A model generated the notes under the pieces. The model ran no database searches. It was not told the DNA's origin and was given only the letters and a program-made list of their open reading frames with translations. 64,000 nucleotides of DNA from Vaginimicrobium propionicum (GTDB lineage: Bacteria; Actinomycetota; Actinomycetes; Propionibacteriales; Propionibacteriaceae). Below, piece after piece: positions 1 through 64,000 of the stretch. A program made the translations under genes and the position numbers. The stretch lies in assembly GCF_900155645.1 (NCBI RefSeq), contig NZ_LT706985.1, positions 1,412,051-1,476,050 of the forward strand. Direction: 5' to 3'. The stretch's first letter is position 1; every line of letters begins with the position of its first letter.

Positions 1-294
1 TAGGCTCCAATTCCCCAGCCTCGCAAACCCGTGCCCTGGTTGTTGGTCGCCGTTTTTACCAGCCCCGAACCAGGGATATATCACCGGCACTCCGCCGCGA
101 ATTGGCTTATCATCGGCATAATCAGATTTTTCGCTCATCCACAGCACTGGGTGTTTAGCGGATTTTGGTGTCCACTCGACGACGTGAGCACCGTGTTCAA
201 ACACCAAACCCGTGCAAAGATCAGTATCCACTTTGATACCGCGCATAGGTGTATCAACCAGGCTCAACCCGGCAGGTAATTCCATCAATGTCAT
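1..294 (-). CDS. D-hexose-6-phosphate mutarotase (aldose 1-epimerase family), N-terminal part
   Basis: The left edge of the window carries an open minus-strand frame with no stop, so only about 98 N-terminal residues are present. The translation contains the family signature GGVPVIYPWFG followed by HGFAR and a Trp (GNWSL), typical of YeaD-like glucose-6-phosphate 1-epimerases, which interconvert alpha and beta hexose phosphates in the cytoplasm. The start is ATG at 294 (MTLMEL) or ATG at 285; neither has a clear Shine-Dalgarno. It is divergent from mshA. The family call is firm; the exact substrate is inferred from the family. Confidence 0.85.
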   Translation of the reverse strand, partial: MTLMELPAGLSLVDTPMRGIKVDTDLCTGLVFEHGAHVVEWTPKSAKHPVLWMSEKSDYADDKPIRGGVPVIYPWFGAGKNGDQQPGHGFARLGNWSL

Positions 295-381
295 ATCAAG
301 ACATTAAAGCCTTATTCATATTCGCGAGGACTTTAAGCAGAGTTTTGTCTGACAGCACCATTTTGGTGGTTTGCTATAGGG

Positions 382-1587
382 GTGACAAAAAATTCCGCCC
401 TACATGTCGTCTATGTGTCTATGCATACTTCACCTATCGCTTCACCCGGTTCGGCAGACGCGGGCGGGATGAATGTTGTGGAGTTGAATTCAGCACTCGC
501 CTTAGGACGGGCAGGTCACCGGGTAGATCTGATTACTAGACGGGACGGCCCAGTAGCGCCGGTAACCGAATTGGCTGAGAACGTGAGACTGTTTGCGTTG
601 CCTGCGGGTCCACCCGAGCCGGTCGCAAAATCTCAGCAAGAGTGTTTTCTCGAACCTTTCGCTGCCGAATTCAAAAACTGGATTGCCAACCACCCAGGCG
701 TCGATATCGTCCACTCTCATCACTGGTTTTCTGGGGTGGCAGCACTTGAGACAACGCATGACGCCGGTATCCCGCATTTACAGTCTTTTCATTCCGTGGC
801 TGCCCCCGCTACGGCAACAGATTTATCGGCGGGTGAACCGGCCGAATCAAGTGGCAGAATCGCCGGCGAACAACACGTTGCCCGCCTATCCGAGATAGTG
901 GTGGCCGTTTCTGAGGCTGAAAAACAAACCATTTTGGATCGTTATTCTCCAGCTAAGGAGCGGATTAAGGTTGTTCGTCCCGGCGTTGATACTCGACTGT
1001 TTCGCCCCCTAGAAGCTGACGAAGAACATTGGTCGAAAGATTGTTATCTACTATTTGCTGCCAGATTGCAGCCGTTAAAAGGCCCGGACTTGGCGATTGA
1101 AACTTTGGCTGCTCTAGACCAAGAAAACATGCATTTGGTGATAGCTGGGGCGGCCTCCGCAGATTTCGCAGGTTACGTTGCCGAGTTGCATACCTTGGTT
1201 GACCAGTTAGGTTTGAGTGAACGCGTCAACTATCAAGGCTCATTAACGCGCACCGAATTAGCGAGAATGATACGTGCAGCTTGCGTATTAGTGAATCCTA
1301 GCTATTCAGAAACATTCGGGCTGATCAACTTGGAGGCTGCCGCGTCCGGCGTGCCTGTGGTGGCGACCAAAGCGGGCGGCATCGTCGAGTCTGTGCAGGA
1401 CGGTGTCACCGGTTTGCTGATAGACAATCGCAATCCACAATCTTGGGCTCAAGCAATTAAACGCCTTACCGGGGCTAACTCCCAACGTGCCCAATTTGCT
1501 AAGGCAGCCAGGAAATTCGCGCTCACCCGCACTTGGGACACTGTCGCTAGCGAATTGACTAGCACTTATATGTCCGCGCTGGGCTAA
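382..1587 (+). CDS. mshA: D-inositol-3-phosphate glycosyltransferase MshA
   Basis: This 401-residue GT4 retaining glycosyltransferase should catalyse the first step of mycothiol synthesis, moving GlcNAc from UDP-GlcNAc to inositol-3-phosphate. The N-terminus has the MshA signature VSMHTSPIASPGSADAGGMN (UDP/acceptor region). The C-terminal GT4 motif is SYSETFGLINLEAAASG, with the E-x7-E pair. The GTG start at 382 precedes the conserved N-terminal strand directly, with a weak GGGG upstream. The next gene is mshB, which supports a mycothiol role over a generic GT4 call. The length suits the family (about 400-480 residues). Confidence 0.9.
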   Translation: MTKNSALHVVYVSMHTSPIASPGSADAGGMNVVELNSALALGRAGHRVDLITRRDGPVAPVTELAENVRLFALPAGPPEPVAKSQQECFLEPFAAEFKNWIANHPGVDIVHSHHWFSGVAALETTHDAGIPHLQSFHSVAAPATATDLSAGEPAESSGRIAGEQHVARLSEIVVAVSEAEKQTILDRYSPAKERIKVVRPGVDTRLFRPLEADEEHWSKDCYLLFAARLQPLKGPDLAIETLAALDQENMHLVIAGAASADFAGYVAELHTLVDQLGLSERVNYQGSLTRTELARMIRAACVLVNPSYSETFGLINLEAAASGVPVVATKAGGIVESVQDGVTGLLIDNRNPQSWAQAIKRLTGANSQRAQFAKAARKFALTRTWDTVASELTSTYMSALG

Positions 1588-1623
1588 ACTAAATCAGCTT
1601 AATTGATACGAGAGGTATTGGTA

Positions 1624-2388
1624 GTGACGAATCTTTCGGCAGCTATCGCCGGCGAAATTGAACGCCTGTGTAACGTTCGTGCGCTTTTTGTGCACGCTCA
1701 CCCCGACGACGAAACACTACAAACTGGCTCACTAATTTCTTGGATGAGCGAAAGCAATGCGACGCTAAACCTGGTAACCATGACCAGAGGGGAACGTGGC
1801 GAGGTAGTCGAAGGCGTGTTGCCTAAGTCCATAACCAACGCAGACCTAGTGCGTGCCCGCCTAGCGGAGTTGAACGACGCTTGCCGTCTGCTCGGGATAG
1901 GACGCCATTTTTTTCTTGGCAGTCAACCAGCTCGCGCTGAGGGTCTAGTCCAGCGTACTTACACAGATTCTGGAATGGCTTGGGTGAGTGATGGGGTTGC
2001 CGGCCCGGCAGCTGACGCCAGCCCAAACTGCCTAGTCAATGCCGATATTGACGAGGCAGTCGAGGATTTGAAAGCCGCCTTTAGCGAGCTCGATCCGGGC
2101 GTGGTTATCAGCTACGACAATGCTGGCAGCTATCACCACCCAGATCACATTCGTACCTATGAAATCGTCAAACGTGCTTGCGACGAGGTGCAGATTCCGC
2201 GTTTTGAAATTGCTTCCAACCCGAATCAGCCTGGTTTCACCTATCTTGATTTGAGCAGTCAAGAAGCTGTCTTACGTCAGGCGTTAAGCGTTTATCGCAC
2301 TCAGTTGAGCCTGTGCGGTGACGAAATCGTCCATGTTGGCGGACAGCGACAAGCCTTGCCAACAATTATTGGTATTCGAGAAACCTAA
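1624..2388 (+). CDS. mshB: N-acetyl-glucosaminyl-inositol deacetylase MshB (PIG-L family)
   Basis: This zinc-dependent deacetylase of about 254 residues should perform the second mycothiol step, removing acetate from GlcNAc-inositol. The PIG-L zinc motif HAHPDDE lies near residue 25, and the third ligand region GSYHHPDH lies near residue 170. SGMAW and the TYTDSGM stretch resemble MshB proteins. I prefer GTG 1624 because AGAGG at 1611-1615 lies 8 bases upstream; a TTG at 1603 would give 261 residues. It follows mshA by 36 bases and is probably co-transcribed. Mycothiol conjugate amidase (Mca) is the main alternative; adjacency to mshA favours MshB. Confidence 0.85.
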   Translation: MTNLSAAIAGEIERLCNVRALFVHAHPDDETLQTGSLISWMSESNATLNLVTMTRGERGEVVEGVLPKSITNADLVRARLAELNDACRLLGIGRHFFLGSQPARAEGLVQRTYTDSGMAWVSDGVAGPAADASPNCLVNADIDEAVEDLKAAFSELDPGVVISYDNAGSYHHPDHIRTYEIVKRACDEVQIPRFEIASNPNQPGFTYLDLSSQEAVLRQALSVYRTQLSLCGDEIVHVGGQRQALPTIIGIRET

Positions 2389-2488
2389 CCAAGCCGGCGA
2401 ACTAATTTTCGGTTTCACCTAGCCGTCGGGCAGCGTTCGGGAATGAAACCGAGTCGGAAATGTGACTGCTAACCGATATTGTGGCCAT

Positions 2489-3802
2489 ATGACTGATTCG
2501 CGCATGAAGTTTTTGCTGTCTGAAGATCAACTTCCGACACACTGGTACAACCTTGCTGCGGATCTACCCGATCCGGTGGATCCGCATCTAAACCCGGCAA
2601 CCAAGGAGCCTGTCACCCCTGAGGATTTGGCGCCGCTGTTTGCGCCGGCTTTGGTTGAGCAAGAGCTTTCCACTGATCGATGGTTCGAGATTCCACAACC
2701 TGTGCGCGATATTTATCGGTTGTGGCGTCCGTCCGCACTTCATCGGGCTTTCCGACTAGAGAAAGCCATCGGCACTAAGGCTCGCGTTTACTACAAATAC
2801 GAGGGCGAATCGCCGGTTGGCTCGCACAAGACGAACTCATCTGTGCCTCAGGTTTATTACAACAAGATCGCCGGCAGAACCCGTTTGACTACGGAAACTG
2901 GCGCTGGGCAGTGGGGTGCCGCGTTGGCTTTCGCTTGCCAGGTTTTTGACATGAAATGTGACGTGTGGCAGGTACGTAACAGCTTCGAGACGAAGCCTTA
3001 CCGGCGTATCCAAATGGGCACTTTCGGGGCGAATTGTGTGGCTTCTCCTTCTGAGCTGACTGAGGTCGGACGTAAGTTACGCCAGCAATTCCCTGACACT
3101 CCCGGCTCGCTGGGCATGGCAATCTCTGAAGCAGTCGAGTCGGCTGCCTTGGACCCTAAGGCCAGCTACGCGCTTGGCTCGGTGCTAAACCATGTGATGA
3201 CCCACCAAACGATTATTGGCCAAGAGGCCATCAAACAGTTACAGATGGCTGGCGAAGGACTGCCTGACTATCTGTTTGCTTGCGCTGGCGGCGGGTCTAA
3301 CCTGGCTGGCTCGTCTTTCCCGTTCCTGCACGAGAACCTTGTCAACGGTGGCAATACTAAGGTTGTTGCTTGCGAGCCGCATGCCTGCCCATCATTGACG
3401 GCTGGGGAATATCGCTACGATTTCGGCGATACCGGCAAGTTAACTCCGCTGTTAAAGATGTACACAATGGGTTGCGAATTCGTTCCTGACCCGGTGCATG
3501 CTGGCGGGCTACGATTCCATGGCATGTCGCCGCTGGTGTCTGCCGCCTATCACCAAGGTTTGATGAAAGCTGTTGCCATCCGGCAGAAAGAGGCATTCGC
3601 TGCCGGCGTCACCTTTGCTCGTGCAGAAGGAATTATTCCGGCCTCCGAATCGAACCACGCTATCGCCGGCGCGCTAGCCCACTTGGCTGCCGCAAAGAAC
3701 GACGGCGAAGGCCAAGTGATTCTGATCAACGTATCAGGCAACGGCCAACTCGACCTGCCCGCCTATCAGGAATACCTTTCCGGAAAAATGTCGGAGTCTT
3801 AA
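2489..3802 (+). CDS. TrpB2-type tryptophan synthase beta-like PLP enzyme
   Basis: A fold-type II PLP enzyme of about 437 residues. The PLP lysine sits in GSHKTNSS, and the phosphate-binding glycine loop is CAGGGSN. The N-terminal sequence THWYNL and the extended N-terminus mark the TrpB2 subfamily rather than canonical TrpB. TrpB2 proteins make tryptophan from indole and serine and often lack a TrpA partner; none is seen here. Start choice is open: GTG 2462 (446 residues), ATG 2489, or ATG 2504, the last giving MKFLLSEDQLPTHWYN as in many homologues. No start has a good Shine-Dalgarno. A strong hairpin terminator follows. Confidence 0.85.
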   Translation: MTDSRMKFLLSEDQLPTHWYNLAADLPDPVDPHLNPATKEPVTPEDLAPLFAPALVEQELSTDRWFEIPQPVRDIYRLWRPSALHRAFRLEKAIGTKARVYYKYEGESPVGSHKTNSSVPQVYYNKIAGRTRLTTETGAGQWGAALAFACQVFDMKCDVWQVRNSFETKPYRRIQMGTFGANCVASPSELTEVGRKLRQQFPDTPGSLGMAISEAVESAALDPKASYALGSVLNHVMTHQTIIGQEAIKQLQMAGEGLPDYLFACAGGGSNLAGSSFPFLHENLVNGGNTKVVACEPHACPSLTAGEYRYDFGDTGKLTPLLKMYTMGCEFVPDPVHAGGLRFHGMSPLVSAAYHQGLMKAVAIRQKEAFAAGVTFARAEGIIPASESNHAIAGALAHLAAAKNDGEGQVILINVSGNGQLDLPAYQEYLSGKMSES

Positions 3803-3816
3803 ACCTTAAAAAACGC

Positions 3817-3856
3817 AACGCTTGGGCTGGTCAAGATCAGCCCAAGCGTTTTGTTT
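3817..3856. terminator. Bidirectional hairpin terminator
   Basis: A perfect 13-bp inverted repeat (AACGCTTGGGCTG, 3817-3829, pairing with 3838-3850) has an 8-base loop and is followed by TTGTTT on the plus strand and preceded by an A-rich run. It separates the convergent trpB2-like and acetyltransferase genes and can serve both. Confidence 0.85.
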
Positions 3857-4385
3857 AGAGCAAGTATTCATAAATCATCGAGTGGATGGCTTCAATATCT
3901 GGATAGCTCAGCCAGTGATGTCCTCGAAAGCTAAACCCGCAGCTTTCATATAGCCTTGCGGCTGGCAGATTGATCGGGAAAACATCGAGGCGAATAGCTT
4001 CTTGTTGTTCTTGGCGCGCTAGCTCCAACGCCTTTGCGACTAGGCGTTTAGCTATACCTTGACCCTCAAATTCGCCAGCTACCGCTAAAACATGCCATAC
4101 GCTCACTTTCTCGGGTGGCAGGTCTTTTGCCCACGGCACTTTCTCGTAGCCGGGCGCAGTCACATGGTCAATACCAATAGCTGCGGCGAGTTTTCCATCT
4201 ATTTCCGCAACGAATAGCCGTGACCTGTCCACTAAATCTTTCAAGAAAGGTTCTGTCGGCCAGACCCCTTTCTCCCAGCCTGGGTGGAAACGACGCCCGG
4301 CCAGGTTGGCGGTGACGCGATCATAAAAGTCCAGCAGCTGCTGGAACTCGTCCGTTTTTAGTGGACGAAGCTCACTTAGATCCAT
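3855..4385 (-). CDS. GNAT family N-acetyltransferase
   Basis: A 176-residue GNAT protein. The acetyl-CoA site (motif A) is visible as FEGQGIAKRLVAKALELAR after the beta strand WHVLAVAGE; a later YESCGF is the usual motif B region. The substrate cannot be told from sequence. The gene starts just after azlD in the same direction (stop at 4399, start at 4385), so it may be at the end of an azlC-azlD-GNAT transcript that finishes at the hairpin at 3817-3856. Confidence 0.8.
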   Translation of the reverse strand: MDLSELRPLKTDEFQQLLDFYDRVTANLAGRRFHPGWEKGVWPTEPFLKDLVDRSRLFVAEIDGKLAAAIGIDHVTAPGYEKVPWAKDLPPEKVSVWHVLAVAGEFEGQGIAKRLVAKALELARQEQQEAIRLDVFPINLPAARLYESCGFSFRGHHWLSYPDIEAIHSMIYEYLL

Positions 4386-4398
4386 AGACCCCTAACTT

Positions 4399-4713
4399 TC
4401 ATAAGATCAGGAGCGCCAGCCCATAGGCAGCTACCCCGCCGACGATAGATATCAGCATTTCGTGGCGCCAAAAATGCAATCCGGCAGTGGCTACCACCCC
4501 GATGACCGCCGGCCACAAACCGCGGTCGAGGACACCAACGAAGGAGTAAACCACCAGGATAACCATGATCCCCACCGGCATTAAAGTCCCTAGTCGAACT
4601 AGAGTCTTGTTGTTCTTTAGCCGCGCCTTAACAACAAAGGGAGTCAGCCGCAGCCCGAAGGTAACGGCAAACATAACCGCTACCAATATCCAGGTTTGTG
4701 CCGTGACGCTCAC
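4399..4713 (-). CDS. azlD: AzlD family branched-chain amino acid exporter subunit
   Basis: A membrane protein of about 104 residues with roughly three to four hydrophobic segments, of AzlD type. It is the small partner of AzlC; together they form a branched-chain amino acid exporter (BrnE/BrnF in Corynebacterium). GTG at 4713 overlaps the azlC stop in a GTGA arrangement, which indicates translational coupling; a GTG at 4722 would add three residues. The pairing with azlC makes the call secure. The exported amino acid is not determined. Confidence 0.85.
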   Translation of the reverse strand: MSVTAQTWILVAVMFAVTFGLRLTPFVVKARLKNNKTLVRLGTLMPVGIMVILVVYSFVGVLDRGLWPAVIGVVATAGLHFWRHEMLISIVGGVAAYGLALLIL

Positions 4714-5375
4714 GCTAACCACCGTCCGGCACCAAGAGCTATCACCGCGTAAGCCGTCATTGCCGAGATCATCATGTATCCAGGAGCCAAAAGCTGTGCG
4801 ACTAGCCCGCAGGCCAACGCAAGTATCCCGAGCACTAAGGGTCGTTTGGCAGCTTCCAAGGCTTCAACCGCTAGCACGACAAATAACGCCGTCAGTGTGA
4901 AACCCATCCACGATAAATCCCAAGGTATGAGAGAACCTGCTAACGAACCTATCGTCGCACCAGACACCCAATACATATGGCACAGCAGCTGCGTCCATAG
5001 CATCTGGCCACCTGAAATATTGCGGGAGTTTGGCCGGCATAGCAGCGCCCAGGCTTCGTCCGTCAAGGCATGAACACTATAGGGACGAAGCAGTGCAGGC
5101 ACTCTTTCTATGGGGATGGCCAGCCCATAAAATATGTGCCTGAAACTGACGAAGAATGTAGTTACAGCCGTTTGCAGAATACTGGCGCCGCCGGTGATAA
5201 GACCTACCGCAACAAACTCCATAGATCCTGAGTAGATGATCACTGCCGTCGTGCTCGCCAACCACCAAGGCCACCCCTGGCTGACCGCGAAGAGCCCAAA
5301 CGCGATACCGAGCGGCACATAGCCTAAGCCGATTGGCAATGTGTTACGCGCAGCTGCGCTCAGGTTACTGGGCAT
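4710..5375 (-). CDS. azlC: AzlC family branched-chain amino acid permease
   Basis: A 221-residue inner-membrane protein with the AzlC signatures near the N-terminus (LPIGLGYVPLGIAFG) and the SFRHIFYGL motif near residue 80. It forms the large subunit of the two-component exporter with the overlapping azlD. The ATG at 5375 has no visible Shine-Dalgarno, so the message may be leaderless, which is common in actinobacteria. Confidence 0.88.
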   Translation of the reverse strand: MPSNLSAAARNTLPIGLGYVPLGIAFGLFAVSQGWPWWLASTTAVIIYSGSMEFVAVGLITGGASILQTAVTTFFVSFRHIFYGLAIPIERVPALLRPYSVHALTDEAWALLCRPNSRNISGGQMLWTQLLCHMYWVSGATIGSLAGSLIPWDLSWMGFTLTALFVVLAVEALEAAKRPLVLGILALACGLVAQLLAPGYMMISAMTAYAVIALGAGRWLA

Positions 5376-5514
5376 GGGGGCATTCTAGGTGGATCAGAAT
5401 GTTGACTAATGCAGCGTCCATCAGGTGTTGAGCGAACGCACCCAAGAAATTGAACACATCGCTTAAGCTAAGACAGTCACCAACGGGGCTGTGAGGGTGG
5501 TAGTTATAGGTTCT

Positions 5515-5847
5515 ATGAGGCAGCCTCTAGTAAATATCGTTGTTTTTGCACCCGTAGAGTCTGGTGAGGCGATTCGTGCTGCATTTGCCGCTGCAGGCGC
5601 TGGCTCCATTGGCGAGTACGCCGCCTGCTCCTTCTCGACCACCGGTACCGGCCGCTTCTTGCCATCCGAAAAGGCGGAACCATACCTAGGCACCAAAGGT
5701 GAGCTAGCCGAAGTCAAAGAGGTTCGCATCGAATGCGTCACGACTAGGCAAGCGGCACGCAAAGCTGTTGAGGCGATGCTAGCCGCTCACCCCTACGAGG
5801 AGCCGGCCTACCATATCTACCCGATTTTGACCCTAGAAGATCTCTAA
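5515..5847 (+). CDS. Stand-alone NIF3/YqfO-like domain protein
   Basis: About 110 residues matching the central domain of NIF3/YqfO proteins (CutA-like fold): VNIVVFAP at the start, GxIGEYAACSFS, GTGRFLP and the C-terminal HPYEEPAYHIYPI, all typical. In many bacteria this domain is inserted into the dinuclear-metal NIF3 protein; here it is alone. Function is unknown. Start choice is uncertain: ATG 5515 or in-frame GTG codons at 5491 and 5497. It converges with the carbamoyltransferase-like gene, overlapping it by 4 bases. Confidence 0.8.
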   Translation: MRQPLVNIVVFAPVESGEAIRAAFAAAGAGSIGEYAACSFSTTGTGRFLPSEKAEPYLGTKGELAEVKEVRIECVTTRQAARKAVEAMLAAHPYEEPAYHIYPILTLEDL

Positions 5848-6776
5848 TCCTTCTTTGGCTTTTCGATTTGTCTGGATGCGCGAGTGCGCGGAATCTGCCG
5901 CCATGGACGAGCTTTAGGCTTCGGTAATTCCACCAAACCGGTACACACCAAGATGATTGCCATCTGTATCTCTAGCATCGACTTCTTGAATTCTGGGCCG
6001 GGATACCACGGGCCTTCCAGCGCGTCCTCAGTTACTTCGTCCCCCCTAGTGAATGTGGGTATCGGCAGCAGCAGAGCATCTTTGCGGGCGGTCTTCATCA
6101 AATCTGCATTGACCTGGAAAGGTGCGAAATCGGCTCGGTGACGTACCGGCGCAGACCTCGTGATAACTACGTCAGAGTCTTTTATAGCTTTCGGTAAGTC
6201 AGGCCACAGCAGTGAACCGCTAGTTTGCCAACCGCGCGGACAACACTGCCTAAGGTTTAGCCCAAACACTCTTGAAGCCTCTAACCAACCGCGGGCGTGA
6301 GCACCGTCCGGACCTACGAAAACATAGTTCAGCTCCCGCCAATTAGGACGGCGGCGTCGAATTTGGAAAAGGTCTGAAAGTACCTCGGTTGGGTTATTGC
6401 GGTCTGACATGTTAACGATGACTGGAATCGGCGAGGAAGCAGCCAACGTGCGGATAATCGGTAAGTTATCGTGCCTAATCATCATGGCGGACGCGAAATT
6501 AGCTAATAATCCGGTGAAGTCACGCGGATCCTCATTACGTTCTAAAGCCATCGAATCTAAGACGATGGCATGCGCACCTAGCCGGTCGATGGCATGTTCA
6601 CCCATAGAACGCCAGAACACGCTAGAGCTTGGCGCAAACAACGCGATGCTTTGCCCCTTTAACGGCTCGGAATCGAGAGTCTCTAGTCGTTCTGCTAAAT
6701 CAAATAGAGCCTCGTGGTCGTCTTTAACCCAATCAGTCAACGCAAGAAGATGCTTCATTGTTTTATCGTTGCACAT
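5844..6776 (-). CDS. Degenerate ornithine/aspartate carbamoyltransferase-like protein
   Basis: A 310-residue protein aligned in outline with ornithine carbamoyltransferase: N-terminal MKHLLALTDW, a carbamoyl-phosphate domain, then the stretch NPTEVLSDLFQIRRR (canonical HPTEVLADLxT) and a second domain with WPDLPKAIKDSDVVITR. The carbamoyl-phosphate signature S-T-R-T-R is missing; the matching place reads SSSVFWRS. The usual HPxQ motif is SDRNNPTE, and the C-terminal HCLP is not seen. Ordinary catalysis is therefore doubtful. The start is ATG 6776 or 6758. No arginine genes are adjacent. It could be a regulatory or divergent transferase. Confidence 0.7.
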   Translation of the reverse strand: MCNDKTMKHLLALTDWVKDDHEALFDLAERLETLDSEPLKGQSIALFAPSSSVFWRSMGEHAIDRLGAHAIVLDSMALERNEDPRDFTGLLANFASAMMIRHDNLPIIRTLAASSPIPVIVNMSDRNNPTEVLSDLFQIRRRRPNWRELNYVFVGPDGAHARGWLEASRVFGLNLRQCCPRGWQTSGSLLWPDLPKAIKDSDVVITRSAPVRHRADFAPFQVNADLMKTARKDALLLPIPTFTRGDEVTEDALEGPWYPGPEFKKSMLEIQMAIILVCTGLVELPKPKARPWRQIPRTRASRQIEKPKKD

Positions 6777-6956
6777 CTGCCGGCTTTGGTTGTGGAAATT
6801 GCTTCACCTAGTAGGCCACACGGCCCCAATGCTTCTGATTGCGTTAGCTTTTCTAGCAAACTTTCGCTTGTTGCCTGAACTTGTTCCGAAAGCCATCAGC
6901 AGCCCGCACACATCATGACGGGCTGCTGACTTTCAGGATGCCAAATAGTTAGCCGG

Positions 6957-8444
6957 TTAATTTTCCTTATGCTGATGAATGTCTACCGCAGGACCGTCAG
7001 CCAGATTCGATCCCACTAGGGAGAAAACCTCGGCAGCCTTGCCGCGCCACTTCAGATATAGGTAAAGGGCATAGCCGACTATTACCACCGACACAACCAC
7101 ACCAATAATCGTGGTGATGTGGCCGGGGGCAACGAATAGCAGCACCATTGCGGCAAGCACCGGAACTAGGTAACGCAGCGTCCAGCCAATGTAGCCACCG
7201 AAACTAGGCATCTCGACGCCATATTCTTCTGCCACAGATTTGACCATGAAGTTCGGGCCATTGCCGATATATGTTATGGCACCGCAGGTAACAGCACCCA
7301 AGCTGATTGGCACCAAGAACACCTCTGGCACATTCGCAATTCTCGGGTCGCCGGGCAATTGGCCAGCCATCTCGAAGAACGTTACATAGGTTGGCGCGTT
7401 ATCTAGGAATGCAGATAGCCCACCAGTGAATACGTAGAATGTCACCCTGTTAAGCGGCAAGCTGGGGGCAACCTCAGCTAGGTATTTCAGGGCTGGCATC
7501 ATCGTCAAGAAGATACCGATGAATAACACTGCAACTTCGACTATCGGCGCCCAAGTGTATTCATTTAGCTCGTAGCGAATCCGTTTGGAACCGAAAATCA
7601 TTGAGCCAGCCGCTGCCGCAGCAAAAACTATCTCGCGCCAAGGCACGAACTCGTACCACATTGCCGTGCCAGCCTCAATCGCTTCTAAATTTAGTGATGG
7701 CACTACAGCGACACCAATCAGAATCATGGCGAAGAAGATGAAATTCATTGAGCCAAGCAGCTTGATGGGCGTGGTTTGGGTGTAGTCCTTCAGTTTTGCG
7801 GTAACTGTTTCATGCGCATAAGCAACAGTATCTAGGGCGTAGTAGAGAACTAAGAGCATTAGGTTGATGAACAGCCATTCGGGCACCAGTCGGAAAGTCC
7901 ACGTGAACGGGACACCGCGCAAGAACCCGAGGAATAGCGGCGGGTCACCCAACGGGGTCAACAAGCCGCCGTTATTAGCCACTATCAAGATGGTGAAAAC
8001 AACGGTATGGGCTTTACGAGTACGTTCAGAGTTGACGTTCAACAGAGGACGAATCAACAGCATCGCCGCCCCAGTCGTCCCGATAAAGGACGCGATCACC
8101 CCACCGATGGCTAGAAATATCGAGTTATTTTTTGGTGTTGCTCGAATATCGCCTTCTAGGAATAGGCTCCCCGACACCACGAAGAGTGCGAATAGCAACG
8201 CAATAAACTGAAAATACTCGAATGCGGTATGGCCAACCGGTGTCCAACCGAAGTGGAAAGCCATCCAGCCGGCGACTGGCAGACCTAGGACGAGCGCGAT
8301 TCCCAACTGGAACCGCCAGTCCTCCCATCTTTTAGCTGTCGCAGGAACTAGCGGCAGAATAGCGATGCTAAGCAGCATCACAACAAACGGCGTTATCATC
8401 CAAGCCGGAACGGCTGTCTCAAGTGAAACCACGTCATTCATCAC
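6957..8444 (-). CDS. Putative Na+/H+ antiporter, CitMHS_2 family
   Basis: A 495-residue polytopic membrane protein with about 12 hydrophobic segments. Two family hallmarks are visible: NGGLLTPLGDPPLFLGFLRG in the first half and FLDNAPTYVTFFEMAG followed by GAVTCGAITYIGNGPN in the second. These belong to the ion-transporter superfamily group annotated as putative sodium/proton antiporters, near NhaD and the citrate transporters. The substrate is inferred from the family. The ATG at 8444 or 8441 is preceded by a weak AGAAAG. It stands alone as a single-gene unit. Confidence 0.8.
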   Translation of the reverse strand: MMNDVVSLETAVPAWMITPFVVMLLSIAILPLVPATAKRWEDWRFQLGIALVLGLPVAGWMAFHFGWTPVGHTAFEYFQFIALLFALFVVSGSLFLEGDIRATPKNNSIFLAIGGVIASFIGTTGAAMLLIRPLLNVNSERTRKAHTVVFTILIVANNGGLLTPLGDPPLFLGFLRGVPFTWTFRLVPEWLFINLMLLVLYYALDTVAYAHETVTAKLKDYTQTTPIKLLGSMNFIFFAMILIGVAVVPSLNLEAIEAGTAMWYEFVPWREIVFAAAAAGSMIFGSKRIRYELNEYTWAPIVEVAVLFIGIFLTMMPALKYLAEVAPSLPLNRVTFYVFTGGLSAFLDNAPTYVTFFEMAGQLPGDPRIANVPEVFLVPISLGAVTCGAITYIGNGPNFMVKSVAEEYGVEMPSFGGYIGWTLRYLVPVLAAMVLLFVAPGHITTIIGVVVSVVIVGYALYLYLKWRGKAAEVFSLVGSNLADGPAVDIHQHKEN

Positions 8445-8729
8445 TTTCTGTCAATTAACCCTAAAGATGGTCGTGATTCTAGCCACCAATCGATCCCGCT
8501 AGGGGCTTGTTGCCAAGTCTGCCCTGATAAAAATCACCGACGCACCAGCCAACCTGGCCTATCGTCACAACCATGTGGTTGATTTTAGTCACGGGCAGTG
8601 ACAATAATCCCTAGCTAAAACATTTACCTGGCATTTCTTATGCAAATAATTTTCCGGTTAAGAATGTTCAACCGGTTGGGCTCTAACCACTAACTAGGCT
8701 TGGCGCATTCGGTTAAGTAAACTTGCGGT
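8445..8729. other. Divergent intergenic region upstream of cysS
   Basis: This gap between the divergent antiporter and cysS must hold promoters for both. It contains an inverted repeat, CCGGTT (8654-8659) and AACCGG (8670-8675). I see no T-box specifier or antiterminator signature and no gene. Confidence 0.4.
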
Positions 8730-10139
8730 GTGACCTTTCACCTATATGACGAGCAAATCGGCAAAGTTGTTAAATTTGAACCCATCGTGGCTGGCCAAGT
8801 ATCCATCTACCATTGTGGGTTAACAGTTCAGGCACCCGCCCATCTCGGCCATATCCGCAAAGAAATAGTCTTTGACGTGCTTAGACGCTGGCTCGAGGCG
8901 TGCGGTTTGCAGGTGAAAGTTGTCGCCAACATCACCGACATTTCTGACACCATCTTGACGAAAGCCGCCGAGCTAGGCCTGGAATGGTATGAGTTGGCTT
9001 ACGCCATGGAACTGGAACTTCACAAGGCATACCAGTCTTTAGGGTGCCGCGCACCGAATTATGAGCCGCGCGCTACCGGCCACATTCCAGAACAGATTGA
9101 GTTGATTGCCCGGCTTATTGATCGCGGCCATGCCTACCCGGCTGATGATGGCACCGGAGACGTCTATTTCGACGTATCAAGTTGGCCTGACTACGGTGAA
9201 CTCTCACACCAAAAACCCTCCGAGATGATTAACGATGAGGGCGAAGCGGGACGCGGCAAACGTGACCCGCGCGATTTCGCACTGTGGAAAGGCCACAAAC
9301 CTGACGAGCCTGAAACCGCTTCATGGCCTAGCCCGTGGGGGCGTGGACGTCCTGGCTGGCATTTAGAATGTTCCGCGATGAGCCTGAAATATTTGGGCGC
9401 GCAATTTGATATTCACGGCGGTGGCATGGACTTGAAGTTCCCCCACCACGAGAATGAGCTGGCACAATCTAAGGCTGCTGGTTATTCATTCGCTAAATAC
9501 TGGATGCATAACGCTTTCGTCACTGCGGCTGGCGAAAAGATGAGTAAATCACTGGGTAACTATGCCCGCGTATCCACTGTGACTAGGCAATATCCACCGC
9601 GCGCTGTGCGTCTATATCTTGCCCAAACTCACTACCGTTCTACTGTTGAGTTTTCTGAAGAATCCTTAGCAGAAGCAACCACCAAGTTAACCAGAATCGA
9701 TTCTTTCCTTAACCGCGCAAAAATTTCTGGGGCACCAGATTTTCATTTCGAAGATCTACCCAAAGAGTTCGTGGAAGCGATGGATTTTGACCTTGGTACG
9801 CCGGGAGCCATCGCAGTGCTCTTTGAGACTATTAAGGATGGAAATCGTGCCTTAGAGTCTGGCGATAAGGATAACGTCCAGAAAATCTTGACTCGAGTTC
9901 GCGCAATGCTACACGTGTTTGGTCTAGACCCGCTAGCACCCGAGTGGGCCGGCGGGGTTCAAGGCATAGATCTTGAGCCGGTAGTCGATGGCCTGGTTGA
10001 GCTGGTGCTAGCCCAGCGCAATAGCGCCCGAGAGCGCAAGGATTGGGCGAATGCGGACGCTATCCGCGACCAATTAACTCAGTTAGGCGTCAAAATTGAG
10101 GACACGGGTCAGGGTGCCCGCTGGCAGATTGAGAGATAG
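8730..10139 (+). CDS. cysS: Cysteinyl-tRNA synthetase
   Basis: A 469-residue class I synthetase that charges tRNA-Cys. The HIGH motif is HLGH (within APAHLGHIRKEIVFDVLRRW) and the KMSKS motif is KMSKSLGN. Zinc ligands are visible as the Cys of YHCG, the Cys of WHLECSAMS and HHENE. The form CGLTVQAPAHLGH resembles actinobacterial CysS. The GTG at 8730 is the natural start. The stop lies two bases before rlmB, so the two are probably co-transcribed, as in other actinobacteria. Confidence 0.95.
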   Translation: MTFHLYDEQIGKVVKFEPIVAGQVSIYHCGLTVQAPAHLGHIRKEIVFDVLRRWLEACGLQVKVVANITDISDTILTKAAELGLEWYELAYAMELELHKAYQSLGCRAPNYEPRATGHIPEQIELIARLIDRGHAYPADDGTGDVYFDVSSWPDYGELSHQKPSEMINDEGEAGRGKRDPRDFALWKGHKPDEPETASWPSPWGRGRPGWHLECSAMSLKYLGAQFDIHGGGMDLKFPHHENELAQSKAAGYSFAKYWMHNAFVTAAGEKMSKSLGNYARVSTVTRQYPPRAVRLYLAQTHYRSTVEFSEESLAEATTKLTRIDSFLNRAKISGAPDFHFEDLPKEFVEAMDFDLGTPGAIAVLFETIKDGNRALESGDKDNVQKILTRVRAMLHVFGLDPLAPEWAGGVQGIDLEPVVDGLVELVLAQRNSARERKDWANADAIRDQLTQLGVKIEDTGQGARWQIER

Positions 10140-10141
10140 CT

Positions 10142-11044
10142 ATGGCACGCAAAGGCTCAGGCGGAAAGAATCGGCGGGCGTTACGCGGACGCGGCCCCAC
10201 ACCGAAAGCTGAAGATCGGGTTTATCACAAGGCCTATAAGGCCAAGCAGGCTCGCGCCAACAAACCGCAACCTAAAAAATCATCCTCAAATAAAAGGCTT
10301 GGCCATGATTGGGTAGTAGGGCGCAACCCCGTGTTGGAAGCTTTGCAGGCTGAGCTACCTATCAAAGCCGCTTACGTGGCTGAAGGCAGTGACCGCGATG
10401 ACCGGCTACGCGATATTTTCAAATTCGCTGCCGAACATTCCATCACCTTATTGCAGGCCAATCGCGCCGAGTTGGACAGACTAACCGGCGGCGCAGTCCA
10501 TCAAGGAGTGGCACTGCAATTGCCAGGATTCGACTATGCCCATCCTGATGATTTACTGGCTAATGCTGCCAACGATGAGACACATCCGGCTTTAATTATT
10601 GCTTTAGACCAGATCACTGACCCACACAATCTGGGAGCAATTATTCGTTCTGCGGCAGCATTCGGGGCGCACGGGGTGGTTATTCCCGAACGTCGCTCAG
10701 CGTCTATGACGGCGGCAGCATGGAAAGCGTCTGCTGGTGCAGCAGCCAGAATACCGGTTGCCCGCTGCACGAATTTGAATCGTACCCTGTCTGACTACGC
10801 CAAGGCCGGCTGTATGGTGGTTGGTTTAGCTGGCGAAGCTGACACCCCGATATCTTCTGGCGTCGGTTTAGACGGCCCACTAGTGCTCGTCGTCGGCTCA
10901 GAGGGTGACGGACTGTCGCGATTGACCCGCGAGCGCTGCGACTACCTGGCGTCAATCCCGATAACTTCAGCTGTCGAAAGTTTGAACGCTTCAGTGGCGG
11001 CAGCTATCGCACTCTACGAAGTCAGCCAGGTTAGAGGAGGCTAA
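10142..11044 (+). CDS. rlmB: 23S rRNA 2'-O-ribose methyltransferase, RlmB/SpoU family
   Basis: A 300-residue SPOUT methyltransferase. A basic low-complexity N-terminus of about 60 residues, common in actinobacterial members, precedes the substrate-binding domain (VGRNPVLEAL) and the knotted catalytic domain. Motifs seen are DQITDPHNLGAIIRSAAAFG (motif 1), LVLVVGSEGDGLSRL (motif 2) and IPITSAVESLNASVAAAI (motif 3). It methylates a ribose in 23S rRNA in the family model (G2251 in E. coli). The cysS-rlmB order supports the call. Confidence 0.92.
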   Translation: MARKGSGGKNRRALRGRGPTPKAEDRVYHKAYKAKQARANKPQPKKSSSNKRLGHDWVVGRNPVLEALQAELPIKAAYVAEGSDRDDRLRDIFKFAAEHSITLLQANRAELDRLTGGAVHQGVALQLPGFDYAHPDDLLANAANDETHPALIIALDQITDPHNLGAIIRSAAAFGAHGVVIPERRSASMTAAAWKASAGAAARIPVARCTNLNRTLSDYAKAGCMVVGLAGEADTPISSGVGLDGPLVLVVGSEGDGLSRLTRERCDYLASIPITSAVESLNASVAAAIALYEVSQVRGG

Positions 11045-11135
11045 CCGCCACACTCAGGCCGCGTATTGACGGTGCGTAACCGCCTTGGCCACCAGCAGGC
11101 TCGATATGATTGAAAGAACACCGAGAGGAGAGCAG

Positions 11136-12122
11136 ATGGGCGGCGACAAGCGGCAGGTGTGTGCGGTAGTGGTGACCTATAATAGAGCTAAATTGCTGCA
11201 AGAATGTCTGGACGCGCTGGCTGCCCAAACTCGCCCTGTCGATCAGGTGATTGTGGTGGATAATGCGTCTACCGACGACTCAGCTCAAGTCGCAGAAAAA
11301 CACCCAGCGGTTAGCACTCTGGTGAAGCTATCAAAAAATACTGGTGGTGCTGGCGGATTTTGTGCCGGCATTGCCCACGCTTTAGCGGCTAAGCAGTTAG
11401 CCAACCGAGATTTTATTTGGATAATGGATGACGACACTATTCCAACCCCAACCGCTTTGGAACAGTTGCTGCGCGCGGGTGATGATTACCCTGGGAATCC
11501 GGCTGTATTGGCGTCCAAAGCCGAATGGATAGACGGGACTGAGCACCCGATGAACGCTCACCGGGAACGCCCATTAATGTCTAAGTCACTGAAACGCGCC
11601 GCCCACCGCATAGGGACGCGACAAGTGCGCGCGGCCTCTTTCGTTTCCATTTTGGTTGAGGTAGGGCAGGTGCGTCGTTGTGGTCTGCCTATAGCGGACT
11701 ACTTCATTTGGAATGATGACCTGGAGTACACAGCTCGATTATTGAAAGATCGGGTGGGGCTATATGTGCCAGCGTCCATCGTGGTCCATAAAACTAAAGC
11801 CCCGGCTTCTGCTACTGAGGCGCCCGGTGACCGTTTCTTTTATGAGTCACGCAATAAAATCTGGTTCTTGCGTTATTCAACAGGGCTTCGGGTTAAAGAT
11901 CGGGTGCTCTACGGCGGCTCTATGGTTGTGCGCTGGTGCCGGATGTGGCTAGCGAGTAACGAGAAAAAGAAAATGCTGAAATTAGGCGCCAAAGGCGTTG
12001 GCGCTGGGCTGCGGTCACGTCCACGCCCAAATGTCGAGGTTTTCGTATCCGACCCGCAGACGGCGCGGTTGGTCGCCGCTTTTGATAAAACGACCACAGT
12101 TAGCCGAGCCAAGAATGGCTAG
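11136..12122 (+). CDS. GT2 family glycosyltransferase (GlfT1/rhamnosyltransferase-like)
   Basis: A cytoplasmic inverting glycosyltransferase of about 328 residues. Visible features are VVVTYNRAKLLQECL, the nucleotide site VDNASTDDS, TGGAGGF, the metal-binding WIMDDDT, and WNDDLEYTARL, typical of GlfT1-like galactofuranosyl and rhamnosyl transferases. AGGAG at 11126-11130 fixes the start at ATG 11136; an in-frame TTG at 11085 is unlikely. The stop overlaps the next gene by 8 bases, so it forms an operon with the Alg14/Alg13-like pair and probably acts on the same glycan. The donor sugar is unknown. Confidence 0.85.
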   Translation: MGGDKRQVCAVVVTYNRAKLLQECLDALAAQTRPVDQVIVVDNASTDDSAQVAEKHPAVSTLVKLSKNTGGAGGFCAGIAHALAAKQLANRDFIWIMDDDTIPTPTALEQLLRAGDDYPGNPAVLASKAEWIDGTEHPMNAHRERPLMSKSLKRAAHRIGTRQVRAASFVSILVEVGQVRRCGLPIADYFIWNDDLEYTARLLKDRVGLYVPASIVVHKTKAPASATEAPGDRFFYESRNKIWFLRYSTGLRVKDRVLYGGSMVVRWCRMWLASNEKKKMLKLGAKGVGAGLRSRPRPNVEVFVSDPQTARLVAAFDKTTTVSRAKNG

Positions 12123-12567
12123 AGTGCTTTTCGCTGGCTCTTCGGGGGGCCACCTCGCCCAGCTTTACACCCTTAAACCTTGGTGGTCAGGCCAGGAGGC
12201 TAAATGGGTGACGTTCAAAACCCCTGACGCTATTGCCCTGTTAGCAGACCAGCAGGTCATTTGGGCAAGCCACTCCCCAGACCGTAATTTTCACGATGTA
12301 TTTCGCTCTTTGCTTCTGGCATGGGCGGTACTCAGAAGACAACGCCCTGACTTGGTGGTTACTGCCGGGGCATCTTTGGGGGCGATATTTGTTTTCCTCG
12401 CCCGGCTGCTACGGATTCCCACGATTTACATCGAAGTTTTTGACCGAATTGAGATTCCATCACTATCAGGACGAATCTGCTATCACATCGCTAACCGTTT
12501 CGCAGTGCAATGGCCAGAACAGTTAAAGCTGTACCCGAAAGCTCGCGTGATAGGCCCGCTACTATGA
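12115..12567 (+). CDS. Alg14-like glycosyltransferase accessory subunit (EpsE/PssD type)
   Basis: About 150 residues matching the N-terminal half of a GT-B UDP-sugar transferase: glycine-rich FAGSSGGHLAQL, then DLVVTAGASLGAIF and PTIYIEVFDRIE. Proteins of this type (Alg14, PssD, CpsF) anchor and activate a separate catalytic half. The start ATG lies inside the end of the GT2 gene, and the stop overlaps the Alg13-like start (ATGA), so translation is coupled and the two halves are made together. Confidence 0.82.
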   Translation: MARVLFAGSSGGHLAQLYTLKPWWSGQEAKWVTFKTPDAIALLADQQVIWASHSPDRNFHDVFRSLLLAWAVLRRQRPDLVVTAGASLGAIFVFLARLLRIPTIYIEVFDRIEIPSLSGRICYHIANRFAVQWPEQLKLYPKARVIGPLL

Positions 12568-13091
12568 GCAAAACCCCAAACCAGCTTTCCAGCATTCGCG
12601 CCGACTACCTGTTTATGGTCGGCACACACCACATGCCTTTTAATCGACTGATCACCATGGCAGATCGTTTTGCCAAAGAAAATCCTGGTTGCCGCATCCT
12701 AGTGCAATACGGAAGTTCGCAACCGCCAAAAGTAGCTAACGGCGTCGAAAGCCTATCCCACGAGCAAATGGACACCCTTGCCAGTCAGGTTAAAGGGGTG
12801 GCATTGCCGGGCGGGCCGTCATTAATGATGGAATGGTTAAGACGTGGCATAACCCCGGTTATTGTTGCTAGAGATCCGCAGTTGGGTGAGCACATTGACA
12901 CGCACCAAATTCGGTTTTCTGCGTTCATGGATGAGCGAGATTTGATTGCGTTGGCTAATAATTATCAGGATCTAGAGCACGCTCTGAAGAATCCTAGGCC
13001 AGTTAGCCCAAGTCATTTGGCACAAATTGACCGTGACAGCGCCGTCGCTGCTTTTGCCGAACTGGCCTCGTCATTGCTGAAAAGCCGTTAG
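12564..13091 (+). CDS. Alg13-like glycosyltransferase catalytic subunit (EpsF/PssE type)
   Basis: About 175 residues equivalent to the C-terminal half of a GT-B enzyme. After a short N-terminal extension it reads YLFMVGTHHMPFNRLI, then GGPSLMMEWLRRGITPVIVARDPQLGEHID, the donor-binding region of Alg13/PssE proteins (canonical GAGS here GGPS). It should form a heterodimer with the overlapping Alg14-like product and transfer a hexose in surface polysaccharide synthesis. The four-base ATGA overlap decides the start. Confidence 0.8.
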   Translation: MSKTPNQLSSIRADYLFMVGTHHMPFNRLITMADRFAKENPGCRILVQYGSSQPPKVANGVESLSHEQMDTLASQVKGVALPGGPSLMMEWLRRGITPVIVARDPQLGEHIDTHQIRFSAFMDERDLIALANNYQDLEHALKNPRPVSPSHLAQIDRDSAVAAFAELASSLLKSR

Positions 13092-13118
13092 CAAGGACGG
13101 CCATTCAGTCGCTTACAG

Positions 13119-13892
13119 TCATTTAATAGGCGGGTGCTTGCTGCGACCTTGAAGGGTAGGGCTGCCAGCCTCTAGCTCCGCCAAGTTCAACATTTCGACT
13201 TGGGTAGGCATTCCATATGCTCTGGCAGTGGAATCATGTAGCTCGATGACTTTGCGACGCAATCTCTCCGAAAACTGGTGAGCGATCTCTCCTGGCATTG
13301 GACGCATAGGCTGCCCGAAAGTCACAAATACGTCTGGGCGTCCAGGCAACCAACGTTTATGGCCGGCTGGCCAAGCGGCATGTGCGCCAACTAAAGCTGT
13401 TGGCACCACCTGGCAGTTGAACGAGATCGCTAATGCGGCAGTGCCGGGAGTGAATGGACCCATCGCCCCCGTCCTGGAGCGTGTACCTTCTGGGAAAATC
13501 ATTAACGGAATGCCCTCATGCAATAGCTGCTTGGACATGCCCCTATGGCTGCGCGTAGCGCCGCGATTGACTGGAAATGCATTCATGAATAGCTGCACGA
13601 ATGTCGCATTCGCGCGTTTGGTGAAGAAATAGTCTGCCGCCGCGCCGGTAGCCAATTTGCGACTCAATCGTGGTGGCACAGAGGTCATCAGTAGCGGGCC
13701 ATCGAAATGCGAGGAATGGTTGCCGATTAAAATGAACGGCTCCTCAACTTCCTTTAGTAATTCTGTTCCACTGATGTGAATTTTTATGACGGCGTTCAGG
13801 GCAGGTTTTAACACTCCTTGCTGAGCCGTCATGTGTGCGAGGGTGTGTATAGGCGACTTGAATCGGCGTCGCCCGCCACCATAGTCGCCCAT
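13119..13892 (-). CDS. 1-acyl-glycerol-3-phosphate acyltransferase (PlsC family)
   Basis: A 257-residue membrane-associated acyltransferase. Motif I is NHSSHFD (HX4D) and motif III is FPEGTRSRTG, both complete. It should add an acyl chain to lysophosphatidic acid or a related acceptor. It overlaps the SDR stop by one base (TGATG on the minus strand), so the two are co-transcribed. An acyltransferase with an SDR may point to lipid remodelling, but this is only inferred. Confidence 0.85.
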   Translation of the reverse strand: MGDYGGGRRRFKSPIHTLAHMTAQQGVLKPALNAVIKIHISGTELLKEVEEPFILIGNHSSHFDGPLLMTSVPPRLSRKLATGAAADYFFTKRANATFVQLFMNAFPVNRGATRSHRGMSKQLLHEGIPLMIFPEGTRSRTGAMGPFTPGTAALAISFNCQVVPTALVGAHAAWPAGHKRWLPGRPDVFVTFGQPMRPMPGEIAHQFSERLRRKVIELHDSTARAYGMPTQVEMLNLAELEAGSPTLQGRSKHPPIK

Positions 13893-14656
13893 CAGCGCCC
13901 TTTCCTAGAATTACGGATTTTCTTCGACACGCTAGAGGCGAAACCTGACGGCGCGATACCTAAGAACCAAACCGCAATTTTCCACTGCCATTTTGGAATA
14001 CACAGCACCTTACCGCGCTCAGCAGCAACTAGCGCATCCCGCGCCACCCGCTCGGGACTAACCCATGCCCAACCAGGTAATTTAGGTCTTTTTACCCCAG
14101 CACTGGCATGCAGGTTCGTTTTAGCCCAACTCGGGCAGACCACGGTAGCGCTGACCCCAGTGCCATCCAATTCATCTGCTAGCGCGCGCGTGTAACTGAC
14201 CACCCAACGCTTTATGGCTGAGTAATTGCCTTTGTATATCCAAGCTGACACGGAACCAATATTGATGATTCTTCCGCTGCCGCGCTCAACCATGCCGCGT
14301 CCGGCAGCTGCGGAAAGTATATGAACGGCAGTAGCCATAACGTCCATAGCGCGTTCTTGAATCTCAGTATTAGTGCTTAACAGGGGCTCATTCAAACCGA
14401 ACCCAGCATTGTTGACCAGTACCTCGATATTGTTTTCGCTCAGATATTTTTCTAGCTTGGCAACATCACGCCTATCAGCCAAGTCAGCAACAATCATGTC
14501 GACATTCGCACCAAACTGTTGCACCAGTTTTTCGCGCGCCTCAATTAACCGGCCACGGTTGCGCGCCACCAAGGTTAGATCGTAACCGCGTCCAGCCAAT
14601 TCTTTAGCGAACGCATATCCGATACCTGACGAAGCTCCGGTAACTAACGCAACCAT
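13892..14656 (-). CDS. Short-chain dehydrogenase/reductase
   Basis: A 254-residue classical SDR. It has the NAD(P) motif TGASSGIG at the N-terminus, NNAGFG in the middle, a catalytic Ser in GSVSAW and the Tyr/Lys pair YSAIK. The YSAIKRWVVSYTRAL stretch resembles SDRs of the DltE/YqjQ type. The substrate is unknown. It is upstream of plsC and one base overlapped with it. The BCCT gene stops 24 bases upstream in the same direction, so it may also be part of that transcript. Confidence 0.85.
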   Translation of the reverse strand: MVALVTGASSGIGYAFAKELAGRGYDLTLVARNRGRLIEAREKLVQQFGANVDMIVADLADRRDVAKLEKYLSENNIEVLVNNAGFGLNEPLLSTNTEIQERAMDVMATAVHILSAAAGRGMVERGSGRIINIGSVSAWIYKGNYSAIKRWVVSYTRALADELDGTGVSATVVCPSWAKTNLHASAGVKRPKLPGWAWVSPERVARDALVAAERGKVLCIPKWQWKIAVWFLGIAPSGFASSVSKKIRNSRKGR

Positions 14657-14679
14657 AAGGACAATCTACTAGCCGAAGG

Positions 14680-16452
14680 CTAGCTATCTGACACTTCATC
14701 ATCGACAGGTTTGGTTTGCACTCGGATATCGTCGCGTACAGCTGCCGTGCGCAAGGTGAAATCCGCTTCGTGACGCTCAACCCCTTCCACAACGGATTCC
14801 TCCAGCACGCTCTGGGCGAGTTTGCGTCTAAGGATCAGCGGGTCACGCATCAAATCTTTAGTTAACGCAACAATTAGCAGCAACATGACGATAACGAACG
14901 GCAGAGCGGTAACAATAGTGATGTTCTTTAGTCCGTTTAGTGCGGTTTCGGGTTGATCACCACCAGAAAGCAACATGATCGCTGCTGCCGCACCAGTTGC
15001 CGCACCCCAGAAAACGGTTAACGCCGTGCGCGGATTTTCGGCACCGTTCTCGGACAGTCCCCCCATGACAATGGACGCTGAATCTGCGCCGGTGATAAAG
15101 AAGATACCTACCAGCACTACAGCTAGAGCAAAGAGCACTATTTCCACCCAGGCTGGCGCACCGAGTTTGGCGAGCAGATCGAATAGCACCAGATCGAAAT
15201 TCATGTTCGCAACATCACCAACTAACATTGCGGATTTGCCACCGCTTTGCTCAGCGGCTCTTTGGATACCAATCGCCCCACCACCAAAAATTGCGAACCA
15301 AATTAAGGAAACGAATGAGGGCACAAGCAATACTCCAGCAACGAATTCTCTGATGGTTCGTCCCCGCGAGATTCTGGCAATAAACATTCCAACGAAAGGC
15401 GTCCAGCTAACCCACCATGCCCAATAGAAAATTGACCAGCTAGATAACCATGCAGACACATCATCACCTAATGCTGGGGTTCTGCCAGCCATTTGCGGAA
15501 GATTGTCAACAAATGAGGCCAAAGCGTCGGGAATAATATTCAAAATAAATAATGTGGGTCCAGCAACAAAGACGATAATCGCGAGTAATACCGCAAGAGC
15601 CATATTCAGATTAGATAGGCGCTGAATACCTTTTTCTATTCCTAGTGCGGCAGAACAAATAAAACCGATCGTCAGCACAACGATAATGGTGACTAGCAAT
15701 GGCGAAGTAGAGGCAGGAACTATTTTTGCTGCCTCTAATCCACCACCAATTTGCAGTGCACCTAAACCAAGTGAGCACGCCGAGCCGAAAAGGGTGGCGA
15801 AAATCGCCAAAATGTTGATGATGCGCCCACCGATGCCGTGGGTTGCTTTCGGCCCGAAAATCGGGGTGAACATGGAGCTAAACAGTTGCGAGCGTCCTAG
15901 ACGGTAGGCACCATATGCCATAGCCAGACCAACAATGGCGTACATCGACCAGGGGTATATTGTCCAGTGGAACATGGTGGTTGCCATGGCTGTTTGCATC
16001 GCCTCGGCAGTAGCCGGATCGTTGGTCATGGGAGGTGGGGAAAGATAGAAAAACAGCGGTTCACCAACGCCGTAGAACATCAATCCGATACCCATGCCAG
16101 TGGCAAACATCATTGCTATCCAAGAAAGTGTGCGGTATTGCGGTTTCTCGTCATCTTTACCTAACGGAATCGCACCTAATCGTGAAACAGCCACCCAGAT
16201 CACATAAATAACGAATATTGACGCAGCCAGGACGAATAACCAACCAAAGTTTTTCATCACACCCGACAAGGCAGCAGAGCCAACTTTCCCAACAGATTTT
16301 GGAGAAACTACACCCCACGCAATAAAGGCAGCAACCATGACGGCAGCTATCCCAAATACCCACCAGTCGATGCCTTTTTTAGCTTCTGCTTTCGGACGGC
16401 GCCGAACTTCATCTATTTCACGTAAAATCTGGGAGGATTTTCGGACAGCCAT
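14680..16452 (-). CDS. BCCT family (betaine/choline/carnitine) transporter
   Basis: About 590 residues with 12 predicted membrane segments. The BCCT hallmarks are GMGIGLMFYGVGEPLFF, the segment FHWTIYPWSMYAIVGL and WWVSWTPFVGMFIARISRGR. BCCT carriers import quaternary amines by Na+ or H+ symport. The start ATG 16452 is chosen because CTGGAG lies 6 bases upstream (plus-strand 16459-16464); ATG 16476 is an alternative. The choline-decorating island starts about 1.6 kb away, so choline uptake is a reasonable but unproved role. Confidence 0.9.
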   Translation of the reverse strand: MAVRKSSQILREIDEVRRRPKAEAKKGIDWWVFGIAAVMVAAFIAWGVVSPKSVGKVGSAALSGVMKNFGWLFVLAASIFVIYVIWVAVSRLGAIPLGKDDEKPQYRTLSWIAMMFATGMGIGLMFYGVGEPLFFYLSPPPMTNDPATAEAMQTAMATTMFHWTIYPWSMYAIVGLAMAYGAYRLGRSQLFSSMFTPIFGPKATHGIGGRIINILAIFATLFGSACSLGLGALQIGGGLEAAKIVPASTSPLLVTIIVVLTIGFICSAALGIEKGIQRLSNLNMALAVLLAIIVFVAGPTLFILNIIPDALASFVDNLPQMAGRTPALGDDVSAWLSSWSIFYWAWWVSWTPFVGMFIARISRGRTIREFVAGVLLVPSFVSLIWFAIFGGGAIGIQRAAEQSGGKSAMLVGDVANMNFDLVLFDLLAKLGAPAWVEIVLFALAVVLVGIFFITGADSASIVMGGLSENGAENPRTALTVFWGAATGAAAAIMLLSGGDQPETALNGLKNITIVTALPFVIVMLLLIVALTKDLMRDPLILRRKLAQSVLEESVVEGVERHEADFTLRTAAVRDDIRVQTKPVDDEVSDS

Positions 16453-16506
16453 TTTATTCTCCAGCCTTTTCACCATAACGTAATCTTCGAGAAATATGAG
16501 GTAAGA

Positions 16507-16546
16507 AATTATGGGGACGCCGCATTAGGCCGACGTCCCCATAATT
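16507..16546 (-). terminator. Hairpin between ackA and the BCCT gene
   Basis: A 13-bp perfect inverted repeat (AATTATGGGGACG, 16507-16519, with 16534-16546) lies 3 bases beyond the ackA stop. Only a weak T run (TTCTTAC) follows on the minus strand, so termination may be partial. Confidence 0.65.
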
Positions 16547-16549
16547 TAG

Positions 16550-17743
16550 CTATTTGTTCAACATATCAACCGTTTGCCTTGCCATAGACAATTCTTCATT
16601 TGTTGGAACTACGCATACTTTCACTTTAGAGTTCGGAGTTGAAATTACTCGCGGCTGCTTGGAGCGCACATTATTAGCTTCTTCATCAATCTCAATTCCA
16701 AATAACGTCAACCGCTGGCAGGTTTCTAACCGGATTCTCGGGGAGTTTTCACCAACACCAGCTGTGAATGTGAGCGCGTCCAAACCACCTAAAAGTGTGG
16801 CGTAAGCACCAATGTACGAAACCAGCCGGTGAATATAGACGTCTAGACCCACGCGAGTGCGCTCATCACCGTCAAGAATGGCCTGTTCGACATCACGCAT
16901 ATCGGTGTGGCCAGTTAGACCAAGCATTCCCGATTTCTTGTTTAGCTCGTTATCAATACGGGCGGCATCCCAGCCTAGTTGGCGAGATAGGTAAGCAATC
17001 ACTCCGGGATCGATATCGCCAGAGCGCGTCCCCATGACAAGACCAGCTAGCGGGGTCAACCCCATGGAGGTGTCGATGGGTTTGCCAGAATCCACTGCCG
17101 ATACGGATGCACCATTGCCGAGGTGGCAGACGATTAGTTTCAAGTCGTCGCGACCTAACAGTTTGGCGGTTTCTTCGGTAACAAACGAGTGGCTAGTGCC
17201 ATGGAAACCGTATTTACGTACCTTAGTTTTTTCGGCCAACTCGGTGTCCACCGCATAGGTGTAGGCCTCGGCTGGCAAGTCAGAAAAGAATGCAGTATCG
17301 AATACACCAACGTGCGGAACCTCCGCTAACAGTTTACGGGCAGCTTTAATACCCTCAATGCCTGCCGGATTATGTAACGGCGCCAGCGGAGACAACTCAG
17401 CTAAAGTTGCCACAACATCATCGGTTAACAGTGTCGGGGCAGCAAATTTTTCGCCGCCATGGACGATCCGGTGAGCCACAGCGACGGTCGCCGACAAATC
17501 AGGACCATTCTCTTGGAACAGCTTGAAAACCGTAGCCAAAGCCGTTTCATGATTCGGTAAATCTTGGTCAACATGACATTCTTGGGGCTTGTCACCAAGC
17601 ACCTCATGATCAACAGTGCCGGTAGTGCCAGTACCAATGCGCTGCACCAGACCTTTAGCTAGTACAGTCTCGCTGTTAGCGTCAATCATCTGATATTTGA
17701 TTGAGCTTGACCCACAGTTGAGGACAAGGATCGGCTTTGTCAT
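16550..17743 (-). CDS. ackA: Acetate kinase
   Basis: A 397-residue ASKHA-fold kinase that converts acetyl phosphate and ADP to acetate and ATP, the last step of fermentative acetate production. Both signatures are present: VLNCGSSSIKYQ at the N-terminus and GFHGTSH near residue 175. The active-site region MGTRSGDIDPG and C-terminal GVGENSPRIR also fit. GGGAG lies about 9 bases before the ATG. Its usual partner pta is not adjacent but about 21 kb away on the same strand. Confidence 0.96.
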   Translation of the reverse strand: MTKPILVLNCGSSSIKYQMIDANSETVLAKGLVQRIGTGTTGTVDHEVLGDKPQECHVDQDLPNHETALATVFKLFQENGPDLSATVAVAHRIVHGGEKFAAPTLLTDDVVATLAELSPLAPLHNPAGIEGIKAARKLLAEVPHVGVFDTAFFSDLPAEAYTYAVDTELAEKTKVRKYGFHGTSHSFVTEETAKLLGRDDLKLIVCHLGNGASVSAVDSGKPIDTSMGLTPLAGLVMGTRSGDIDPGVIAYLSRQLGWDAARIDNELNKKSGMLGLTGHTDMRDVEQAILDGDERTRVGLDVYIHRLVSYIGAYATLLGGLDALTFTAGVGENSPRIRLETCQRLTLFGIEIDEEANNVRSKQPRVISTPNSKVKVCVVPTNEELSMARQTVDMLNK

Positions 17744-18032
17744 GTGTTTCGGCTCCCTTGCTTAAGACAGGCGTAATGAAACCAGACTACCGCCAGATAG
17801 GCTAACAACGCATTTATTACAGACCAGGAAAAGGCGCAAGTTACCTGACAAAAAGCCCTGGAGGCCGCCGGCAGCTCTTTTAGTTAAACAACCACCGACG
17901 CGACTGGAGAAGCACTCACCGACTCTTAGATGAGCTCTATGACCGATTCGTAATAACTATTAGAGCCAGCTTTTGTCCTAAAACCCAGTTACCGTACGCG
18001 TTACACCGTTCTTATCTCGCACTTGGTCTTAA

Positions 18033-21000
18033 TTATCGTGAAATCTTGCCAACAACTTTCTTGCCAACCCGCTTTACGGTTTCCCGGCGCCTGGAGCCAA
18101 TCGGCAGTAATGCTCCGCTGAACTTTCCGAGCATGCCGCTAGTGGCGGCTGTCTTCAATTTTTTCCACATCTTGTCGCCACTGCTACCGACTCTATCTGC
18201 CTTTACCAGGCTCTCCTCGTAGAATGTGGTGCACCGAGCGTATTTCCACCAGTACCGGGCGAAATCGCATGTTGGGTCGTTCCACGGTTTCAATCCGCCT
18301 GCATAATGAATGATTCGCGGGTTGCTGCGGGTTGCCAGGTATTCGTCGAATAAATCGGCGGGAGCGAAGCGAAGTGCCGCCTTAATGCGGCCACCATCCA
18401 TCAATACGTTCCAATGCGGGTCAAGGTAAAGAACCTCGTGCTCAAGACGCATATTCAACACATCTTGGTCGTTGTAAAGCAGGGGCTGTTCAGCAAATGT
18501 CAGCCAATCTTTTACTGAATAAAGCTCGCGTAGCCGCTTGTTATTTAATAGTAAAACGCCAGCCTGGAAGTAGTTATATGGGTCATCCATCCCTAGGGTG
18601 TCCTTGGCATAGTCCACGCGGTTGCCGCCCTTGATGTTGAGGTTGCCGAGGAAATCGACGTCGTGCATAGCTCCGATAGCTTTACCCCCCAAATCTGTAG
18701 CGTAGAGCTTGGCGACATCGTCGAGGATAACCATGTCAGAATCCAAGTAGAGCACCTTGTCGTAGCAGGCTAAAACGTCCTGAATTAGGAACCGATAATA
18801 GGTTTCAACAGAGATATGCGCATTAGCCCGGAGCTTATATCGGCGAATCAACGACGACACGTTGAATAATCTGACGGAGATATTCGGGTAATCGGCAACA
18901 CTTTCTTTTATTTGCGCAAACCGCTCGTCGCAAAGATCTGCTGAAAAGATCACCACGTCGTAGAAAGTGGTGGGCGTGGAGTTCTTGGCTAGCGACAGCA
19001 CAGAAACATTCAGTTGCGGAGCATAGTTATCATCACCGGCAAAGACCACCGGGATTGCATCACACTCAAAGGCTCGATTCAGGCTGTAATGAATCTTTTC
19101 TGGATGCTCAAAGTGTACGACTTGAGCATTCTTGACTCGAATGTTGGTGTTGCGTATGGCATGTTCCATGTAAACGTTGAATAACCGCTCAGCAAGGTGA
19201 CCGACTGTGCGTAACGCTTCTTTCGAGTAGTGGGAGTAGTCACGTTTTTCTTCAAATCGCTCAAGCAACGGGAATAACCATTGACAGTAGTCGAAGAAGA
19301 TGTCCTTGCGCATAACGTACATATTGCAGAAACTGATCGCTGAGCCAGACAACACCTTTTCGAGGGCTGCCGAGTAGCGAGGTTGCAGCTCACGCACGAC
19401 CTCTTCTAATATCTCGAGATCTTCATCCAGAAGATGTTCGGCTTTGTGCCAATGTTCCCGAATAGACGACAACGGGCTGGGGAATGCCGAGACATCGTTG
19501 CGTGGCGAGCAAAGCACATCGCAATCCTGTAGTGCCTCGGCTAGTTTCTCGTTTGTTAGTCCGAACTTTCGAATAGCGTCGTCATCTACATAGTCGGCAA
19601 TAACCTCGCCCCAACCGTTTTCCTTGTATTGATTCCCGGAAAGATTAAAATATCGGCGGTAATGGCAGAACCCGTAATAATCGGCTTCTTCATTCTTCCA
19701 AGCCCAATACTGGACGGTCATCTCGCAGTAACGCGCGTTACGATCCGAGATGTTCTCACCCTCGTCATCGTGACGAAAACCGAGGAAACGCTCTTTGGCG
19801 GCTGCCGCGTTGACCTGAACAGGAACGTAAGCAGAGGCCGGTGGGAACTGCGCTTTTTTGTGGCTGGCAACGTACATGCGCACTTTTGGGCCACCTGGGG
19901 TGATCGGCTCGGCTGGTCGTTGAAGTTTTTCACGTTGTGAAATATCGTTCAAGTGGTTCAGAGCCCCTTGCTTGTACTCTGCACCTTTTTGTGAAAGATT
20001 ATCTTCATATTTTTCCGCTAATCTAAAGGTTATATTAGCAAAATCTAAAAAAATAACCTTTTCATCCTTTGCCGCCCACGCTTCATAAGCCTTATCACGC
20101 GCGACGCGGTATAGAGCCTCGCTCAAATATATGGAATCCAGTCTCCCATCAATTCGATCCACTAATTCTTCCAGATCTTCGACGGGGCTGAATCTAACGT
20201 CATTCAGAAAAGACATTTGAATACGTTTCACATAACTTTCTGCGCATTCTCTAATCTCGCCATCTCCAAATCTTTCAGCATATTTCCTGATTTCGTCACA
20301 TGCCGTCTGAATACCAGCAGCTCGGTTGTTAACGTTCCGTAGATTAAGTCGTCGCGAAGAACTGCCTCTTGCCATGTGGTATATATAATGCGGGCCCGTG
20401 CAGGAAGTGGATGAGCTTCTGGCTTTAGCACGTAAAACAAAACTCTGATAAACGTCTTCTGCGTAGTCCAGACGCTTAGGAGTCATCTCGGCAAAAGCTT
20501 TTCGAATCAAATCACCGCAGTACGCTTGCAGGACTACGCTCCAATTCGGAGACGGGCCAAAAGATTCCAGAGAAATCAGCTTCAACGGACCTAAAGTATC
20601 GACATCTGGTGTAAAGATATTCGCGCCCGCCTTGTAACCATCTATGACTTCTTTGGGTAGAGCACCATCTTCCGCAACGTCAACCTTTAGTTGAAGCAGA
20701 TCTGAAGGCTTTGATACTAACTCTTGTTTTAAGTCGCCTAGGCTGCCTTTAGCATATTCGTCATCTCCATCCAACAATAGAACCCAATCGCCCGTACTCT
20801 CCAGCACTCCGGTCTTTCTGGAAAGGTACATTCCGCGATTTTCTTCGTGCGAAATGACTTTAATGCGCGCGTCACGCTGCTCATATTCTTTCAGAATGTT
20901 TGCGGTAGCATCTGTAGAGCAATCGTTGACAACAATCACCTCGATGTCCTTGAAATCCTGATTAAGAACACTATCCAGCGCTTGTCCGATGTACGCCTCT

Positions 21001-21038
21001 TGGTTGAAAGCAATCACCACAACAGAAAAGAAGGGCAT
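18033..21038 (-). CDS. Three-domain glycosyltransferase: GT2 + DUF4422 + GT8
   Basis: About 1001 residues. Residues 1-330 form a GT2 domain (SVVVIAFNQEAYIGQALDSV, VNDCSTDAT, LLLDGDDEY). Residues about 385-640 are DUF4422 (MYVASHKKAQFP, DYYGFCHYRRYFN). Residues about 680-950 are GT8 (VVFAGDDNYAPQL, DKVLYLDSDMVILDD with DxD, HYAGGLKPW). One polypeptide could therefore add up to three sugars to a cell-surface glycan. ATG 21038 is preferred because AAAGG precedes it by 7 bases; ATG 21053 is possible. G+C falls in this part of the window. Acceptor and donors are unknown. Confidence 0.88.
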   Translation of the reverse strand: MPFFSVVVIAFNQEAYIGQALDSVLNQDFKDIEVIVVNDCSTDATANILKEYEQRDARIKVISHEENRGMYLSRKTGVLESTGDWVLLLDGDDEYAKGSLGDLKQELVSKPSDLLQLKVDVAEDGALPKEVIDGYKAGANIFTPDVDTLGPLKLISLESFGPSPNWSVVLQAYCGDLIRKAFAEMTPKRLDYAEDVYQSFVLRAKARSSSTSCTGPHYIYHMARGSSSRRLNLRNVNNRAAGIQTACDEIRKYAERFGDGEIRECAESYVKRIQMSFLNDVRFSPVEDLEELVDRIDGRLDSIYLSEALYRVARDKAYEAWAAKDEKVIFLDFANITFRLAEKYEDNLSQKGAEYKQGALNHLNDISQREKLQRPAEPITPGGPKVRMYVASHKKAQFPPASAYVPVQVNAAAAKERFLGFRHDDEGENISDRNARYCEMTVQYWAWKNEEADYYGFCHYRRYFNLSGNQYKENGWGEVIADYVDDDAIRKFGLTNEKLAEALQDCDVLCSPRNDVSAFPSPLSSIREHWHKAEHLLDEDLEILEEVVRELQPRYSAALEKVLSGSAISFCNMYVMRKDIFFDYCQWLFPLLERFEEKRDYSHYSKEALRTVGHLAERLFNVYMEHAIRNTNIRVKNAQVVHFEHPEKIHYSLNRAFECDAIPVVFAGDDNYAPQLNVSVLSLAKNSTPTTFYDVVIFSADLCDERFAQIKESVADYPNISVRLFNVSSLIRRYKLRANAHISVETYYRFLIQDVLACYDKVLYLDSDMVILDDVAKLYATDLGGKAIGAMHDVDFLGNLNIKGGNRVDYAKDTLGMDDPYNYFQAGVLLLNNKRLRELYSVKDWLTFAEQPLLYNDQDVLNMRLEHEVLYLDPHWNVLMDGGRIKAALRFAPADLFDEYLATRSNPRIIHYAGGLKPWNDPTCDFARYWWKYARCTTFYEESLVKADRVGSSGDKMWKKLKTAATSGMLGKFSGALLPIGSRRRETVKRVGKKVVGKISR

Positions 21039-21374
21039 AGTTTGACCTTTCATACGCGACCACGGCTGGCCTGGAACGAGTCACTAGGATTCTAGTGGAA
21101 CAACAAAAACGTCTGGCTACCTCACTAAAGAATTCACGTTTTTACTCAAACATCATCGGTTAGGCCGCCTGACCAGCTTTAGTAACCTCTTACTGCGTGG
21201 CCTACATGGCCGAGCTAGCCCCGGCAAAACCATCATTAATACCATAAAGCACAATCTAAACAGCTCAATTCATCATGAATCGCTTATAGTGCAGCGTTAA
21301 ATATCAACACCTGACAGATTCCTGGGAAGAATACAAGACGCATGAATACCACCCTCACCTAGACAATAGTGATG
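21039..21374. other. Intergenic region in the glycan island
   Basis: This gap between two minus-strand glycan genes shows no open frame with coding character and no clear hairpin. It presumably contains the promoter of the three-domain glycosyltransferase. Confidence 0.5.
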
Positions 21375-22496
21375 TTAAGAGGTCTTGGGCTCTAAGTAAA
21401 ACTGTTCTAGCCAGCTCACGGTTTGAGAAATATCAAAGCCATGATCTTTCACATATTCGACTCCGCAAGAACGCGAAGACAGGTCAGGCAGTGATTTCGC
21501 GGCCTCTTGGAGTGTATCAACCCATATTTCTTTGCCGGCCGAGATGTCAATGAAATGTACGTCTTTGCCGCAATCGACAAACGAAGGAACTCCGGGAGAT
21601 AGGAAGCAGGATAGCCCATTTGCCTGAGCCTCTATCGCAGCGATACACAAACCTTCACTAAACGACGTGAGGACAAAAAAATCAGAAGCACTCAACACAT
21701 CCGCAACGTCGCTGCGTACTCCTAAGAAAATGACTTTATCAGCTACGCCGAGATGGCTAGTTTTAGCCTTTAAATCGTCTGCTAGCTCACCGCGCCCAAC
21801 TAGCAATAGCCGCGAATCCGGATTTCGTTCCACGAGATCTGCAAATACATCGAGAAGAAAATCGTGATTTTTTTGTAAGGTGAGACGTGCGACATCTACG
21901 TAAACACGGGAATCGGCAGATATATTCAATTCTTCGCGAATCCTTGTGCGAGCTGCATTCGAAAAGGCAAAAGCCTTCGTATCTATTCCGTTAGGTAGCA
22001 CCATTGACCTCGAGCTTTGGGCAATTTTGTAACCATACCTATCGCGCAAAGCCTCAAAAGACGCTCCCATAAAATAATCTGCGATATAGCGTGTGGGATA
22101 TGAAACGATTTTGAATGCTATCTCAGCAGGACTCAGCGGATAATTCTGCGAATGGCTATGGGCAACGGTGTATTTTCCAGCCTGCTCAGCAGCTTTGAGA
22201 TAAAAAACAGCGATAGATCCCAAGTGGCCGTGGACAATAGATATTTCAGGATGCGCAGTGAAAAATTTTTTGCACCGTAAATAATATCTAGGAAGTTTTA
22301 TTGGAGAGGGCATTCCTATGCGAAAGATTCTGCCACCAAGAGCCTCAATCTCATCATCGTAGTCACCGCGCTGAGCACTATGAACCAGGAAATCGAATTG
22401 CACTTTAGTGCGATCAATAGCGCGAAAAACATTCATGATGAGAGTTTCTGCGCCGCCGCGATCCATTTTTTTAATCACATGACATATACGAATCAT
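21375..22496 (-). CDS. GT4 family glycosyltransferase
   Basis: A 373-residue GT-B retaining glycosyltransferase of the capsular type. The N-terminus ICHVIKKMDRGGAETLIMN is typical of EpsF/CpsG-like enzymes. The C-terminal donor domain has SSDFFVLTSFSEGLCIAAIEAQANG (written in parts: SDFFVLTSFSEGL and IEAQANG), where the E-x7-E motif lies. It probably adds a sugar during polymer-unit assembly. The flippase gene ends 77 bases upstream in the same direction. Confidence 0.85.
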   Translation of the reverse strand: MIRICHVIKKMDRGGAETLIMNVFRAIDRTKVQFDFLVHSAQRGDYDDEIEALGGRIFRIGMPSPIKLPRYYLRCKKFFTAHPEISIVHGHLGSIAVFYLKAAEQAGKYTVAHSHSQNYPLSPAEIAFKIVSYPTRYIADYFMGASFEALRDRYGYKIAQSSRSMVLPNGIDTKAFAFSNAARTRIREELNISADSRVYVDVARLTLQKNHDFLLDVFADLVERNPDSRLLLVGRGELADDLKAKTSHLGVADKVIFLGVRSDVADVLSASDFFVLTSFSEGLCIAAIEAQANGLSCFLSPGVPSFVDCGKDVHFIDISAGKEIWVDTLQEAAKSLPDLSSRSCGVEYVKDHGFDISQTVSWLEQFYLEPKTS

Positions 22497-22572
22497 TGCA
22501 CCGCCTCGAAGAACCTCAATAAAATCATTAAAATCAAGCTACCACTAGCTAATAAAACAGGATTCAAAAACG

Positions 22573-23883
22573 CTAATTAGAGTATTCCTCCTTAGTTTCA
22601 AGAGCGCGAAAATCTTTCACATAGAAAATTCCCCACACTGCTAAAGCAGCGATATAGGCTAGAATCCCGATTACGCTTGGCGCGTTCATTTCAAAAACAG
22701 GGGTGAGAGGCCATGTCAGTAGGACGGTAACGAGAGCAGCAACAATGCTTCCGACTAAGCAGCCTTTGAAATCGCGCAGCGTGAAGAGTAAATCATTGAA
22801 ATACCATGCAATTGCAGTGATAAAAGAAAGAAGAAGCGCCGGTTGAATCAAGTAGGTATAAGGTCGAATGGAATCGCCAAAAATCAGGGCTAATATATCC
22901 TCACCAACCACAAAAAATAGCATTGAAGATAGCGCAGCAATTACAAGAATCGCGAATATTACTTGTCTCTGAATTTTCTTCGCTAATTTCCTATTGCTGC
23001 GGAATAGTTCTGCCATACGTCCAAGAAGTGGGTAAGTGATGTAGCTAGCTGAAATTTGCACAACAATTACTGGGGCAGCCACCGCTGAATAAATACCCAG
23101 AGCGCTTTCACTAAACCTGGCGGCCAAGTATTGCCTAGGGAATAGCCCCACAGCGTTAAGCATGATGGCTACCAACACCAAGGGGGTCATCTTTAGCAGC
23201 AGGTGAGACAGATCACGCCAATCTATACGCGGATTCACTGCCTCAAGTGCGCGAGCAGTAGGAAAATCATATAAGAACGTAATCCCAATTGCTGCTAAGA
23301 GTAGCGAAGAAACAGCTATCAGCAATGAGCCTGACTGCCACATGGAAACAGTAAAGAATGCGAGCGAAAGAACCCCCTGCAATCCATAGGATATTCCGAC
23401 ATAGTCCATGCGCATCGCCCGTTGATGCACAGCATGATATCCATCGCCAAACGTGTAAACCAACTGAGAGGCAATATAAATAGCTAAAATCCAAAAAAGT
23501 TTGAGATTACAGGTAACCACCACGTACACCAAGCTGGCAAGAAAAGTTACGAGGGTAGTAACCACGCGAATCCCAATATATTTGGAAGCTGATCTTTCAG
23601 AAGTTACGTCGGTGATCGCGTAGGCACGAAGTTTGAAATCGGCAATCGGACTAAATAGATTAACAATTGACATGGCCAAGGCAAGTGCACCGGCTGCATT
23701 GAAATCGTCAGAAAATCGTACAACTACTACCGTCAAAAGCCAATAGCAAGCGGTGCGAACAAAAGAGCCGGCGGAATTCCACAGCATATTTTTCTTCATC
23801 GAAAGAGTTTTCGGCTCTGCACCTGAAGCTCGTTGTTTCGATACAATGTTTTTCTTCTTAGATGTATCGTGCAATCGAGTCAC
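22573..23883 (-). CDS. Wzx-like polysaccharide flippase
   Basis: A 436-residue polytopic membrane protein with about 12 to 14 hydrophobic segments and a charged N-terminal tail. The pattern LWNSAGSFVRTACYWLLTVVV followed by a paired second half is that of the MATE/MOP flippases (Wzx/RfbX), which move undecaprenyl-linked repeat units to the outer face. Its position between a GT4 and the LicC-LicA fusion supports this. No polymerase (Wzy) is recognisable in the window. Confidence 0.8.
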   Translation of the reverse strand: MTRLHDTSKKKNIVSKQRASGAEPKTLSMKKNMLWNSAGSFVRTACYWLLTVVVVRFSDDFNAAGALALAMSIVNLFSPIADFKLRAYAITDVTSERSASKYIGIRVVTTLVTFLASLVYVVVTCNLKLFWILAIYIASQLVYTFGDGYHAVHQRAMRMDYVGISYGLQGVLSLAFFTVSMWQSGSLLIAVSSLLLAAIGITFLYDFPTARALEAVNPRIDWRDLSHLLLKMTPLVLVAIMLNAVGLFPRQYLAARFSESALGIYSAVAAPVIVVQISASYITYPLLGRMAELFRSNRKLAKKIQRQVIFAILVIAALSSMLFFVVGEDILALIFGDSIRPYTYLIQPALLLSFITAIAWYFNDLLFTLRDFKGCLVGSIVAALVTVLLTWPLTPVFEMNAPSVIGILAYIAALAVWGIFYVKDFRALETKEEYSN

Positions 23884-23947
23884 CTACCAATTCCTATCCC
23901 AGCTCACGTAACGGTGATAGAGCTGCCTGCCAACACTTTGCGCGCTC

Positions 23948-25741
23948 TCAGTTGCCCTGAGCAGAGGTTTCGTAATCAGCAAGCAACTCATCGAGCTTCT
24001 TAGTGGCATGCGAATAGTAGATATACAGCCACTCGCCGACATTGTCTCCTTCGGATTCTTTAGCAAGCGCCCAAACGTACCAGCACCATCCGGCGAAGAC
24101 CACATGTGCCCAAAAATGACGACGCTCAACAGACGTCGGCGGCCGATCAAAATAGTACACGAGAGCTTTATCAGCTAACTCATCGTCAAGAGGAACAGTA
24201 GCGACAACAAACGTGCCAAAATCTGCGGCAATATCTGCCATGCCGGCGTATTCCCAGTCAATCAAATCAATATCTCCTTGGGGAGATACAAGAAAGTTCA
24301 AATCGAAAAAATCAACGTGACTTGGGACGACAGGGAAATCTTCAGCATCTGCATAGCGCTTCAAACGTAAGACTTTTTCACGTAGCTCTGCATATCCAGG
24401 GACGTCGATTGGGCCGGCTTGTTTAAGAATCTCTTCATAACGCAAACCATCATCTATAAAGTCAAAATGCCGGGTAAGAATTCTGCCGCTTTGGTGTAAC
24501 TTTCGGGACATATGCATCGCGCTACGCAATTCGTCAGCATTTTTCACATCAAGACTGCGGCAGTCCGGGATAAAACGAGAAATCTTCCATCCCTGAACTG
24601 GATTCGAGAAAAGAAATGTTGAGTCGAGATTCAAATCTGTAGCTAAATGCAAAGCCTCATTTTCCGCTTGGCGGTCAATAATTTTATCTGTGCCCACACC
24701 CGGGTGACGATAAACATACTCTTTATCACCAACGCTAAAATGACAAGACAGATTAGTAATGCCTTGCTTCAACGGATAGATATCTTTAATGTCATCGACG
24801 CTGCATCCAAGCGTCGACGTGATATTGGAAAAAATTTCCGAATCCACATTCTCCATAAAATACGGATCAAAGGAGCGAAGCTCGTCTAGGGAGTCAAATT
24901 CATTAATTACGCCTTCAGGATATTTACGAATAACCATTTTTAAGTTATCGATGTGATCGATATAAATCTGTTCCCACAGTTTTGGAGCGGTTTCGGAAAG
25001 ATAGTAAACTTTTTCAAGTATTTCTACAAAATTGCGTGAAAATTCACGATCAAAATACACGTGGCCCAGCATAACCCACGAGTCATGTCCGCCAATATTA
25101 ACTTCAGTTATGCGTCCGCTTTCATCTGCCGTTAGACACCACTCATCAGTTTCGCCTTCGACGTATTTGGCTGAGTAATAAGCCTGATAGACATGTGATT
25201 CGAAAGGATTCTCGGTGAAATAGTTATCAGAAGAACACACATAGGTGTTAGCTAGTTTGTCTTTAACTAACCAGAGAGAACCGTTATTGTTGCGGGTTAC
25301 GTAATCTGAGTTAACGACAATCGTGACCCCATATTTTTCAGCAAGATAAAAGAAATACTCTTTCCGGTATCCGACAACAACGATGATGTCTGTTATCCCA
25401 GCCTCAAGGAGCTGTTCAATTTGGCGCTCAATCAGCACTTCGCCATGTACCTTAAGGGTTCCTTTAGGACGCTCATAAGAAATCGGTGCAAAACGAGAAG
25501 AAAGCCCTGCAGCCATAATCACCGCATTATCGACCGCGTACGGCGCAAGCGCTTTCTTGCCAACATCTGTTATCCGGCTATCGGCCAGGTAACCCCATGA
25601 TTCCAATTCTCGAATTGCACAGGCAACTCTGTCTGGTGACAAACCAGTTGATGCTTGAACTTCGCGCTGGGTCAGCACCTTTGGACAGCGATAGAAAGCG
25701 TAAAGAACGTCAAACTGTTCTTGAGTCGATAACAAAACCAT
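23948..25741 (-). CDS. Fused winged helix + LicC cytidylyltransferase + LicA choline kinase
   Basis: A 597-residue fusion. Residues 1-65 look like a winged helix (LTQREVQASTGLSPDRVACA). Residues about 70-300 form a nucleotidyltransferase (VIMAAGLSSRFAPISYERPK, then VCSSDNYF). Residues about 320-590 are a choline-kinase/APH fold with the catalytic HVDFFDLNFL and metal-binding LIDWEYAG. It would phosphorylate choline and then form CDP-choline for LicD enzymes. ATG 25741 has a weak GGTGAG upstream. Two licD genes lie 4-5 kb away in the same cluster. Choline specificity is inferred from family and context; ethanolamine is possible. Confidence 0.85.
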   Translation of the reverse strand: MVLLSTQEQFDVLYAFYRCPKVLTQREVQASTGLSPDRVACAIRELESWGYLADSRITDVGKKALAPYAVDNAVIMAAGLSSRFAPISYERPKGTLKVHGEVLIERQIEQLLEAGITDIIVVVGYRKEYFFYLAEKYGVTIVVNSDYVTRNNNGSLWLVKDKLANTYVCSSDNYFTENPFESHVYQAYYSAKYVEGETDEWCLTADESGRITEVNIGGHDSWVMLGHVYFDREFSRNFVEILEKVYYLSETAPKLWEQIYIDHIDNLKMVIRKYPEGVINEFDSLDELRSFDPYFMENVDSEIFSNITSTLGCSVDDIKDIYPLKQGITNLSCHFSVGDKEYVYRHPGVGTDKIIDRQAENEALHLATDLNLDSTFLFSNPVQGWKISRFIPDCRSLDVKNADELRSAMHMSRKLHQSGRILTRHFDFIDDGLRYEEILKQAGPIDVPGYAELREKVLRLKRYADAEDFPVVPSHVDFFDLNFLVSPQGDIDLIDWEYAGMADIAADFGTFVVATVPLDDELADKALVYYFDRPPTSVERRHFWAHVVFAGWCWYVWALAKESEGDNVGEWLYIYYSHATKKLDELLADYETSAQGN

Positions 25742-26071
25742 GGCTCACCCATTCACAAATTGCTTATTCGGATTCACGATCGAACATGAATTGCATGAAA
25801 CTTACTATGAACCGCGACGTCTTACTAGAACATATCTGCATATGTTTCATATTTTCTCATTTGTTGCAGCCCACTTCACCCTATACCCCGTTGTCAATCA
25901 TATCTTTTGGCTAATATCAGCGATATTTGTTATCAAACTCTGGAGGCTGAGTGACGCGTGAGAGAATGAGTACGCCTTAACTTTTTCACAGCGCATTGGG
26001 AGAAAAACTCGTCATTGGGGAGAATAGAACACAAGACAAATACTTGGAAAGAAGAATCCTGGCAGCTCATA
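25742..26071. other. Divergent promoter region between licC-licA fusion and GT4 gene
   Basis: This A+T-rich gap separates two divergent glycan genes and must carry both promoters. I could not assign -35/-10 boxes with confidence. No hairpin or small gene stands out. Confidence 0.4.
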
Positions 26072-27247
26072 ATGATGAAAAACACTCCGATGCGCATAGG
26101 CTTCATTGTTAATAACTATCCTCCTCACCTTGGGGGAGTTGAGCGGCACGTGCATGACCTTGCCACCGAATTGGCTGAGCGCAAACACGAGATTTCAGTA
26201 ATCACACTTGCCGATAAAAAAGCCAGCAACCCCTCGCCGCAACACCAACAATTACTTTCAGATTCTTCAGCCACAAAATCTGCAATTCGAGTTCTGCGAT
26301 TTCCTCGGTGGCTTAACGTGGGTGACGTATTTTCTCTTCCCACTCCGGTAGCTCTAGGCAGGATAATTAGAACAGTAAAGCATTCGCATTTCGACGTAAT
26401 TTCAGTGCACACCCGCTTTTTTCCGCTGACGTGGCTGGGAGTATTGCTGGGAAAACGTCTCAACATTCCCGTACTACTTACAGAACATGGATCAGATTTC
26501 GTAATTAATGATTCACGTTTTGTCACTCTCGTTTCGAAAGCAGTGGACTATACTTTCGGACGGTTCGCACTACGTCATGCTACGCATAGACTCGGGGTCT
26601 CCCCAGCAGTCGTCAAATTCGTGAGAAGGCTGGCGGGAGTAGAAACGAAGGTATTTTTTAACGCTGTTGCACCGCCAGATTCACGAATAAAACACCACAA
26701 ACCCACAAAACTAGTGTTTGTTGGTCGGCTTGTGCCAGGAAAAGGCTGGAAATCTTTTATCGATATCGCCGTGACACTAAAAAAAGATATCCCAAACTTA
26801 TCTGCCGCAATCATTGGTGGCGGCCCTGATGAGCAAAAAGTTCGCGCAGCATCCCCAAGCTGGATTAACGTCACGGGCCAAATTCCACATTCAGCCGCAG
26901 TGAAAGAATTGGCTGGATCTACGCTCGTTAATCCGACAATTCTTTCAGAAGGATTCCAAACAACTGTTGTAGAAGCGGTGGTAAATGGAGGTCGCGTGGT
27001 GGGATACCCTGAGCCTGCGTCTTCGGCGCTGCAAGAAGCCGGAGCACCGGTAACAATTGTAGAACGCGGCAACGAAGATGAATTGCTCAAAGCAACGCGA
27101 GAAACATTACTGCACCCTAAACCGACACTCTCATTGAAAGCAGCAGAAAAGTGGACGTGGCCGTGGCGTGCAGAAGAATTCGAAAAAATCTGCCAAAAGC
27201 TAATTGCCGACTTTCCGCCCAAACCGACGGACATGAGACGCCGGTAG
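26072..27247 (+). CDS. GT4 family glycosyltransferase
   Basis: About 391 residues, GT-B fold. The N-terminus IGFIVNNYPPHLGGVERHVHDLA is typical (quoted core: NNYPPHLGGVERHV). Later come LTEHGSDF, LVFVGRLVPGKGWKSFID and the donor site LVNPTILSEGFQTTVVEAV, where the E-x7-E motif is conserved. It is the only plus-strand gene in this glycan cluster, so it has its own promoter. Start choice: ATG 26072, 26075 or 26090; an in-frame TTG at 26015 is less likely. The sugar transferred is unknown. Confidence 0.82.
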   Translation: MMKNTPMRIGFIVNNYPPHLGGVERHVHDLATELAERKHEISVITLADKKASNPSPQHQQLLSDSSATKSAIRVLRFPRWLNVGDVFSLPTPVALGRIIRTVKHSHFDVISVHTRFFPLTWLGVLLGKRLNIPVLLTEHGSDFVINDSRFVTLVSKAVDYTFGRFALRHATHRLGVSPAVVKFVRRLAGVETKVFFNAVAPPDSRIKHHKPTKLVFVGRLVPGKGWKSFIDIAVTLKKDIPNLSAAIIGGGPDEQKVRAASPSWINVTGQIPHSAAVKELAGSTLVNPTILSEGFQTTVVEAVVNGGRVVGYPEPASSALQEAGAPVTIVERGNEDELLKATRETLLHPKPTLSLKAAEKWTWPWRAEEFEKICQKLIADFPPKPTDMRRR

Positions 27248-27375
27248 CTCCTCAACTGGCTAGTAAATGGAGACTCGAATATTCGCAAGCACTGAAACTA
27301 GGCATTAAGCCTTAAGCGCTTAGCCCTTGGATTGTAACTAGCCCCTAACTGTTTTTGATGCTACCGACAACACCT

Positions 27376-29208
27376 TTACGTAATAGCGCGTAGCACTTTA
27401 AGGAATCGGGCATTGTCTCGACTGGAGCGAACCGCCAGGCGTATGTATTGCTTGCCATCAAAACCTTGCTTTCCAGAAAGGTCTTTTATGATGAGGTCAT
27501 TTTCCAGGCATGCGATGGTAAGTTCTTTGGCGGTGAACGGGGGCAGTACTTCGGCGGTCAGAAAGTTGGCTTGCGAAGGCATCACTCGCAAGAACGGCAA
27601 TTGGCTTAGTCCTGCTGCAAATTCCGCCCTTGCTGTCTTTATTTTCTCCAAGGCTTGAGCGTAATCTTTCGCGTATTTCCCTTCAATTTGTAGGTAGAAC
27701 TCGGCGAAAGAATTTATGTTCCAGATAGCAACATCCTTCTTAAAACGGGCGATCGCCGCAGTATCCGAACTAGCCAAAATCCCCAAACGCAGTCCGGCGA
27801 CACCATAGCTCTTAGAAATTGATTTCACGATGAACAGGTGCGGATGCGAATCCAAAATTTCCTGATTTAACAAAGAATTATCTTGCCCGTCAGCAAAATC
27901 GATGAAACTTTCGTCAAGCACCAAAGTTATCTCGCGCTCAGTTGCCCAATCCGCCAATCTAAGAGCTTCCTCCTTAGGGATGAAGTTACCCGAAGGGTTG
28001 TCTGGGTTAATCACTACGAGGGCTTTTACGCGCTCGCCACCGTCCGTCTTACCTTGTTCACTGCGACCAAAAAACTCTATTAAATCATCTGCGGTGTAGG
28101 AGAAATTAGGATTACCTGCCTGAAAAATAATCGGTTTTTGCAGGCAGCGATTGGGGTATTCCTCAAAAGTCGGTCTGACTACACCATAAGGCATTGGAAG
28201 TTCAGCCATCAGCGACTTAATCAACTCTGCTGCCCCGTTTCCTACCACAACCTGATCAGGACGCAGACCAAAATTCTTGGCCGCCAGCAAGGAATTAACC
28301 GTCATTCCTGAAGGGTAGTCAGCAAGCAAGGTATCAAAATTAGCTCGCATCTCGTCTTTCATCTTCTGGGGAGGAAAGTAGGGATTTACCAAGTAGCAAT
28401 AGTCAAGCATCTTAGGATAACGCCAATATCCGCCATAGCGTGATTCAAATAGTTTCTTGCGCTGGGCGCTATCAGGATGGAATATCGAGGATGCGATGTC
28501 TAGGTCTTGCACATCGTCAATCTCGTACCACTTTTGCCCATCTAGGCGTTTGGCTTTTATCTCGGGATCGTCAAGCAGGGCAATAACCCGCAAAACCTGT
28601 TCATAATATTCGTTACGCCCTAAAGCTTGCGTGTATGCATCTAAAAATGGAACATAGTGCGTGCGGGAGAACTCTTTAGAAAACTTATAGATATTGACAG
28701 TTTTATAATAGGAATCAATATCCTGGTAAATAAACTTTTTTCCGGGAACAAAAGCAGAAATGCTGTCATCTTCATAAAGCTGAACGACGGTTCCATCCAT
28801 CCAGGACTCATATTTATCCACGAGCGCTAAAGTTGGCCGAGAATCATCTAGGAGGCAGTCAAGCACGCTATCTTCAAAAATCAAATCAGACTCCAGCAAC
28901 AGCGTATCGTCTTCTAGGAGTTTTTCTTTAGCCAGCCACAGAGAATAAATGTTATTCGTCTGATCATAAATCGGGTTATCAATGAACTCTATCGGGGTAT
29001 GAATATCTAATGTTTCGATATAGTCGACTAATTTTTGTCCCTCGTAGCCGGTAACAACAACTACTTTTGAAAGAGCTTTAGCATCCAGCTGGTGAAGCAT
29101 GCGTTCAATCAAAGTCACTCCATTGACTTTCACCATGCACTTAGTGTTATTAGCAGTCAGCTCTTTCAGGCGTGAGCCCATCCCCGCTGCCAAAATAATT
29201 GCCTGCAC
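27376..29208 (-). CDS. Bifunctional nucleotidyltransferase / CobD-HisC-like PLP enzyme
   Basis: A 610-residue fusion. Residues 1-245 are a LicC-like nucleotidyltransferase (IILAAGMGSRLKELT, LLLESDLIFED). Residues about 265-610 are a fold-type I PLP enzyme with VINPDNPSGNFI, DESFIDF, the PLP lysine in SISKSYG and AGLRLGIL, closest in pattern to histidinol-phosphate aminotransferase and threonine-phosphate decarboxylase (CobD). It may make and CDP-activate a phospho-amino-alcohol for a LicD enzyme. The known PntC fusions activate 2-aminoethylphosphonate, but no phosphonate genes are present here. GTG start at 29208; GGGAGG lies 10 bases upstream. Confidence 0.8.
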   Translation of the reverse strand: MQAIILAAGMGSRLKELTANNTKCMVKVNGVTLIERMLHQLDAKALSKVVVVTGYEGQKLVDYIETLDIHTPIEFIDNPIYDQTNNIYSLWLAKEKLLEDDTLLLESDLIFEDSVLDCLLDDSRPTLALVDKYESWMDGTVVQLYEDDSISAFVPGKKFIYQDIDSYYKTVNIYKFSKEFSRTHYVPFLDAYTQALGRNEYYEQVLRVIALLDDPEIKAKRLDGQKWYEIDDVQDLDIASSIFHPDSAQRKKLFESRYGGYWRYPKMLDYCYLVNPYFPPQKMKDEMRANFDTLLADYPSGMTVNSLLAAKNFGLRPDQVVVGNGAAELIKSLMAELPMPYGVVRPTFEEYPNRCLQKPIIFQAGNPNFSYTADDLIEFFGRSEQGKTDGGERVKALVVINPDNPSGNFIPKEEALRLADWATEREITLVLDESFIDFADGQDNSLLNQEILDSHPHLFIVKSISKSYGVAGLRLGILASSDTAAIARFKKDVAIWNINSFAEFYLQIEGKYAKDYAQALEKIKTARAEFAAGLSQLPFLRVMPSQANFLTAEVLPPFTAKELTIACLENDLIIKDLSGKQGFDGKQYIRLAVRSSRDNARFLKVLRAIT

Positions 29209-29314
29209 GAAACTAACCCTCCCTGTCGAAATATTTTATAAGGTTTGCGATACTCCAACGTTACTTCATGTCATTAGTAATTTAGCCTGAACTATTGGGT
29301 GGGTAACTCAAGAC

Positions 29315-30172
29315 TTAGAACTTAGAATCCATTACATTAACGCCATCGCCAAAATCAAGAATCTCAGGGACGTGGTTACGACGCTCGGATACGGGCGGTA
29401 AGGTCATATAATCACCGTAGAGAGCGCGCAAATATACGTCCACGTTCGCCGGAGCTTGCACACGCAAGCCAGCAAAATCTATCTCTCTAGTTGGGAACAA
29501 TGTGCTCTCATCCATCGGAAGCTGCCCAAACCCAGGCGCGCAATACCATGAATGTGATGCGACACGCGGTTTTGCGGTCTTACAAAACCATTTGAAGATA
29601 AATCTTTGTGGAACTAGTTTCAACAAAAAATGTATAACATTAAATACCCCTTGCAGAATCCAACGAAAACGAATCTGGGAAGGAACGTGAGGGTGGGCGA
29701 AACCCTTTAAATAAGATAGCTTTTGCCAAAATTCTGTGCCCCGTAATTGCAATTTTCCCCGGAACCAGTTCTGATCTACCTGGAAATATGGAAATATATC
29801 CAAGAAGATTCCTTGATAGGCACCAGCTTCTACAGCGTTATCGTCCTCAAAGCGCGTACCGTCAATATAAACTTTTGTCCAGAGCGCTGTGAAATTCGGG
29901 GTATTTTCGCAAGAATGTAGTGTATATCCCGAAGGTAAATGCTTTGGCGCTAGTTCTAGGAATCTAACGTAATCTTCAAACGGCATTCCAATATCAATAT
30001 CATCATCCCAGGGAATAAACCCCCCGTGACGCACCGCACCTAAACAAGTGCCGCTGTCGATAAAATAAACAAGATTATGCTTTTCACATAACTGCGAAAC
30101 TACCCGCAGTAGTTCAATTTCGCGTTCCTGTAATTTTTCCAAAACCCCAGGGGGATACTCAGAAGTTTGCAT
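29315..30172 (-). CDS. LicD family phosphotransferase
   Basis: A 285-residue LicD/FKTN-type enzyme. The family signature is clear: FIDSGTCLGAVRHGGFIPWD, followed directly by DDIDIGM with the metal-binding DxD. LicD proteins move phosphocholine (or a related group) from a CDP donor to a sugar in a surface glycan. A second licD lies 18 bases upstream in the same direction, so two acceptors or two head groups are possible. The ATG at 30172 has only a weak GAG before it. Confidence 0.88.
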   Translation of the reverse strand: MQTSEYPPGVLEKLQEREIELLRVVSQLCEKHNLVYFIDSGTCLGAVRHGGFIPWDDDIDIGMPFEDYVRFLELAPKHLPSGYTLHSCENTPNFTALWTKVYIDGTRFEDDNAVEAGAYQGIFLDIFPYFQVDQNWFRGKLQLRGTEFWQKLSYLKGFAHPHVPSQIRFRWILQGVFNVIHFLLKLVPQRFIFKWFCKTAKPRVASHSWYCAPGFGQLPMDESTLFPTREIDFAGLRVQAPANVDVYLRALYGDYMTLPPVSERRNHVPEILDFGDGVNVMDSKF

Positions 30173-30189
30173 GATTACTCGATTTAGTC

Positions 30190-31008
30190 TTAAACGTATT
30201 TTGCCTTTGTTGCATGTGGGATCCTCTGTTCCACCGGAGGGAGTTCACGCCAGTTACCGAAACGGCCAGTTAGCACTTTCTCCGGATTTGCAGGAATGGG
30301 GAACATATGGTCTTCAAAAGAGGCATAAGACACCGGGAATATGTCGTTTTTATTAATTGGTTTCCGACATTCATCTCCAAGTATTTGGAAAAATACTTCT
30401 GAGCCACAAGGATTATTAATTTTCTGCGCCAAAGAATCCATCTTTGAAGCAATAGCAAATCTGTTAAGCACCCTCTTCAATGGCGCTAACGACTTCTTTA
30501 ATAAGACACGGAAACGAGATTCTCCAGCGTCAGGATTCATATTTGCAACTGAGATTAAAAACTCTAACGGCTTAAGGAGCAAAAATATTATTTTCACCTT
30601 CCAGGTTAGAGCCTTAGCGCTTTCATAAGGAAAGATGTCTACCCACAGCCCATGCGGTATTGCATTATCGTAATAATCAAGAAACGCAACAGTTCTCGAA
30701 TCAACCAATTTAAACCAGCAATTAGGAAACGTCTTATCACGCGGCGTTATTAAAGTGTGCGCAAAAGCTTTCGGATTCGATTTCCACAAATCATAAAGTT
30801 TTTCATAATCTTCTCGAGGCATACAGACATCGATATCATCATCCCACGGGATGAATCCGCCGTGCCTCATGGCACCTAAAAGTGTGCCGTAACTAAGCAC
30901 GTATCGCAAGCCATGTTCAGTACATAACTTGTCGAATTCCTTTAGAATATTGAGCTCTATCTTTTTTGCTTCACTAGCGCTTATGTACTCCGTATCATCT
31001 TCAGCCAT
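30190..31008 (-). CDS. LicD family phosphotransferase
   Basis: About 272 residues and the first gene of the LicD pair. The core is LSYGTLLGAMRHGGFIPWDD then DIDVCM, with the DxD metal site. The C-terminal region diverges strongly from the neighbouring LicD protein, so acceptor specificities probably differ. The start ATG 31008 is set by AAGGAG 8 bases upstream (plus-strand 31017-31022); a GTG at 31017 overlaps that site and is unlikely. It should use CDP-choline from the LicC-LicA fusion or a product of the second nucleotidyltransferase fusion. Confidence 0.88.
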   Translation of the reverse strand: MAEDDTEYISASEAKKIELNILKEFDKLCTEHGLRYVLSYGTLLGAMRHGGFIPWDDDIDVCMPREDYEKLYDLWKSNPKAFAHTLITPRDKTFPNCWFKLVDSRTVAFLDYYDNAIPHGLWVDIFPYESAKALTWKVKIIFLLLKPLEFLISVANMNPDAGESRFRVLLKKSLAPLKRVLNRFAIASKMDSLAQKINNPCGSEVFFQILGDECRKPINKNDIFPVSYASFEDHMFPIPANPEKVLTGRFGNWRELPPVEQRIPHATKAKYV

Positions 31009-31494
31009 GGGATGCACTCCTTAAACTTTGGAAGAGTTGCACGTGTGTGGGTGCGCTCACCTGTATCGGCTAATTCTAGCAGCGTTTCAACCCACCAAGA
31101 TATCTATCCTTGCTCAGTAAACTAACTAATAAATATATGCTCGCCCGTCAATTGTGCCTAGCCTATTTAATAAGATACATGGATTAGATGTAAAATGGTG
31201 AGTGTTTCTATTTAGAAAATTCAGAAATACTCCCGACATATCTTGATGGCTTTATCGGTTTCTTGTGCAAATATTTACCGCATATTAGTTGAATCAAGCG
31301 CATATAAAAATCTCAACTATTGCTAGTCGAAAGAGATTGACCACATATCGCGAAAATTTATCCAACCCAGAGCGGCTAGAGACAATCCTGTCACCGGACT
31401 TGTGCAATGTGGCCTACATAGACCGATGACTCCCGTGACCTCAACGCGCCTTGGAAGCCATTCCCAGGGTCACCGCTTTGGTCATGCTTCAGTG
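31009..31494. other. A+T-rich intergenic region at the edge of the glycan island
   Basis: Nearly 490 bases without a convincing gene. The left half is A+T rich and lies directly upstream of the licD pair, so it probably contains the promoter of that minus-strand transcript. I see no tRNA, transposase fragment or strong hairpin. Confidence 0.5.
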
Positions 31495-32157
31495 CTATAA
31501 GCGCCTAGTCAACTCGAACGTTTCAGCACTAATATTGGTCAACGGCACCTGACTTGTAGCCAGTGCTGGCTGCAAACGTTGCCAAGATGGCGGATAATCG
31601 CCCACATATTCCGCCAAAAATTCTTTCAACGGTGCAGAAGGAATCGTCTGACCTAAAGGCTGAGCAGAGAAAACTATAAGCAACATCTCTACAGCGTCTT
31701 GCCCCTCAGCTATCGGCGGCTGCAAATAATTCGCCATTATCGCTTTAGCCCTATGCCTCACGTAAAACTTGGCTCTAGCGCTGGGGTCACCGTGCTCTGC
31801 TGATGAAGAGACCGCCCCTGGATTCTCTATTTCGCCAACCAACCAGCGAGTGCCGCGCTTAGAGGCGTAGTCAATAGCGAATTCCAATAGCTTTCCACCA
31901 ATTCCAAGACCGCGTCCGGCTGGAGCTATTGATAGCCACGAAATCAACTCGACTAGCGGGTCACCATGCAGCTCCAGCGATATTTCACCTAGCCAACCTG
32001 CCTCATCACGAACGGCAAACAGCAATGTTTGACCCCTAAGCACCGCTTCGACGAAATCAGCTTCGACAGTGCGTTCATGGGGCGGGAAATTAATTTCAAT
32101 TAACTCTCGATAGATAGCGCGAATATCGTCCTGACCACACACTTGGACGATTTCCAT
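31495..32157 (-). CDS. GNAT-like acetyltransferase
   Basis: A 220-residue protein with a GNAT acetyl-CoA motif (IAPAGRGLGIGGKLLEFAID) near residue 80. The C-terminal half (residues 140-220) has no feature I recognise. The substrate is unknown. It is separated from the mal operon end by about 90 bases and may be transcribed from its own promoter. Confidence 0.65.
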   Translation of the reverse strand: MEIVQVCGQDDIRAIYRELIEINFPPHERTVEADFVEAVLRGQTLLFAVRDEAGWLGEISLELHGDPLVELISWLSIAPAGRGLGIGGKLLEFAIDYASKRGTRWLVGEIENPGAVSSSAEHGDPSARAKFYVRHRAKAIMANYLQPPIAEGQDAVEMLLIVFSAQPLGQTIPSAPLKEFLAEYVGDYPPSWQRLQPALATSQVPLTNISAETFELTRRL

Positions 32158-32248
32158 ATCAGGCTCCCTTGCGATCCCGCTGACAGTTTAGTGGAGGCAC
32201 CAAGACTTCGGTTATCGACCCGCCTTTTGCCCACGCACACACAGAATG

Positions 32249-32908
32249 TTATTCGTCCTCGTCGGATAGCGCTTCGGGAGCCACCCACGGGTGCAGCAAT
32301 AAGGTCACCAAATACGCACAAAAAGCCAGTCCGAAAACCGACATCACAATAATCAAACGAGCAGCTATTTGCATCGAAAAGAGGCTGACGACCACTGGCA
32401 CCGCCCAGATAAGGACACCAAGCCCGGTGCGAGGTAGGTAACGGAAAGCAGCTAACACAGCGGCTTTAGCTATTTTAGGTAAATCGCTTAGTTCAGTTTT
32501 TTCCCCGTTATGGACGCGCCTGGCCAGTAACGGGAAGAACCAGACGTTGACCATAAGCAAAATCAACGCCGCAACAAGCAATAACGCCCGAAACCCAAAC
32601 ATTAACGCTGGTGCAGCCAGCTGGCCGGAGACCACCCACTCCCAACCGATTAACGCAGCAACTACAAGGTCGAATAGCCAAGCAAGTGTGGCGGTAGGAA
32701 AAGCTGCAAGGAAAGCTCTAAAAAATGAACGCCAAACCCTATCGCCAGCAATTAACGAGATACACGAGGCAAAGACGGCGCATAATCCAGCCCCGATGGT
32801 AACCACTGGCAAGCCGGTAACTAGCCAACATAGGTTAATGACTACTAACGCACCGATCCAAGAAATTGCCTTATAAAGACCGGAATCAGGACCGAAAAAG
32901 CTAGCCAC
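32249..32908 (-). CDS. DUF624 (YesL-like) membrane protein
   Basis: A 219-residue protein with about five membrane segments. The N-terminal pattern LYKAISWIGALVVINLCWLV followed by TGLPVVTIG is typical of DUF624/YesL proteins, which are regularly found in carbohydrate ABC-transport operons. The function is unknown. It starts 3 bases after the lacI stop, so it is the last gene of the mal operon. Confidence 0.8.
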   Translation of the reverse strand: MASFFGPDSGLYKAISWIGALVVINLCWLVTGLPVVTIGAGLCAVFASCISLIAGDRVWRSFFRAFLAAFPTATLAWLFDLVVAALIGWEWVVSGQLAAPALMFGFRALLLVAALILLMVNVWFFPLLARRVHNGEKTELSDLPKIAKAAVLAAFRYLPRTGLGVLIWAVPVVVSLFSMQIAARLIIVMSVFGLAFCAYLVTLLLHPWVAPEALSDEDE

Positions 32909-32910
32909 GA

Positions 32911-33963
32911 TCAGACTCTTGCTGCTGCGGTAGTGCCACCAACATGAAGTTCCGCAGCGAGCAATTCGTGTCGCGGCAACTCACCAGATATCTGGTCGAA
33001 CAACAGGTCACACGTTAACTCAGCGATTTTTTTGGCGGGCTGAACCATCGTCGTCAATTCTGGGTAGACGTAGTGAGAAACTGGAATCCCATCAAAACCC
33101 ATGATCGAGAAATCTTCGGGCACTCTAAGCCCAGCTTCTTGAACAGCTTTCAACGCACCAATAGCCATAACATCGGCCACTGCAAAAACCGCCGTCACGT
33201 CCGGGCGCTCAATCAATAATTTCTTGGTGATCAGATAACCATATTCGTAGCTATACGGGCTGGCCCCGTCCAATTCCATGCCACATTCCAGCTGAGGGTC
33301 AAGTGCTATCCCAGCCTCAGATAGTGCCTGACGATAGCCATTCGTGCGTAGGCGTCCGACCGAAGTGTCAAGCGCCCCGACACCTGTTAGGGCAATTTTT
33401 CGGTGACCTAGGCCGATCAAGTATTCGACTGCTCTCTTCGATTCGGCTAAGTCGTCGACCGCTACCGAGGAGTAGCTGTCTTTAGGGACGCCGACGAGGT
33501 TGCTCATCGTAGAAATCACGAATGGCACCCGAAAATCCTCGAAAATTTTGTGATCGTGAGAAAAGTTACCGCCTAGAAAAATCACACCGACAACGGCGTC
33601 TTCGTCTACCATCTGGGCGGCTTCTTCCATTTCGTCTGCCCAGTGCGGCACTTTGACCACGTTTAGCAAGTAGTCGCGCTTGCGAGCACGCGTTTCCATA
33701 GTGTCAAGCATCTGCTGGAAAAACGGGTTATCCATGCCTTTCATCATCAACGCCACTGAACGGTTGGACGCCAATTTCAAGAATCTGGCATGCCTGTTAG
33801 GACGGTAACCCAAGTCGTCAGCAACCTGGCGGATCCGTTGGCGAGTAGCATCTGCTACCCCAGGCTGACCATTTAGTGCCCGAGAAACCGTGACAACTCC
33901 AACGTCAGCCACCTTGGCAACGTCCTTTATGGTTGGACGGTTGGTCAGTCTCATAGCTGTCAC
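32911..33963 (-). CDS. LacI family transcriptional regulator of the maltodextrin operon
   Basis: A 350-residue repressor with an N-terminal LacI helix-turn-helix (PTIKDVAKVADVGVVTVSRA) and a periplasmic-binding-like effector domain (VGVIFLGG, IALTGVG, MGFDGIPVS). The GTG start at 33963 lies one base beyond malQ; ATG 33954 is an alternative. It probably binds the four GGAAACGTTTCC-like sites before malE and responds to a maltose-type sugar. It lies inside the operon it presumably controls, giving autoregulation. Confidence 0.88.
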   Translation of the reverse strand: MTAMRLTNRPTIKDVAKVADVGVVTVSRALNGQPGVADATRQRIRQVADDLGYRPNRHARFLKLASNRSVALMMKGMDNPFFQQMLDTMETRARKRDYLLNVVKVPHWADEMEEAAQMVDEDAVVGVIFLGGNFSHDHKIFEDFRVPFVISTMSNLVGVPKDSYSSVAVDDLAESKRAVEYLIGLGHRKIALTGVGALDTSVGRLRTNGYRQALSEAGIALDPQLECGMELDGASPYSYEYGYLITKKLLIERPDVTAVFAVADVMAIGALKAVQEAGLRVPEDFSIMGFDGIPVSHYVYPELTTMVQPAKKIAELTCDLLFDQISGELPRHELLAAELHVGGTTAAARV

Positions 33964-33964
33964 G

Positions 33965-35455
33965 TCAGTCTCGCTCAGTAACTTTGGTTAACTCACAGAT
34001 TCTAGCTAATAACTCGGGATCTAACGCATCTGGACGCATCCGCCACTGCCAGTTGCCGTCCGGTACTGCTGGGGTGTTAATGCGACCCTGGCTACCTAAC
34101 CCTAAATAATCTGGAATTGGAATAATGCATGTATCAGCCACCGAAGTCATAGCGCAAGTAATCATTTTCCAATGAATTTGCTCGGGATTCGATAATTCAC
34201 AATTCAAATAGATTTTGGCTCGCCGTTTATCAACATCACTTAAACTATCGAACCATCCAACAACGGTGTCGTTATCGTGAGTACCGGTGTAACAAACGCA
34301 ATCATGGTAATAGTTGTGTGGCAGATAATCCGAGCCTTCGCGTGAATCAAAAGCAAATTGAATAAGTTTCATGCCAGGGAATCCCGTATCTTTGCGTAAT
34401 TGCTCAACCTCAGGAGTTAAATAACCTAAATCTTCTACCACCAATGGCAGATTCCCGAGATGACGCCTCATCGCGTTAAAGAAATTCATTCCCGGCCCAG
34501 TTTTCCAACATCCTTTACGAGCGTCAGATGCACCGGCATTAATCTCGTAATACGATTCCAAACCACGGAAGTGGTCTATTCGCAATATATCTACGCGCTC
34601 TAGTTGGGACGATAACCGCTCTGCCCACCACACATACCCGGTGCGTTTATGCTCTTCCCAATCGTAAATGGGGTTATTCCATAACTGTCCAGCAGCTGAA
34701 AATCCGTCCGGCGGACAACCTGAAACGGTGATCGGCATAAGGTCATCGTCTAATTCAAAAAGTTCAGGATTTGCCCAAGCGTCAACCGAATCTGGGGATA
34801 CGTAGATCGGTAGATCCCCAAGAATCTTGACGCCAGCCTGCCTAGCGTAGACGTGAAGTTTGTTCCACTGCATTGAGAAAATCCATTGCAACCAGGCTTG
34901 ATAAGCGATTTCTTCACTGTCTTGGTTGCGCACTAACTCGATAGCAGCGCTATCACGGTGTCTGAGATCATCTGGCCAGTCAACCCATGAACGCTGTTGA
35001 TTACGACCTTTTATCGCCATGAAAAGCGTATAATCATCAAGCCAACGAGTGCGTTGGGTAAATGCTCGAAACTCTGGCTGGCTCTCAGGGTCACCGGCAC
35101 GTTTGAAAGCTAATTTCAATACGGGATTAGTGGCCTGATAAACCTTGCCGTAATCCACGCGGTCAGGGTTTGTTCCCCAGTCGTAGCTGGCTAATTCGTC
35201 TTCGGTTAGCAGCCCCCACGAAACTAATTCGTCTAGATCGATGAAATAAGGGTTACCGGCGTGGGTGGAGAAACTGGAATAAGGCGAATCACCGTAACCA
35301 GTCGGACCAAGCGGCAGAATCTGCCAAATGCTCTGCTTTGCACTAGCAAGCTGATCGATAAAATGCTCAGCTTGGCTCCCCATTCTGCCAATCCCCCATC
35401 TGCTAGGCAGTGAGAAAATCGGCATTAAAACGCCGGCAACCCTTGAATTAACCAT
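33965..35455 (-). CDS. malQ: 4-alpha-glucanotransferase (amylomaltase)
   Basis: A 496-residue GH77 enzyme that disproportionates maltodextrins in the cytoplasm. Visible family motifs are LPLGPTGYGDSPYSSFS, LGDLPIYVSPDSVDAW, the nucleophile Asp in DILRIDHFRGLESYY, the acid/base Glu in VVEDLGYLTPEV and GTHDNDTVVGW. It sits between the transporter genes and lacI with 2-base gaps, so imported maltodextrins are processed by a gene of the same operon. This is the short bacterial/plant DPE1 type, not the longer MalQ of mycobacteria. Confidence 0.94.
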   Translation of the reverse strand: MVNSRVAGVLMPIFSLPSRWGIGRMGSQAEHFIDQLASAKQSIWQILPLGPTGYGDSPYSSFSTHAGNPYFIDLDELVSWGLLTEDELASYDWGTNPDRVDYGKVYQATNPVLKLAFKRAGDPESQPEFRAFTQRTRWLDDYTLFMAIKGRNQQRSWVDWPDDLRHRDSAAIELVRNQDSEEIAYQAWLQWIFSMQWNKLHVYARQAGVKILGDLPIYVSPDSVDAWANPELFELDDDLMPITVSGCPPDGFSAAGQLWNNPIYDWEEHKRTGYVWWAERLSSQLERVDILRIDHFRGLESYYEINAGASDARKGCWKTGPGMNFFNAMRRHLGNLPLVVEDLGYLTPEVEQLRKDTGFPGMKLIQFAFDSREGSDYLPHNYYHDCVCYTGTHDNDTVVGWFDSLSDVDKRRAKIYLNCELSNPEQIHWKMITCAMTSVADTCIIPIPDYLGLGSQGRINTPAVPDGNWQWRMRPDALDPELLARICELTKVTERD

Positions 35456-35457
35456 TA

Positions 35458-36378
35458 CTATCCCTTAACTGCTCCCGCGACGACACCCTCAATGATGTAC
35501 TTCTGGCAAGCCAGGTAGAAAATCACGATTGGGATAATCGCAAGCACCAACATTGCCATTAGCGCACCCATGTCATTCGAACCATGCGAACCGACCAATT
35601 GTTGCACGACGACTGGAATGGTCTTGTACGGAGTCGATAAGCCGATGACTAGGTACGGTAATAGGTAGTCGTTCCATACCCACATGGCATTCAAGATAGC
35701 GACGGTAATAGCGACCGGCTTTAACATTGGCAGCACTACACGGAAGTAGTTTTGCAGCGGCCCACAACCGTCGATCATCGCGGCTTCTTCAATTTCCAAT
35801 GGAATTGACTTAACGAAACCGGAGAAAATAAACACCGATAAACCAGCGCCGAAACCTAGATATAAGAACACCATGCCTAGCGGGTTAGATAGCCCCAAAG
35901 TGTCGGCTATTTTCACTGTCGGGAACATCACCGCTTGGAAAGGAATAACCATCGAGAAAACGAACATTAAGTAAATAATGCTCGTCCATCGAGACTTAAT
36001 TCTGGTGATGTAGTAGGCCGTCATTGCGCAGAAGAACACGATAACAATTACCGAAAGGATGGAGATAAAGAATGACCATCCCATGGCGGCAAAGAAGTTC
36101 GTAGTCTTTAACCCTTGGGTGTAGTTAATAAATCCAGTCCATAACTCGCCTAACGGCAATTCGAATGGCCGATCTGAAATGAAGAATCTACCTTTGAAGG
36201 AGTTCATCAAAATAAAGAACAACGGCCCCAAGAAAATCACCGTCAAAATGCCAAGAATGAGGTAAATCAAGCCTTTAGCGACTGGATTAACATGTCCTGG
36301 CATGACTGAATTCTTGACAGATTTATTCTTAGCCGCAGCCTCAACGTGCAGCTCATCTTTGACTTGAGACTGACTCAT
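35458..36378 (-). CDS. Maltodextrin ABC transporter permease, MalG-like
   Basis: A 306-residue CUT1-family inner-membrane permease with six predicted membrane segments after a polar N-terminal tail. The EAA loop that contacts the ATPase is EIEEAAMIDGCGPLQNYFRV. It overlaps the MalF-like gene by 4 bases. No ATP-binding (MalK/MsmX) gene is present in the operon, so a shared ATPase encoded elsewhere is likely. Confidence 0.9.
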   Translation of the reverse strand: MSQSQVKDELHVEAAAKNKSVKNSVMPGHVNPVAKGLIYLILGILTVIFLGPLFFILMNSFKGRFFISDRPFELPLGELWTGFINYTQGLKTTNFFAAMGWSFFISILSVIVIVFFCAMTAYYITRIKSRWTSIIYLMFVFSMVIPFQAVMFPTVKIADTLGLSNPLGMVFLYLGFGAGLSVFIFSGFVKSIPLEIEEAAMIDGCGPLQNYFRVVLPMLKPVAITVAILNAMWVWNDYLLPYLVIGLSTPYKTIPVVVQQLVGSHGSNDMGALMAMLVLAIIPIVIFYLACQKYIIEGVVAGAVKG

Positions 36379-37220
36379 GCTTCCAGCTCCTGACTACGAG
36401 TCGCCCGCAATTGAAGGAAAGCGATCAGAGAAACGATGAGGAAGAAGATAACAGCCTTGGCTTGGCCAACACCTTCGACCCCAACACGGGTGAAGAATGT
36501 GTTGACAATGTTCAGGGCAGCCATTTCGGTTTGCGACGCGGGTGCGCCGTTAGTCAACGCCAAGTTCTGATCGTAGAGCTTGAATGAATTAGACAAGGTC
36601 AAGAAGGTGCAAATCGTGATTGAGGGCATAACCATCGGAATGGTGACATTGCGTAGCGTCTGCCAGCGTCCAGCACCGTCAATCTCGGCAGCTTCAGTTA
36701 ATTCTGGTGGAACGGATTGCAGGCCGGCAATATAAATAATCATCATGTAGCCAACCATTTGCCAGTTCAACAAGATAATTAACCCAATAAAGCCGTATTT
36801 AGCGTCTGTAACAAGCGTGGTATTCCAATTACGCAGTACCGCGTTAATGATCGTCTGCCAGGTATAACCAAGAACAATTCCACCAATTAGATTAGGCATG
36901 AAAAACACTGTGCGGAAAAAGTTAGTGCCGCGCAGCTTCTTGGTTAGCAGGTAGGCAATCGCGAACGCGAATAGGTTTACGCTAATTATGGCAATTACCG
37001 TTATTACCGCGGTGAAACCCAGGGCGTGCAGGAATCCTTCTCGTTCTTCGAATGCTTTGACGTAATTATCTATACCGACGAAAGTCGCATTAGTTACCGT
37101 GGTGAATTTACACAGCGATAGGTAAAGGCCTATCGCAAACGGGGCAAGGAAAGCGATAGTAAAGGCCAGCAAAGTTGGTCCGGTAAACACTACCCCGTAT
37201 TTCTTTAAGCTTTGCAGCAT
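36375..37220 (-). CDS. Maltodextrin ABC transporter permease, MalF-like
   Basis: About 281 residues with six membrane segments and the EAA loop ELTEAAEIDGAGRWQTLRNV. It pairs with the MalG-like permease. The start is ATG 37220, because AAAGGGG lies 5 bases upstream; the longer frame would extend into the stem-loop that follows malE. It lacks the long periplasmic insertion of enteric MalF, as is usual in Gram-positive CUT1 systems. Confidence 0.9.
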   Translation of the reverse strand: MLQSLKKYGVVFTGPTLLAFTIAFLAPFAIGLYLSLCKFTTVTNATFVGIDNYVKAFEEREGFLHALGFTAVITVIAIISVNLFAFAIAYLLTKKLRGTNFFRTVFFMPNLIGGIVLGYTWQTIINAVLRNWNTTLVTDAKYGFIGLIILLNWQMVGYMMIIYIAGLQSVPPELTEAAEIDGAGRWQTLRNVTIPMVMPSITICTFLTLSNSFKLYDQNLALTNGAPASQTEMAALNIVNTFFTRVGVEGVGQAKAVIFFLIVSLIAFLQLRATRSQELEA

Positions 37221-37234
37221 TAGATCCCCTTTTT

Positions 37235-37273
37235 GAGATTGGGTGAGCCCAAAATGTAGGCTCACCCAATCTC
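37235..37273 (-). promoter_or_regulatory. Intercistronic stem-loop between malE and malF
   Basis: A perfect 15-bp inverted repeat (37235-37249 with 37259-37273, 9-base loop; core GGGTGAGCC) lies 20 bases after the malE stop and just before the malF ribosome site. No T run follows on the minus strand. This fits an mRNA-protecting or attenuating hairpin that makes MalE more abundant than the permeases. Confidence 0.8.
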
Positions 37274-37293
37274 TAAATCAGTTCGCCGAAGGC

Positions 37294-38634
37294 TTAGGCG
37301 CCTTTCTCGGCTTTCCACTCGTTGACGAAGAGATCAACAACTGCCTGCCAATCTTCCTGGCCAGCAGAGTACTGCGAAAGAGCCTGACCGAAGTCATCTT
37401 TGAACTGCTGCGACGGGAAGGTCAAGAAGTCCCAAGGAACATTCTCATACTTCGAGTCGGACATGTAGCGAATAACTTCCTTGGCTAGCGGGTCGTCCGG
37501 ACGCTCGTCGTCCTTGAAGGTGTTGAACGGTGGGATGAACCCTAGATCCTCAACCATGGCTTTCTTGCCTTGATCGGAGGAGATTAGCCAGTTAACGAAG
37601 TCGATAGAAGCCTTCTGATCAGCCTCGGAAGCCTGCGAGTTAATGGAGAAATAGTTCTCAGTGCCGATGCAGATGCCCTGCTTGGAATCATTAGGCATAC
37701 CGGTGTAGATCGGCAGCATCTTGACGTTCTCAGCGGTGACGGTGTTACCGGCAACCTCAGAAACCTGAGAGTAAGCCCAGTTACCGTTCTGAACCATGGC
37801 GGCCTGACCAAGAGCGAACTCAGCCATGGAGTCGGCAACGGCCTTGGAGCTAGCCAACTTCGGGTCGATGGTGGAGTTGTTCAGGTACAGATCGAAGATG
37901 TTCTTGAACTCCTTGTTGTACTTGAAAGTCACGTCGTTCATGTCATTGACACCGGCGTCTGCATATTCGTAGTGAATCGGCATATTAGCCAAGTGAGTTT
38001 GCCAACGCCAGTCTTCACCCGGCTTTAGCGAGGTGGACGCGAATACGCCCTGGATACCTAGCTCGTCCTTCTTGGACTGCATATCCTCAACAACAGCCTT
38101 CAAGGAATCGAAGTCAGTAATCTCGTCAACCGACTTGGCCTTGGCGCCGGGAAGTGCGAAATACTTGTCCATGATGGCCTGGTTGTAAATGATGCCGTAG
38201 CCCTCAGATACGTATGGAACGCCGAAGATCTTGCCATCTTCACCGACAGCCATCGATTTGTCTAGCAGCGCATTGTAGAAATCAGTCTTAGAAAGATCAG
38301 CGGTGTAATCTTTCCAAACCTGCATCCCGACTGGGCCGTTAATCTGGAAAAGTGTCGGAGCGTCCTTCTTGGCAATTTCAGCTTTCAGAGTCTGCTCATA
38401 GGTGCCGGACGCTGCGGTAACAACTTTCACCGGTACGCCAGTCTCTTCAGTGTAGGCCTTGGCGATTTTCTGCCACTGCTCATCTTGTTCTGGCTTGAAG
38501 CTCAGGTAGTACACCTGGCCGCTGCCGTCCTTGCCGTTGTCGGAGTCTGCGCCTCCACTACAGCCAGCAATCATTGTCAGTGCGGTGGCGGCAGCCACAA
38601 CGGCTCCGGCAACTCGCATGAACTTTGACTTCAT
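37294..38634 (-). CDS. Maltodextrin ABC transporter substrate-binding lipoprotein, MalE-like
   Basis: About 446 residues, family 1 extracellular binding protein. A lipoprotein signal peptide is clear: positively charged MKSKFMR, a hydrophobic stretch and lipobox MIAGCSGG, with Cys near residue 25. The mature part includes VYYLSFKPEQDEQWQKIAKA and later WRWQTHLANMP. ATG 38634 is set by AAAGGGGG 7 bases upstream. It is the first gene of the mal operon. Maltodextrin specificity is inferred from malQ; another glucoside is possible. Confidence 0.9.
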   Translation of the reverse strand: MKSKFMRVAGAVVAAATALTMIAGCSGGADSDNGKDGSGQVYYLSFKPEQDEQWQKIAKAYTEETGVPVKVVTAASGTYEQTLKAEIAKKDAPTLFQINGPVGMQVWKDYTADLSKTDFYNALLDKSMAVGEDGKIFGVPYVSEGYGIIYNQAIMDKYFALPGAKAKSVDEITDFDSLKAVVEDMQSKKDELGIQGVFASTSLKPGEDWRWQTHLANMPIHYEYADAGVNDMNDVTFKYNKEFKNIFDLYLNNSTIDPKLASSKAVADSMAEFALGQAAMVQNGNWAYSQVSEVAGNTVTAENVKMLPIYTGMPNDSKQGICIGTENYFSINSQASEADQKASIDFVNWLISSDQGKKAMVEDLGFIPPFNTFKDDERPDDPLAKEVIRYMSDSKYENVPWDFLTFPSQQFKDDFGQALSQYSAGQEDWQAVVDLFVNEWKAEKGA

Positions 38635-38691
38635 CAGTGTCCCCCTTTGGACAGTCCGTGATTTTAAGTTGGCTCCCTGTTGAGCCTTTAC

Positions 38692-38766
38692 GGAAGCGTT
38701 TTCAGGAAACGTTTCCGGTATGGCTATAAACATAAGATGAAAACGTTTCCGTCGCAAGCGTTTTCC
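38692..38766 (-). promoter_or_regulatory. malE promoter with four LacI-type operators
   Basis: Four related sites are visible: GGAAGCGTTTTC (38692-38703), the perfect palindrome GGAAACGTTTCC (38705-38716), GAAAACGTTTCC (38739-38750) and CAAGCGTTTTCC (38755-38766). On the minus strand TTGCGA (38752-38757) and TATGTT (38729-38734) are 17 bp apart and may be -35 and -10. Operators overlap and flank both boxes, as expected for repression by the operon's LacI-type protein. Confidence 0.8.
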
Positions 38767-38824
38767 ACAATTTTTTGGTCTCAATTTGGTTACGAAATTA
38801 TTTTGGGCAGATCTTTCACACAGC

Positions 38825-38867
38825 GAAAAACCGAAAGCTGCTGGCAAAATCACGTCCAGCAGCTTTC
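38825..38867 (-). terminator. Rho-independent terminator of pta
   Basis: A 12-bp stem (GAAAGCTGCTGG, 38833-38844, with 38856-38867) is followed on the minus strand by GGTTTTTCG. It lies 22 bases after the pta stop and insulates the mal promoter. Confidence 0.85.
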
Positions 38868-38889
38868 TAAATGGAGGTTATCTAGGGGT

Positions 38890-40443
38890 TTAACTAGTTT
38901 GCGCTTGAATAGCAGTAATCACAATCGTGTTGACAATATCAGCCACCAGCGCCCCACGAGATAAATCATTGACCGGCTTCTTCAACCCTTGCAATACCGG
39001 GCCGATAGCAGTCGCCCCTGCCGTACGCTGAACCGCTTTATAAGCGGTATTGCCCGTATTCAGATCGGGGAAAATGAATACCGTGGCATTGCCAGCTACC
39101 GGATTCTCGGGCATCTTTTTCTTCCCGACAACCGGGTCTATCGCCGCATCAAATTGGATTGGCCCGGCAAAACCGAAATCTGGGTTACGTTCAGCCAGTG
39201 CGTCGGTAGCCGCTTTAACTGCGTCCACGTCCACACCCGCACCCGACGTACCTGTCGAATACGAAATCAACGCGACGCGAGGCTCGATACCGAAATCTCT
39301 AGCCGTAGCGGCAGAGGTTATCGCGATATCAGCCAACTGCTCCGGGGACGGGTTCGGCGTGACGGCACAATCAGCAAAGACCAGCACACGATCAGCCAAA
39401 CACATTAAAAAGCACCCCGAAACAACCTTGACGCCAGGCTTGGTCTTAATGAACTCCAAACTTGGACGAATCGTGTTCGCGGTGGTGTGTGCAGCACCCG
39501 AGACCATGCCATCGGCCATTTGCTCGTGAATCATCATCGTGGCGAAATAGCTCGGCTCGCTCATGCGCTGCCTGGCTTGCTCAATAGTTACACCCTTGTG
39601 AGCGCGCAATTCGGCATATTTTGCAGAAAATCGCTCAACCAAATCGGGGTCTTGTAACGAGACAATCTTGGCTTTCGAGATGTCAAAACCATGCTCTTGG
39701 GCGCGCGAACGTACTTCATTCTCTTCACCCAATAGCACGATATTTGCGACATCATTATTAAGAACGATGCTGGCAGCCTCGAGAATCCGCTCATCCTCGG
39801 CTTCTGGCAGCACGATAGTTTTCTTGTCAGCCCGCGCTAATTCGTTGATCTGAAACTCGAACATGGCTGGGGTGCGCACCTGCTGGCGGGGGGCATCGCA
39901 CGCGCTAATTGCCGAGCACACATCGAAGTCGACGTCATCGTCACCACAAAACGCAGTTCCGACAACACTCAGCCCGGCCGCCTCAAAAGCGGCCCTAGCG
40001 TTGCTGGCTACCCCTTCAGCCCATTGCTTGTCGCATAACTTGGCGTCAACAACTACGACGACTGGCAGATTCAAGTTCGCGGCGACAGTAACGTTCACGC
40101 CTAGAGCGCTGGCGGCGATCACAGAGCTATAGTCCGACCCGACGACGACAACATTGTCGAAACGCTTGGCTAGCTGCCCAAACTTTTCGACGATGGCATG
40201 AATCGCTGCAACCTCGTCTTTCGCCCAATCACTAGGTGAAACACCGATAGCTTCAGCGGCAGTCAGGGGGCAGTTGGCTGCCTCAAGCAGGCTTGCGGTT
40301 AACTCGTCATGTCCAGGCTCAACGACCGGACGGAAGATGGCGACTGACTGGCCACCAGGAATTTTCGTTAGGAGCTGGCGAGCGACAGCGCCCTTATCAG
40401 CTCGTGGTTCAGTTGCGGCAATGAAAATGGCTTTACTGGTCAC
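38890..40443 (-). CDS. pta: Phosphate acetyltransferase
   Basis: A 517-residue enzyme converting acetyl-CoA and phosphate to acetyl phosphate, the substrate of acetate kinase. An N-terminal P-loop-like/BioD-like region (residues 1-190, FIAATEPRADKGAVARQLL) precedes the catalytic domain (from about residue 200: VLPEAEDERILEAA, GMVSGAAHTTANTIRP, NPVAGNATVFIFPDLNTGN). The middle DRTGG domain of long Pta proteins is absent and the P-loop is degenerate. GTG start at 40443. The partner ackA is far away. Confidence 0.93.
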   Translation of the reverse strand: MTSKAIFIAATEPRADKGAVARQLLTKIPGGQSVAIFRPVVEPGHDELTASLLEAANCPLTAAEAIGVSPSDWAKDEVAAIHAIVEKFGQLAKRFDNVVVVGSDYSSVIAASALGVNVTVAANLNLPVVVVVDAKLCDKQWAEGVASNARAAFEAAGLSVVGTAFCGDDDVDFDVCSAISACDAPRQQVRTPAMFEFQINELARADKKTIVLPEAEDERILEAASIVLNNDVANIVLLGEENEVRSRAQEHGFDISKAKIVSLQDPDLVERFSAKYAELRAHKGVTIEQARQRMSEPSYFATMMIHEQMADGMVSGAAHTTANTIRPSLEFIKTKPGVKVVSGCFLMCLADRVLVFADCAVTPNPSPEQLADIAITSAATARDFGIEPRVALISYSTGTSGAGVDVDAVKAATDALAERNPDFGFAGPIQFDAAIDPVVGKKKMPENPVAGNATVFIFPDLNTGNTAYKAVQRTAGATAIGPVLQGLKKPVNDLSRGALVADIVNTIVITAIQAQTS

Positions 40444-40529
40444 CTTCCCAGGTTATCTGTTTTGGGTTTCATTCGCCGTGCACGACCATTTATTTTCGCT
40501 AAGGACGTTGACGTCCCTAGGCTGGGGGT

Positions 40530-41327
40530 ATGAACATAGGCGCACATGTGGACGAAAGCGACGCTATTGGTCAAGCTAACGAGCTGGGCGTACCGATCGT
40601 CCAGATTTTGCTTGGTGACCCGCAGTCTTGGCGCGGCCCGCAAATTAGTTACCCGTCAGGAATTGAGGGGTTAGGCGCGGATGCCAAAGCGGGCGGCATA
40701 CAAATATATGTACATGCCCCATACGTTATTAATGTGGCCTCTACGAATAATCGAATTAGGATTCCGTCTAGGAAGCTACTGCAAAAAATTTTGGACGCTG
40801 CGAGCCAGCTGCAAGCGGCGGGAGTTATCGTTCACGGCGGGCACGTTACCACTAATGACGAGCCGGAACGCGGCTACGAGAACTGGTTTAAGGCCGTCGA
40901 TTCTCTGGATCCAAGTTGCCGAATATTAATCGAAAATACTGCTGGTGGAAAAAACGCCATGATGCGTTTCACAGATTCCATGGCTAAAGTTTGGGAAGCC
41001 GTCCAGGCGTCAAAGAACGCCGACAATGTTGGTTTATGTTTCGACACCTGCCACGCTAACGGCAGCGGCGAGGATTTATTCCAGATGGTTGAGCGGATAA
41101 AAAGTTTCGCGGGCAAAATCGACCTTGTCCACCTAAACGATTCCAGAGATCAGCCGGGAACCGGAGCCGACCGCCACGCGAATCTAGGCCAAGGCACCCT
41201 TGGAGTCGAAAAGCTAATCGGCGTCTTAACAGCCGCCAAGGCTCCAGCGATCTTAGAGACTCCTGGCGGGCTGGAAGCCAAACGTGCCGACTTGGACTGG
41301 GTTAAAGAGCATTTGCATGGGAATTAA
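40530..41327 (+). CDS. nfo: Endonuclease IV (AP endonuclease)
   Basis: A 265-residue TIM-barrel DNA-repair enzyme that cuts 5' to abasic sites using three zinc ions. Metal-binding motifs are visible in order: GAHVDESD, VIVHGGH, ILIENTAGG, LCFDTCHANG and LVHLNDSRD, then DRHANLGQG. The length is slightly short of the family (about 280). It is divergent from pta and upstream of fhs. Confidence 0.94.
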   Translation: MNIGAHVDESDAIGQANELGVPIVQILLGDPQSWRGPQISYPSGIEGLGADAKAGGIQIYVHAPYVINVASTNNRIRIPSRKLLQKILDAASQLQAAGVIVHGGHVTTNDEPERGYENWFKAVDSLDPSCRILIENTAGGKNAMMRFTDSMAKVWEAVQASKNADNVGLCFDTCHANGSGEDLFQMVERIKSFAGKIDLVHLNDSRDQPGTGADRHANLGQGTLGVEKLIGVLTAAKAPAILETPGGLEAKRADLDWVKEHLHGN

Positions 41328-41417
41328 AAGCTGATCCACATGAGGAGGCTAGCGGCTAACTAGAAAACTGGTGACTTTGATTGTGACCAACAACCCTTGG
41401 GGTGAAAAGATGGAGTC

Positions 41418-43100
41418 ATGCTTTCTGACCTTGAAATTGCCCAGTCAGCCGCATTGCTGCCCAACGAAGAAGTTGGGAAGCGTTTGGGGGTTGAGCCACA
41501 ACAGTTAGAACCCCACGGACGTCACCTTGCGAAAATTGATTTAGCTGCCTTAGAAAGTGTCGAGAAACGCGCCAAATATGTGGTTGTTACGGCTGTCACC
41601 CCTACCCCACTCGGGGAAGGAAAAACTACTACCGCTATTGGCCTGGTGCAAGGGTTAGGAAAGTTGGGGGTCAGATCTGCCGCAGTGCTTAGGCAGCCGT
41701 CCTTGGGGCCGGTTTTCGGCATTAAGGGGGGCGCGGCCGGTGCAGGTTATTCCCAAGTGATTCCGATGGAGGCTATGAACCTGCATTTGACTGGTGATTT
41801 TCATGCAATCACGGCGGCGCACAATTTGCTGGCCGCAATGACGGATAATCACCTGCAGCACGGCAACACCTTAAACCTTGACCCGCAATCGATCACTTGG
41901 GGCAGGGTGCTGGACATGAACGACCGGGCACTGCGGAATATCGTCATCGGCTTGGGGGGACGCCTCGACGGGGTACCGCGTCAATCACGCTTCGATATTA
42001 CTGCCGCTTCAGAGGTGATGACGATAGTTGCCCAATCCACCTCGCTTGCGGATTTGCGCGCCCGACTAGGGCGTATTGTCGTCGGTTTCAACCTGGATGG
42101 TGACCCGATAACTGCAGAGGACCTTAAAGCGGCTGGCGCAATGGCAGTGCTGCTTAAAGACGCAATCCGACCAAATTTACTGCAAACATTGGAGGGTCAG
42201 CCAGCGCTCGTCCACTGCGGCCCATTCGGCAATATCGCTACCGGCAATAATTCCATAATCGCTGATCGAGTAGCTTTGGCTCACGCTGAGGTTGCTGTCA
42301 CCGAAGCTGGCTTCGGCGCCGACTTAGGCTTTGAGCGTTTCGTCAATGTTAAATGCCGCACCTCAGGTTTGACGCCGGATGCTGGCGTCATCGTCGTGAC
42401 CGTTCGAGCTTTGAAGGTTCATTCAGGACGATTCACAGTCGTCGCCGGTAAACCATTACCACCCGAGCTACTGGCTGAGAATCCAGAAGATGTTCGTGCT
42501 GGGTTGATTAACCTTGCCCATCAAATAAACATTGTGCGAAGCTGCGGGGTAACACCAGTAATAGCGATAAACGCTTTCCCGCAAGACCACGATTCTGAGC
42601 ATCAGGTGATAGCTGATTTTGCGGCCTCCCAAGGGGTACCTTGTGCGGTCAGCCGTCACGTTGCAGACGGAGGCGAAGGGGCAAAAGACCTTGCCAAAAC
42701 CGTGTTAGCGGCATGCGAGGAGCCTAGCGAGCTGAAGTTCAGCTATCAGCTAACCGACTCGTTAGAGGATAAACTGAATGCCGTCGCCACCAAGATCTAT
42801 GGCGCTGATGGCGTTGACTTGACGAAGCCAGCGGCCAAACAGTTGACGAGATTTACTGAGCTTGGCTTTGGTGACCTGCCCGTCCTGATCGCTAAAACAC
42901 ACCTATCGACCACTGCAGATCCGGCAGACAGAGGTGCTCCTACTGGCTGGCGGCTACCTATCCGCGAGGTGCGGTTGGCAGCTGGCGCTGGCTATATTTA
43001 CGCGCTTGCCGGAGCCATGCAAACCATGCCAGGTTTGGGTACTCATCCGGCGGCGGAAAAAATGGATTTGGTGAACGGCAAAATAGTCGGGCTTTTCTAA
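41418..43100 (+). CDS. fhs: Formate-tetrahydrofolate ligase
   Basis: A 560-residue ligase that makes 10-formyl-THF from formate, ATP and THF. The P-loop is TPTPLGEGKTTTAIGL, and the family motifs LRQPSLGPVFGIKGGAAG, HLTGDFHAITAAHNLL and a C-terminal ETIMTMPGLxxxPAA-like AMQTMPGLGTHPAAEKMDL are present. It gives one-carbon units for purine synthesis during fermentative growth. ATG 41418 has GGAG nearby, though closer than usual. Confidence 0.95.
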   Translation: MLSDLEIAQSAALLPNEEVGKRLGVEPQQLEPHGRHLAKIDLAALESVEKRAKYVVVTAVTPTPLGEGKTTTAIGLVQGLGKLGVRSAAVLRQPSLGPVFGIKGGAAGAGYSQVIPMEAMNLHLTGDFHAITAAHNLLAAMTDNHLQHGNTLNLDPQSITWGRVLDMNDRALRNIVIGLGGRLDGVPRQSRFDITAASEVMTIVAQSTSLADLRARLGRIVVGFNLDGDPITAEDLKAAGAMAVLLKDAIRPNLLQTLEGQPALVHCGPFGNIATGNNSIIADRVALAHAEVAVTEAGFGADLGFERFVNVKCRTSGLTPDAGVIVVTVRALKVHSGRFTVVAGKPLPPELLAENPEDVRAGLINLAHQINIVRSCGVTPVIAINAFPQDHDSEHQVIADFAASQGVPCAVSRHVADGGEGAKDLAKTVLAACEEPSELKFSYQLTDSLEDKLNAVATKIYGADGVDLTKPAAKQLTRFTELGFGDLPVLIAKTHLSTTADPADRGAPTGWRLPIREVRLAAGAGYIYALAGAMQTMPGLGTHPAAEKMDLVNGKIVGLF

Positions 43101-43307
43101 ATCATCGCTTTAGCGCATCTCACCATTTTTTATTGCCTGTGAATAGCCCCCAATTTTGGCCACAGACCGTCAAGAATTAACTCAACCAAAAGAAAACGGG
43201 GGCGTCGTCAAATCAATCTTGGCGATGAATTATTGCGTTTAGGCCAGCGGCCATCGACGTCACCTCGACATTTTGGGTCAAGATGACGATTAGGGAAGGA
43301 ACCTGCC

Positions 43308-44060
43308 GTGATCAGCTCGCTAATAAATACGCACCCTGTACTGCTTATGCTCGGGTCTGTTCGTCTTGTTAATACTCGCGGCAAAATACCTTGTAGGGCA
43401 GTGAAACAGTGCCAAGAATACTGTGCCTGGTTGCTAGAAAACCCAGGGGCTACCACCGCTCAAATGACGAATGCTTTGATGGTTGCGGACGGTACCCGAC
43501 GTTCTAACATGTCAAGACTTCGTACCTGGCTGGGTGCAGATTACGCTGGGCGCGCTTATCTTCCCAAGGCACACTCTGGAAAGATTTTTCTACACTCGGC
43601 GGTCAGCTCAGATTGGGAGCAATTCCAGTTATTGATTTCAAATGGAGCAGCTGACGCCTCTGATTCGGCGTTACGTGCGGCTTTGCAGTTGGTGCGTGGA
43701 GCGCCATTGGCTGACGCGGCACCTGGCCAGTGGATTTGGGCCGAATCGATGCGCTCACAAATGGTTTCGATGATTCGTGATGCAGCATTGGTATTAGGGC
43801 ACCGACGTCTTAAAGTTGGCGATCTAGCAACTGCCCGCACAGTCGCGTCGAAAGCGCTGCTGGCTACGCCCTCCGATGAATTGCTATTAAGCTTGCTGGT
43901 AATGACGGAAAGCCTGGCAGGCAACCACAAAGAGGTGGAGCGATTAGCTCTTCAACTGACTCGACAATCGCGGATGCTCGGGGTTGAGTTGATGGATGAA
44001 ACCGTCCAAATCATTCAGAAGGCTATCGAGGGTCAGCAGAGGTTGCGGCTGGCTGGTTAA
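43308..44060 (+). CDS. BTAD-domain (SARP-like) protein without a sensor or LysM part
   Basis: A 250-residue protein. Residues about 10-100 resemble a winged-helix OmpR-like fold (ending in ADYAGRAYLPKA), and residues about 115-250 match the bacterial transcriptional activator domain, an alpha-helical TPR-like region (WAESMRSQMVSMIRDAALVL, LLATPSDELLLSLLVMTE). This tail usually ends larger proteins near Tad pilus genes, none of which are seen here. The GTG start at 43308 is fixed by AAGGA 7 bases upstream. The 3' end overlaps the MFS gene on the other strand by 38 bases. Confidence 0.65.
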   Translation: MISSLINTHPVLLMLGSVRLVNTRGKIPCRAVKQCQEYCAWLLENPGATTAQMTNALMVADGTRRSNMSRLRTWLGADYAGRAYLPKAHSGKIFLHSAVSSDWEQFQLLISNGAADASDSALRAALQLVRGAPLADAAPGQWIWAESMRSQMVSMIRDAALVLGHRRLKVGDLATARTVASKALLATPSDELLLSLLVMTESLAGNHKEVERLALQLTRQSRMLGVELMDETVQIIQKAIEGQQRLRLAG

Positions 44061-45387
44061 GTATGGCTCGTTTCGTCCCCCGGTCATATGTGCTCGAATC
44101 GTTTCGGCTAGCAAAAGCGAATATTACGGCCATGATGGCGAAAATCGATGCTGCTGCAAACATGACGGTCATGCTAACCCCGTCACTCGGCAGGGTGAAT
44201 GCTGCGATTGTCGCGCCAAAAACGATGGCGGTGTTGTTCAAAATATCGTAAACAACCATTACCCGGCCACGGTATTCGTCATCTACGTGGGTTTGGACAA
44301 CAGTGTCAGCACAGATTTTTATAGATTGCGTAAACAACCCAAGCAAGAAACCACCAATGACAAGGGTGAATGGATTAAATACAACAAGTGGTGGGATCTC
44401 AGCCACCAGCGCGCCTATCAATAACCAAATGAGTGTTTTGCGGATTCCAATTTTGTGACTAAGCGGAGTTACGAGAGTGCCGCACAATGCTGAGCCGACC
44501 CCAGCCAGCCCAAACCACAACCCCATGCCAAGCATTGCTTTCGCTTGTTGGGCAGGATCATCACCCGGATAAAAGTGGTGCCGATTAGCCAGGATGACGA
44601 CGACTAGCAGCAGACCCCAAATAGTTCGTGACACGAATACGGTAATCAGCGTCAAACATGCGGGTAGCCGGCTAGCAATATGCCGACTCGCGCCCACTAG
44701 CCCAGAAAGTATTTGTGATGCGCTGGGACCGTGATGGCGTTCTAGGGGGCCAAATTGGCGCCTAGAAACAGTTGATGCCACTCCAATTGCACCCAGGAAA
44801 TAGGCTCCCGCTAGGCAGAACAGTAATCCATCTGCCCAGTTCGCCGGCCAGCGCCCGGCTAAAATCATTCTTATTGCCGCTGCTAAAGCGCCACCAATCA
44901 GCGCAGATATTGGGCCTATGACCGGCATCAGCCCGGCTGCCTCGACATATTCGTCCGATTCGATGGTGAAAGGTAGGGCGGCGCTCATGGCTGCAAGCTG
45001 AAAGCGGTTCAGGCTTAACGCGATGAGCAGCAGCACCATTAGCAAGATTTGCCCACGACCGGCAGTGTGGCCACCAGCCACTGCCAGCGCCATAGCGAGG
45101 CAAGCAAGGACTCGAATTGAGTCGGAGATGATGGCAGCTCGCTGGCGTGAGTGGCTATCGAGGATAGGTGAGACGAAGGGACCAACGAAAGCGAATGGCA
45201 GCATTGTTACCGCAAGCACTATTGCGATTGCCGGCCCAGAGGCTTGCGATTGTGGATTGAAGAGCACATAACTGGCCATCGCAACCTGGACGATAGCGTC
45301 CCCACCTTGGCCGAAGAATCTAATGAAGGTCATTCGTCGAAAAAGCGGACGCTTCATCAGCTCACGTAATCGACAAAGAAACTCCAT
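44023..45387 (-). CDS. MFS transporter
   Basis: A 454-residue major facilitator with about 12 membrane segments in two halves. The N-terminus FRRMTFIRFFGQGGDAIVQVA resembles putative drug exporters with a GQGGDAI core. A loop after TM3 (DSHSRQRAAIISDS) is in the position of motif A. The substrate is unknown. The C-terminus overlaps the BTAD gene antisense, so transcripts would collide. Confidence 0.82.
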   Translation of the reverse strand: MEFLCRLRELMKRPLFRRMTFIRFFGQGGDAIVQVAMASYVLFNPQSQASGPAIAIVLAVTMLPFAFVGPFVSPILDSHSRQRAAIISDSIRVLACLAMALAVAGGHTAGRGQILLMVLLLIALSLNRFQLAAMSAALPFTIESDEYVEAAGLMPVIGPISALIGGALAAAIRMILAGRWPANWADGLLFCLAGAYFLGAIGVASTVSRRQFGPLERHHGPSASQILSGLVGASRHIASRLPACLTLITVFVSRTIWGLLLVVVILANRHHFYPGDDPAQQAKAMLGMGLWFGLAGVGSALCGTLVTPLSHKIGIRKTLIWLLIGALVAEIPPLVVFNPFTLVIGGFLLGLFTQSIKICADTVVQTHVDDEYRGRVMVVYDILNNTAIVFGATIAAFTLPSDGVSMTVMFAAASIFAIMAVIFAFASRNDSSTYDRGTKRAILNQPAATSADPR

Positions 45388-45818
45388 GGCTAATGAGTTT
45401 AGTCACGACCTAGAACACGAATTATTTTCCAAACCCTAAATACTCAACTAAAAATAATCGGCTAACATGAGGTTTACAAGGTTAATTGGCTAGTCAGCGT
45501 CGATTAGTTGATTCTTGGTAACGCTCGGCTAGCTGGCTGCCGTCCCCCTTTTAGGCGGCCCAGCCGGGCGTTAAAGCTTTTTAATAAGGCACCAGGGGGT
45601 TGCTGGTCACCCTCCAATACAACCCCCTGGGCTTCTACTTTCTGATTTTAGGTTTCTTTGGGTCACCATACCTAATTGTTGCCAACCTTAAGAGATAACA
45701 ATTCCGCAACAAATTTGGCAGGAATATAACGGAAACATAATGTTTTTGACTTTGAACTATTGGTAGTCATAAATTTCCAATCTCGAAACCGGATGCAAGT
45801 CGTCCTTCGGTAACGCTC
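45388..45818. other. Structured intergenic region with two strong hairpins
   Basis: No gene is visible. Two hairpins lie close together. The first spans 45521-45571 (10-bp outer stem ACGCTCGGCT with AGCCGGGCGT, one G-U) and is followed by CTTTTT on the plus strand. The second is a perfect 11-bp stem, CCAGGGGGTTG (45592-45602) with 45620-45630. They could end a short plus-strand RNA or lie in the leader of the MFS gene. Confidence 0.45.
45521..45582 (+). terminator. Rho-independent-type hairpin
   Basis: A long imperfect stem (outer 10 bp, inner CTGCCG/GGCGGC) with the loop TCCCCCTTTTA is followed by TTAAAGCTTTTTAAT. No plus-strand gene precedes it, so the transcript it ends may be a small RNA. 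Confidence 0.5.
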
Positions 45819-46475
45819 TCACGCCACCCGAAGCAACTCCTGGGCGCGCGAACGTAACTTCTTCGTGCCGTAGGAACATCGGTATCGAACTGCTGTTTCG
45901 CTCATTTTGTGTTTGGCTGCTGCCTCGCGCCCGCTAAGCCCGTCTAAGTAGACAGAGGTGAGCACCCCTGCTGTTTCTTGACTGACTAAACGCAACCGAA
46001 CACCCTCTTGGATAATCGCTGCCGTATCTGGCGCCTCGGGTGGGTGCAGGCTGGTTGGTTCAAAAAATGGCAAAGGTAACTCTCGGTGTTGGCGCGCCCA
46101 TGATCTGCTTAAACTCTTCAAACAGTCCAAAGCTAAATTGGCTAGCAGCCGGGAGCGCATTCTTGAACTGGGGAAAGTCATTATCCGCACCCAAGCATTT
46201 GCTAGATAGTCATCAATAGTGTGTTTTTTGTCTCGTCTAGCTAGTTTGACCAGCCTTGGCCACAACGCCACTAAGAGGCAGAGCCCAGCAATCGCATCCC
46301 CTCGTTGGGCAGCCAAAATTAGCTCTGCGCAGCATGCGTCACTATTAGTGCAACACCATGCGGCCTGACGAGGCGTCTCAATTGTGGACAAGGCTGGGCA
46401 GGCCGTAAATCGGTGTGGCTTATCGGCAATTTCGAGCCATTGATCAGCCAGCCCTCTAAGCGTCCGTCTGTTCAT
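45819..46475 (-). CDS. Putative RNA polymerase sigma-70 family (ECF-like) factor
   Basis: A 218-residue protein. Residues about 50-125 resemble sigma region 2 (AAQRGDAIAGLCLLVALWPRL, AWVRIMTFPSS), and residues about 150-215 form a region-4-like helix-turn-helix (LDGLSGREAAAKHKMSETAV then RYRCSYGTKKLRSRA). The N-terminus has several Cys (CC-T-N-SDACC). No anti-sigma gene is adjacent. The call rests on pattern, so a simple HTH regulator is possible. Confidence 0.6.
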   Translation of the reverse strand: MNRRTLRGLADQWLEIADKPHRFTACPALSTIETPRQAAWCCTNSDACCAELILAAQRGDAIAGLCLLVALWPRLVKLARRDKKHTIDDYLANAWVRIMTFPSSRMRSRLLANLALDCLKSLSRSWARQHRELPLPFFEPTSLHPPEAPDTAAIIQEGVRLRLVSQETAGVLTSVYLDGLSGREAAAKHKMSETAVRYRCSYGTKKLRSRAQELLRVA

Positions 46476-46614
46476 AGACCAAGAATCAAAAACGAATGTT
46501 GGCCAAGGCGTTTACCGACACACCCTGAGTGTTAACTGAAACCCGTCAAGTGTTGTCCGTTTTCCACGCGCGAACTGCCAGAATATAGTTCATAGTTTTT
46601 CGGGAGGGATCTCC

Positions 46615-47640
46615 ATGTGGCGCAAACTCACCATTTTGTTAGCTGCAGTGCTAGTTTTGACGGCTTGCTCAACGCCCCAGCCGCCGCAGCCGGAATCGTC
46701 TGTGCGCACGACGATATTAAAGCTTGGCTTTAATCAAGGTGAATCGCACCCACAGTACCAAGCGCTAACGAAATTGGCCGCCGATCTGAAACAGCAGACA
46801 AGCGGACGTTACGACATCAAAATCTACGCCAAAGAAAAACTTGGCTCGCAGTCTGAAGTGTTAAAATCAGTCTCGTCTGGGACGGTAGACCTGATGATGG
46901 TTTCCGGCCCACTACTAGAGCAATACAACCCTGACTTCGTCGTTTACGATCTTCCCTATATTTTTGACTCTCCTGAAGCCCAAAAAGAAGTGCTGGGCGA
47001 TGCGGATGTTAACCGAAAGCTCTACGAGTCCCTAACAGCGAGCCACAATATCTGCGTCCTGGCCGGTTTCTACGCTGGAACCCGTAATTTCTACACAGTC
47101 GATAAAGTCATCACCTTGCCACAAGATTTGGCAGGGCTAAAAATTCGGGTTCAAGAAGCTGATTCTCAAGCCAAAATCATTGAATTATTGGGTGGAGTGC
47201 CAGTTAAGTTGGGAGCCGGCCAAACCTACGAAGCGCTAAATACCGGAAGTATTGACGGAGCCGAAAACAATGAGGGATTCTTCCACGAGCTTTCCCATGA
47301 CACGCTCGCCAAAAACTTTTCCTATACCCACCACGCAATGATTCCCGACTACCTAGTCATGTCGACGAAAGTGCTTAACGCGATGAGCAGCAACGACCGT
47401 AAAACCCTGCTTGATTTAGTGGCCAAGGCACGCGCCGAATCGGATAATGCGATGAGCGAATACCTAGAAAAAGCGAAGAAAGACGCCGAGGCTGCCGGTG
47501 TTACCTTCCGCGAAGTCAACCAAGCAGCTTTCAAAGAAAAACTCGCGTCTTTCACTCAAACTGAGGCAGAAAAGAACGGCGAAACCAAGAAACTATCTGC
47601 CGCCGTCCAAGAGGCCAACCGTAAATACCCAGGTGACTAA
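46615..47640 (+). CDS. TRAP transporter substrate-binding lipoprotein, DctP type (orphan)
   Basis: A 341-residue solute-binding protein. The lipobox is LTACS after a hydrophobic signal; DctP features include LKLGFNQGESHPQYQAL, GTVDLMMVSGPLLEQYNP, the substrate-clamping Arg in GLKIRVQEADSQ and YEALNTGSIDGAEN. GGAGG lies 9 bases before ATG. No DctQ or DctM membrane gene is adjacent: the next gene is convergent and overlaps by 4 bases. The ligand is probably an organic acid. Confidence 0.88.
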   Translation: MWRKLTILLAAVLVLTACSTPQPPQPESSVRTTILKLGFNQGESHPQYQALTKLAADLKQQTSGRYDIKIYAKEKLGSQSEVLKSVSSGTVDLMMVSGPLLEQYNPDFVVYDLPYIFDSPEAQKEVLGDADVNRKLYESLTASHNICVLAGFYAGTRNFYTVDKVITLPQDLAGLKIRVQEADSQAKIIELLGGVPVKLGAGQTYEALNTGSIDGAENNEGFFHELSHDTLAKNFSYTHHAMIPDYLVMSTKVLNAMSSNDRKTLLDLVAKARAESDNAMSEYLEKAKKDAEAAGVTFREVNQAAFKEKLASFTQTEAEKNGETKKLSAAVQEANRKYPGD

Positions 47641-48302
47641 GCCAAACCAGACTCTAAAGCAATCAAGACGAGCTGGACGCGATCACGAGCTTTCAACTTA
47701 GACAGCAATCGTCCAACGTGAGTCTTGACGGTGCCTTCAGCCATGAACAAAGTAGCGGCAATCTCAGCATTAGTGGCACCTTTAGCGATTTCGACCAAAA
47801 CCTCGCGCTCCCGCTCGGTCAGGACGTCTAGACGGTCGGCGTGCTCACTAGGCGAAGACGGCAAAGTCGGCACCACATGATCCAGCAGCCGCCGGGTAGC
47901 TGAGGGAGCAACTACGCTATCACCAGCGTTAACTGAGCGGATAGCATTCAATAAATCATCTGGCCGCGCATCTTTCAGCATAAAACCGGATGCCCCCGCC
48001 TTAAGCGCACTAAACACGTAGTCGTCAAGATCAAATGTAGTCAGCACCAACACTTTTGTTGGCAGCTCGCGAGCGACTATCTGCTTGGTGGTTTCAACCC
48101 CATCCAGTTCGGGCATGCGGATATCCATAAGTACAACATCCACCCGTTGAGCCGCTAATTTTTCTAACGCTTCGCGCCCATTAGACGCCTCTGCAACGAC
48201 CTCCATGTCATCCTCGGCGTCGATAAGCATTCTGAAACCGCTACGCACTAACGCTTGGTCATCGACCAGCATGACGCGCAGTTTTGCTTGTGATTGTTCC
48301 AT
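47637..48302 (-). CDS. NarL/LuxR family response regulator
   Basis: A 221-residue two-component regulator. The receiver domain has VDDQ acids, the phospho-acceptor Asp in VLMDIRMPELDG and the Lys in MLKDARPDD. The C-terminal LuxR-type DNA-binding domain reads LTEREREVLVEIAKGATNAE then IAATLFMAEGTVKTHVGRLL. AGGAG precedes the ATG by 6 bases. It is 41 bases after its histidine kinase gene. Its target genes are unknown. Confidence 0.94.
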   Translation of the reverse strand: MEQSQAKLRVMLVDDQALVRSGFRMLIDAEDDMEVVAEASNGREALEKLAAQRVDVVLMDIRMPELDGVETTKQIVARELPTKVLVLTTFDLDDYVFSALKAGASGFMLKDARPDDLLNAIRSVNAGDSVVAPSATRRLLDHVVPTLPSSPSEHADRLDVLTEREREVLVEIAKGATNAEIAATLFMAEGTVKTHVGRLLSKLKARDRVQLVLIALESGLA

Positions 48303-48343
48303 TTGCCACTCCTGAATACTTTAGATCGTACTGGTTGGCGGAA

Positions 48344-49573
48344 TCACTCAGCAATATGCCCGGCCACCGGCACGACTGCTTGCACCAGCCAACCGGCACC
48401 CAACGGGCCAGCGTTTAGTTTGCCGCCAACAGCCTGGACTCTTTCGCGCATGCCATGAATACCGTATCCAGTGCCGCTAACCTCTGCTGGGCGCGCAACG
48501 TCTTTACCACCATCGTCATAGATGGACACCTCAACTTGTGTTGGTGAATAACGTAGCCCGACGGTTAATTTAGCGTCTGAACCGGCATGTTTCATGACAT
48601 TCGTCATCGCTTCTTGGGTCACCCGATATAGCGCCAAACCAACCGCTGGCGAAACTTTTGGCATTTGGCCTCGCACCGTCAAATTTGCACGATCACCAGC
48701 ACGTTCAACCAGCGTTTCAATATCGGCTAGCCCTGGGCTGGGCGTGAACTCAGCACTTTTTTCGCCACGTAGCACACCAACGATGCGCCGCATTTCGACA
48801 AGCGCTTCACGTCCTGTAGAGCTAATCGTGTCCAACACTTCAGTTGCCTTTTCTGGATGTTTACGAGCTAGCGCCTTACCGCCCTCAGCTTGGACGACGA
48901 TAACCGATAGCGAGTGGGCAACAATATCGTGCAGTTCGCGAGCGATTTCGTTGCGCACCCGATTCTCTGTGGCTCGCTCTGCCTCTTCACGTAGTGCCAG
49001 CTCAGATTCGTAGCGAGCTTTCGCCCCTTCAGCGCGCGCCAAATTCGCGTGCTCACTGTCTTGGTCGCGTCGTCCTAAAAGATAAGGAACGATAACTAGA
49101 GCCATGCAGAGCAAAACAGTTGGCGTTACGGTTGGCAGCAATTCACCAACTTGACCGCCAGGTAGTGGTAACTGTTGGCGCCAAGCCCAGCGAATCGGGA
49201 AAACTACTGAACCGATCGCCCCGGAAGCCACCACGAGCCTAGCCATCGGCCCTTCCACATGGCGAGCAACCGAGTAGCTAGCTAGCGGTGTAGCGATTAG
49301 CGCCCATGTCGGGTGTGGTAGGAAGAACACTTGGAAAGCTCCGGAAAGCGACATTATTGCCACCATCGCTAGTGGTGATGACCGACGCAAAGCCAGCGGC
49401 AGCGTCAACCCGATAGAGGTCAACACGGACGCCAGATAGGCCGGCGAGGCTGACCCACTACCGAATAAGTCACCCCAAAAGCATGTGGCTAGGGTGAAAA
49501 TGAGCGCAGTAAAAATATCGATTGCCGGCGGCGGTGAAAAGCGCCGAAGTACCTCCTGCTTAAAAGTGGCCAC
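48344..49573 (-). CDS. Sensor histidine kinase (HisKA_3 type)
   Basis: About 409 residues. Several N-terminal membrane segments (residues 15-170) and a coiled linker lead to the dimerisation domain with the phospho-His in IARELHDIVAHSLSVIVVQ and an HATPase domain (VTQEAMTNVMKHAG, YDDGG, GTGYGIHGMRERV). It should phosphorylate the adjacent NarL-type regulator. The start is GTG 49573 or TTG 49576; neither has a Shine-Dalgarno. The signal sensed is unknown. Confidence 0.93.
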   Translation of the reverse strand: MATFKQEVLRRFSPPPAIDIFTALIFTLATCFWGDLFGSGSASPAYLASVLTSIGLTLPLALRRSSPLAMVAIMSLSGAFQVFFLPHPTWALIATPLASYSVARHVEGPMARLVVASGAIGSVVFPIRWAWRQQLPLPGGQVGELLPTVTPTVLLCMALVIVPYLLGRRDQDSEHANLARAEGAKARYESELALREEAERATENRVRNEIARELHDIVAHSLSVIVVQAEGGKALARKHPEKATEVLDTISSTGREALVEMRRIVGVLRGEKSAEFTPSPGLADIETLVERAGDRANLTVRGQMPKVSPAVGLALYRVTQEAMTNVMKHAGSDAKLTVGLRYSPTQVEVSIYDDGGKDVARPAEVSGTGYGIHGMRERVQAVGGKLNAGPLGAGWLVQAVVPVAGHIAE

Positions 49574-49886
49574 CAAACAAAATTACCCCACGCTAAATTA
49601 TGTGAACCACTTTGGACGTAACATGCAAATGTTGTGTCAACTTATGCTGACGCTGACGTTTACACGAAGGCGCTCTTGGCGAACCACCCGCGTTTATGAA
49701 AGGCCCTCACAGATTCTCGCTCACAGTGGAATCAAGTTCACCTACGGTGATCGTGAAATCGTATTCGAGCCTGAGCGCTATAACTGCGTCTTAGCCCAGC
49801 AATCCCGACGGCCACGACGCAACCGGGTGGACGAAGATAGCCACAGTCTCGGACGCGGTGTAAGCCTGTCGCGTAATTGCACCTAG
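49574..49886. other. Non-coding stretch upstream of the sensor kinase
   Basis: Frames on both strands here are short or low in coding character. I see no gene I would support and no RNA structure. It holds the promoter of the kinase-regulator pair on the minus strand. Confidence 0.4.
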
Positions 49887-50015
49887 TCACGGCAGCGGAT
49901 CCATGGCTGCTGCCCAGAGCGCTGCCGCATGAGCCCGACGGCGTCTCGCCCACACAACCCCTGCACCGACGCCTGAAATAAGAACACCAAGAAACAGCAG
50001 CATTCGACGACTCAT
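49887..50015 (-). CDS. Small single-span membrane protein (42 residues)
   Basis: A short frame reading MSRRMLLFLGVLISGVGAG, then VVWARRRRAHAAALWAAAMD and a stop. It has one hydrophobic segment (residues 6-22) followed by a basic cluster, a type seen in many actinobacterial genomes. ATG 50015 has no Shine-Dalgarno. Coding evidence is the plausible topology only, so confidence is limited. Confidence 0.4.
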   Translation of the reverse strand: MSRRMLLFLGVLISGVGAGVVWARRRRAHAAALWAAAMDPLP

Positions 50016-50211
50016 GAGGTTAAATCTATCTTGCTTGCCCAAGCTTTCAACCGTTGCCCACGAGATAGACTAGGCAGGTTGCGGCACCGTATAGGATTGA
50101 CCCACTTTGGTGTGAACGTTTCGTGGGCTTTCTTTCGTAAACCACCTTAATCGGCCGCGATTTCGTTAGCAGGCCGAAAAATCGGTATAGTTTCCGGCGT
50201 CTGTATGACAG

Positions 50212-50284
50212 GCCACCTTAGCTCAGTCGGTAGAGCGACGCTCTCGTAAAGCGTAGGTCGCCGGTTCGATCCCGGCAGGTGGCT
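50212..50284 (+). tRNA. tRNA-Thr (anticodon CGT)
   Basis: The full cloverleaf can be folded: acceptor GCCACCT (50212-50218) with AGGTGGC (50277-50283), D stem GCTC/GAGC, anticodon stem ACGCT/AGCGT with loop CTCGTAA (anticodon CGT at 50245-50247), and T stem GCCGG/CCGGC with loop TTCGATC. CCA is not encoded. It reads ACG codons. Decayed mobile DNA starts about 60 bases downstream. Confidence 0.96.
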
Positions 50285-50343
50285 CCGAGTGGGTGCTCGT
50301 CGCGCTACGCGAGAGGCGTCCAAGACTCAAAGATACTTGAGCT

Positions 50344-50631
50344 CTAACCATCCTCGTCTACAGACATGTGTTCTGCTTGTTCGATTACTAATTTGATCGC
50401 GGATTCTTGTTTGTCGGGCGGGTAACCGTATATCGCAAGCGGTCGTCTTATTCGCGAGCGCATTTTCGCTCTAACGCTTTCTTTTTGCATCCAATCAATA
50501 GTTTTCGAGTTGCGAACGGTAGTAACTAATTTTTTAGCGATTGTCTTTAATGTTTCATCGCCTAATTCCATAATCGCAGCATCGTTTTGAATTACCGCGT
50601 CATAAAATGCAATTTCGTCTTCGCTAAGCCC
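50344..50631 (-). pseudogene. C-terminal remnant of type I restriction subunit HsdR
   Basis: About 95 residues match the extreme C-terminus of HsdR (DUF3387 region): LSEDEIAFYDAVIQNDAA, TIDWMQKESVRAKMRSRIRR and IYGYPPDKQESAIKLVIEQA. Nothing of the motor or nuclease domains remains. The same open frame begins with a piece of RhuM, so a deletion has joined the two genes. No restriction activity is expected. Confidence 0.85.
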
Positions 50632-51260
50632 AGGTTCTTTGGCGGGCTGGTCAGCGACTTTCTTGGAAATGCTGCCAGCATTTTCTAAAAGTTCTCGACC
50701 ATCGAGGGTGAGCACTTGGTCTAAAAATTTAGCCCATTCCTACATCCTGGTGAGAATGTGACGTACGGCACGTGATTCTGCCAGGTTTAGATGAGCCTTA
50801 AAGATTCGCCTTAAATCGGCTAGTGTTTCGTGGACGAAGTCACGCAGGATGCCAATCGCCCACTGCCGGAATTGCGTGGCGCGAATAGAGTTGACGCGGT
50901 AGCCAACGGAAATGATGGCGTCCAAGTTGTAGTGCTGATTTGGCGAGTTACCTGACGGGAACCTTCTTGGCGAACTATTGGAAAAATTCCAATAGTTGTT
51001 TCTTCGGTAAGCTCTTGAGAGCCAAAAATCTATTGCAGGTGATAATTAACCTTGCTCACATCAACGTCAAACAGCTCAGCCTTCAGAGCTTGCGTTAACC
51101 AGATAGTGCCATCCTCATACCGCACTGCCACACCAACACCGGCATTAGTGGTGAAAACCAGGAACTGACTGGAATCATGCTTCACAAGTTTCTTAGCCAT
51201 CTTCATCCCCGGCAACTCGGTATCAGTAGCTTCTTGGACGACTTCCCGCGCCTCAGACAC
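50632..51260 (-). pseudogene. Disrupted RhuM-family gene
   Basis: Parts of a RhuM protein can be read in order. The N-terminal part has VAVRYEDGTIWLTQALKAEL and VNYHL, then a TAG; next come IFGSQELTEETTIGIFPIVR, a frameshift before LDAIISVGYRVNSIRATQFR, an internal deletion, then AESRAVRHILTRM, a second TAG and EWAKFLDQVLTL. At least two nonsense codons, one frameshift and one deletion are present. RhuM genes are often carried beside type I restriction genes, which fits the hsdM and hsdR fragments on either side. Confidence 0.82.
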
Positions 51261-51450
51261 CCGAATCCGCCCGGAACACTAGCTCAGGCAGGAGGGCGAC
51301 ACGAAGAGATGCAGGAGATTTGTTCTCAAGTAGTCTCTGAAGACCGTGAATTTCCATTGATGACGTGAGATTCATTTTTGCTAATTCCCAGGTGGTGTTA
51401 GTGAACTCTTGGCCGTAGATAGATGGGTGATTTCGCTGGCCAACGTGAAC
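51261..51450 (-). pseudogene. Internal remnant of type I methyltransferase HsdM
   Basis: A short minus-strand stretch reads PSIYGQEFTNTTWELAKMNL, the conserved HsdM segment around yGQE-n-tTw-LakMNL. The sequence then runs into unrelated residues and a stop at 51253-51255. An upstream stop lies near 51453. Only about 20 residues are recognisable, but the motif is distinctive and the gene order hsdM-rhuM-hsdR agrees with it. Confidence 0.65.
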
Positions 51451-51572
51451 TTAGATAAGGAGGTTAAATTGTACGAGTATGCCGTCCGATCCGCAGCATG
51501 GATCTGTTGCCGTCCTATCAATGATAGAATGCAACGGTAGCTTATTTTTACCCCGTAACGATGAACACCCCC

Positions 51573-51621
51573 GTGTGCATTTTTGCACACCCCTCATAAC
51601 GATGCCGTGTGCATCGTTATG
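51573..51621. terminator. Two adjacent palindromes
   Basis: GTGTGCA-TTTT-TGCACAC (51573-51590) and a perfect 11-bp repeat CATAACGATGC with GCATCGTTATG (51595-51605 and 51611-51621). They lie between the restriction remnants and the end of the hydrolase gene and may terminate the latter. They could also mark an insertion junction. Confidence 0.45.
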
Positions 51622-51638
51622 GAGTAAGATATTCGATC

Positions 51639-52295
51639 TTATCGCTGCTTGTGCGTACATTCTCCCTGTATATCGGTTTTCATTTCTTCAATAGCTTTTT
51701 GAATGATAGCTGCTAATTTATTTGGAACTTCGACATTAACTTCATGACCTGTGCCATCAATAATAATCATTTCCGAGTGCTCCAAGACATTGTTCAAAGA
51801 TTTTGCCGCCTTCAAATTGGCTTTGTCTTTTTCTCCACAGACAATGTAAACGGGACATTTTACAGCTGCAAGATTTGCTCTATAATCTAAATGTTTCATC
51901 GACTTTGATATTGAAATCATATTATCTTTCGTAGTGTGAGAATCCAAGAAAACTTTCCCTGGCATTAATTTGAAAATTATGTTTTGTATGCCTAAAAGAA
52001 CAGTAGGCATTTTGTATTGCGGAGCGATAAGAATCATTGCTTTTACTTTATCCGGATGCCGCAAATAGAACTCCAATGACATAACCGCACCAAGGCTAAT
52101 CCCACAAAGCACCAAAGAATCAGCACCATCAGAGCAGCATGATTCCAGCGAATCCATCAAAGATCCAAAAGTCTGCTTTTGTCCATTTGCTGGTATCAAA
52201 TCCGGGCACACCACATTGTTGTACTCAAGATAATCTAATGTTTGCCGCCATGATTCTTTATTTTGTCCAAGGCCGTGTAAAAATAGTACTGTTAT
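51639..52295 (-). CDS. Alpha/beta hydrolase with apparent AUA start
   Basis: A hydrolase of about 218 residues. The oxyanion motif is LFLHGLGQNKESW, the nucleophile elbow CGISLGAV, then VCGEKDKANL (Asp) and GTGHEV (His). The first ATG/GTG-type codon (52214) would remove the HG motif. Reading upstream, the frame reaches ATA at 52295-52293, placed 6 bases after a perfect AAGGAG (52307-52302) and overlapping the previous stop as ATAA. No standard start exists before an in-frame TGA. Function is unknown. Low G+C matches Firmicutes-like neighbours. Confidence 0.75.
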   Translation of the reverse strand: MTVLFLHGLGQNKESWRQTLDYLEYNNVVCPDLIPANGQKQTFGSLMDSLESCCSDGADSLVLCGISLGAVMSLEFYLRHPDKVKAMILIAPQYKMPTVLLGIQNIIFKLMPGKVFLDSHTTKDNMISISKSMKHLDYRANLAAVKCPVYIVCGEKDKANLKAAKSLNNVLEHSEMIIIDGTGHEVNVEVPNKLAAIIQKAIEEMKTDIQGECTHKQR

Positions 52296-52885
52296 GCTTC
52301 GCTCCTTACATCACTATCCAATTTCCATTTCGTTGACTGCAAAAGGCGAATCATTCCTACAGTTCCTTTCCAGCATAGAATTCCTAGAAGAAGGAAATTA
52401 ACCGCCAATAACAGTCCTACCAAAAGAGCAGAAATCCCTTTTAATTCGTATATAAAAAAAACAAATTGCATCTTATCAAATAGCGGAAAATGCAGGAAGC
52501 CTTTAAGTAATCCCATTGCTCCGGCAAGAACGCTGACGCCACACGAAAAGAAGAACGAAACCGAAAGAATAGCTAATGTAGGAATCAGCGAAACCCACGC
52601 TAATGAAGCAAAAGAGTAGAATCCTAAAGCCATCATAAAATGTCTGAATGAAAAATTTTTATTCTCGACAATAGCCTTGCCAAGGTAGCCTAATGCGAAG
52701 TCCTTTGCCGGTCCCATTTCCGCAATAATATCATTTTCTGTCTGCCCCTGTTCCATGCGCTCATAAAATGAACTCTTGAGTTCACTTAAAATGTCAGTCT
52801 TTTCGGAAACGGGCATATACTTTAAATGTTTGTCTACCTGCGACAAATATTTCTCTAATGCAATATTGTTTGACTTGTTTCCCAT
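52292..52885 (-). CDS. HAAS (DUF1700-like) domain membrane protein
   Basis: A 197-residue protein. The N-terminal cytoplasmic domain (residues 1-75) has the HAAS pattern: LEKYLSQVDKHLKYMPVSEK, ELKSSFYERMEQG and IIAEMGPAKDFALGYL. Three to four membrane segments follow. HAAS-domain proteins are typically encoded with PadR regulators in Firmicutes, as here, and are thought to be the regulator's target. Its stop overlaps the hydrolase start. Confidence 0.82.
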   Translation of the reverse strand: MGNKSNNIALEKYLSQVDKHLKYMPVSEKTDILSELKSSFYERMEQGQTENDIIAEMGPAKDFALGYLGKAIVENKNFSFRHFMMALGFYSFASLAWVSLIPTLAILSVSFFFSCGVSVLAGAMGLLKGFLHFPLFDKMQFVFFIYELKGISALLVGLLLAVNFLLLGILCWKGTVGMIRLLQSTKWKLDSDVRSEA

Positions 52886-52887
52886 TT

Positions 52888-53220
52888 TTATAATTCTTTC
52901 GTTAGCTTAGAAATATCATTCATCAGTGTCTTCCAGTCACTGTTCAACTCATCAAGATAGGAACATCCTGATTCAGTTATTCGATAATACTTTCTCGGTG
53001 GCACACCGTCATCCGTGTTCTGCCAATACGATTCAAGATATCCATTCTTTAATAATCGTCGTAGCAATGGATAAACCGTGTTTTCTTTTGTTTTAAGCAT
53101 AGGATAATCATCTAATGTTTGTATCAAGTCATATCCGTATCTATCCCCATCTTTGATCAGGAGAAGAATGGCATATTCAAGTGTTCCTCTTTTAATTTGC
53201 GAAATCCATTCTTCATTCAT
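52888..53220 (-). CDS. PadR family transcriptional regulator
   Basis: About 110 residues with a PadR winged helix: IKRGTLEYAILLLIKDGDRY, GYDLIQTL, ENTVYPLLRRLLKNGYLES and PPRKYYRITESG. The ATG at 53220 is preceded by AAAGGTGG at suitable distance; GTG 53232 is possible. It is 2 bases upstream of the HAAS gene. The promoter carries symmetrical elements suited to autoregulation. Confidence 0.9.
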   Translation of the reverse strand: MNEEWISQIKRGTLEYAILLLIKDGDRYGYDLIQTLDDYPMLKTKENTVYPLLRRLLKNGYLESYWQNTDDGVPPRKYYRITESGCSYLDELNSDWKTLMNDISKLTKEL

Positions 53221-53244
53221 CAACTCCACCACCTTTCGTCAAAT

Positions 53245-53288
53245 ACAGTGCTACTGTGCCTTGACAGGTATAGTGTACTACACAGTAC
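53245..53288 (-). promoter_or_regulatory. Candidate PadR operator/promoter
   Basis: Two symmetrical elements lie upstream of padR: ACAGT-GCT-ACTGT (53245-53257) and a GTATAGTGTACTACACAGTA stretch (from 53268) with dyad symmetry around AGTACT-like arms. These are plausible binding sites for the PadR protein. No experimental consensus is assumed. Confidence 0.45.
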
Positions 53289-53366
53289 AGACGTTGTTAA
53301 ATAGTATCACCTGCATAACAAAAAAACACCCGACCGTAGCCGAGTGCCTTGAATCTTTGTATTCTG

Positions 53367-54050
53367 TTATGCCCGTATCTTCGTGCCGTCCCGGAAAGTG
53401 ACCGTAATTGCCTTGTCTCTGCCCACCGTGTCGAACTCGACCATACCGCCCCAAACTCTGCCGTCAAAGTCGCTGATGGTGCCGTCCTGCGCTTTAAGCG
53501 TCTTGATGAAGTTCACCAGCCGTTCGCTCTGCGCTTCCTTTGCGGAGATGGACGCAATAACTTCATCGTACCGAGCCTTGGCTTCATCATATCGCCTGAC
53601 CAGCCCGTCATAGCGTTTTTGGTACTCGTCCTGATTTTGTGCAACGCGGGCGTGCTCCGCCACGATGTTCTGCGTCATTTCCACAAGCACCGCCATCTCT
53701 TCCTCCAGCTTGCCTTTCTCTTCCCGCAGGGCATCGGTGATGCACAGTGTCCTGCGGACGATCTCCGCATTGGCGATGATCTCTTTCTTTTCCGTGACCA
53801 GTTGGTTGTATGCCGATATGAACGCCGCCTTGACCTCATCCTCCGTGACGTGTGGAGTCTGGCACTTATCGCCGTTGTACTTCCGGTTGCAGCGGTAGAT
53901 GACCTTGCGGTACCTATCCGTGGAATGCCAGACCTTCGAGCCGTACCGGCCGCCGCAGTCGGCGCATTTTATCTTGTTGGAGAAGATGCTCACGCCACTG
54001 TACCGTGAGCCGCCCTTCGTGCGCTTGGCAAGTTCCGCTGTTCTTGCCCA
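53367..54050 (-). pseudogene. C-terminal remnant of a large serine recombinase
   Basis: About 228 codons remain open. They contain the recombinase zinc beta ribbon (KIKCADCGGRYGSKVW, then YRCNRKYNGDKCQTPHVTED with paired Cys) and the long coiled-coil region (residues about 90-160) typical of TnpX/TndX-like Clostridial recombinases. The N-terminal resolvase catalytic domain with its Ser is absent; the frame closes at a TGA at 54051-54053. G+C is higher than in the adjacent padR cassette. Confidence 0.82.
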
Positions 54051-54410
54051 TCAATCGTTATGCAGTCCGTATCAATCTAGAAACACCTTCCTCGCGCACT
54101 TTACCCTTGGATGGTTACAGCCTCCACAGAGTTTGCTCCAAAATCTTTGAGCTTTTCTTTACCGCCACTATCTCGAACCTTTTCTAAATAAAGCGAATAG
54201 CTAGCCAAGCCAACTTGCTGGACTTGACATAACCCTAGCGCCAGGCAGTGACGACTTCGGGACACGAATCGGCGGCTGTCCCAACCGCCCAAACTGAAAA
54301 CCGCCCACTAATGTCGGCTGCGAATGGCTGCGTGAAATTGACGACACGGGGATATTTTCATCGCCGCGCTAGGAAGTCGCCTAAAGCAACTAGGGCAACT
54401 GAGGAACAAA
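54051..54410. other. Mosaic non-coding stretch with gene-tail remnants
   Basis: I see no intact gene. On the minus strand a short reading frame around 54235-54300 ends in AADSCPEVVTAWR and a stop, closely resembling a second tail at 57058-57125 (AADLCPKAVNAW). Farther left a frame ends in KLKDFGANSVEAVTIQG. These look like leftovers of unrelated genes. Confidence 0.4.
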
Positions 54411-54475
54411 CTTCCCACTTAACATAACACTAACTTCCCCATGTGTTATGTTAAGTGGGAAGTTAGTGTTATGTT
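54411..54475 (+). repeat. 65-bp palindromic repeat, upstream copy
   Basis: CTTCCC occurs at 54411 and 54434 (23 bp apart), and the inverse GTGTTATGTT at 54443 and 54466 (23 bp apart). Two alternative hairpins are possible: 54411-54430 with 54443-54462, or 54421-54439 with 54457-54475. The end is 17 bases before the AlbA_2 gene and includes a possible -10 TATGTT (54470-54475). A near copy lies after the gene. Confidence 0.9.
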
Positions 54476-54492
54476 CACATTAGAGGGCACCC

Positions 54493-55929
54493 ATGGACAG
54501 CAACGAAATCGCGAGAATTATCAGCGATCTGCGCATAATTGGCACTGATCAGCAGAACATTGAAGTTAAATCAGGGGTCGGTAAAGCCGTCCTCGCAACG
54601 CTCAGCGCATTCTCTAACTCAGGCGGTGGCTTGTTAATAATCGGGCTGTCTGAAGAGGATGGGTTTACGCGCGTAGAAGGTTTTAATGCTTCAAAAGCTA
54701 GGGACGCCCTCCTCGGCAGATGCCGTCAGCTCACGCCACAGATTCGTCCGCTTGTTGAAATTGTTCCTTTCGAGGGTGGGCAACTCGTTGTGGCCACCGT
54801 CGACGAAATGCTTGCCAGGCAGCGTCCGGTATACGTTCGCGAAAGAGGCGTCTATCACGGCAGCTATCTGAGAGTCGGGGACGCCGATGAGCTAATGCGC
54901 AACTACGAGGTTGATCGCCTACTAGAAGAGCAGACTCAACCAACCTGGGACGCCGAATATCTCGAACAAGCCAGCGTCAAGGATCTCAACCAAAACGTCT
55001 TGAAAGAATTTTTAGCCAACCAGCGAACGCTACGCCCAAAGACTTTTGCTGACGGAATGGAGACCGCACTAACCAGACTGCACATCGCGACAGATAGTCA
55101 CCCCTGCCTCGCCGCTCTTCTGACGATGGGAGACTATCCGCAAGAATTTTTCCCGCGCCTTAACGTCACTTTTGGGTTATATCCTGGCACCTCCAAAGGA
55201 GATGTCAGTAAAGGTATGCGGCTATTGGAAAGCGCAAACCTGACTGGCTCAATTCCGGAATTGGTCGAAGCCACTATCGCTAAAGTGCGCGCAAATATGC
55301 GCACCGGCGCCCTCATAGGTGATGTCTACCGCAAGGAGCTTCCCGATTACCCATTAGTCGCGGTACGCGAGGCTATCGTAAACGCCCTAATGCACCGTGA
55401 TTATTCACCCACCTCACGGGGCACCCAAGTCCAAGTGAATATGTTTGTAGACAGGCTTGAGATAACCAGCCCCGGCGGACTATTTGGGGGTGTCACTGTA
55501 CGTTCACTTGGCAAAGAGGGAATAAGTTCCACTAGAAATCAGTGGCTTGCAACATTCCTTGAAAACGTGAGCACGCCAGACGGCGGCCTGGTTGCGGAAA
55601 ACCGCGGAACAGGTTTTGCAGTAATCGAGAGATCACTCGCCGACGCACTAATGCCACCCGCAAAGGTTCGCGAGACCCTGACCAGTTTCACAATTATCTT
55701 TGAGCGCCGGCGCGTAGCCGAAAAAGAAAGCTATGCAACGGCAAAAGACCGAGTGCAAGCCATCTTCGAGCGCGTCACAACCGCGAGCACGACAGAAATA
55801 GTTGATGCCACTGGATTGAGTCGCACCGGCGTCCAGCGAGCCATAAACCAGCTAATTAACGACGGCCTGGTTGAACCTACCGAACCTGCGCGCAGCCCCA
55901 AACAGCGCTATCGTAAACGCAACGCTTAA
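54493..55929 (+). CDS. AlbA_2 (Schlafen-like) ATP-binding transcriptional regulator
   Basis: A 478-residue protein. Residues 10-135 form the AlbA_2 domain (NIEVKSG, LSAFSNSGGGLLIIGLSE). Residues about 285-410 form a GHKL-type ATPase (REAIVNALMHRDYS, EITSPGGLFGG, NRGTGFAVI). A C-terminal winged helix follows (TTEIVDATGLSRTGVQRAIN). This family is annotated as putative transcriptional regulators or helicase-like proteins. AGAGGG lies 5 bases before ATG. It is bracketed by direct copies of a 65-bp palindrome, one over its promoter, so autoregulation is plausible. Confidence 0.88.
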   Translation: MDSNEIARIISDLRIIGTDQQNIEVKSGVGKAVLATLSAFSNSGGGLLIIGLSEEDGFTRVEGFNASKARDALLGRCRQLTPQIRPLVEIVPFEGGQLVVATVDEMLARQRPVYVRERGVYHGSYLRVGDADELMRNYEVDRLLEEQTQPTWDAEYLEQASVKDLNQNVLKEFLANQRTLRPKTFADGMETALTRLHIATDSHPCLAALLTMGDYPQEFFPRLNVTFGLYPGTSKGDVSKGMRLLESANLTGSIPELVEATIAKVRANMRTGALIGDVYRKELPDYPLVAVREAIVNALMHRDYSPTSRGTQVQVNMFVDRLEITSPGGLFGGVTVRSLGKEGISSTRNQWLATFLENVSTPDGGLVAENRGTGFAVIERSLADALMPPAKVRETLTSFTIIFERRRVAEKESYATAKDRVQAIFERVTTASTTEIVDATGLSRTGVQRAINQLINDGLVEPTEPARSPKQRYRKRNA

Positions 55930-55930
55930 A

Positions 55931-55995
55931 CTTCCCACTTAACATCACACCAACTTCCCCAAGTGTCATGTTAAGTGGGAAGTTAGTGTTATGTT
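55931..55995 (+). repeat. 65-bp palindromic repeat, downstream copy
   Basis: The sequence matches the upstream copy (54411-54475) at 61 of 65 positions by eye, in the same orientation. CTTCCC repeats at 55931 and 55954 (23 bp). It starts 2 bases after the AlbA_2 stop and ends 2 bases before the open part of a truncated yefM-like frame. Confidence 0.9.
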
Positions 55996-56009
55996 AACCA
56001 ATCGACCAG

Positions 56010-56240
56010 GTGAATGAAGAATCGAAAACCATAACGATTACCGGCAAACGTGGCAATGCCGCGCTCATCGGGGAGGACGCCTGGCACGCCATCCAAGAAA
56101 CATTTTTCTTAACCTCAATTCCGGGGATGACAGAGTCAATTCACCAGGCACAAACTCTGTTCGAGGTCTTGGTAGACGAACCGTTCACCTCCCCGCCCCA
56201 CATTCACAAGTTGCTAGAATTTGATGCAAAGTGTGGCTAA
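56010..56240 (+). pseudogene. YefM/Phd-type antitoxin lacking its N-terminus
   Basis: The frame reads ITITGKRGNAALIGEDAWHA then IQETFFLTSIPGMTESIHQA, the C-terminal two thirds of a YefM antitoxin. Preceding codons from 55998 (PIDQV before NEESK) also match the family, up to a TAA at 55995-55997 where the palindromic repeat ends. The first 20-odd residues (DNA-binding part) are missing. No YoeB/Txe toxin follows. A short product from GTG 56010 is possible but unlikely to work. Confidence 0.75.
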
Positions 56241-56294
56241 AATAGACAATCCATTCACTATTTGCTGAACTTTCTTCAGCTTGGGAGGTCTAAA

Positions 56295-56531
56295 ATGGTT
56301 CAGCTCGCTACTCGTGTTGACGATGAGGACGGAAAGACGTTCAAGGATTTGACCAAGCGGTTGGGCACTACGCCCGCTGACGCAATAAGAATGTTCGTTA
56401 TGGCTTTTAACGCCAACCGTGGTTTCCCGTACGAAGTCAGGTTGAGTGATGCGCAGCCCTTCGAAAGTGAAAAAGAGGCCGTCAATTTTATAGATGATCT
56501 TGCAACGGAAACGATTTCCGATGCGAGGTGA
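56295..56531 (+). CDS. RelB/DinJ family antitoxin
   Basis: A 78-residue antitoxin. The ribbon-helix-helix N-terminus is VQLATRVDDEDGKTFKDLTK, then LGTTPADAIRMFVMAFNANR and GFPYEVRL, typical of RelB/DinJ. GGGAGG 6 bases before ATG 56295 decides the start over an upstream in-frame ATG at 56262. The gene overlaps the toxin by 11 bases, so both are translated from one message; antitoxin-first order is usual. Confidence 0.88.
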   Translation: MVQLATRVDDEDGKTFKDLTKRLGTTPADAIRMFVMAFNANRGFPYEVRLSDAQPFESEKEAVNFIDDLATETISDAR

Positions 56532-56847
56532 GATCTGGACGGTCTGTGCATCTGGCTATGCCTCTAAGCCTCGTCCTGCGGTGATTGTGCAAGCGGATAG
56601 CGTTGTAGGTTTCGACTCCACCATTGTTTGTCTGTTCACCACCGACGACAGCCTGAAGGGTGCTACGCGAGTAAGCGTGAAGGCGACTGGCGGCAATGGG
56701 CTAACAAAAGATTGCATAGTTATGGCCGAAAAGCCGGTTGCGATAAACAAGTCCAGGCTTGGCGAAAAACTTGGTGCCCTGGAAGCTGAAACACTGAGCA
56801 AAGTGGGGTCAGCGCTGAGGCAAGTTTTTGGCTTCGGCGTTGGCTAG
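56521..56847 (+). CDS. MazF/PemK family toxin
   Basis: A 108-residue predicted endoribonuclease: MRGEIWTV, KPRPAVIVQAD, IVCLFTTDDS, DCIVMAEKPVAINKSRLGEK and LSKVGSALRQVFG cover the whole MazF fold. It should cut mRNA at short motifs when free of antitoxin. The ATG 56521 lies within the antitoxin gene. The combination with a RelB/DinJ antitoxin rather than MazE is a mixed pairing. Confidence 0.9.
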   Translation: MRGEIWTVCASGYASKPRPAVIVQADSVVGFDSTIVCLFTTDDSLKGATRVSVKATGGNGLTKDCIVMAEKPVAINKSRLGEKLGALEAETLSKVGSALRQVFGFGVG

Positions 56848-57224
56848 GGAATCGCTCGGTAAAACAAGGCGGGGTTGCTCACAATTTGCGGACAATCCCA
56901 GCCAGCTACCCCTCGAGTTCACTCCACCTCTATGGCACGCACCCCTAGACCACGCCGTACCAGAGCTGACGGGAAGAACGAATTACTCTTCCGCGAGACG
57001 GCGTGGTGCGGAACTAGCTCTTCAAGCTAACCTGCTAGACTCTAAATAGCTCTGCTACCAGGCGTTGACAGCTTTGGGGCACAAATCAGCGGCAATCTTA
57101 CCTACCCTAATACCGCAACCGCCCGCTACCGCCCGTTGCGGATGAGAGCCGGAATTCTCCTAACCAAAGACGCTAGTCGTTGCACCGATAGCAGAACGAC
57201 TAAGGACTCACAATAGTATTCGAG
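56848..57224. other. Intergenic region with a gene-tail remnant
   Basis: No gene is supported. A minus-strand reading around 57058-57125 ends in RVGKIAADLCPKAVNAW and a stop, resembling the tail at 54235-54300. The 3' end of the minus-strand DUF4143 gene lies at the right border; no hairpin terminator is evident. Confidence 0.4.
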
Positions 57225-58442
57225 TCATTTGCTCAGGGTGTTGACTGCTACCACGTGAACGCCGTCTTTGCGTTGGTACGACATTCCACTGCCGGTGACT
57301 ACGACCGGAACGGCGTCACCGTCCAGAATACGGCAAAAGCGAAGAAGGTTTTCTGCAGCTTGGTCAACAACTTCGGGGGCGTGACCCAGCTTTATCTCAA
57401 AAACCAACGCGACATCGTCCATCTCAACAAGGGCGTCAACCTCAAGGCCATTTTCTAGACGCGCATGGTGAACCTGACGAGAAGTTAGCGCCCGAAGCTC
57501 ATGCACCACAAAAGACTCAAACACTTGACCAGCGAATTTCAAGTCTTTCAAGAGTTGCTCAGGGCCTTTATTCAGAGCCGCCATGCCAAGTGCGGGGTCT
57601 ACAAGATGACGCTTAGGGGATTTACGTAACGGAGTCCTAGAACGAAGACTCCTTGACCAAGCAGGCTGATCCTCACTAATAAATATGCGGCTCAGCGAGT
57701 CAAGGTAATCCATCGCAGTTTCCCGAGAAATTCCGGCGTCAACCGCTATCGTTGTAGCGCTCATTTCTGTGGACACCCCGCGAGCAAGTGACCGTAAAAT
57801 ATTCATGACGCGCACGGGGTCTCTGCGCACTCCATCAGGGGTGCTGATGTCTACTTCCGCAATAGTACGCAAGTAGTCCCGGATGTTGCTTCGGGTCTGC
57901 TTCACAGATAGACCCAGGTTTCCGGGCCAACCGCCAAAGCACATCCGCTCGCAGAGTTTGGTAATGCTCCAGCTGCTGTTTGTGGCTTTGGCACGTCCTC
58001 CTGTGGCCAGCTCGTCCAAAGAGACCTCGCAGGTTGATTCTCCGGTTTCAGCCAAAGTCATTGTGTACATTTTCAACCTGGTGAACCGTCCGGCGCCCGA
58101 ATGTCTTGCCACCAATTCACTTGGCGCAGTTGACCCAGTGAAAATAAACTGTCCCTTCTTCTGACGATCATCCACTACGTGCCGGGCGGCGTCCCAAAGA
58201 ATGGGCTGAACCTGCCACTCGTCAACAAGCCTAGGCACCTTGCCATCGAGCACCATCATTGGGTCAACACCGACAGCGATTTTGACGTTCGGGTCAATAT
58301 CTACCCGCACCTCGCTTTGAGCTGCTTGCCTAGCTGTCTCCGTCTTTCCACACCCTTTAGAACCCTCAATGAGAACGATGCCTGCACGCTTTAATGCATC
58401 CTGCAGGGAAGCATCCATTAATCGTGGCAGGTAGTTCACCAT
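57225..58442 (-). CDS. AAA ATPase with DUF4143 domain
   Basis: About 405 residues. An N-terminal P-loop (VLIEGSKGCGKTETARQ), a Walker B-like RLVDEWQ, sensor IFTGSTAP and RHSGAGRF precede a winged-helix segment and the C-terminal DUF4143 with nuclease-like residues (HARLENGLEVDALVEMDD, VFEIKLG). The family is widespread in gut and oral actinobacteria, with no settled function. ATG 58442 is preferred (MVNYLPRLMD); TTG 58454 is possible. Four 23-bp-spaced repeats lie directly upstream. Confidence 0.88.
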   Translation of the reverse strand: MVNYLPRLMDASLQDALKRAGIVLIEGSKGCGKTETARQAAQSEVRVDIDPNVKIAVGVDPMMVLDGKVPRLVDEWQVQPILWDAARHVVDDRQKKGQFIFTGSTAPSELVARHSGAGRFTRLKMYTMTLAETGESTCEVSLDELATGGRAKATNSSWSITKLCERMCFGGWPGNLGLSVKQTRSNIRDYLRTIAEVDISTPDGVRRDPVRVMNILRSLARGVSTEMSATTIAVDAGISRETAMDYLDSLSRIFISEDQPAWSRSLRSRTPLRKSPKRHLVDPALGMAALNKGPEQLLKDLKFAGQVFESFVVHELRALTSRQVHHARLENGLEVDALVEMDDVALVFEIKLGHAPEVVDQAAENLLRFCRILDGDAVPVVVTGSGMSYQRKDGVHVVAVNTLSK

Positions 58443-58466
58443 GTTCCCACCCAACGTGGCTCCAAT

Positions 58467-58548
58467 CGACAGTTTCAGGACATTCTACCCGACACTTTCA
58501 GGAACTTTCAACCGACACTTTCAGGTGATTGTGTTCGACACTTTCCCG
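58467..58548 (-). repeat. Array of four 23-bp-period repeats before the left DUF4143 gene
   Basis: Copies of CGACACTTTCAGG begin at 58467 (one mismatch), 58490, 58513 and 58536 (last two bases differ). On the coding strand the unit is CCTGAAAGTGTCG plus 10 variable bases. The array ends 25 bases before the start codon, where promoter elements are expected. Confidence 0.9.
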
Positions 58549-58754
58549 AGAACGATTCGGCAAGAGAATCATCTGCCTACACCAAGTTTCCCCAAGTTCT
58601 CGATCTAAACGAACAAACTGCGGCTCGGTCTTGCTGCCCCCATTCAACACAAATGCTGAAGCCGTTGCAGACGCGGTAATAAATAAGACTCCCCGGGCAA
58701 GGATTACGTCAGCTCTCGGCTGCAAACCATTAAGCGCTAACCTATTGCCACAAA
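58549..58754. other. Spacer between the two repeat arrays
   Basis: About 200 bases between divergent arrays. A minus-strand frame begins at 58725 but runs straight through the repeats, so I do not call it a gene. It may be a small remnant of an inserted sequence. Confidence 0.35.
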
Positions 58755-58833
58755 TTTAGGGTTATAAGTGCCACAAGTTTAGGGTTATAGAATCCATATT
58801 TTTAGGGTTATGGGATCAACATCTTTAGGGTTA
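58755..58833 (+). repeat. Array of four 23-bp-period repeats before the right DUF4143 gene
   Basis: TTTAGGGTTA begins at 58755, 58778, 58801 and 58824, always exactly 23 bp apart; the first two copies also share GCCACAA on the left. The last copy ends 11 bases before the GTG start, leaving little or no leader. The motif is unrelated to the array before the divergent gene. Confidence 0.92.
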
Positions 58834-58844
58834 GGGCTATTCTA

Positions 58845-60131
58845 GTGCTTGTGGATAGCCAAAATCTAACCAATTACCTGCCACGAGTCGTCGATGATCT
58901 ACTAGCTAAGAAACTTGCCAGTTCGGGTGGCGTCATCGTTGAGGGGCCGAAGGCTTGTGGCAAGACGGCCACTGCTCTTCAACAAGCTAGCACTTCGCAT
59001 TTCGTCGACATTGACACGGAATTTCGTCAGCTATTCGAAATCTCGCCGCAACTAGCGCTTAATGGGCAGCCACCCGTGTTGCTGGACGAGTGGCAAACGA
59101 TACCCGAATTGTGGAACTTTGTTCGTCGCGAAATAGACACTCGCCAACAAGCTGGGCAATACATTTTGTCTGGTTCTGCCACGCCAACAGACAACATCAA
59201 AGGCCACTCCGGCCTAGGACGATTTGCGCATCTTCGCATGCGGCCGATGACAGGCCACGAACGTCAGATTTTTCCAGGCGGAATAAGTTTCCAGCGACTA
59301 CTGTCTGGGCAACCACTGGAACCGACCCGAGTCGCTGATTTCGCCGTCCTCGATTTATTCGAGGCCATGATTCACGGGGGATGGCCAGCCGACCACTCGG
59401 CAAGCACCACAGCAGCTTCAGATCACGTCGCTGATTACGTGGAACGGCTAACCACTTTCGACGTCTTTGAGATAGCTGATTCTCGAATCCGTCGCCCACT
59501 AGGGGCACGAACATTACTTAGATCAATAGCTAGAAACGTTGGGCAAGCGCCCTCAATAGCCACACTCACCACGGACGTCATCAGCCAGGACGGTGGCGTA
59601 GATCGCGAGACCGTCAGACGTTGGTTGGAGGCGTTACAACGGCTATTCGTCGTTGACAGCGTGCCCGCCTGGAACCCTAAATTACGTTCAAAAGCCACTA
59701 TCCGAACCTCGCCAGTCGTATATCTAACGGATTCTTCGTTAGTCGCGAATCTGCTGGGAGCAACAGTGGATTCTTTGGTTCGCGACCTTGGCAGTGCCGG
59801 CTTTATTTTCGAAAATTACGTGTACCAACAAATTGCTACCTACGCAGAACGTATCGGGGCGAAAATCATGCACTACCGAGACTCAAACGGCAAAGAATTC
59901 GACGCGGTGCTAGTGCTAAATGACGGCACTTGGGTCGGAATCGAGACAAAACTGGGTAGCCATTGGATTGACAACGGGATTTCAAGTTTAGTTTCGACCA
60001 GTCAGACTATCGACATCGACAGCCTGGGCGCGCCAAGGGCGTTGCTACTAATCGTTGGTGGCAGCAACCTCGCTTACACGGATAAAGAGTCTGGGGTCAG
60101 TGTTATTCCGGTACAAGCTCTAGAGGCATAA
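58845..60131 (+). CDS. AAA ATPase with DUF4143 domain
   Basis: A 428-residue paralogue of the divergent ATPase: P-loop VIVEGPKACGKTATALQ, VLLDEWQTIPELW, ILSGSATP, HSGLGRF, a winged helix (GGVDRETVRRWLEALQRLFV) and C-terminal DUF4143 with HYRDSNGKEFDAVLVLNDG then GIETKLG. The two proteins share architecture but are clearly diverged, so this is not a recent duplication. GTG 58845 or GTG 58851 starts it; a leaderless message is likely. Confidence 0.88.
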   Translation: MLVDSQNLTNYLPRVVDDLLAKKLASSGGVIVEGPKACGKTATALQQASTSHFVDIDTEFRQLFEISPQLALNGQPPVLLDEWQTIPELWNFVRREIDTRQQAGQYILSGSATPTDNIKGHSGLGRFAHLRMRPMTGHERQIFPGGISFQRLLSGQPLEPTRVADFAVLDLFEAMIHGGWPADHSASTTAASDHVADYVERLTTFDVFEIADSRIRRPLGARTLLRSIARNVGQAPSIATLTTDVISQDGGVDRETVRRWLEALQRLFVVDSVPAWNPKLRSKATIRTSPVVYLTDSSLVANLLGATVDSLVRDLGSAGFIFENYVYQQIATYAERIGAKIMHYRDSNGKEFDAVLVLNDGTWVGIETKLGSHWIDNGISSLVSTSQTIDIDSLGAPRALLLIVGGSNLAYTDKESGVSVIPVQALEA

Positions 60132-60155
60132 ACGCAACCGGCCCCAACTGCCGTC

Positions 60156-61877
60156 CTATTTTTGCGACTTCTTAGCTCCCGCCTGTTTAGCGTTGCGGCG
60201 CTGAATAGCCGCCCACTCGTCGCGCAAGCCAACTGTGCGGTGAAAATACATTGACTCGCGTGGGTCAAGAGCAAAATAGCCCAACCGTTCAAATTGGACG
60301 ACCTGGCCAGGCGCCAACTCACCCAAGCTGGCCTCAACTTTCGCCTGAGACAATACCTGCTTAGAGTTCGGGTTCAAATCATCTAATGGCTCACCCGTTT
60401 CACCGCCAGGCAACTCAGCACTAAACAGCCGGTCATAGAGGGCAACCGTCGCGTCCAGGGCGTGTGGGATAGATACCCAATGCATAGTGGATTTAACTTT
60501 TCGCCCATCTGGGGAGTCCCCGCCCCTGGTCTCAGGGTCGTAGGTGACTAGCACCTCAACAACATTGCCGTCCGCGTCCTTGACGACGTCGGTTGCGGTA
60601 ATAAAATATGCGCCGCGCAACCGAACTTCCCGTCCAGGTGAAAGCCGGAAAAACTTTGGTGGTGGCACCTCAGCGAAATCATCGCGCTCAATAAACAGTG
60701 AGCCAGAAAAAGCCACTTTCCTGGTACCAGCAGAAGAATCTTCCGGGTTATTGATTAAATCGACATAGTCAACAACCGGGTTACCTGCCTCGTCTTTCGG
60801 CCAATTAGTAATAGTCACCTTCAAGGGGTTAAGCACAGCCATGCGACGCAAACACACGCTGTTCAACTCGCGACGGACGTAGCTTTCCAACTCCTCGATC
60901 GACTGGCGGGAATTAGTGCGCGAAACCCCAATATCCTTACAGAATTGCTTAATCGCTGCTGGCGGATAACCACGCCTACGTAACCCGCACAAAGTTGGCA
61001 TTCTCGGGTCATCCCAGCCATCAACTATGCCGTCCTCAATAAGTTTGCGCAGTTTGCGTTTGGACGTGACAGTATGCGTCAACTCCAGGCGAGCAAACTC
61101 AGTTTGCCGAGGCTTGTCATACGGCAGTGGCAGATGGCTTAAAAACCAGTCATAGAGCGGACGGTGGCTAACAAATTCTAAGGTGCAAAGCGAATGAGTA
61201 ACACCCTCTAAAGCATCAGATTGGCCGTGTGCCCAATCATAATTCGGGTAGATGCACCATTTGTCGCCGGTGCGGTGATGCCCAGCGTGACGAATCCGAT
61301 ACATCACCGGGTCGCGCAGATACATTTCCTCCGAGTTCATGTCGATTTTGGCACGCAACACTCGCTCGCCCTCGGCGAATTCCCCGTTACGCATCCGCTC
61401 AAAAAGGTCGAGGTTCTCTTCAACTGGCCTATCGCGGAACGGCGAATTTACCCCTGGTTTGCCGAAACCGCCTCGCTGGGCAGAGATAGTTTCGCCATCT
61501 TGGTCATCCACATAGGCGAGACCTTTTTTAATCAATAACTGCGCCCAGCGATACAAATCTTCAAAATAATCAGAAGCGTAAAGCACCTCGTCAGGATGGT
61601 AACCAAGCCACTCAACGTCCTCAATGATGGACTCAACATATTCTGTTTCTTCAGCGTCAGGGTTGGTGTCGTCGAATCGTAGCTTGCAAATTCCATCGAA
61701 TTGTTCGGCAATCCCAAAATCGACGGTAATAGCCTTGGCGTGACCGATATGTAGATAACCGTTCGGCTCGGGTGGGAAGCGCGTCTGCACCCGCCCAGCA
61801 AAAGTGCCGCTCTCATTATCTTCAGCAACTAAATCAGCTATGAAATCGCCTGCAGTGCTCGATTTATTGTCGGTCAT
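60156..61877 (-). CDS. glnS: Glutaminyl-tRNA synthetase
   Basis: A class I synthetase of about 573 residues. The HIGH region is [18 protein letters not shown], the KMSKS-like loop is VTSKRKL, and the catalytic domain has [13 protein letters not shown] and [17 protein letters not shown]. The C-terminal beta-barrel anticodon domain is present ([15 protein letters not shown]). ATG 61877 (MTDNKSS) is preferred over the upstream extension. Many actinobacteria lack GlnRS and use GatCAB; its presence suggests an old acquisition shared by this lineage. Confidence 0.95.
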
Positions 61878-61908
61878 GACCGCAAAACTACCAGTCTTTA
61901 GCCACAAG

Positions 61909-62982
61909 CTAGGCCTTATACCCCGGCTTGGACGCATTATCGCTAGCTAAACCTGCCTTAACCAGCACCTCAACGATCTTGTCGAGGGTTGCCTGACATG
62001 GATAACGACCATCTGCAAGCGCTACCTTGGCTGAGTAATAGCCAGTTTTCCCAACGTGAGTCAACTCACCCAAATCCACCATCTCAATTCGTCCGTCGCG
62101 CAAGCCACGATTCCAGCTAGATTTACGGAAAATTCGCCACCGCCGCACAAATAGCACCTTTCCGACTGCCTGGACGTGATCCTTGCGCCCACTCAAATGC
62201 CAAATCTTAGTTGCCCGATCAATCCCAGGATCGGCACTCATAATTCCAGCCATCGACATTACGCGCACTGGCATACCCAAAGACGCCAAATACCAGGTAG
62301 CTCCCACCGCAATTTGCGCGCCTCCACTCCAGCCCAGCAGGGTCACAGGTTTTTTATGTTCAGGCACGTAACCATGTCTAAGCAAGGCAGCCGCTATCTG
62401 CTGAGCGACAGCCATATTAAAAACTGGCCCATATCGCCTATCAGAGCTAACCAGCATCTGAAAAGCGTTACGAATATTTATTAAGGACGCCAGAAACCGG
62501 CCAGGTTTTTTATCGTATTTCCACCCGCGTAGCTTGCGCCAAACACCAGACAATCTTCGTCCCCTAGTCAGAGCCTGATTTTCAACGGAATACGGGTATA
62601 CGTCCCAAACCACAGTGGTATCCCCCAACCGTTCAATCAAACTATTTACCATCGGCACTTCGAGCACTGGCAGCTGGTCGGGACCAGACGTCCCGATCCC
62701 AGATAAGTAGACGAGATAGTGGTCAGTCTCTTTCTGATTTAACACCAACTTTGGGGTGACATTTCGCTCTTCTTCGGCTAACGCTAAGTCATCCGAAACC
62801 ACTGCCCCGCTCATAGCCTCAGATAGCTGTGGCCAGGTGAAAATAGGCGGATGGTCGCCGTCTAAACTTTGGGTGATATCCAAACTGTTGTGCTGCCACC
62901 ACGTCAACGCCTCGTTTGGCGCCACCATGGCTGCAATAATTAGCGCCAAGATGATTACCCCAGTTATCTGCAAGACAATCAT
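61909..62982 (-). CDS. Membrane-anchored alpha/beta-hydrolase-like protein
   Basis: A 357-residue protein with an N-terminal membrane anchor (residues 3-22) and a hydrolase-like core: [16 protein letters not shown], the nucleophile elbow [13 protein letters not shown], and a late His in [11 protein letters not shown]. The substrate is unknown; family members of this type occur in actinobacteria. The start overlaps the stop of the next upstream gene in ATGA, showing coupling. Confidence 0.65.
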
Positions 62983-63650
62983 TGCAAGTCTCCAGCAGAC
63001 ATTAGGTCTTTTACGCCGATAATCGGGCGACCCGTGATAGCTCTAAAGATTCGTTCAGATAACCGCAGTGGTGAATACTCAAACACCCAGTTCAGAGCCA
63101 AAGTGCCTAGCCAAGCGCCTAAAGTTAGGATGAGTGCAATCGGACGCGCGAGACCCAGGCTGGCCTCAATCATCATCCACATCGTAACTAGCATCCATAC
63201 ACTGAGCACTCGGGCAATACCTGGGCCGCTATATGGCAGAAACACTAAAAACCCGAACCAATAAGGGGCATAAGCAACTAGGACGATAGGCACCAAAACC
63301 TCTAATCCCCAATTGCCGCCAACCACCCAATGCGTCAATAAGGCCAAAATCGCCGCCTGAATAACCCCTACTGCTACTAACCCGATGCCAGAGGCCAACA
63401 AGGTGGCGAACCGTCTAGCGCCACGCACCCGATTAATGGCTAGCACTACCGACTGGCCGAGCATGGTGGAGATACCCCCGACAAGGGCTATACCGATAGG
63501 TACTGACCACTGAAATTGCCCACAATTAGACAGCTGGCCGGTTAGCCGCAACGCCGAGGCAAGTGTAGAGATAAGCGCGCCCAAGTAGTCGATGAGGTAA
63601 GCGACGAACCACTGCACGCTTCCATCATTACACGAGGCGGGCTTGGTCAT
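62979..63650 (-). CDS. Polytopic membrane protein of unknown function
   Basis: A 223-residue protein with about five hydrophobic segments and a C-terminal cytoplasmic tail. I recognise no family signature with certainty. It overlaps the hydrolase-like gene by 4 bases, so the two probably act together at the membrane. The ATG at 63650 lies about 40 bases from the DnaA-box-like cluster. Confidence 0.65.
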   Translation of the reverse strand: MTKPASCNDGSVQWFVAYLIDYLGALISTLASALRLTGQLSNCGQFQWSVPIGIALVGGISTMLGQSVVLAINRVRGARRFATLLASGIGLVAVGVIQAAILALLTHWVVGGNWGLEVLVPIVLVAYAPYWFGFLVFLPYSGPGIARVLSVWMLVTMWMMIEASLGLARPIALILTLGAWLGTLALNWVFEYSPLRLSERIFRAITGRPIIGVKDLMSAGDLQ

Positions 63651-63693
63651 CGCTGACTAGCTTGGAGCACATTTACCGAAAACTTTTCACCTG

Positions 63694-63920
63694 CTATCCA
63701 CCGTTATCCACAAAGTTAACAACAGGCTTGTAACTACAAGCGTGTAGTTTTCCCCAAACTGTGGATAACCCTGTGGATTAATTGCAAAGATCGTCAGACT
63801 TTCCCCAAAACCCCTACTAAATAGGCGTTGGATGCCATCGCTAGCGCGGGCACAAAAAGCTAGAACCTTTCTTACAAAGATCACTGATTGTTAACTTTTA
63901 ATTCATAATTTGGTGAACTA
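63694..63920. other. Candidate oriC (DnaA-box cluster and A+T-rich stretch)
   Basis: DnaA-box-like sequences are a perfect TTATCCACA (63704-63712), a perfect inverse TGTGGATAA (63760-63768), the near match TGTGGATTA (63772-63780) and a weaker CTATCCACC (63694-63702). A+T-rich sequence follows (63890-63915). Such clusters mark actinobacterial origins, usually next to dnaA. Only one end is in the window. Confidence 0.55.
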
Positions 63921-63940
63921 GACACTCTGAAATAGGAATT

Positions 63941-64000
63941 GTGAAACAAAAGCACGCATCGGCCAGTCTAGCCGTCGAGGAGGTCAATCCGGCATGCGTT
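63941..64000 (+). CDS. N-terminal fragment of an open frame, possibly dnaA
   Basis: A GTG at 63941 opens 20 codons to the window edge (KQKHASASLAVEEVNPACV after the start). AGGA lies 4 bases upstream. Position next to DnaA boxes suggests dnaA, but the residues alone do not show it. Confidence 0.3.
   Translation, partial: MKQKHASASLAVEEVNPACV

Follow-up and report, generated by a model that had tools for sequence, protein, structure and literature searches.

A candidate CDP-ethanolamine-forming fusion of a cytidylyltransferase and a CobD-fold PLP domain in a surface-glycan locus of Vaginimicrobium propionicum

Main finding

We analyzed a stretch of 64,000 nucleotides from the genome of V. propionicum (the window), in which a single gene joins a LicC/PntC-type cytidylyltransferase domain to a pyridoxal phosphate (PLP) domain next to two licD genes. 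As judged from sequence and gene context, the fusion protein is probably a bifunctional enzyme that would form CDP-ethanolamine, starting from O-phospho-L-serine, for LicD-mediated transfer to a surface glycan. In the proposed mechanism, the PLP domain would convert O-phospho-L-serine to phosphoethanolamine and CO2, the cytidylyltransferase domain would convert phosphoethanolamine and CTP to CDP-ethanolamine and PPi, and one or both of the neighboring LicD proteins would use CDP-ethanolamine to give the phosphoethanolamine-glycan and CMP. We infer all three steps from family membership and context, and this applies to the choice of serine phosphate over threonine phosphate or a keto-phosphate, of decarboxylation over transamination, of CDP-ethanolamine as the product and of a glycan as the acceptor. 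For each half of the protein the family is known, as is the principle of nucleotidyl activation ahead of LicD transfer. No paper describing the fusion or the unfused operon discussed below was found in the literature lying mostly outside subscription journals; the only relevant papers among the results for a LicC-CobD fusion, for phosphoserine decarboxylase in glycan pathways and for LicD with CDP-ethanolamine were Rice 2019 and the Mf1 paper.

The fusion gene and its surface-glycan locus

The features of the fusion gene and of the surrounding locus are as follows.

27376..29208, minus strand: cytidylyltransferase - PLP decarboxylase-like fusion gene, 610 aa (ORF, Pfam, NCBIfam)
28474..29208, minus strand: N-terminal LicC/PntC-type cytidylyltransferase domain, about residues 1-245
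27379..28440, minus strand: C-terminal PLP domain, CobD-fold, SMUL_1544-like clade, residues 257-610
29217..29223, minus strand: Shine-Dalgarno-like GGGAGGG, 8 bases 5' of the GTG start of the fusion
29315..30172, minus strand: upstream LicD family phosphotransferase, 285 aa, with a gap of 106 bp to the fusion (Pfam, 1.8e-35)
30190..31017, minus strand: second upstream LicD family phosphotransferase, 275 aa, with a gap of 17 bp to the other licD gene (Pfam, 9.2e-43)
26015..27247, plus strand: glycosyltransferase between the two activation genes
23948..25741, minus strand: LicC-type NTP transferase plus choline/ethanolamine kinase-like protein, 597 aa
22573..23883, minus strand: membrane protein, 436 aa, no Pfam or NCBIfam match
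21375..22496, minus strand: glycosyltransferase of group 1, likewise in the surface-glycan locus (Pfam)
18033..21053, minus strand: GT2 - DUF4422 - GT8 three-domain glycosyltransferase, 1006 aa

The open reading frame of the fusion begins with a GTG codon at 29208. The initial annotation had described a LicC-like domain fused to a PLP domain with the motifs DESFIDF and SISKSYG, beside licD genes, and this description was borne out: the ORF matches the Pfam families NTP_transf_3 (residues 3-122, 2.3e-10) and Aminotran_1_2 (class I/II; residues 313-593, 6e-29), the two motifs occupy residues 432-438 and 463-469, and both neighbors exceed the PF04991 cut-off of 22.6 bits with 123.5 and 147.4 bits. 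They are the only LicD genes in the 2.01-Mb genome, which is a complete sequence (99.95% complete). The architecture is not a chance product, since the arrangement recurs in 76 full-length fusions from several phyla, and an AlphaFold2 model built with 42 fusion sequences as input was confident (mean pLDDT 89.7, pTM 0.83).

The membrane protein of 436 aa, inspected by eye, is probably a flippase. The 597-aa protein, whose N-terminal stretch resembles a winged-helix region, probably carries out salvage to CDP-choline or CDP-ethanolamine within a single protein. The presence of two activation enzymes alongside two LicD proteins would be consistent with a pair of different decorations; as a counter-point to the proposed mechanism, the LicC-kinase protein could by itself supply the LicD proteins. 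A LicD-family enzyme, Mf1, uses both CDP-choline and CDP-ethanolamine (PMC11982090).

The cytidylyltransferase half

The cytidylyltransferase half was compared with solved proteins by sequence only, as the structure-search list consists of matches to the PLP half. The closest solved chains are those of PntC from Treponema denticola (Tde-PntC; 6pd1, 1.8e-14; aligned to fusion residues 2-254 only) and LicC from Streptococcus pneumoniae (1jyk, 2.3e-14), at about equal distance. The GxGxR, K, D and E-x-D metal/CTP motifs of the LicC/PntC cytidylyltransferases are present, and the residues G11, R13, K23, E106, D108, E229 and D231 are kept in all 76 full-length fusions.

In Tde-PntC, Glu104 and Glu196 adjoin the amine of 2-aminoethylphosphonate (AEP), and LicC has an Asp there (Rice et al., PMC6697681). 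In the pairwise alignments E106 of the fusion is aligned with E104 of Tde-PntC and with the Asp of LicC; the LicC-type Asp is thus absent from this amine-contact position, which is a Glu in 76 of the 76 fusions. This one aligned position suggests a substrate with a small primary amine, for instance phosphoethanolamine, which is similar in size to AEP, rather than phosphocholine; the counterpart of Glu196 is uncertain. LicC has the role proposed here for the fusion, the CTP activation of a phospho-amino-alcohol for LicD, but it is a stand-alone, phosphocholine-specific enzyme, with a 2700-fold preference over phosphoethanolamine as cited in PMC6697681.

The likeness to Tde-PntC (6pd1/6pd2), an AEP cytidylyltransferase - AEP transaminase, raises the question of whether the fusion could be a PntC variant that makes and activates AEP. 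Both proteins have an N-terminal LicC-like cytidylyltransferase followed by a PLP enzyme, and thus the same two-part logic; PntC and LicC are equally close relatives of the cytidylyltransferase half, and PEP mutase is found above the TIGR02320 cut-off in 5 of 25 fusion genomes. However, the transaminase of PntC belongs to class V and works with PEP mutase and Ppd, whereas the PLP half of the fusion has the class I/II CobD fold, and the remaining 20 of the 25 genomes have no PEP mutase above the cut-off. In V. propionicum itself, a search of the genome for pepM, named as a check in the initial annotation, gave no match to PF13714 (the control matched in 11 of 14) and none to TIGR02320, which favors a reading other than PntC. 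The known route of phosphonate synthesis is therefore absent, which excludes PntC for this organism; the AEP reading is already refuted for this genome unless C-P bonds arise by an unknown route, and we consider it extremely improbable.

A PEP mutase motif screen of 80 loci gave three ORFs. Two of them were scanned and proved to be genuine PEP mutases, each joined to two nucleotidyltransferase domains of its own, which argues against a PntC role for the fusion beside them. PEP mutase lies in the same locus as the fusion in at least two of the five positive genomes, so phosphonate and the fusion can coexist, and the fusion is not thereby a PntC.

The PLP half

The PLP half had been labeled "CobD/HisC-like" in the initial annotation. 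The CobD fold was upheld, but the domain is closer to SMUL_1544 of Sulfurospirillum multivorans than to either CobD or HisC. In NCBIfam, the best match of the fusion is CobD (TIGR01140, 166.9 bits) and the second is HisC (TIGR01141, 137 bits), both below the curated cut-offs of 290.55 and 276.55 bits, respectively. By sequence, the PLP half has its closest solved relative in 6oux, entitled 'Structure of SMUL_1544, a decarboxylase from Sulfurospirillum multivorans', with an identity of about 29-32%. In the structure search, CobD and SMUL_1544 share the top rank at Z 37.5-38.2 (about 38 for CobD, 37.5 for SMUL_1544), and the highest-scoring HisC entries reach Z about 34-36, except for 3ftb, a named histidinol-phosphate aminotransferase, at 37.5.

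In two trees, calculated without the Cj1436 and Cj1437 sequences, the fusions, their unfused relatives, Streptomyces-like proteins and SMUL_1544 form one group with 98-99% support, separate from CobD, HisC and the CobBC of V. propionicum. A topology in which CobD was forced closer than SMUL_1544 was rejected (AU p 0.0012). Moreover, among 107 near-invariant fusion positions, 19 are shared with SMUL_1544 only and 7 with CobD only, and the former sit in conserved motifs such as DFCYL, YPS, DESF, KS.SK and WNIN. Owing to the long end branches, the evidence for this grouping is good but not final. The 'IR/VR' motif near the C-terminus, with an Arg in CobD and SMUL_1544, has Lys575 in the fusions, so that the acidic group is perhaps bound somewhat differently.

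SMUL_1544 has been assigned the role of serine-phosphate decarboxylase in norcobamide synthesis, and later work reportedly demonstrated this role. Its function was proposed as the making of ethanolamine phosphate for norcobamide (PMC4585668); it is a stand-alone protein in a cobamide operon with no cytidylyltransferase, which the fusion has. CobD (1lc5) and CobBC share the fold and the catalytic lysine with the PLP half, but they form a separate clade and supply aminopropanol phosphate for B12. The PLP half could accordingly be read as decarboxylating threonine phosphate, with CDP-1-amino-2-propanol as the product, as true CobD carries out this decarboxylation, is structurally as close as SMUL_1544 and gives the best NCBIfam match. 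We assign this only a small probability: a closer relationship to CobD fails the AU test, the residues shared only with SMUL_1544 fall in conserved motifs, and a separate CobBC already serves cobamide synthesis. HisC and cobamide roles for the fusion were rejected, because dedicated HisC and CobBC genes lie elsewhere in the genome.

The residues noted in the PLP half are the Schiff-base lysine K466, together with D432, N404, R474 and R590. In two loci (L065 and L066) residue 466 is a Gln or Glu, and their PLP halves are probably inactive, unless a sequencing error is present. One may then propose that the cytidylyltransferase mainly serves imported choline or ethanolamine phosphate, with an unrelated role for the PLP domain. 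The LicC-kinase fusion in the same locus would suit this, as would the loss of the lysine in the two loci, where the cytidylyltransferase perhaps works alone. With Lys466 kept in 74 of the 76 full-length fusions, and with the same pair found as adjacent separate genes, which argues for a shared pathway, we give this explanation a slim chance.

In Streptomyces-like genomes (L013 and L107-L112), this PLP clade is represented by stand-alone proteins, some of which have a long tail rich in Pro, Ala and Met. No cytidylyltransferase was seen in the short flanks of the stand-alone genes of L107-L112.

Other sources of phosphoethanolamine in the genome

No phosphatidylserine decarboxylase was found in the V. 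propionicum genome, which makes lipid turnover by the usual route an unlikely source of phosphoethanolamine; nor was a further de novo route to this compound seen there. Phosphoethanolamine decorations usually have membrane phosphatidylethanolamine as their source.

A precedent for the proposed decarboxylation in a surface-glycan pathway is Cj1436, a different PLP enzyme, which converts L-serine phosphate to ethanolamine phosphate for the Campylobacter jejuni capsule (PMC11800397). Like the proposed PLP half, Cj1436 and Cj1437, compared here by description only, are PLP enzymes that feed ethanolamine phosphate or serinol phosphate to a surface polysaccharide; unlike it, they are stand-alone enzymes with no fused cytidylyltransferase, and their product is amide-linked to glucuronic acid via Cj1438.

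Unfused operons and adjacent dehydrogenase genes

The two activities were also found as separate genes, in operons with the order cytidylyltransferase, PLP enzyme, CDP-alcohol phosphotransferase.

L012, 808-3598: unfused operon
L099, 629-3224: unfused operon
L115, 682-3260: unfused operon

These operons come from three actinobacterial genera, and their PLP enzyme is SMUL_1544-like. They look like a possible Kennedy-type route to phosphatidylethanolamine, and no match to phosphatidylserine decarboxylase was found in the L012 genome. Additionally, L117 has a related fusion with a LicD-domain gene downstream of it. The association of the same two activities with different transferases supports a CDP-amino-alcohol as the shared product. 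The initial annotation had proposed a single protein that produces a phospho-amino-alcohol and then converts it to a CDP derivative for LicD; the SMUL_1544 grouping and the unfused cytidylyltransferase-PLP-CDP-alcohol phosphotransferase operons both support this, and it is the reading with the strongest support.

In 29 of 61 loci, the fusion is directly adjoined, on the same strand, by an octopine-dehydrogenase-like gene (19 loci) or an OCD/mu-crystallin-like gene (10 loci), and the two types are never both adjacent in one locus. Two examples of such neighbors are given below.

L025, 11809-12888: dehydrogenase-type neighbor
L014, 11851-12819: dehydrogenase-type neighbor

Some members of both the octopine dehydrogenase and the OCD family reduce imines formed from amines and 2-oxo acids, and N-(2-hydroxyethyl)alanine phosphate is a residue of Proteus O-antigens. 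The presence of these genes suggests a further N-modification in such loci, and our guess is that the adjacent enzymes would convert phosphoethanolamine, or its CDP form, to an N-carboxyalkyl derivative. In V. propionicum itself, no OCD gene was found in a search whose control worked; PF02317 (octopine dehydrogenase) also gave no match, but its control was silent too, so that this absence is not firm.

The same neighbors bear on a reading of the PLP half as an aminotransferase acting on DHAP or another keto-phosphate, with the cytidylyltransferase making CDP-serinol or a similar CDP-amino-alcohol for LicD. An amino-acid-forming dehydrogenase, adjoining about half of the fusions, would suit a transaminase; HisC transaminases lie within the same fold family, and Cj1437 transaminates DHAP to (S)-serinol phosphate in the C. 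jejuni capsule pathway (PMC11800397). We nevertheless regard this reading as unlikely, though not negligible, as the PLP domain groups with SMUL_1544 and not with HisC, the top structural matches are CobD and SMUL_1544, and neither dehydrogenase family was detected in the genome studied here, with the reservation on PF02317 given above.

Distribution of the fusion

At least 529 matches to the fusion architecture were found among GTDB species genomes. The best 80 of these are mainly from Clostridia, with others from Actinomycetaceae, Coriobacteria, Akkermansia, Bacteroidales and spirochaetes, and the nearest relative among the matches listed is that of Varibaculum vaginae (86%). Within the family to which the window belongs, matches were found in 3 of 117 genomes, one of them to the PLP half only; this sparse occurrence fits horizontal spread with surface-glycan loci. 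A gene of the LicD, CDP-glycerol-transferase or YidC-sulfatase type is present in 30 of the 47 loci whose flanks extend for 4 kb or more in both directions.

Several loci have a distinctive organization. In L051, L055 and L073, the fusion is surrounded by tandem arrays of ~870-aa proteins, and downstream lies a protein that combines PEP mutase with two different nucleotidyltransferase domains; the representative of this protein cluster, from L048, has YidC-like and sulfatase domains. In L022, L038, L072 and L082, the fusion is followed by amidohydrolase and LicC-kinase proteins in a compact two-route locus, and in L022, L038 and L072 a separate LicC-type gene is also present (with a MarR-like helix in L072).

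Significance

Taken more broadly, the data may reflect an undescribed de novo CDP-ethanolamine pathway from phosphoserine in several phyla, in which the fused form would serve LicD-dependent glycan decoration, the unfused form would serve Kennedy-type synthesis of phosphatidylethanolamine, and about half of the fusion loci would add an N-carboxyalkylation by octopine dehydrogenase or OCD enzymes; we put this forward tentatively, as a possibility.

Host choline is regarded as necessary for phosphocholine on bacterial surfaces, and zwitterionic surface glycans interact with the immune system. The fusion is carried by hundreds of bacteria, gut and animal-associated. If the proposed function is correct, it would give surface phosphoethanolamine without the import of choline or ethanolamine, and would make zwitterionic surface glycans possible in organisms without phosphatidylserine decarboxylase. 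It would also explain hundreds of genes without an assigned function and allow a simple one-pot assay, and the unfused operons hint at Kennedy-type lipid synthesis de novo in bacteria.
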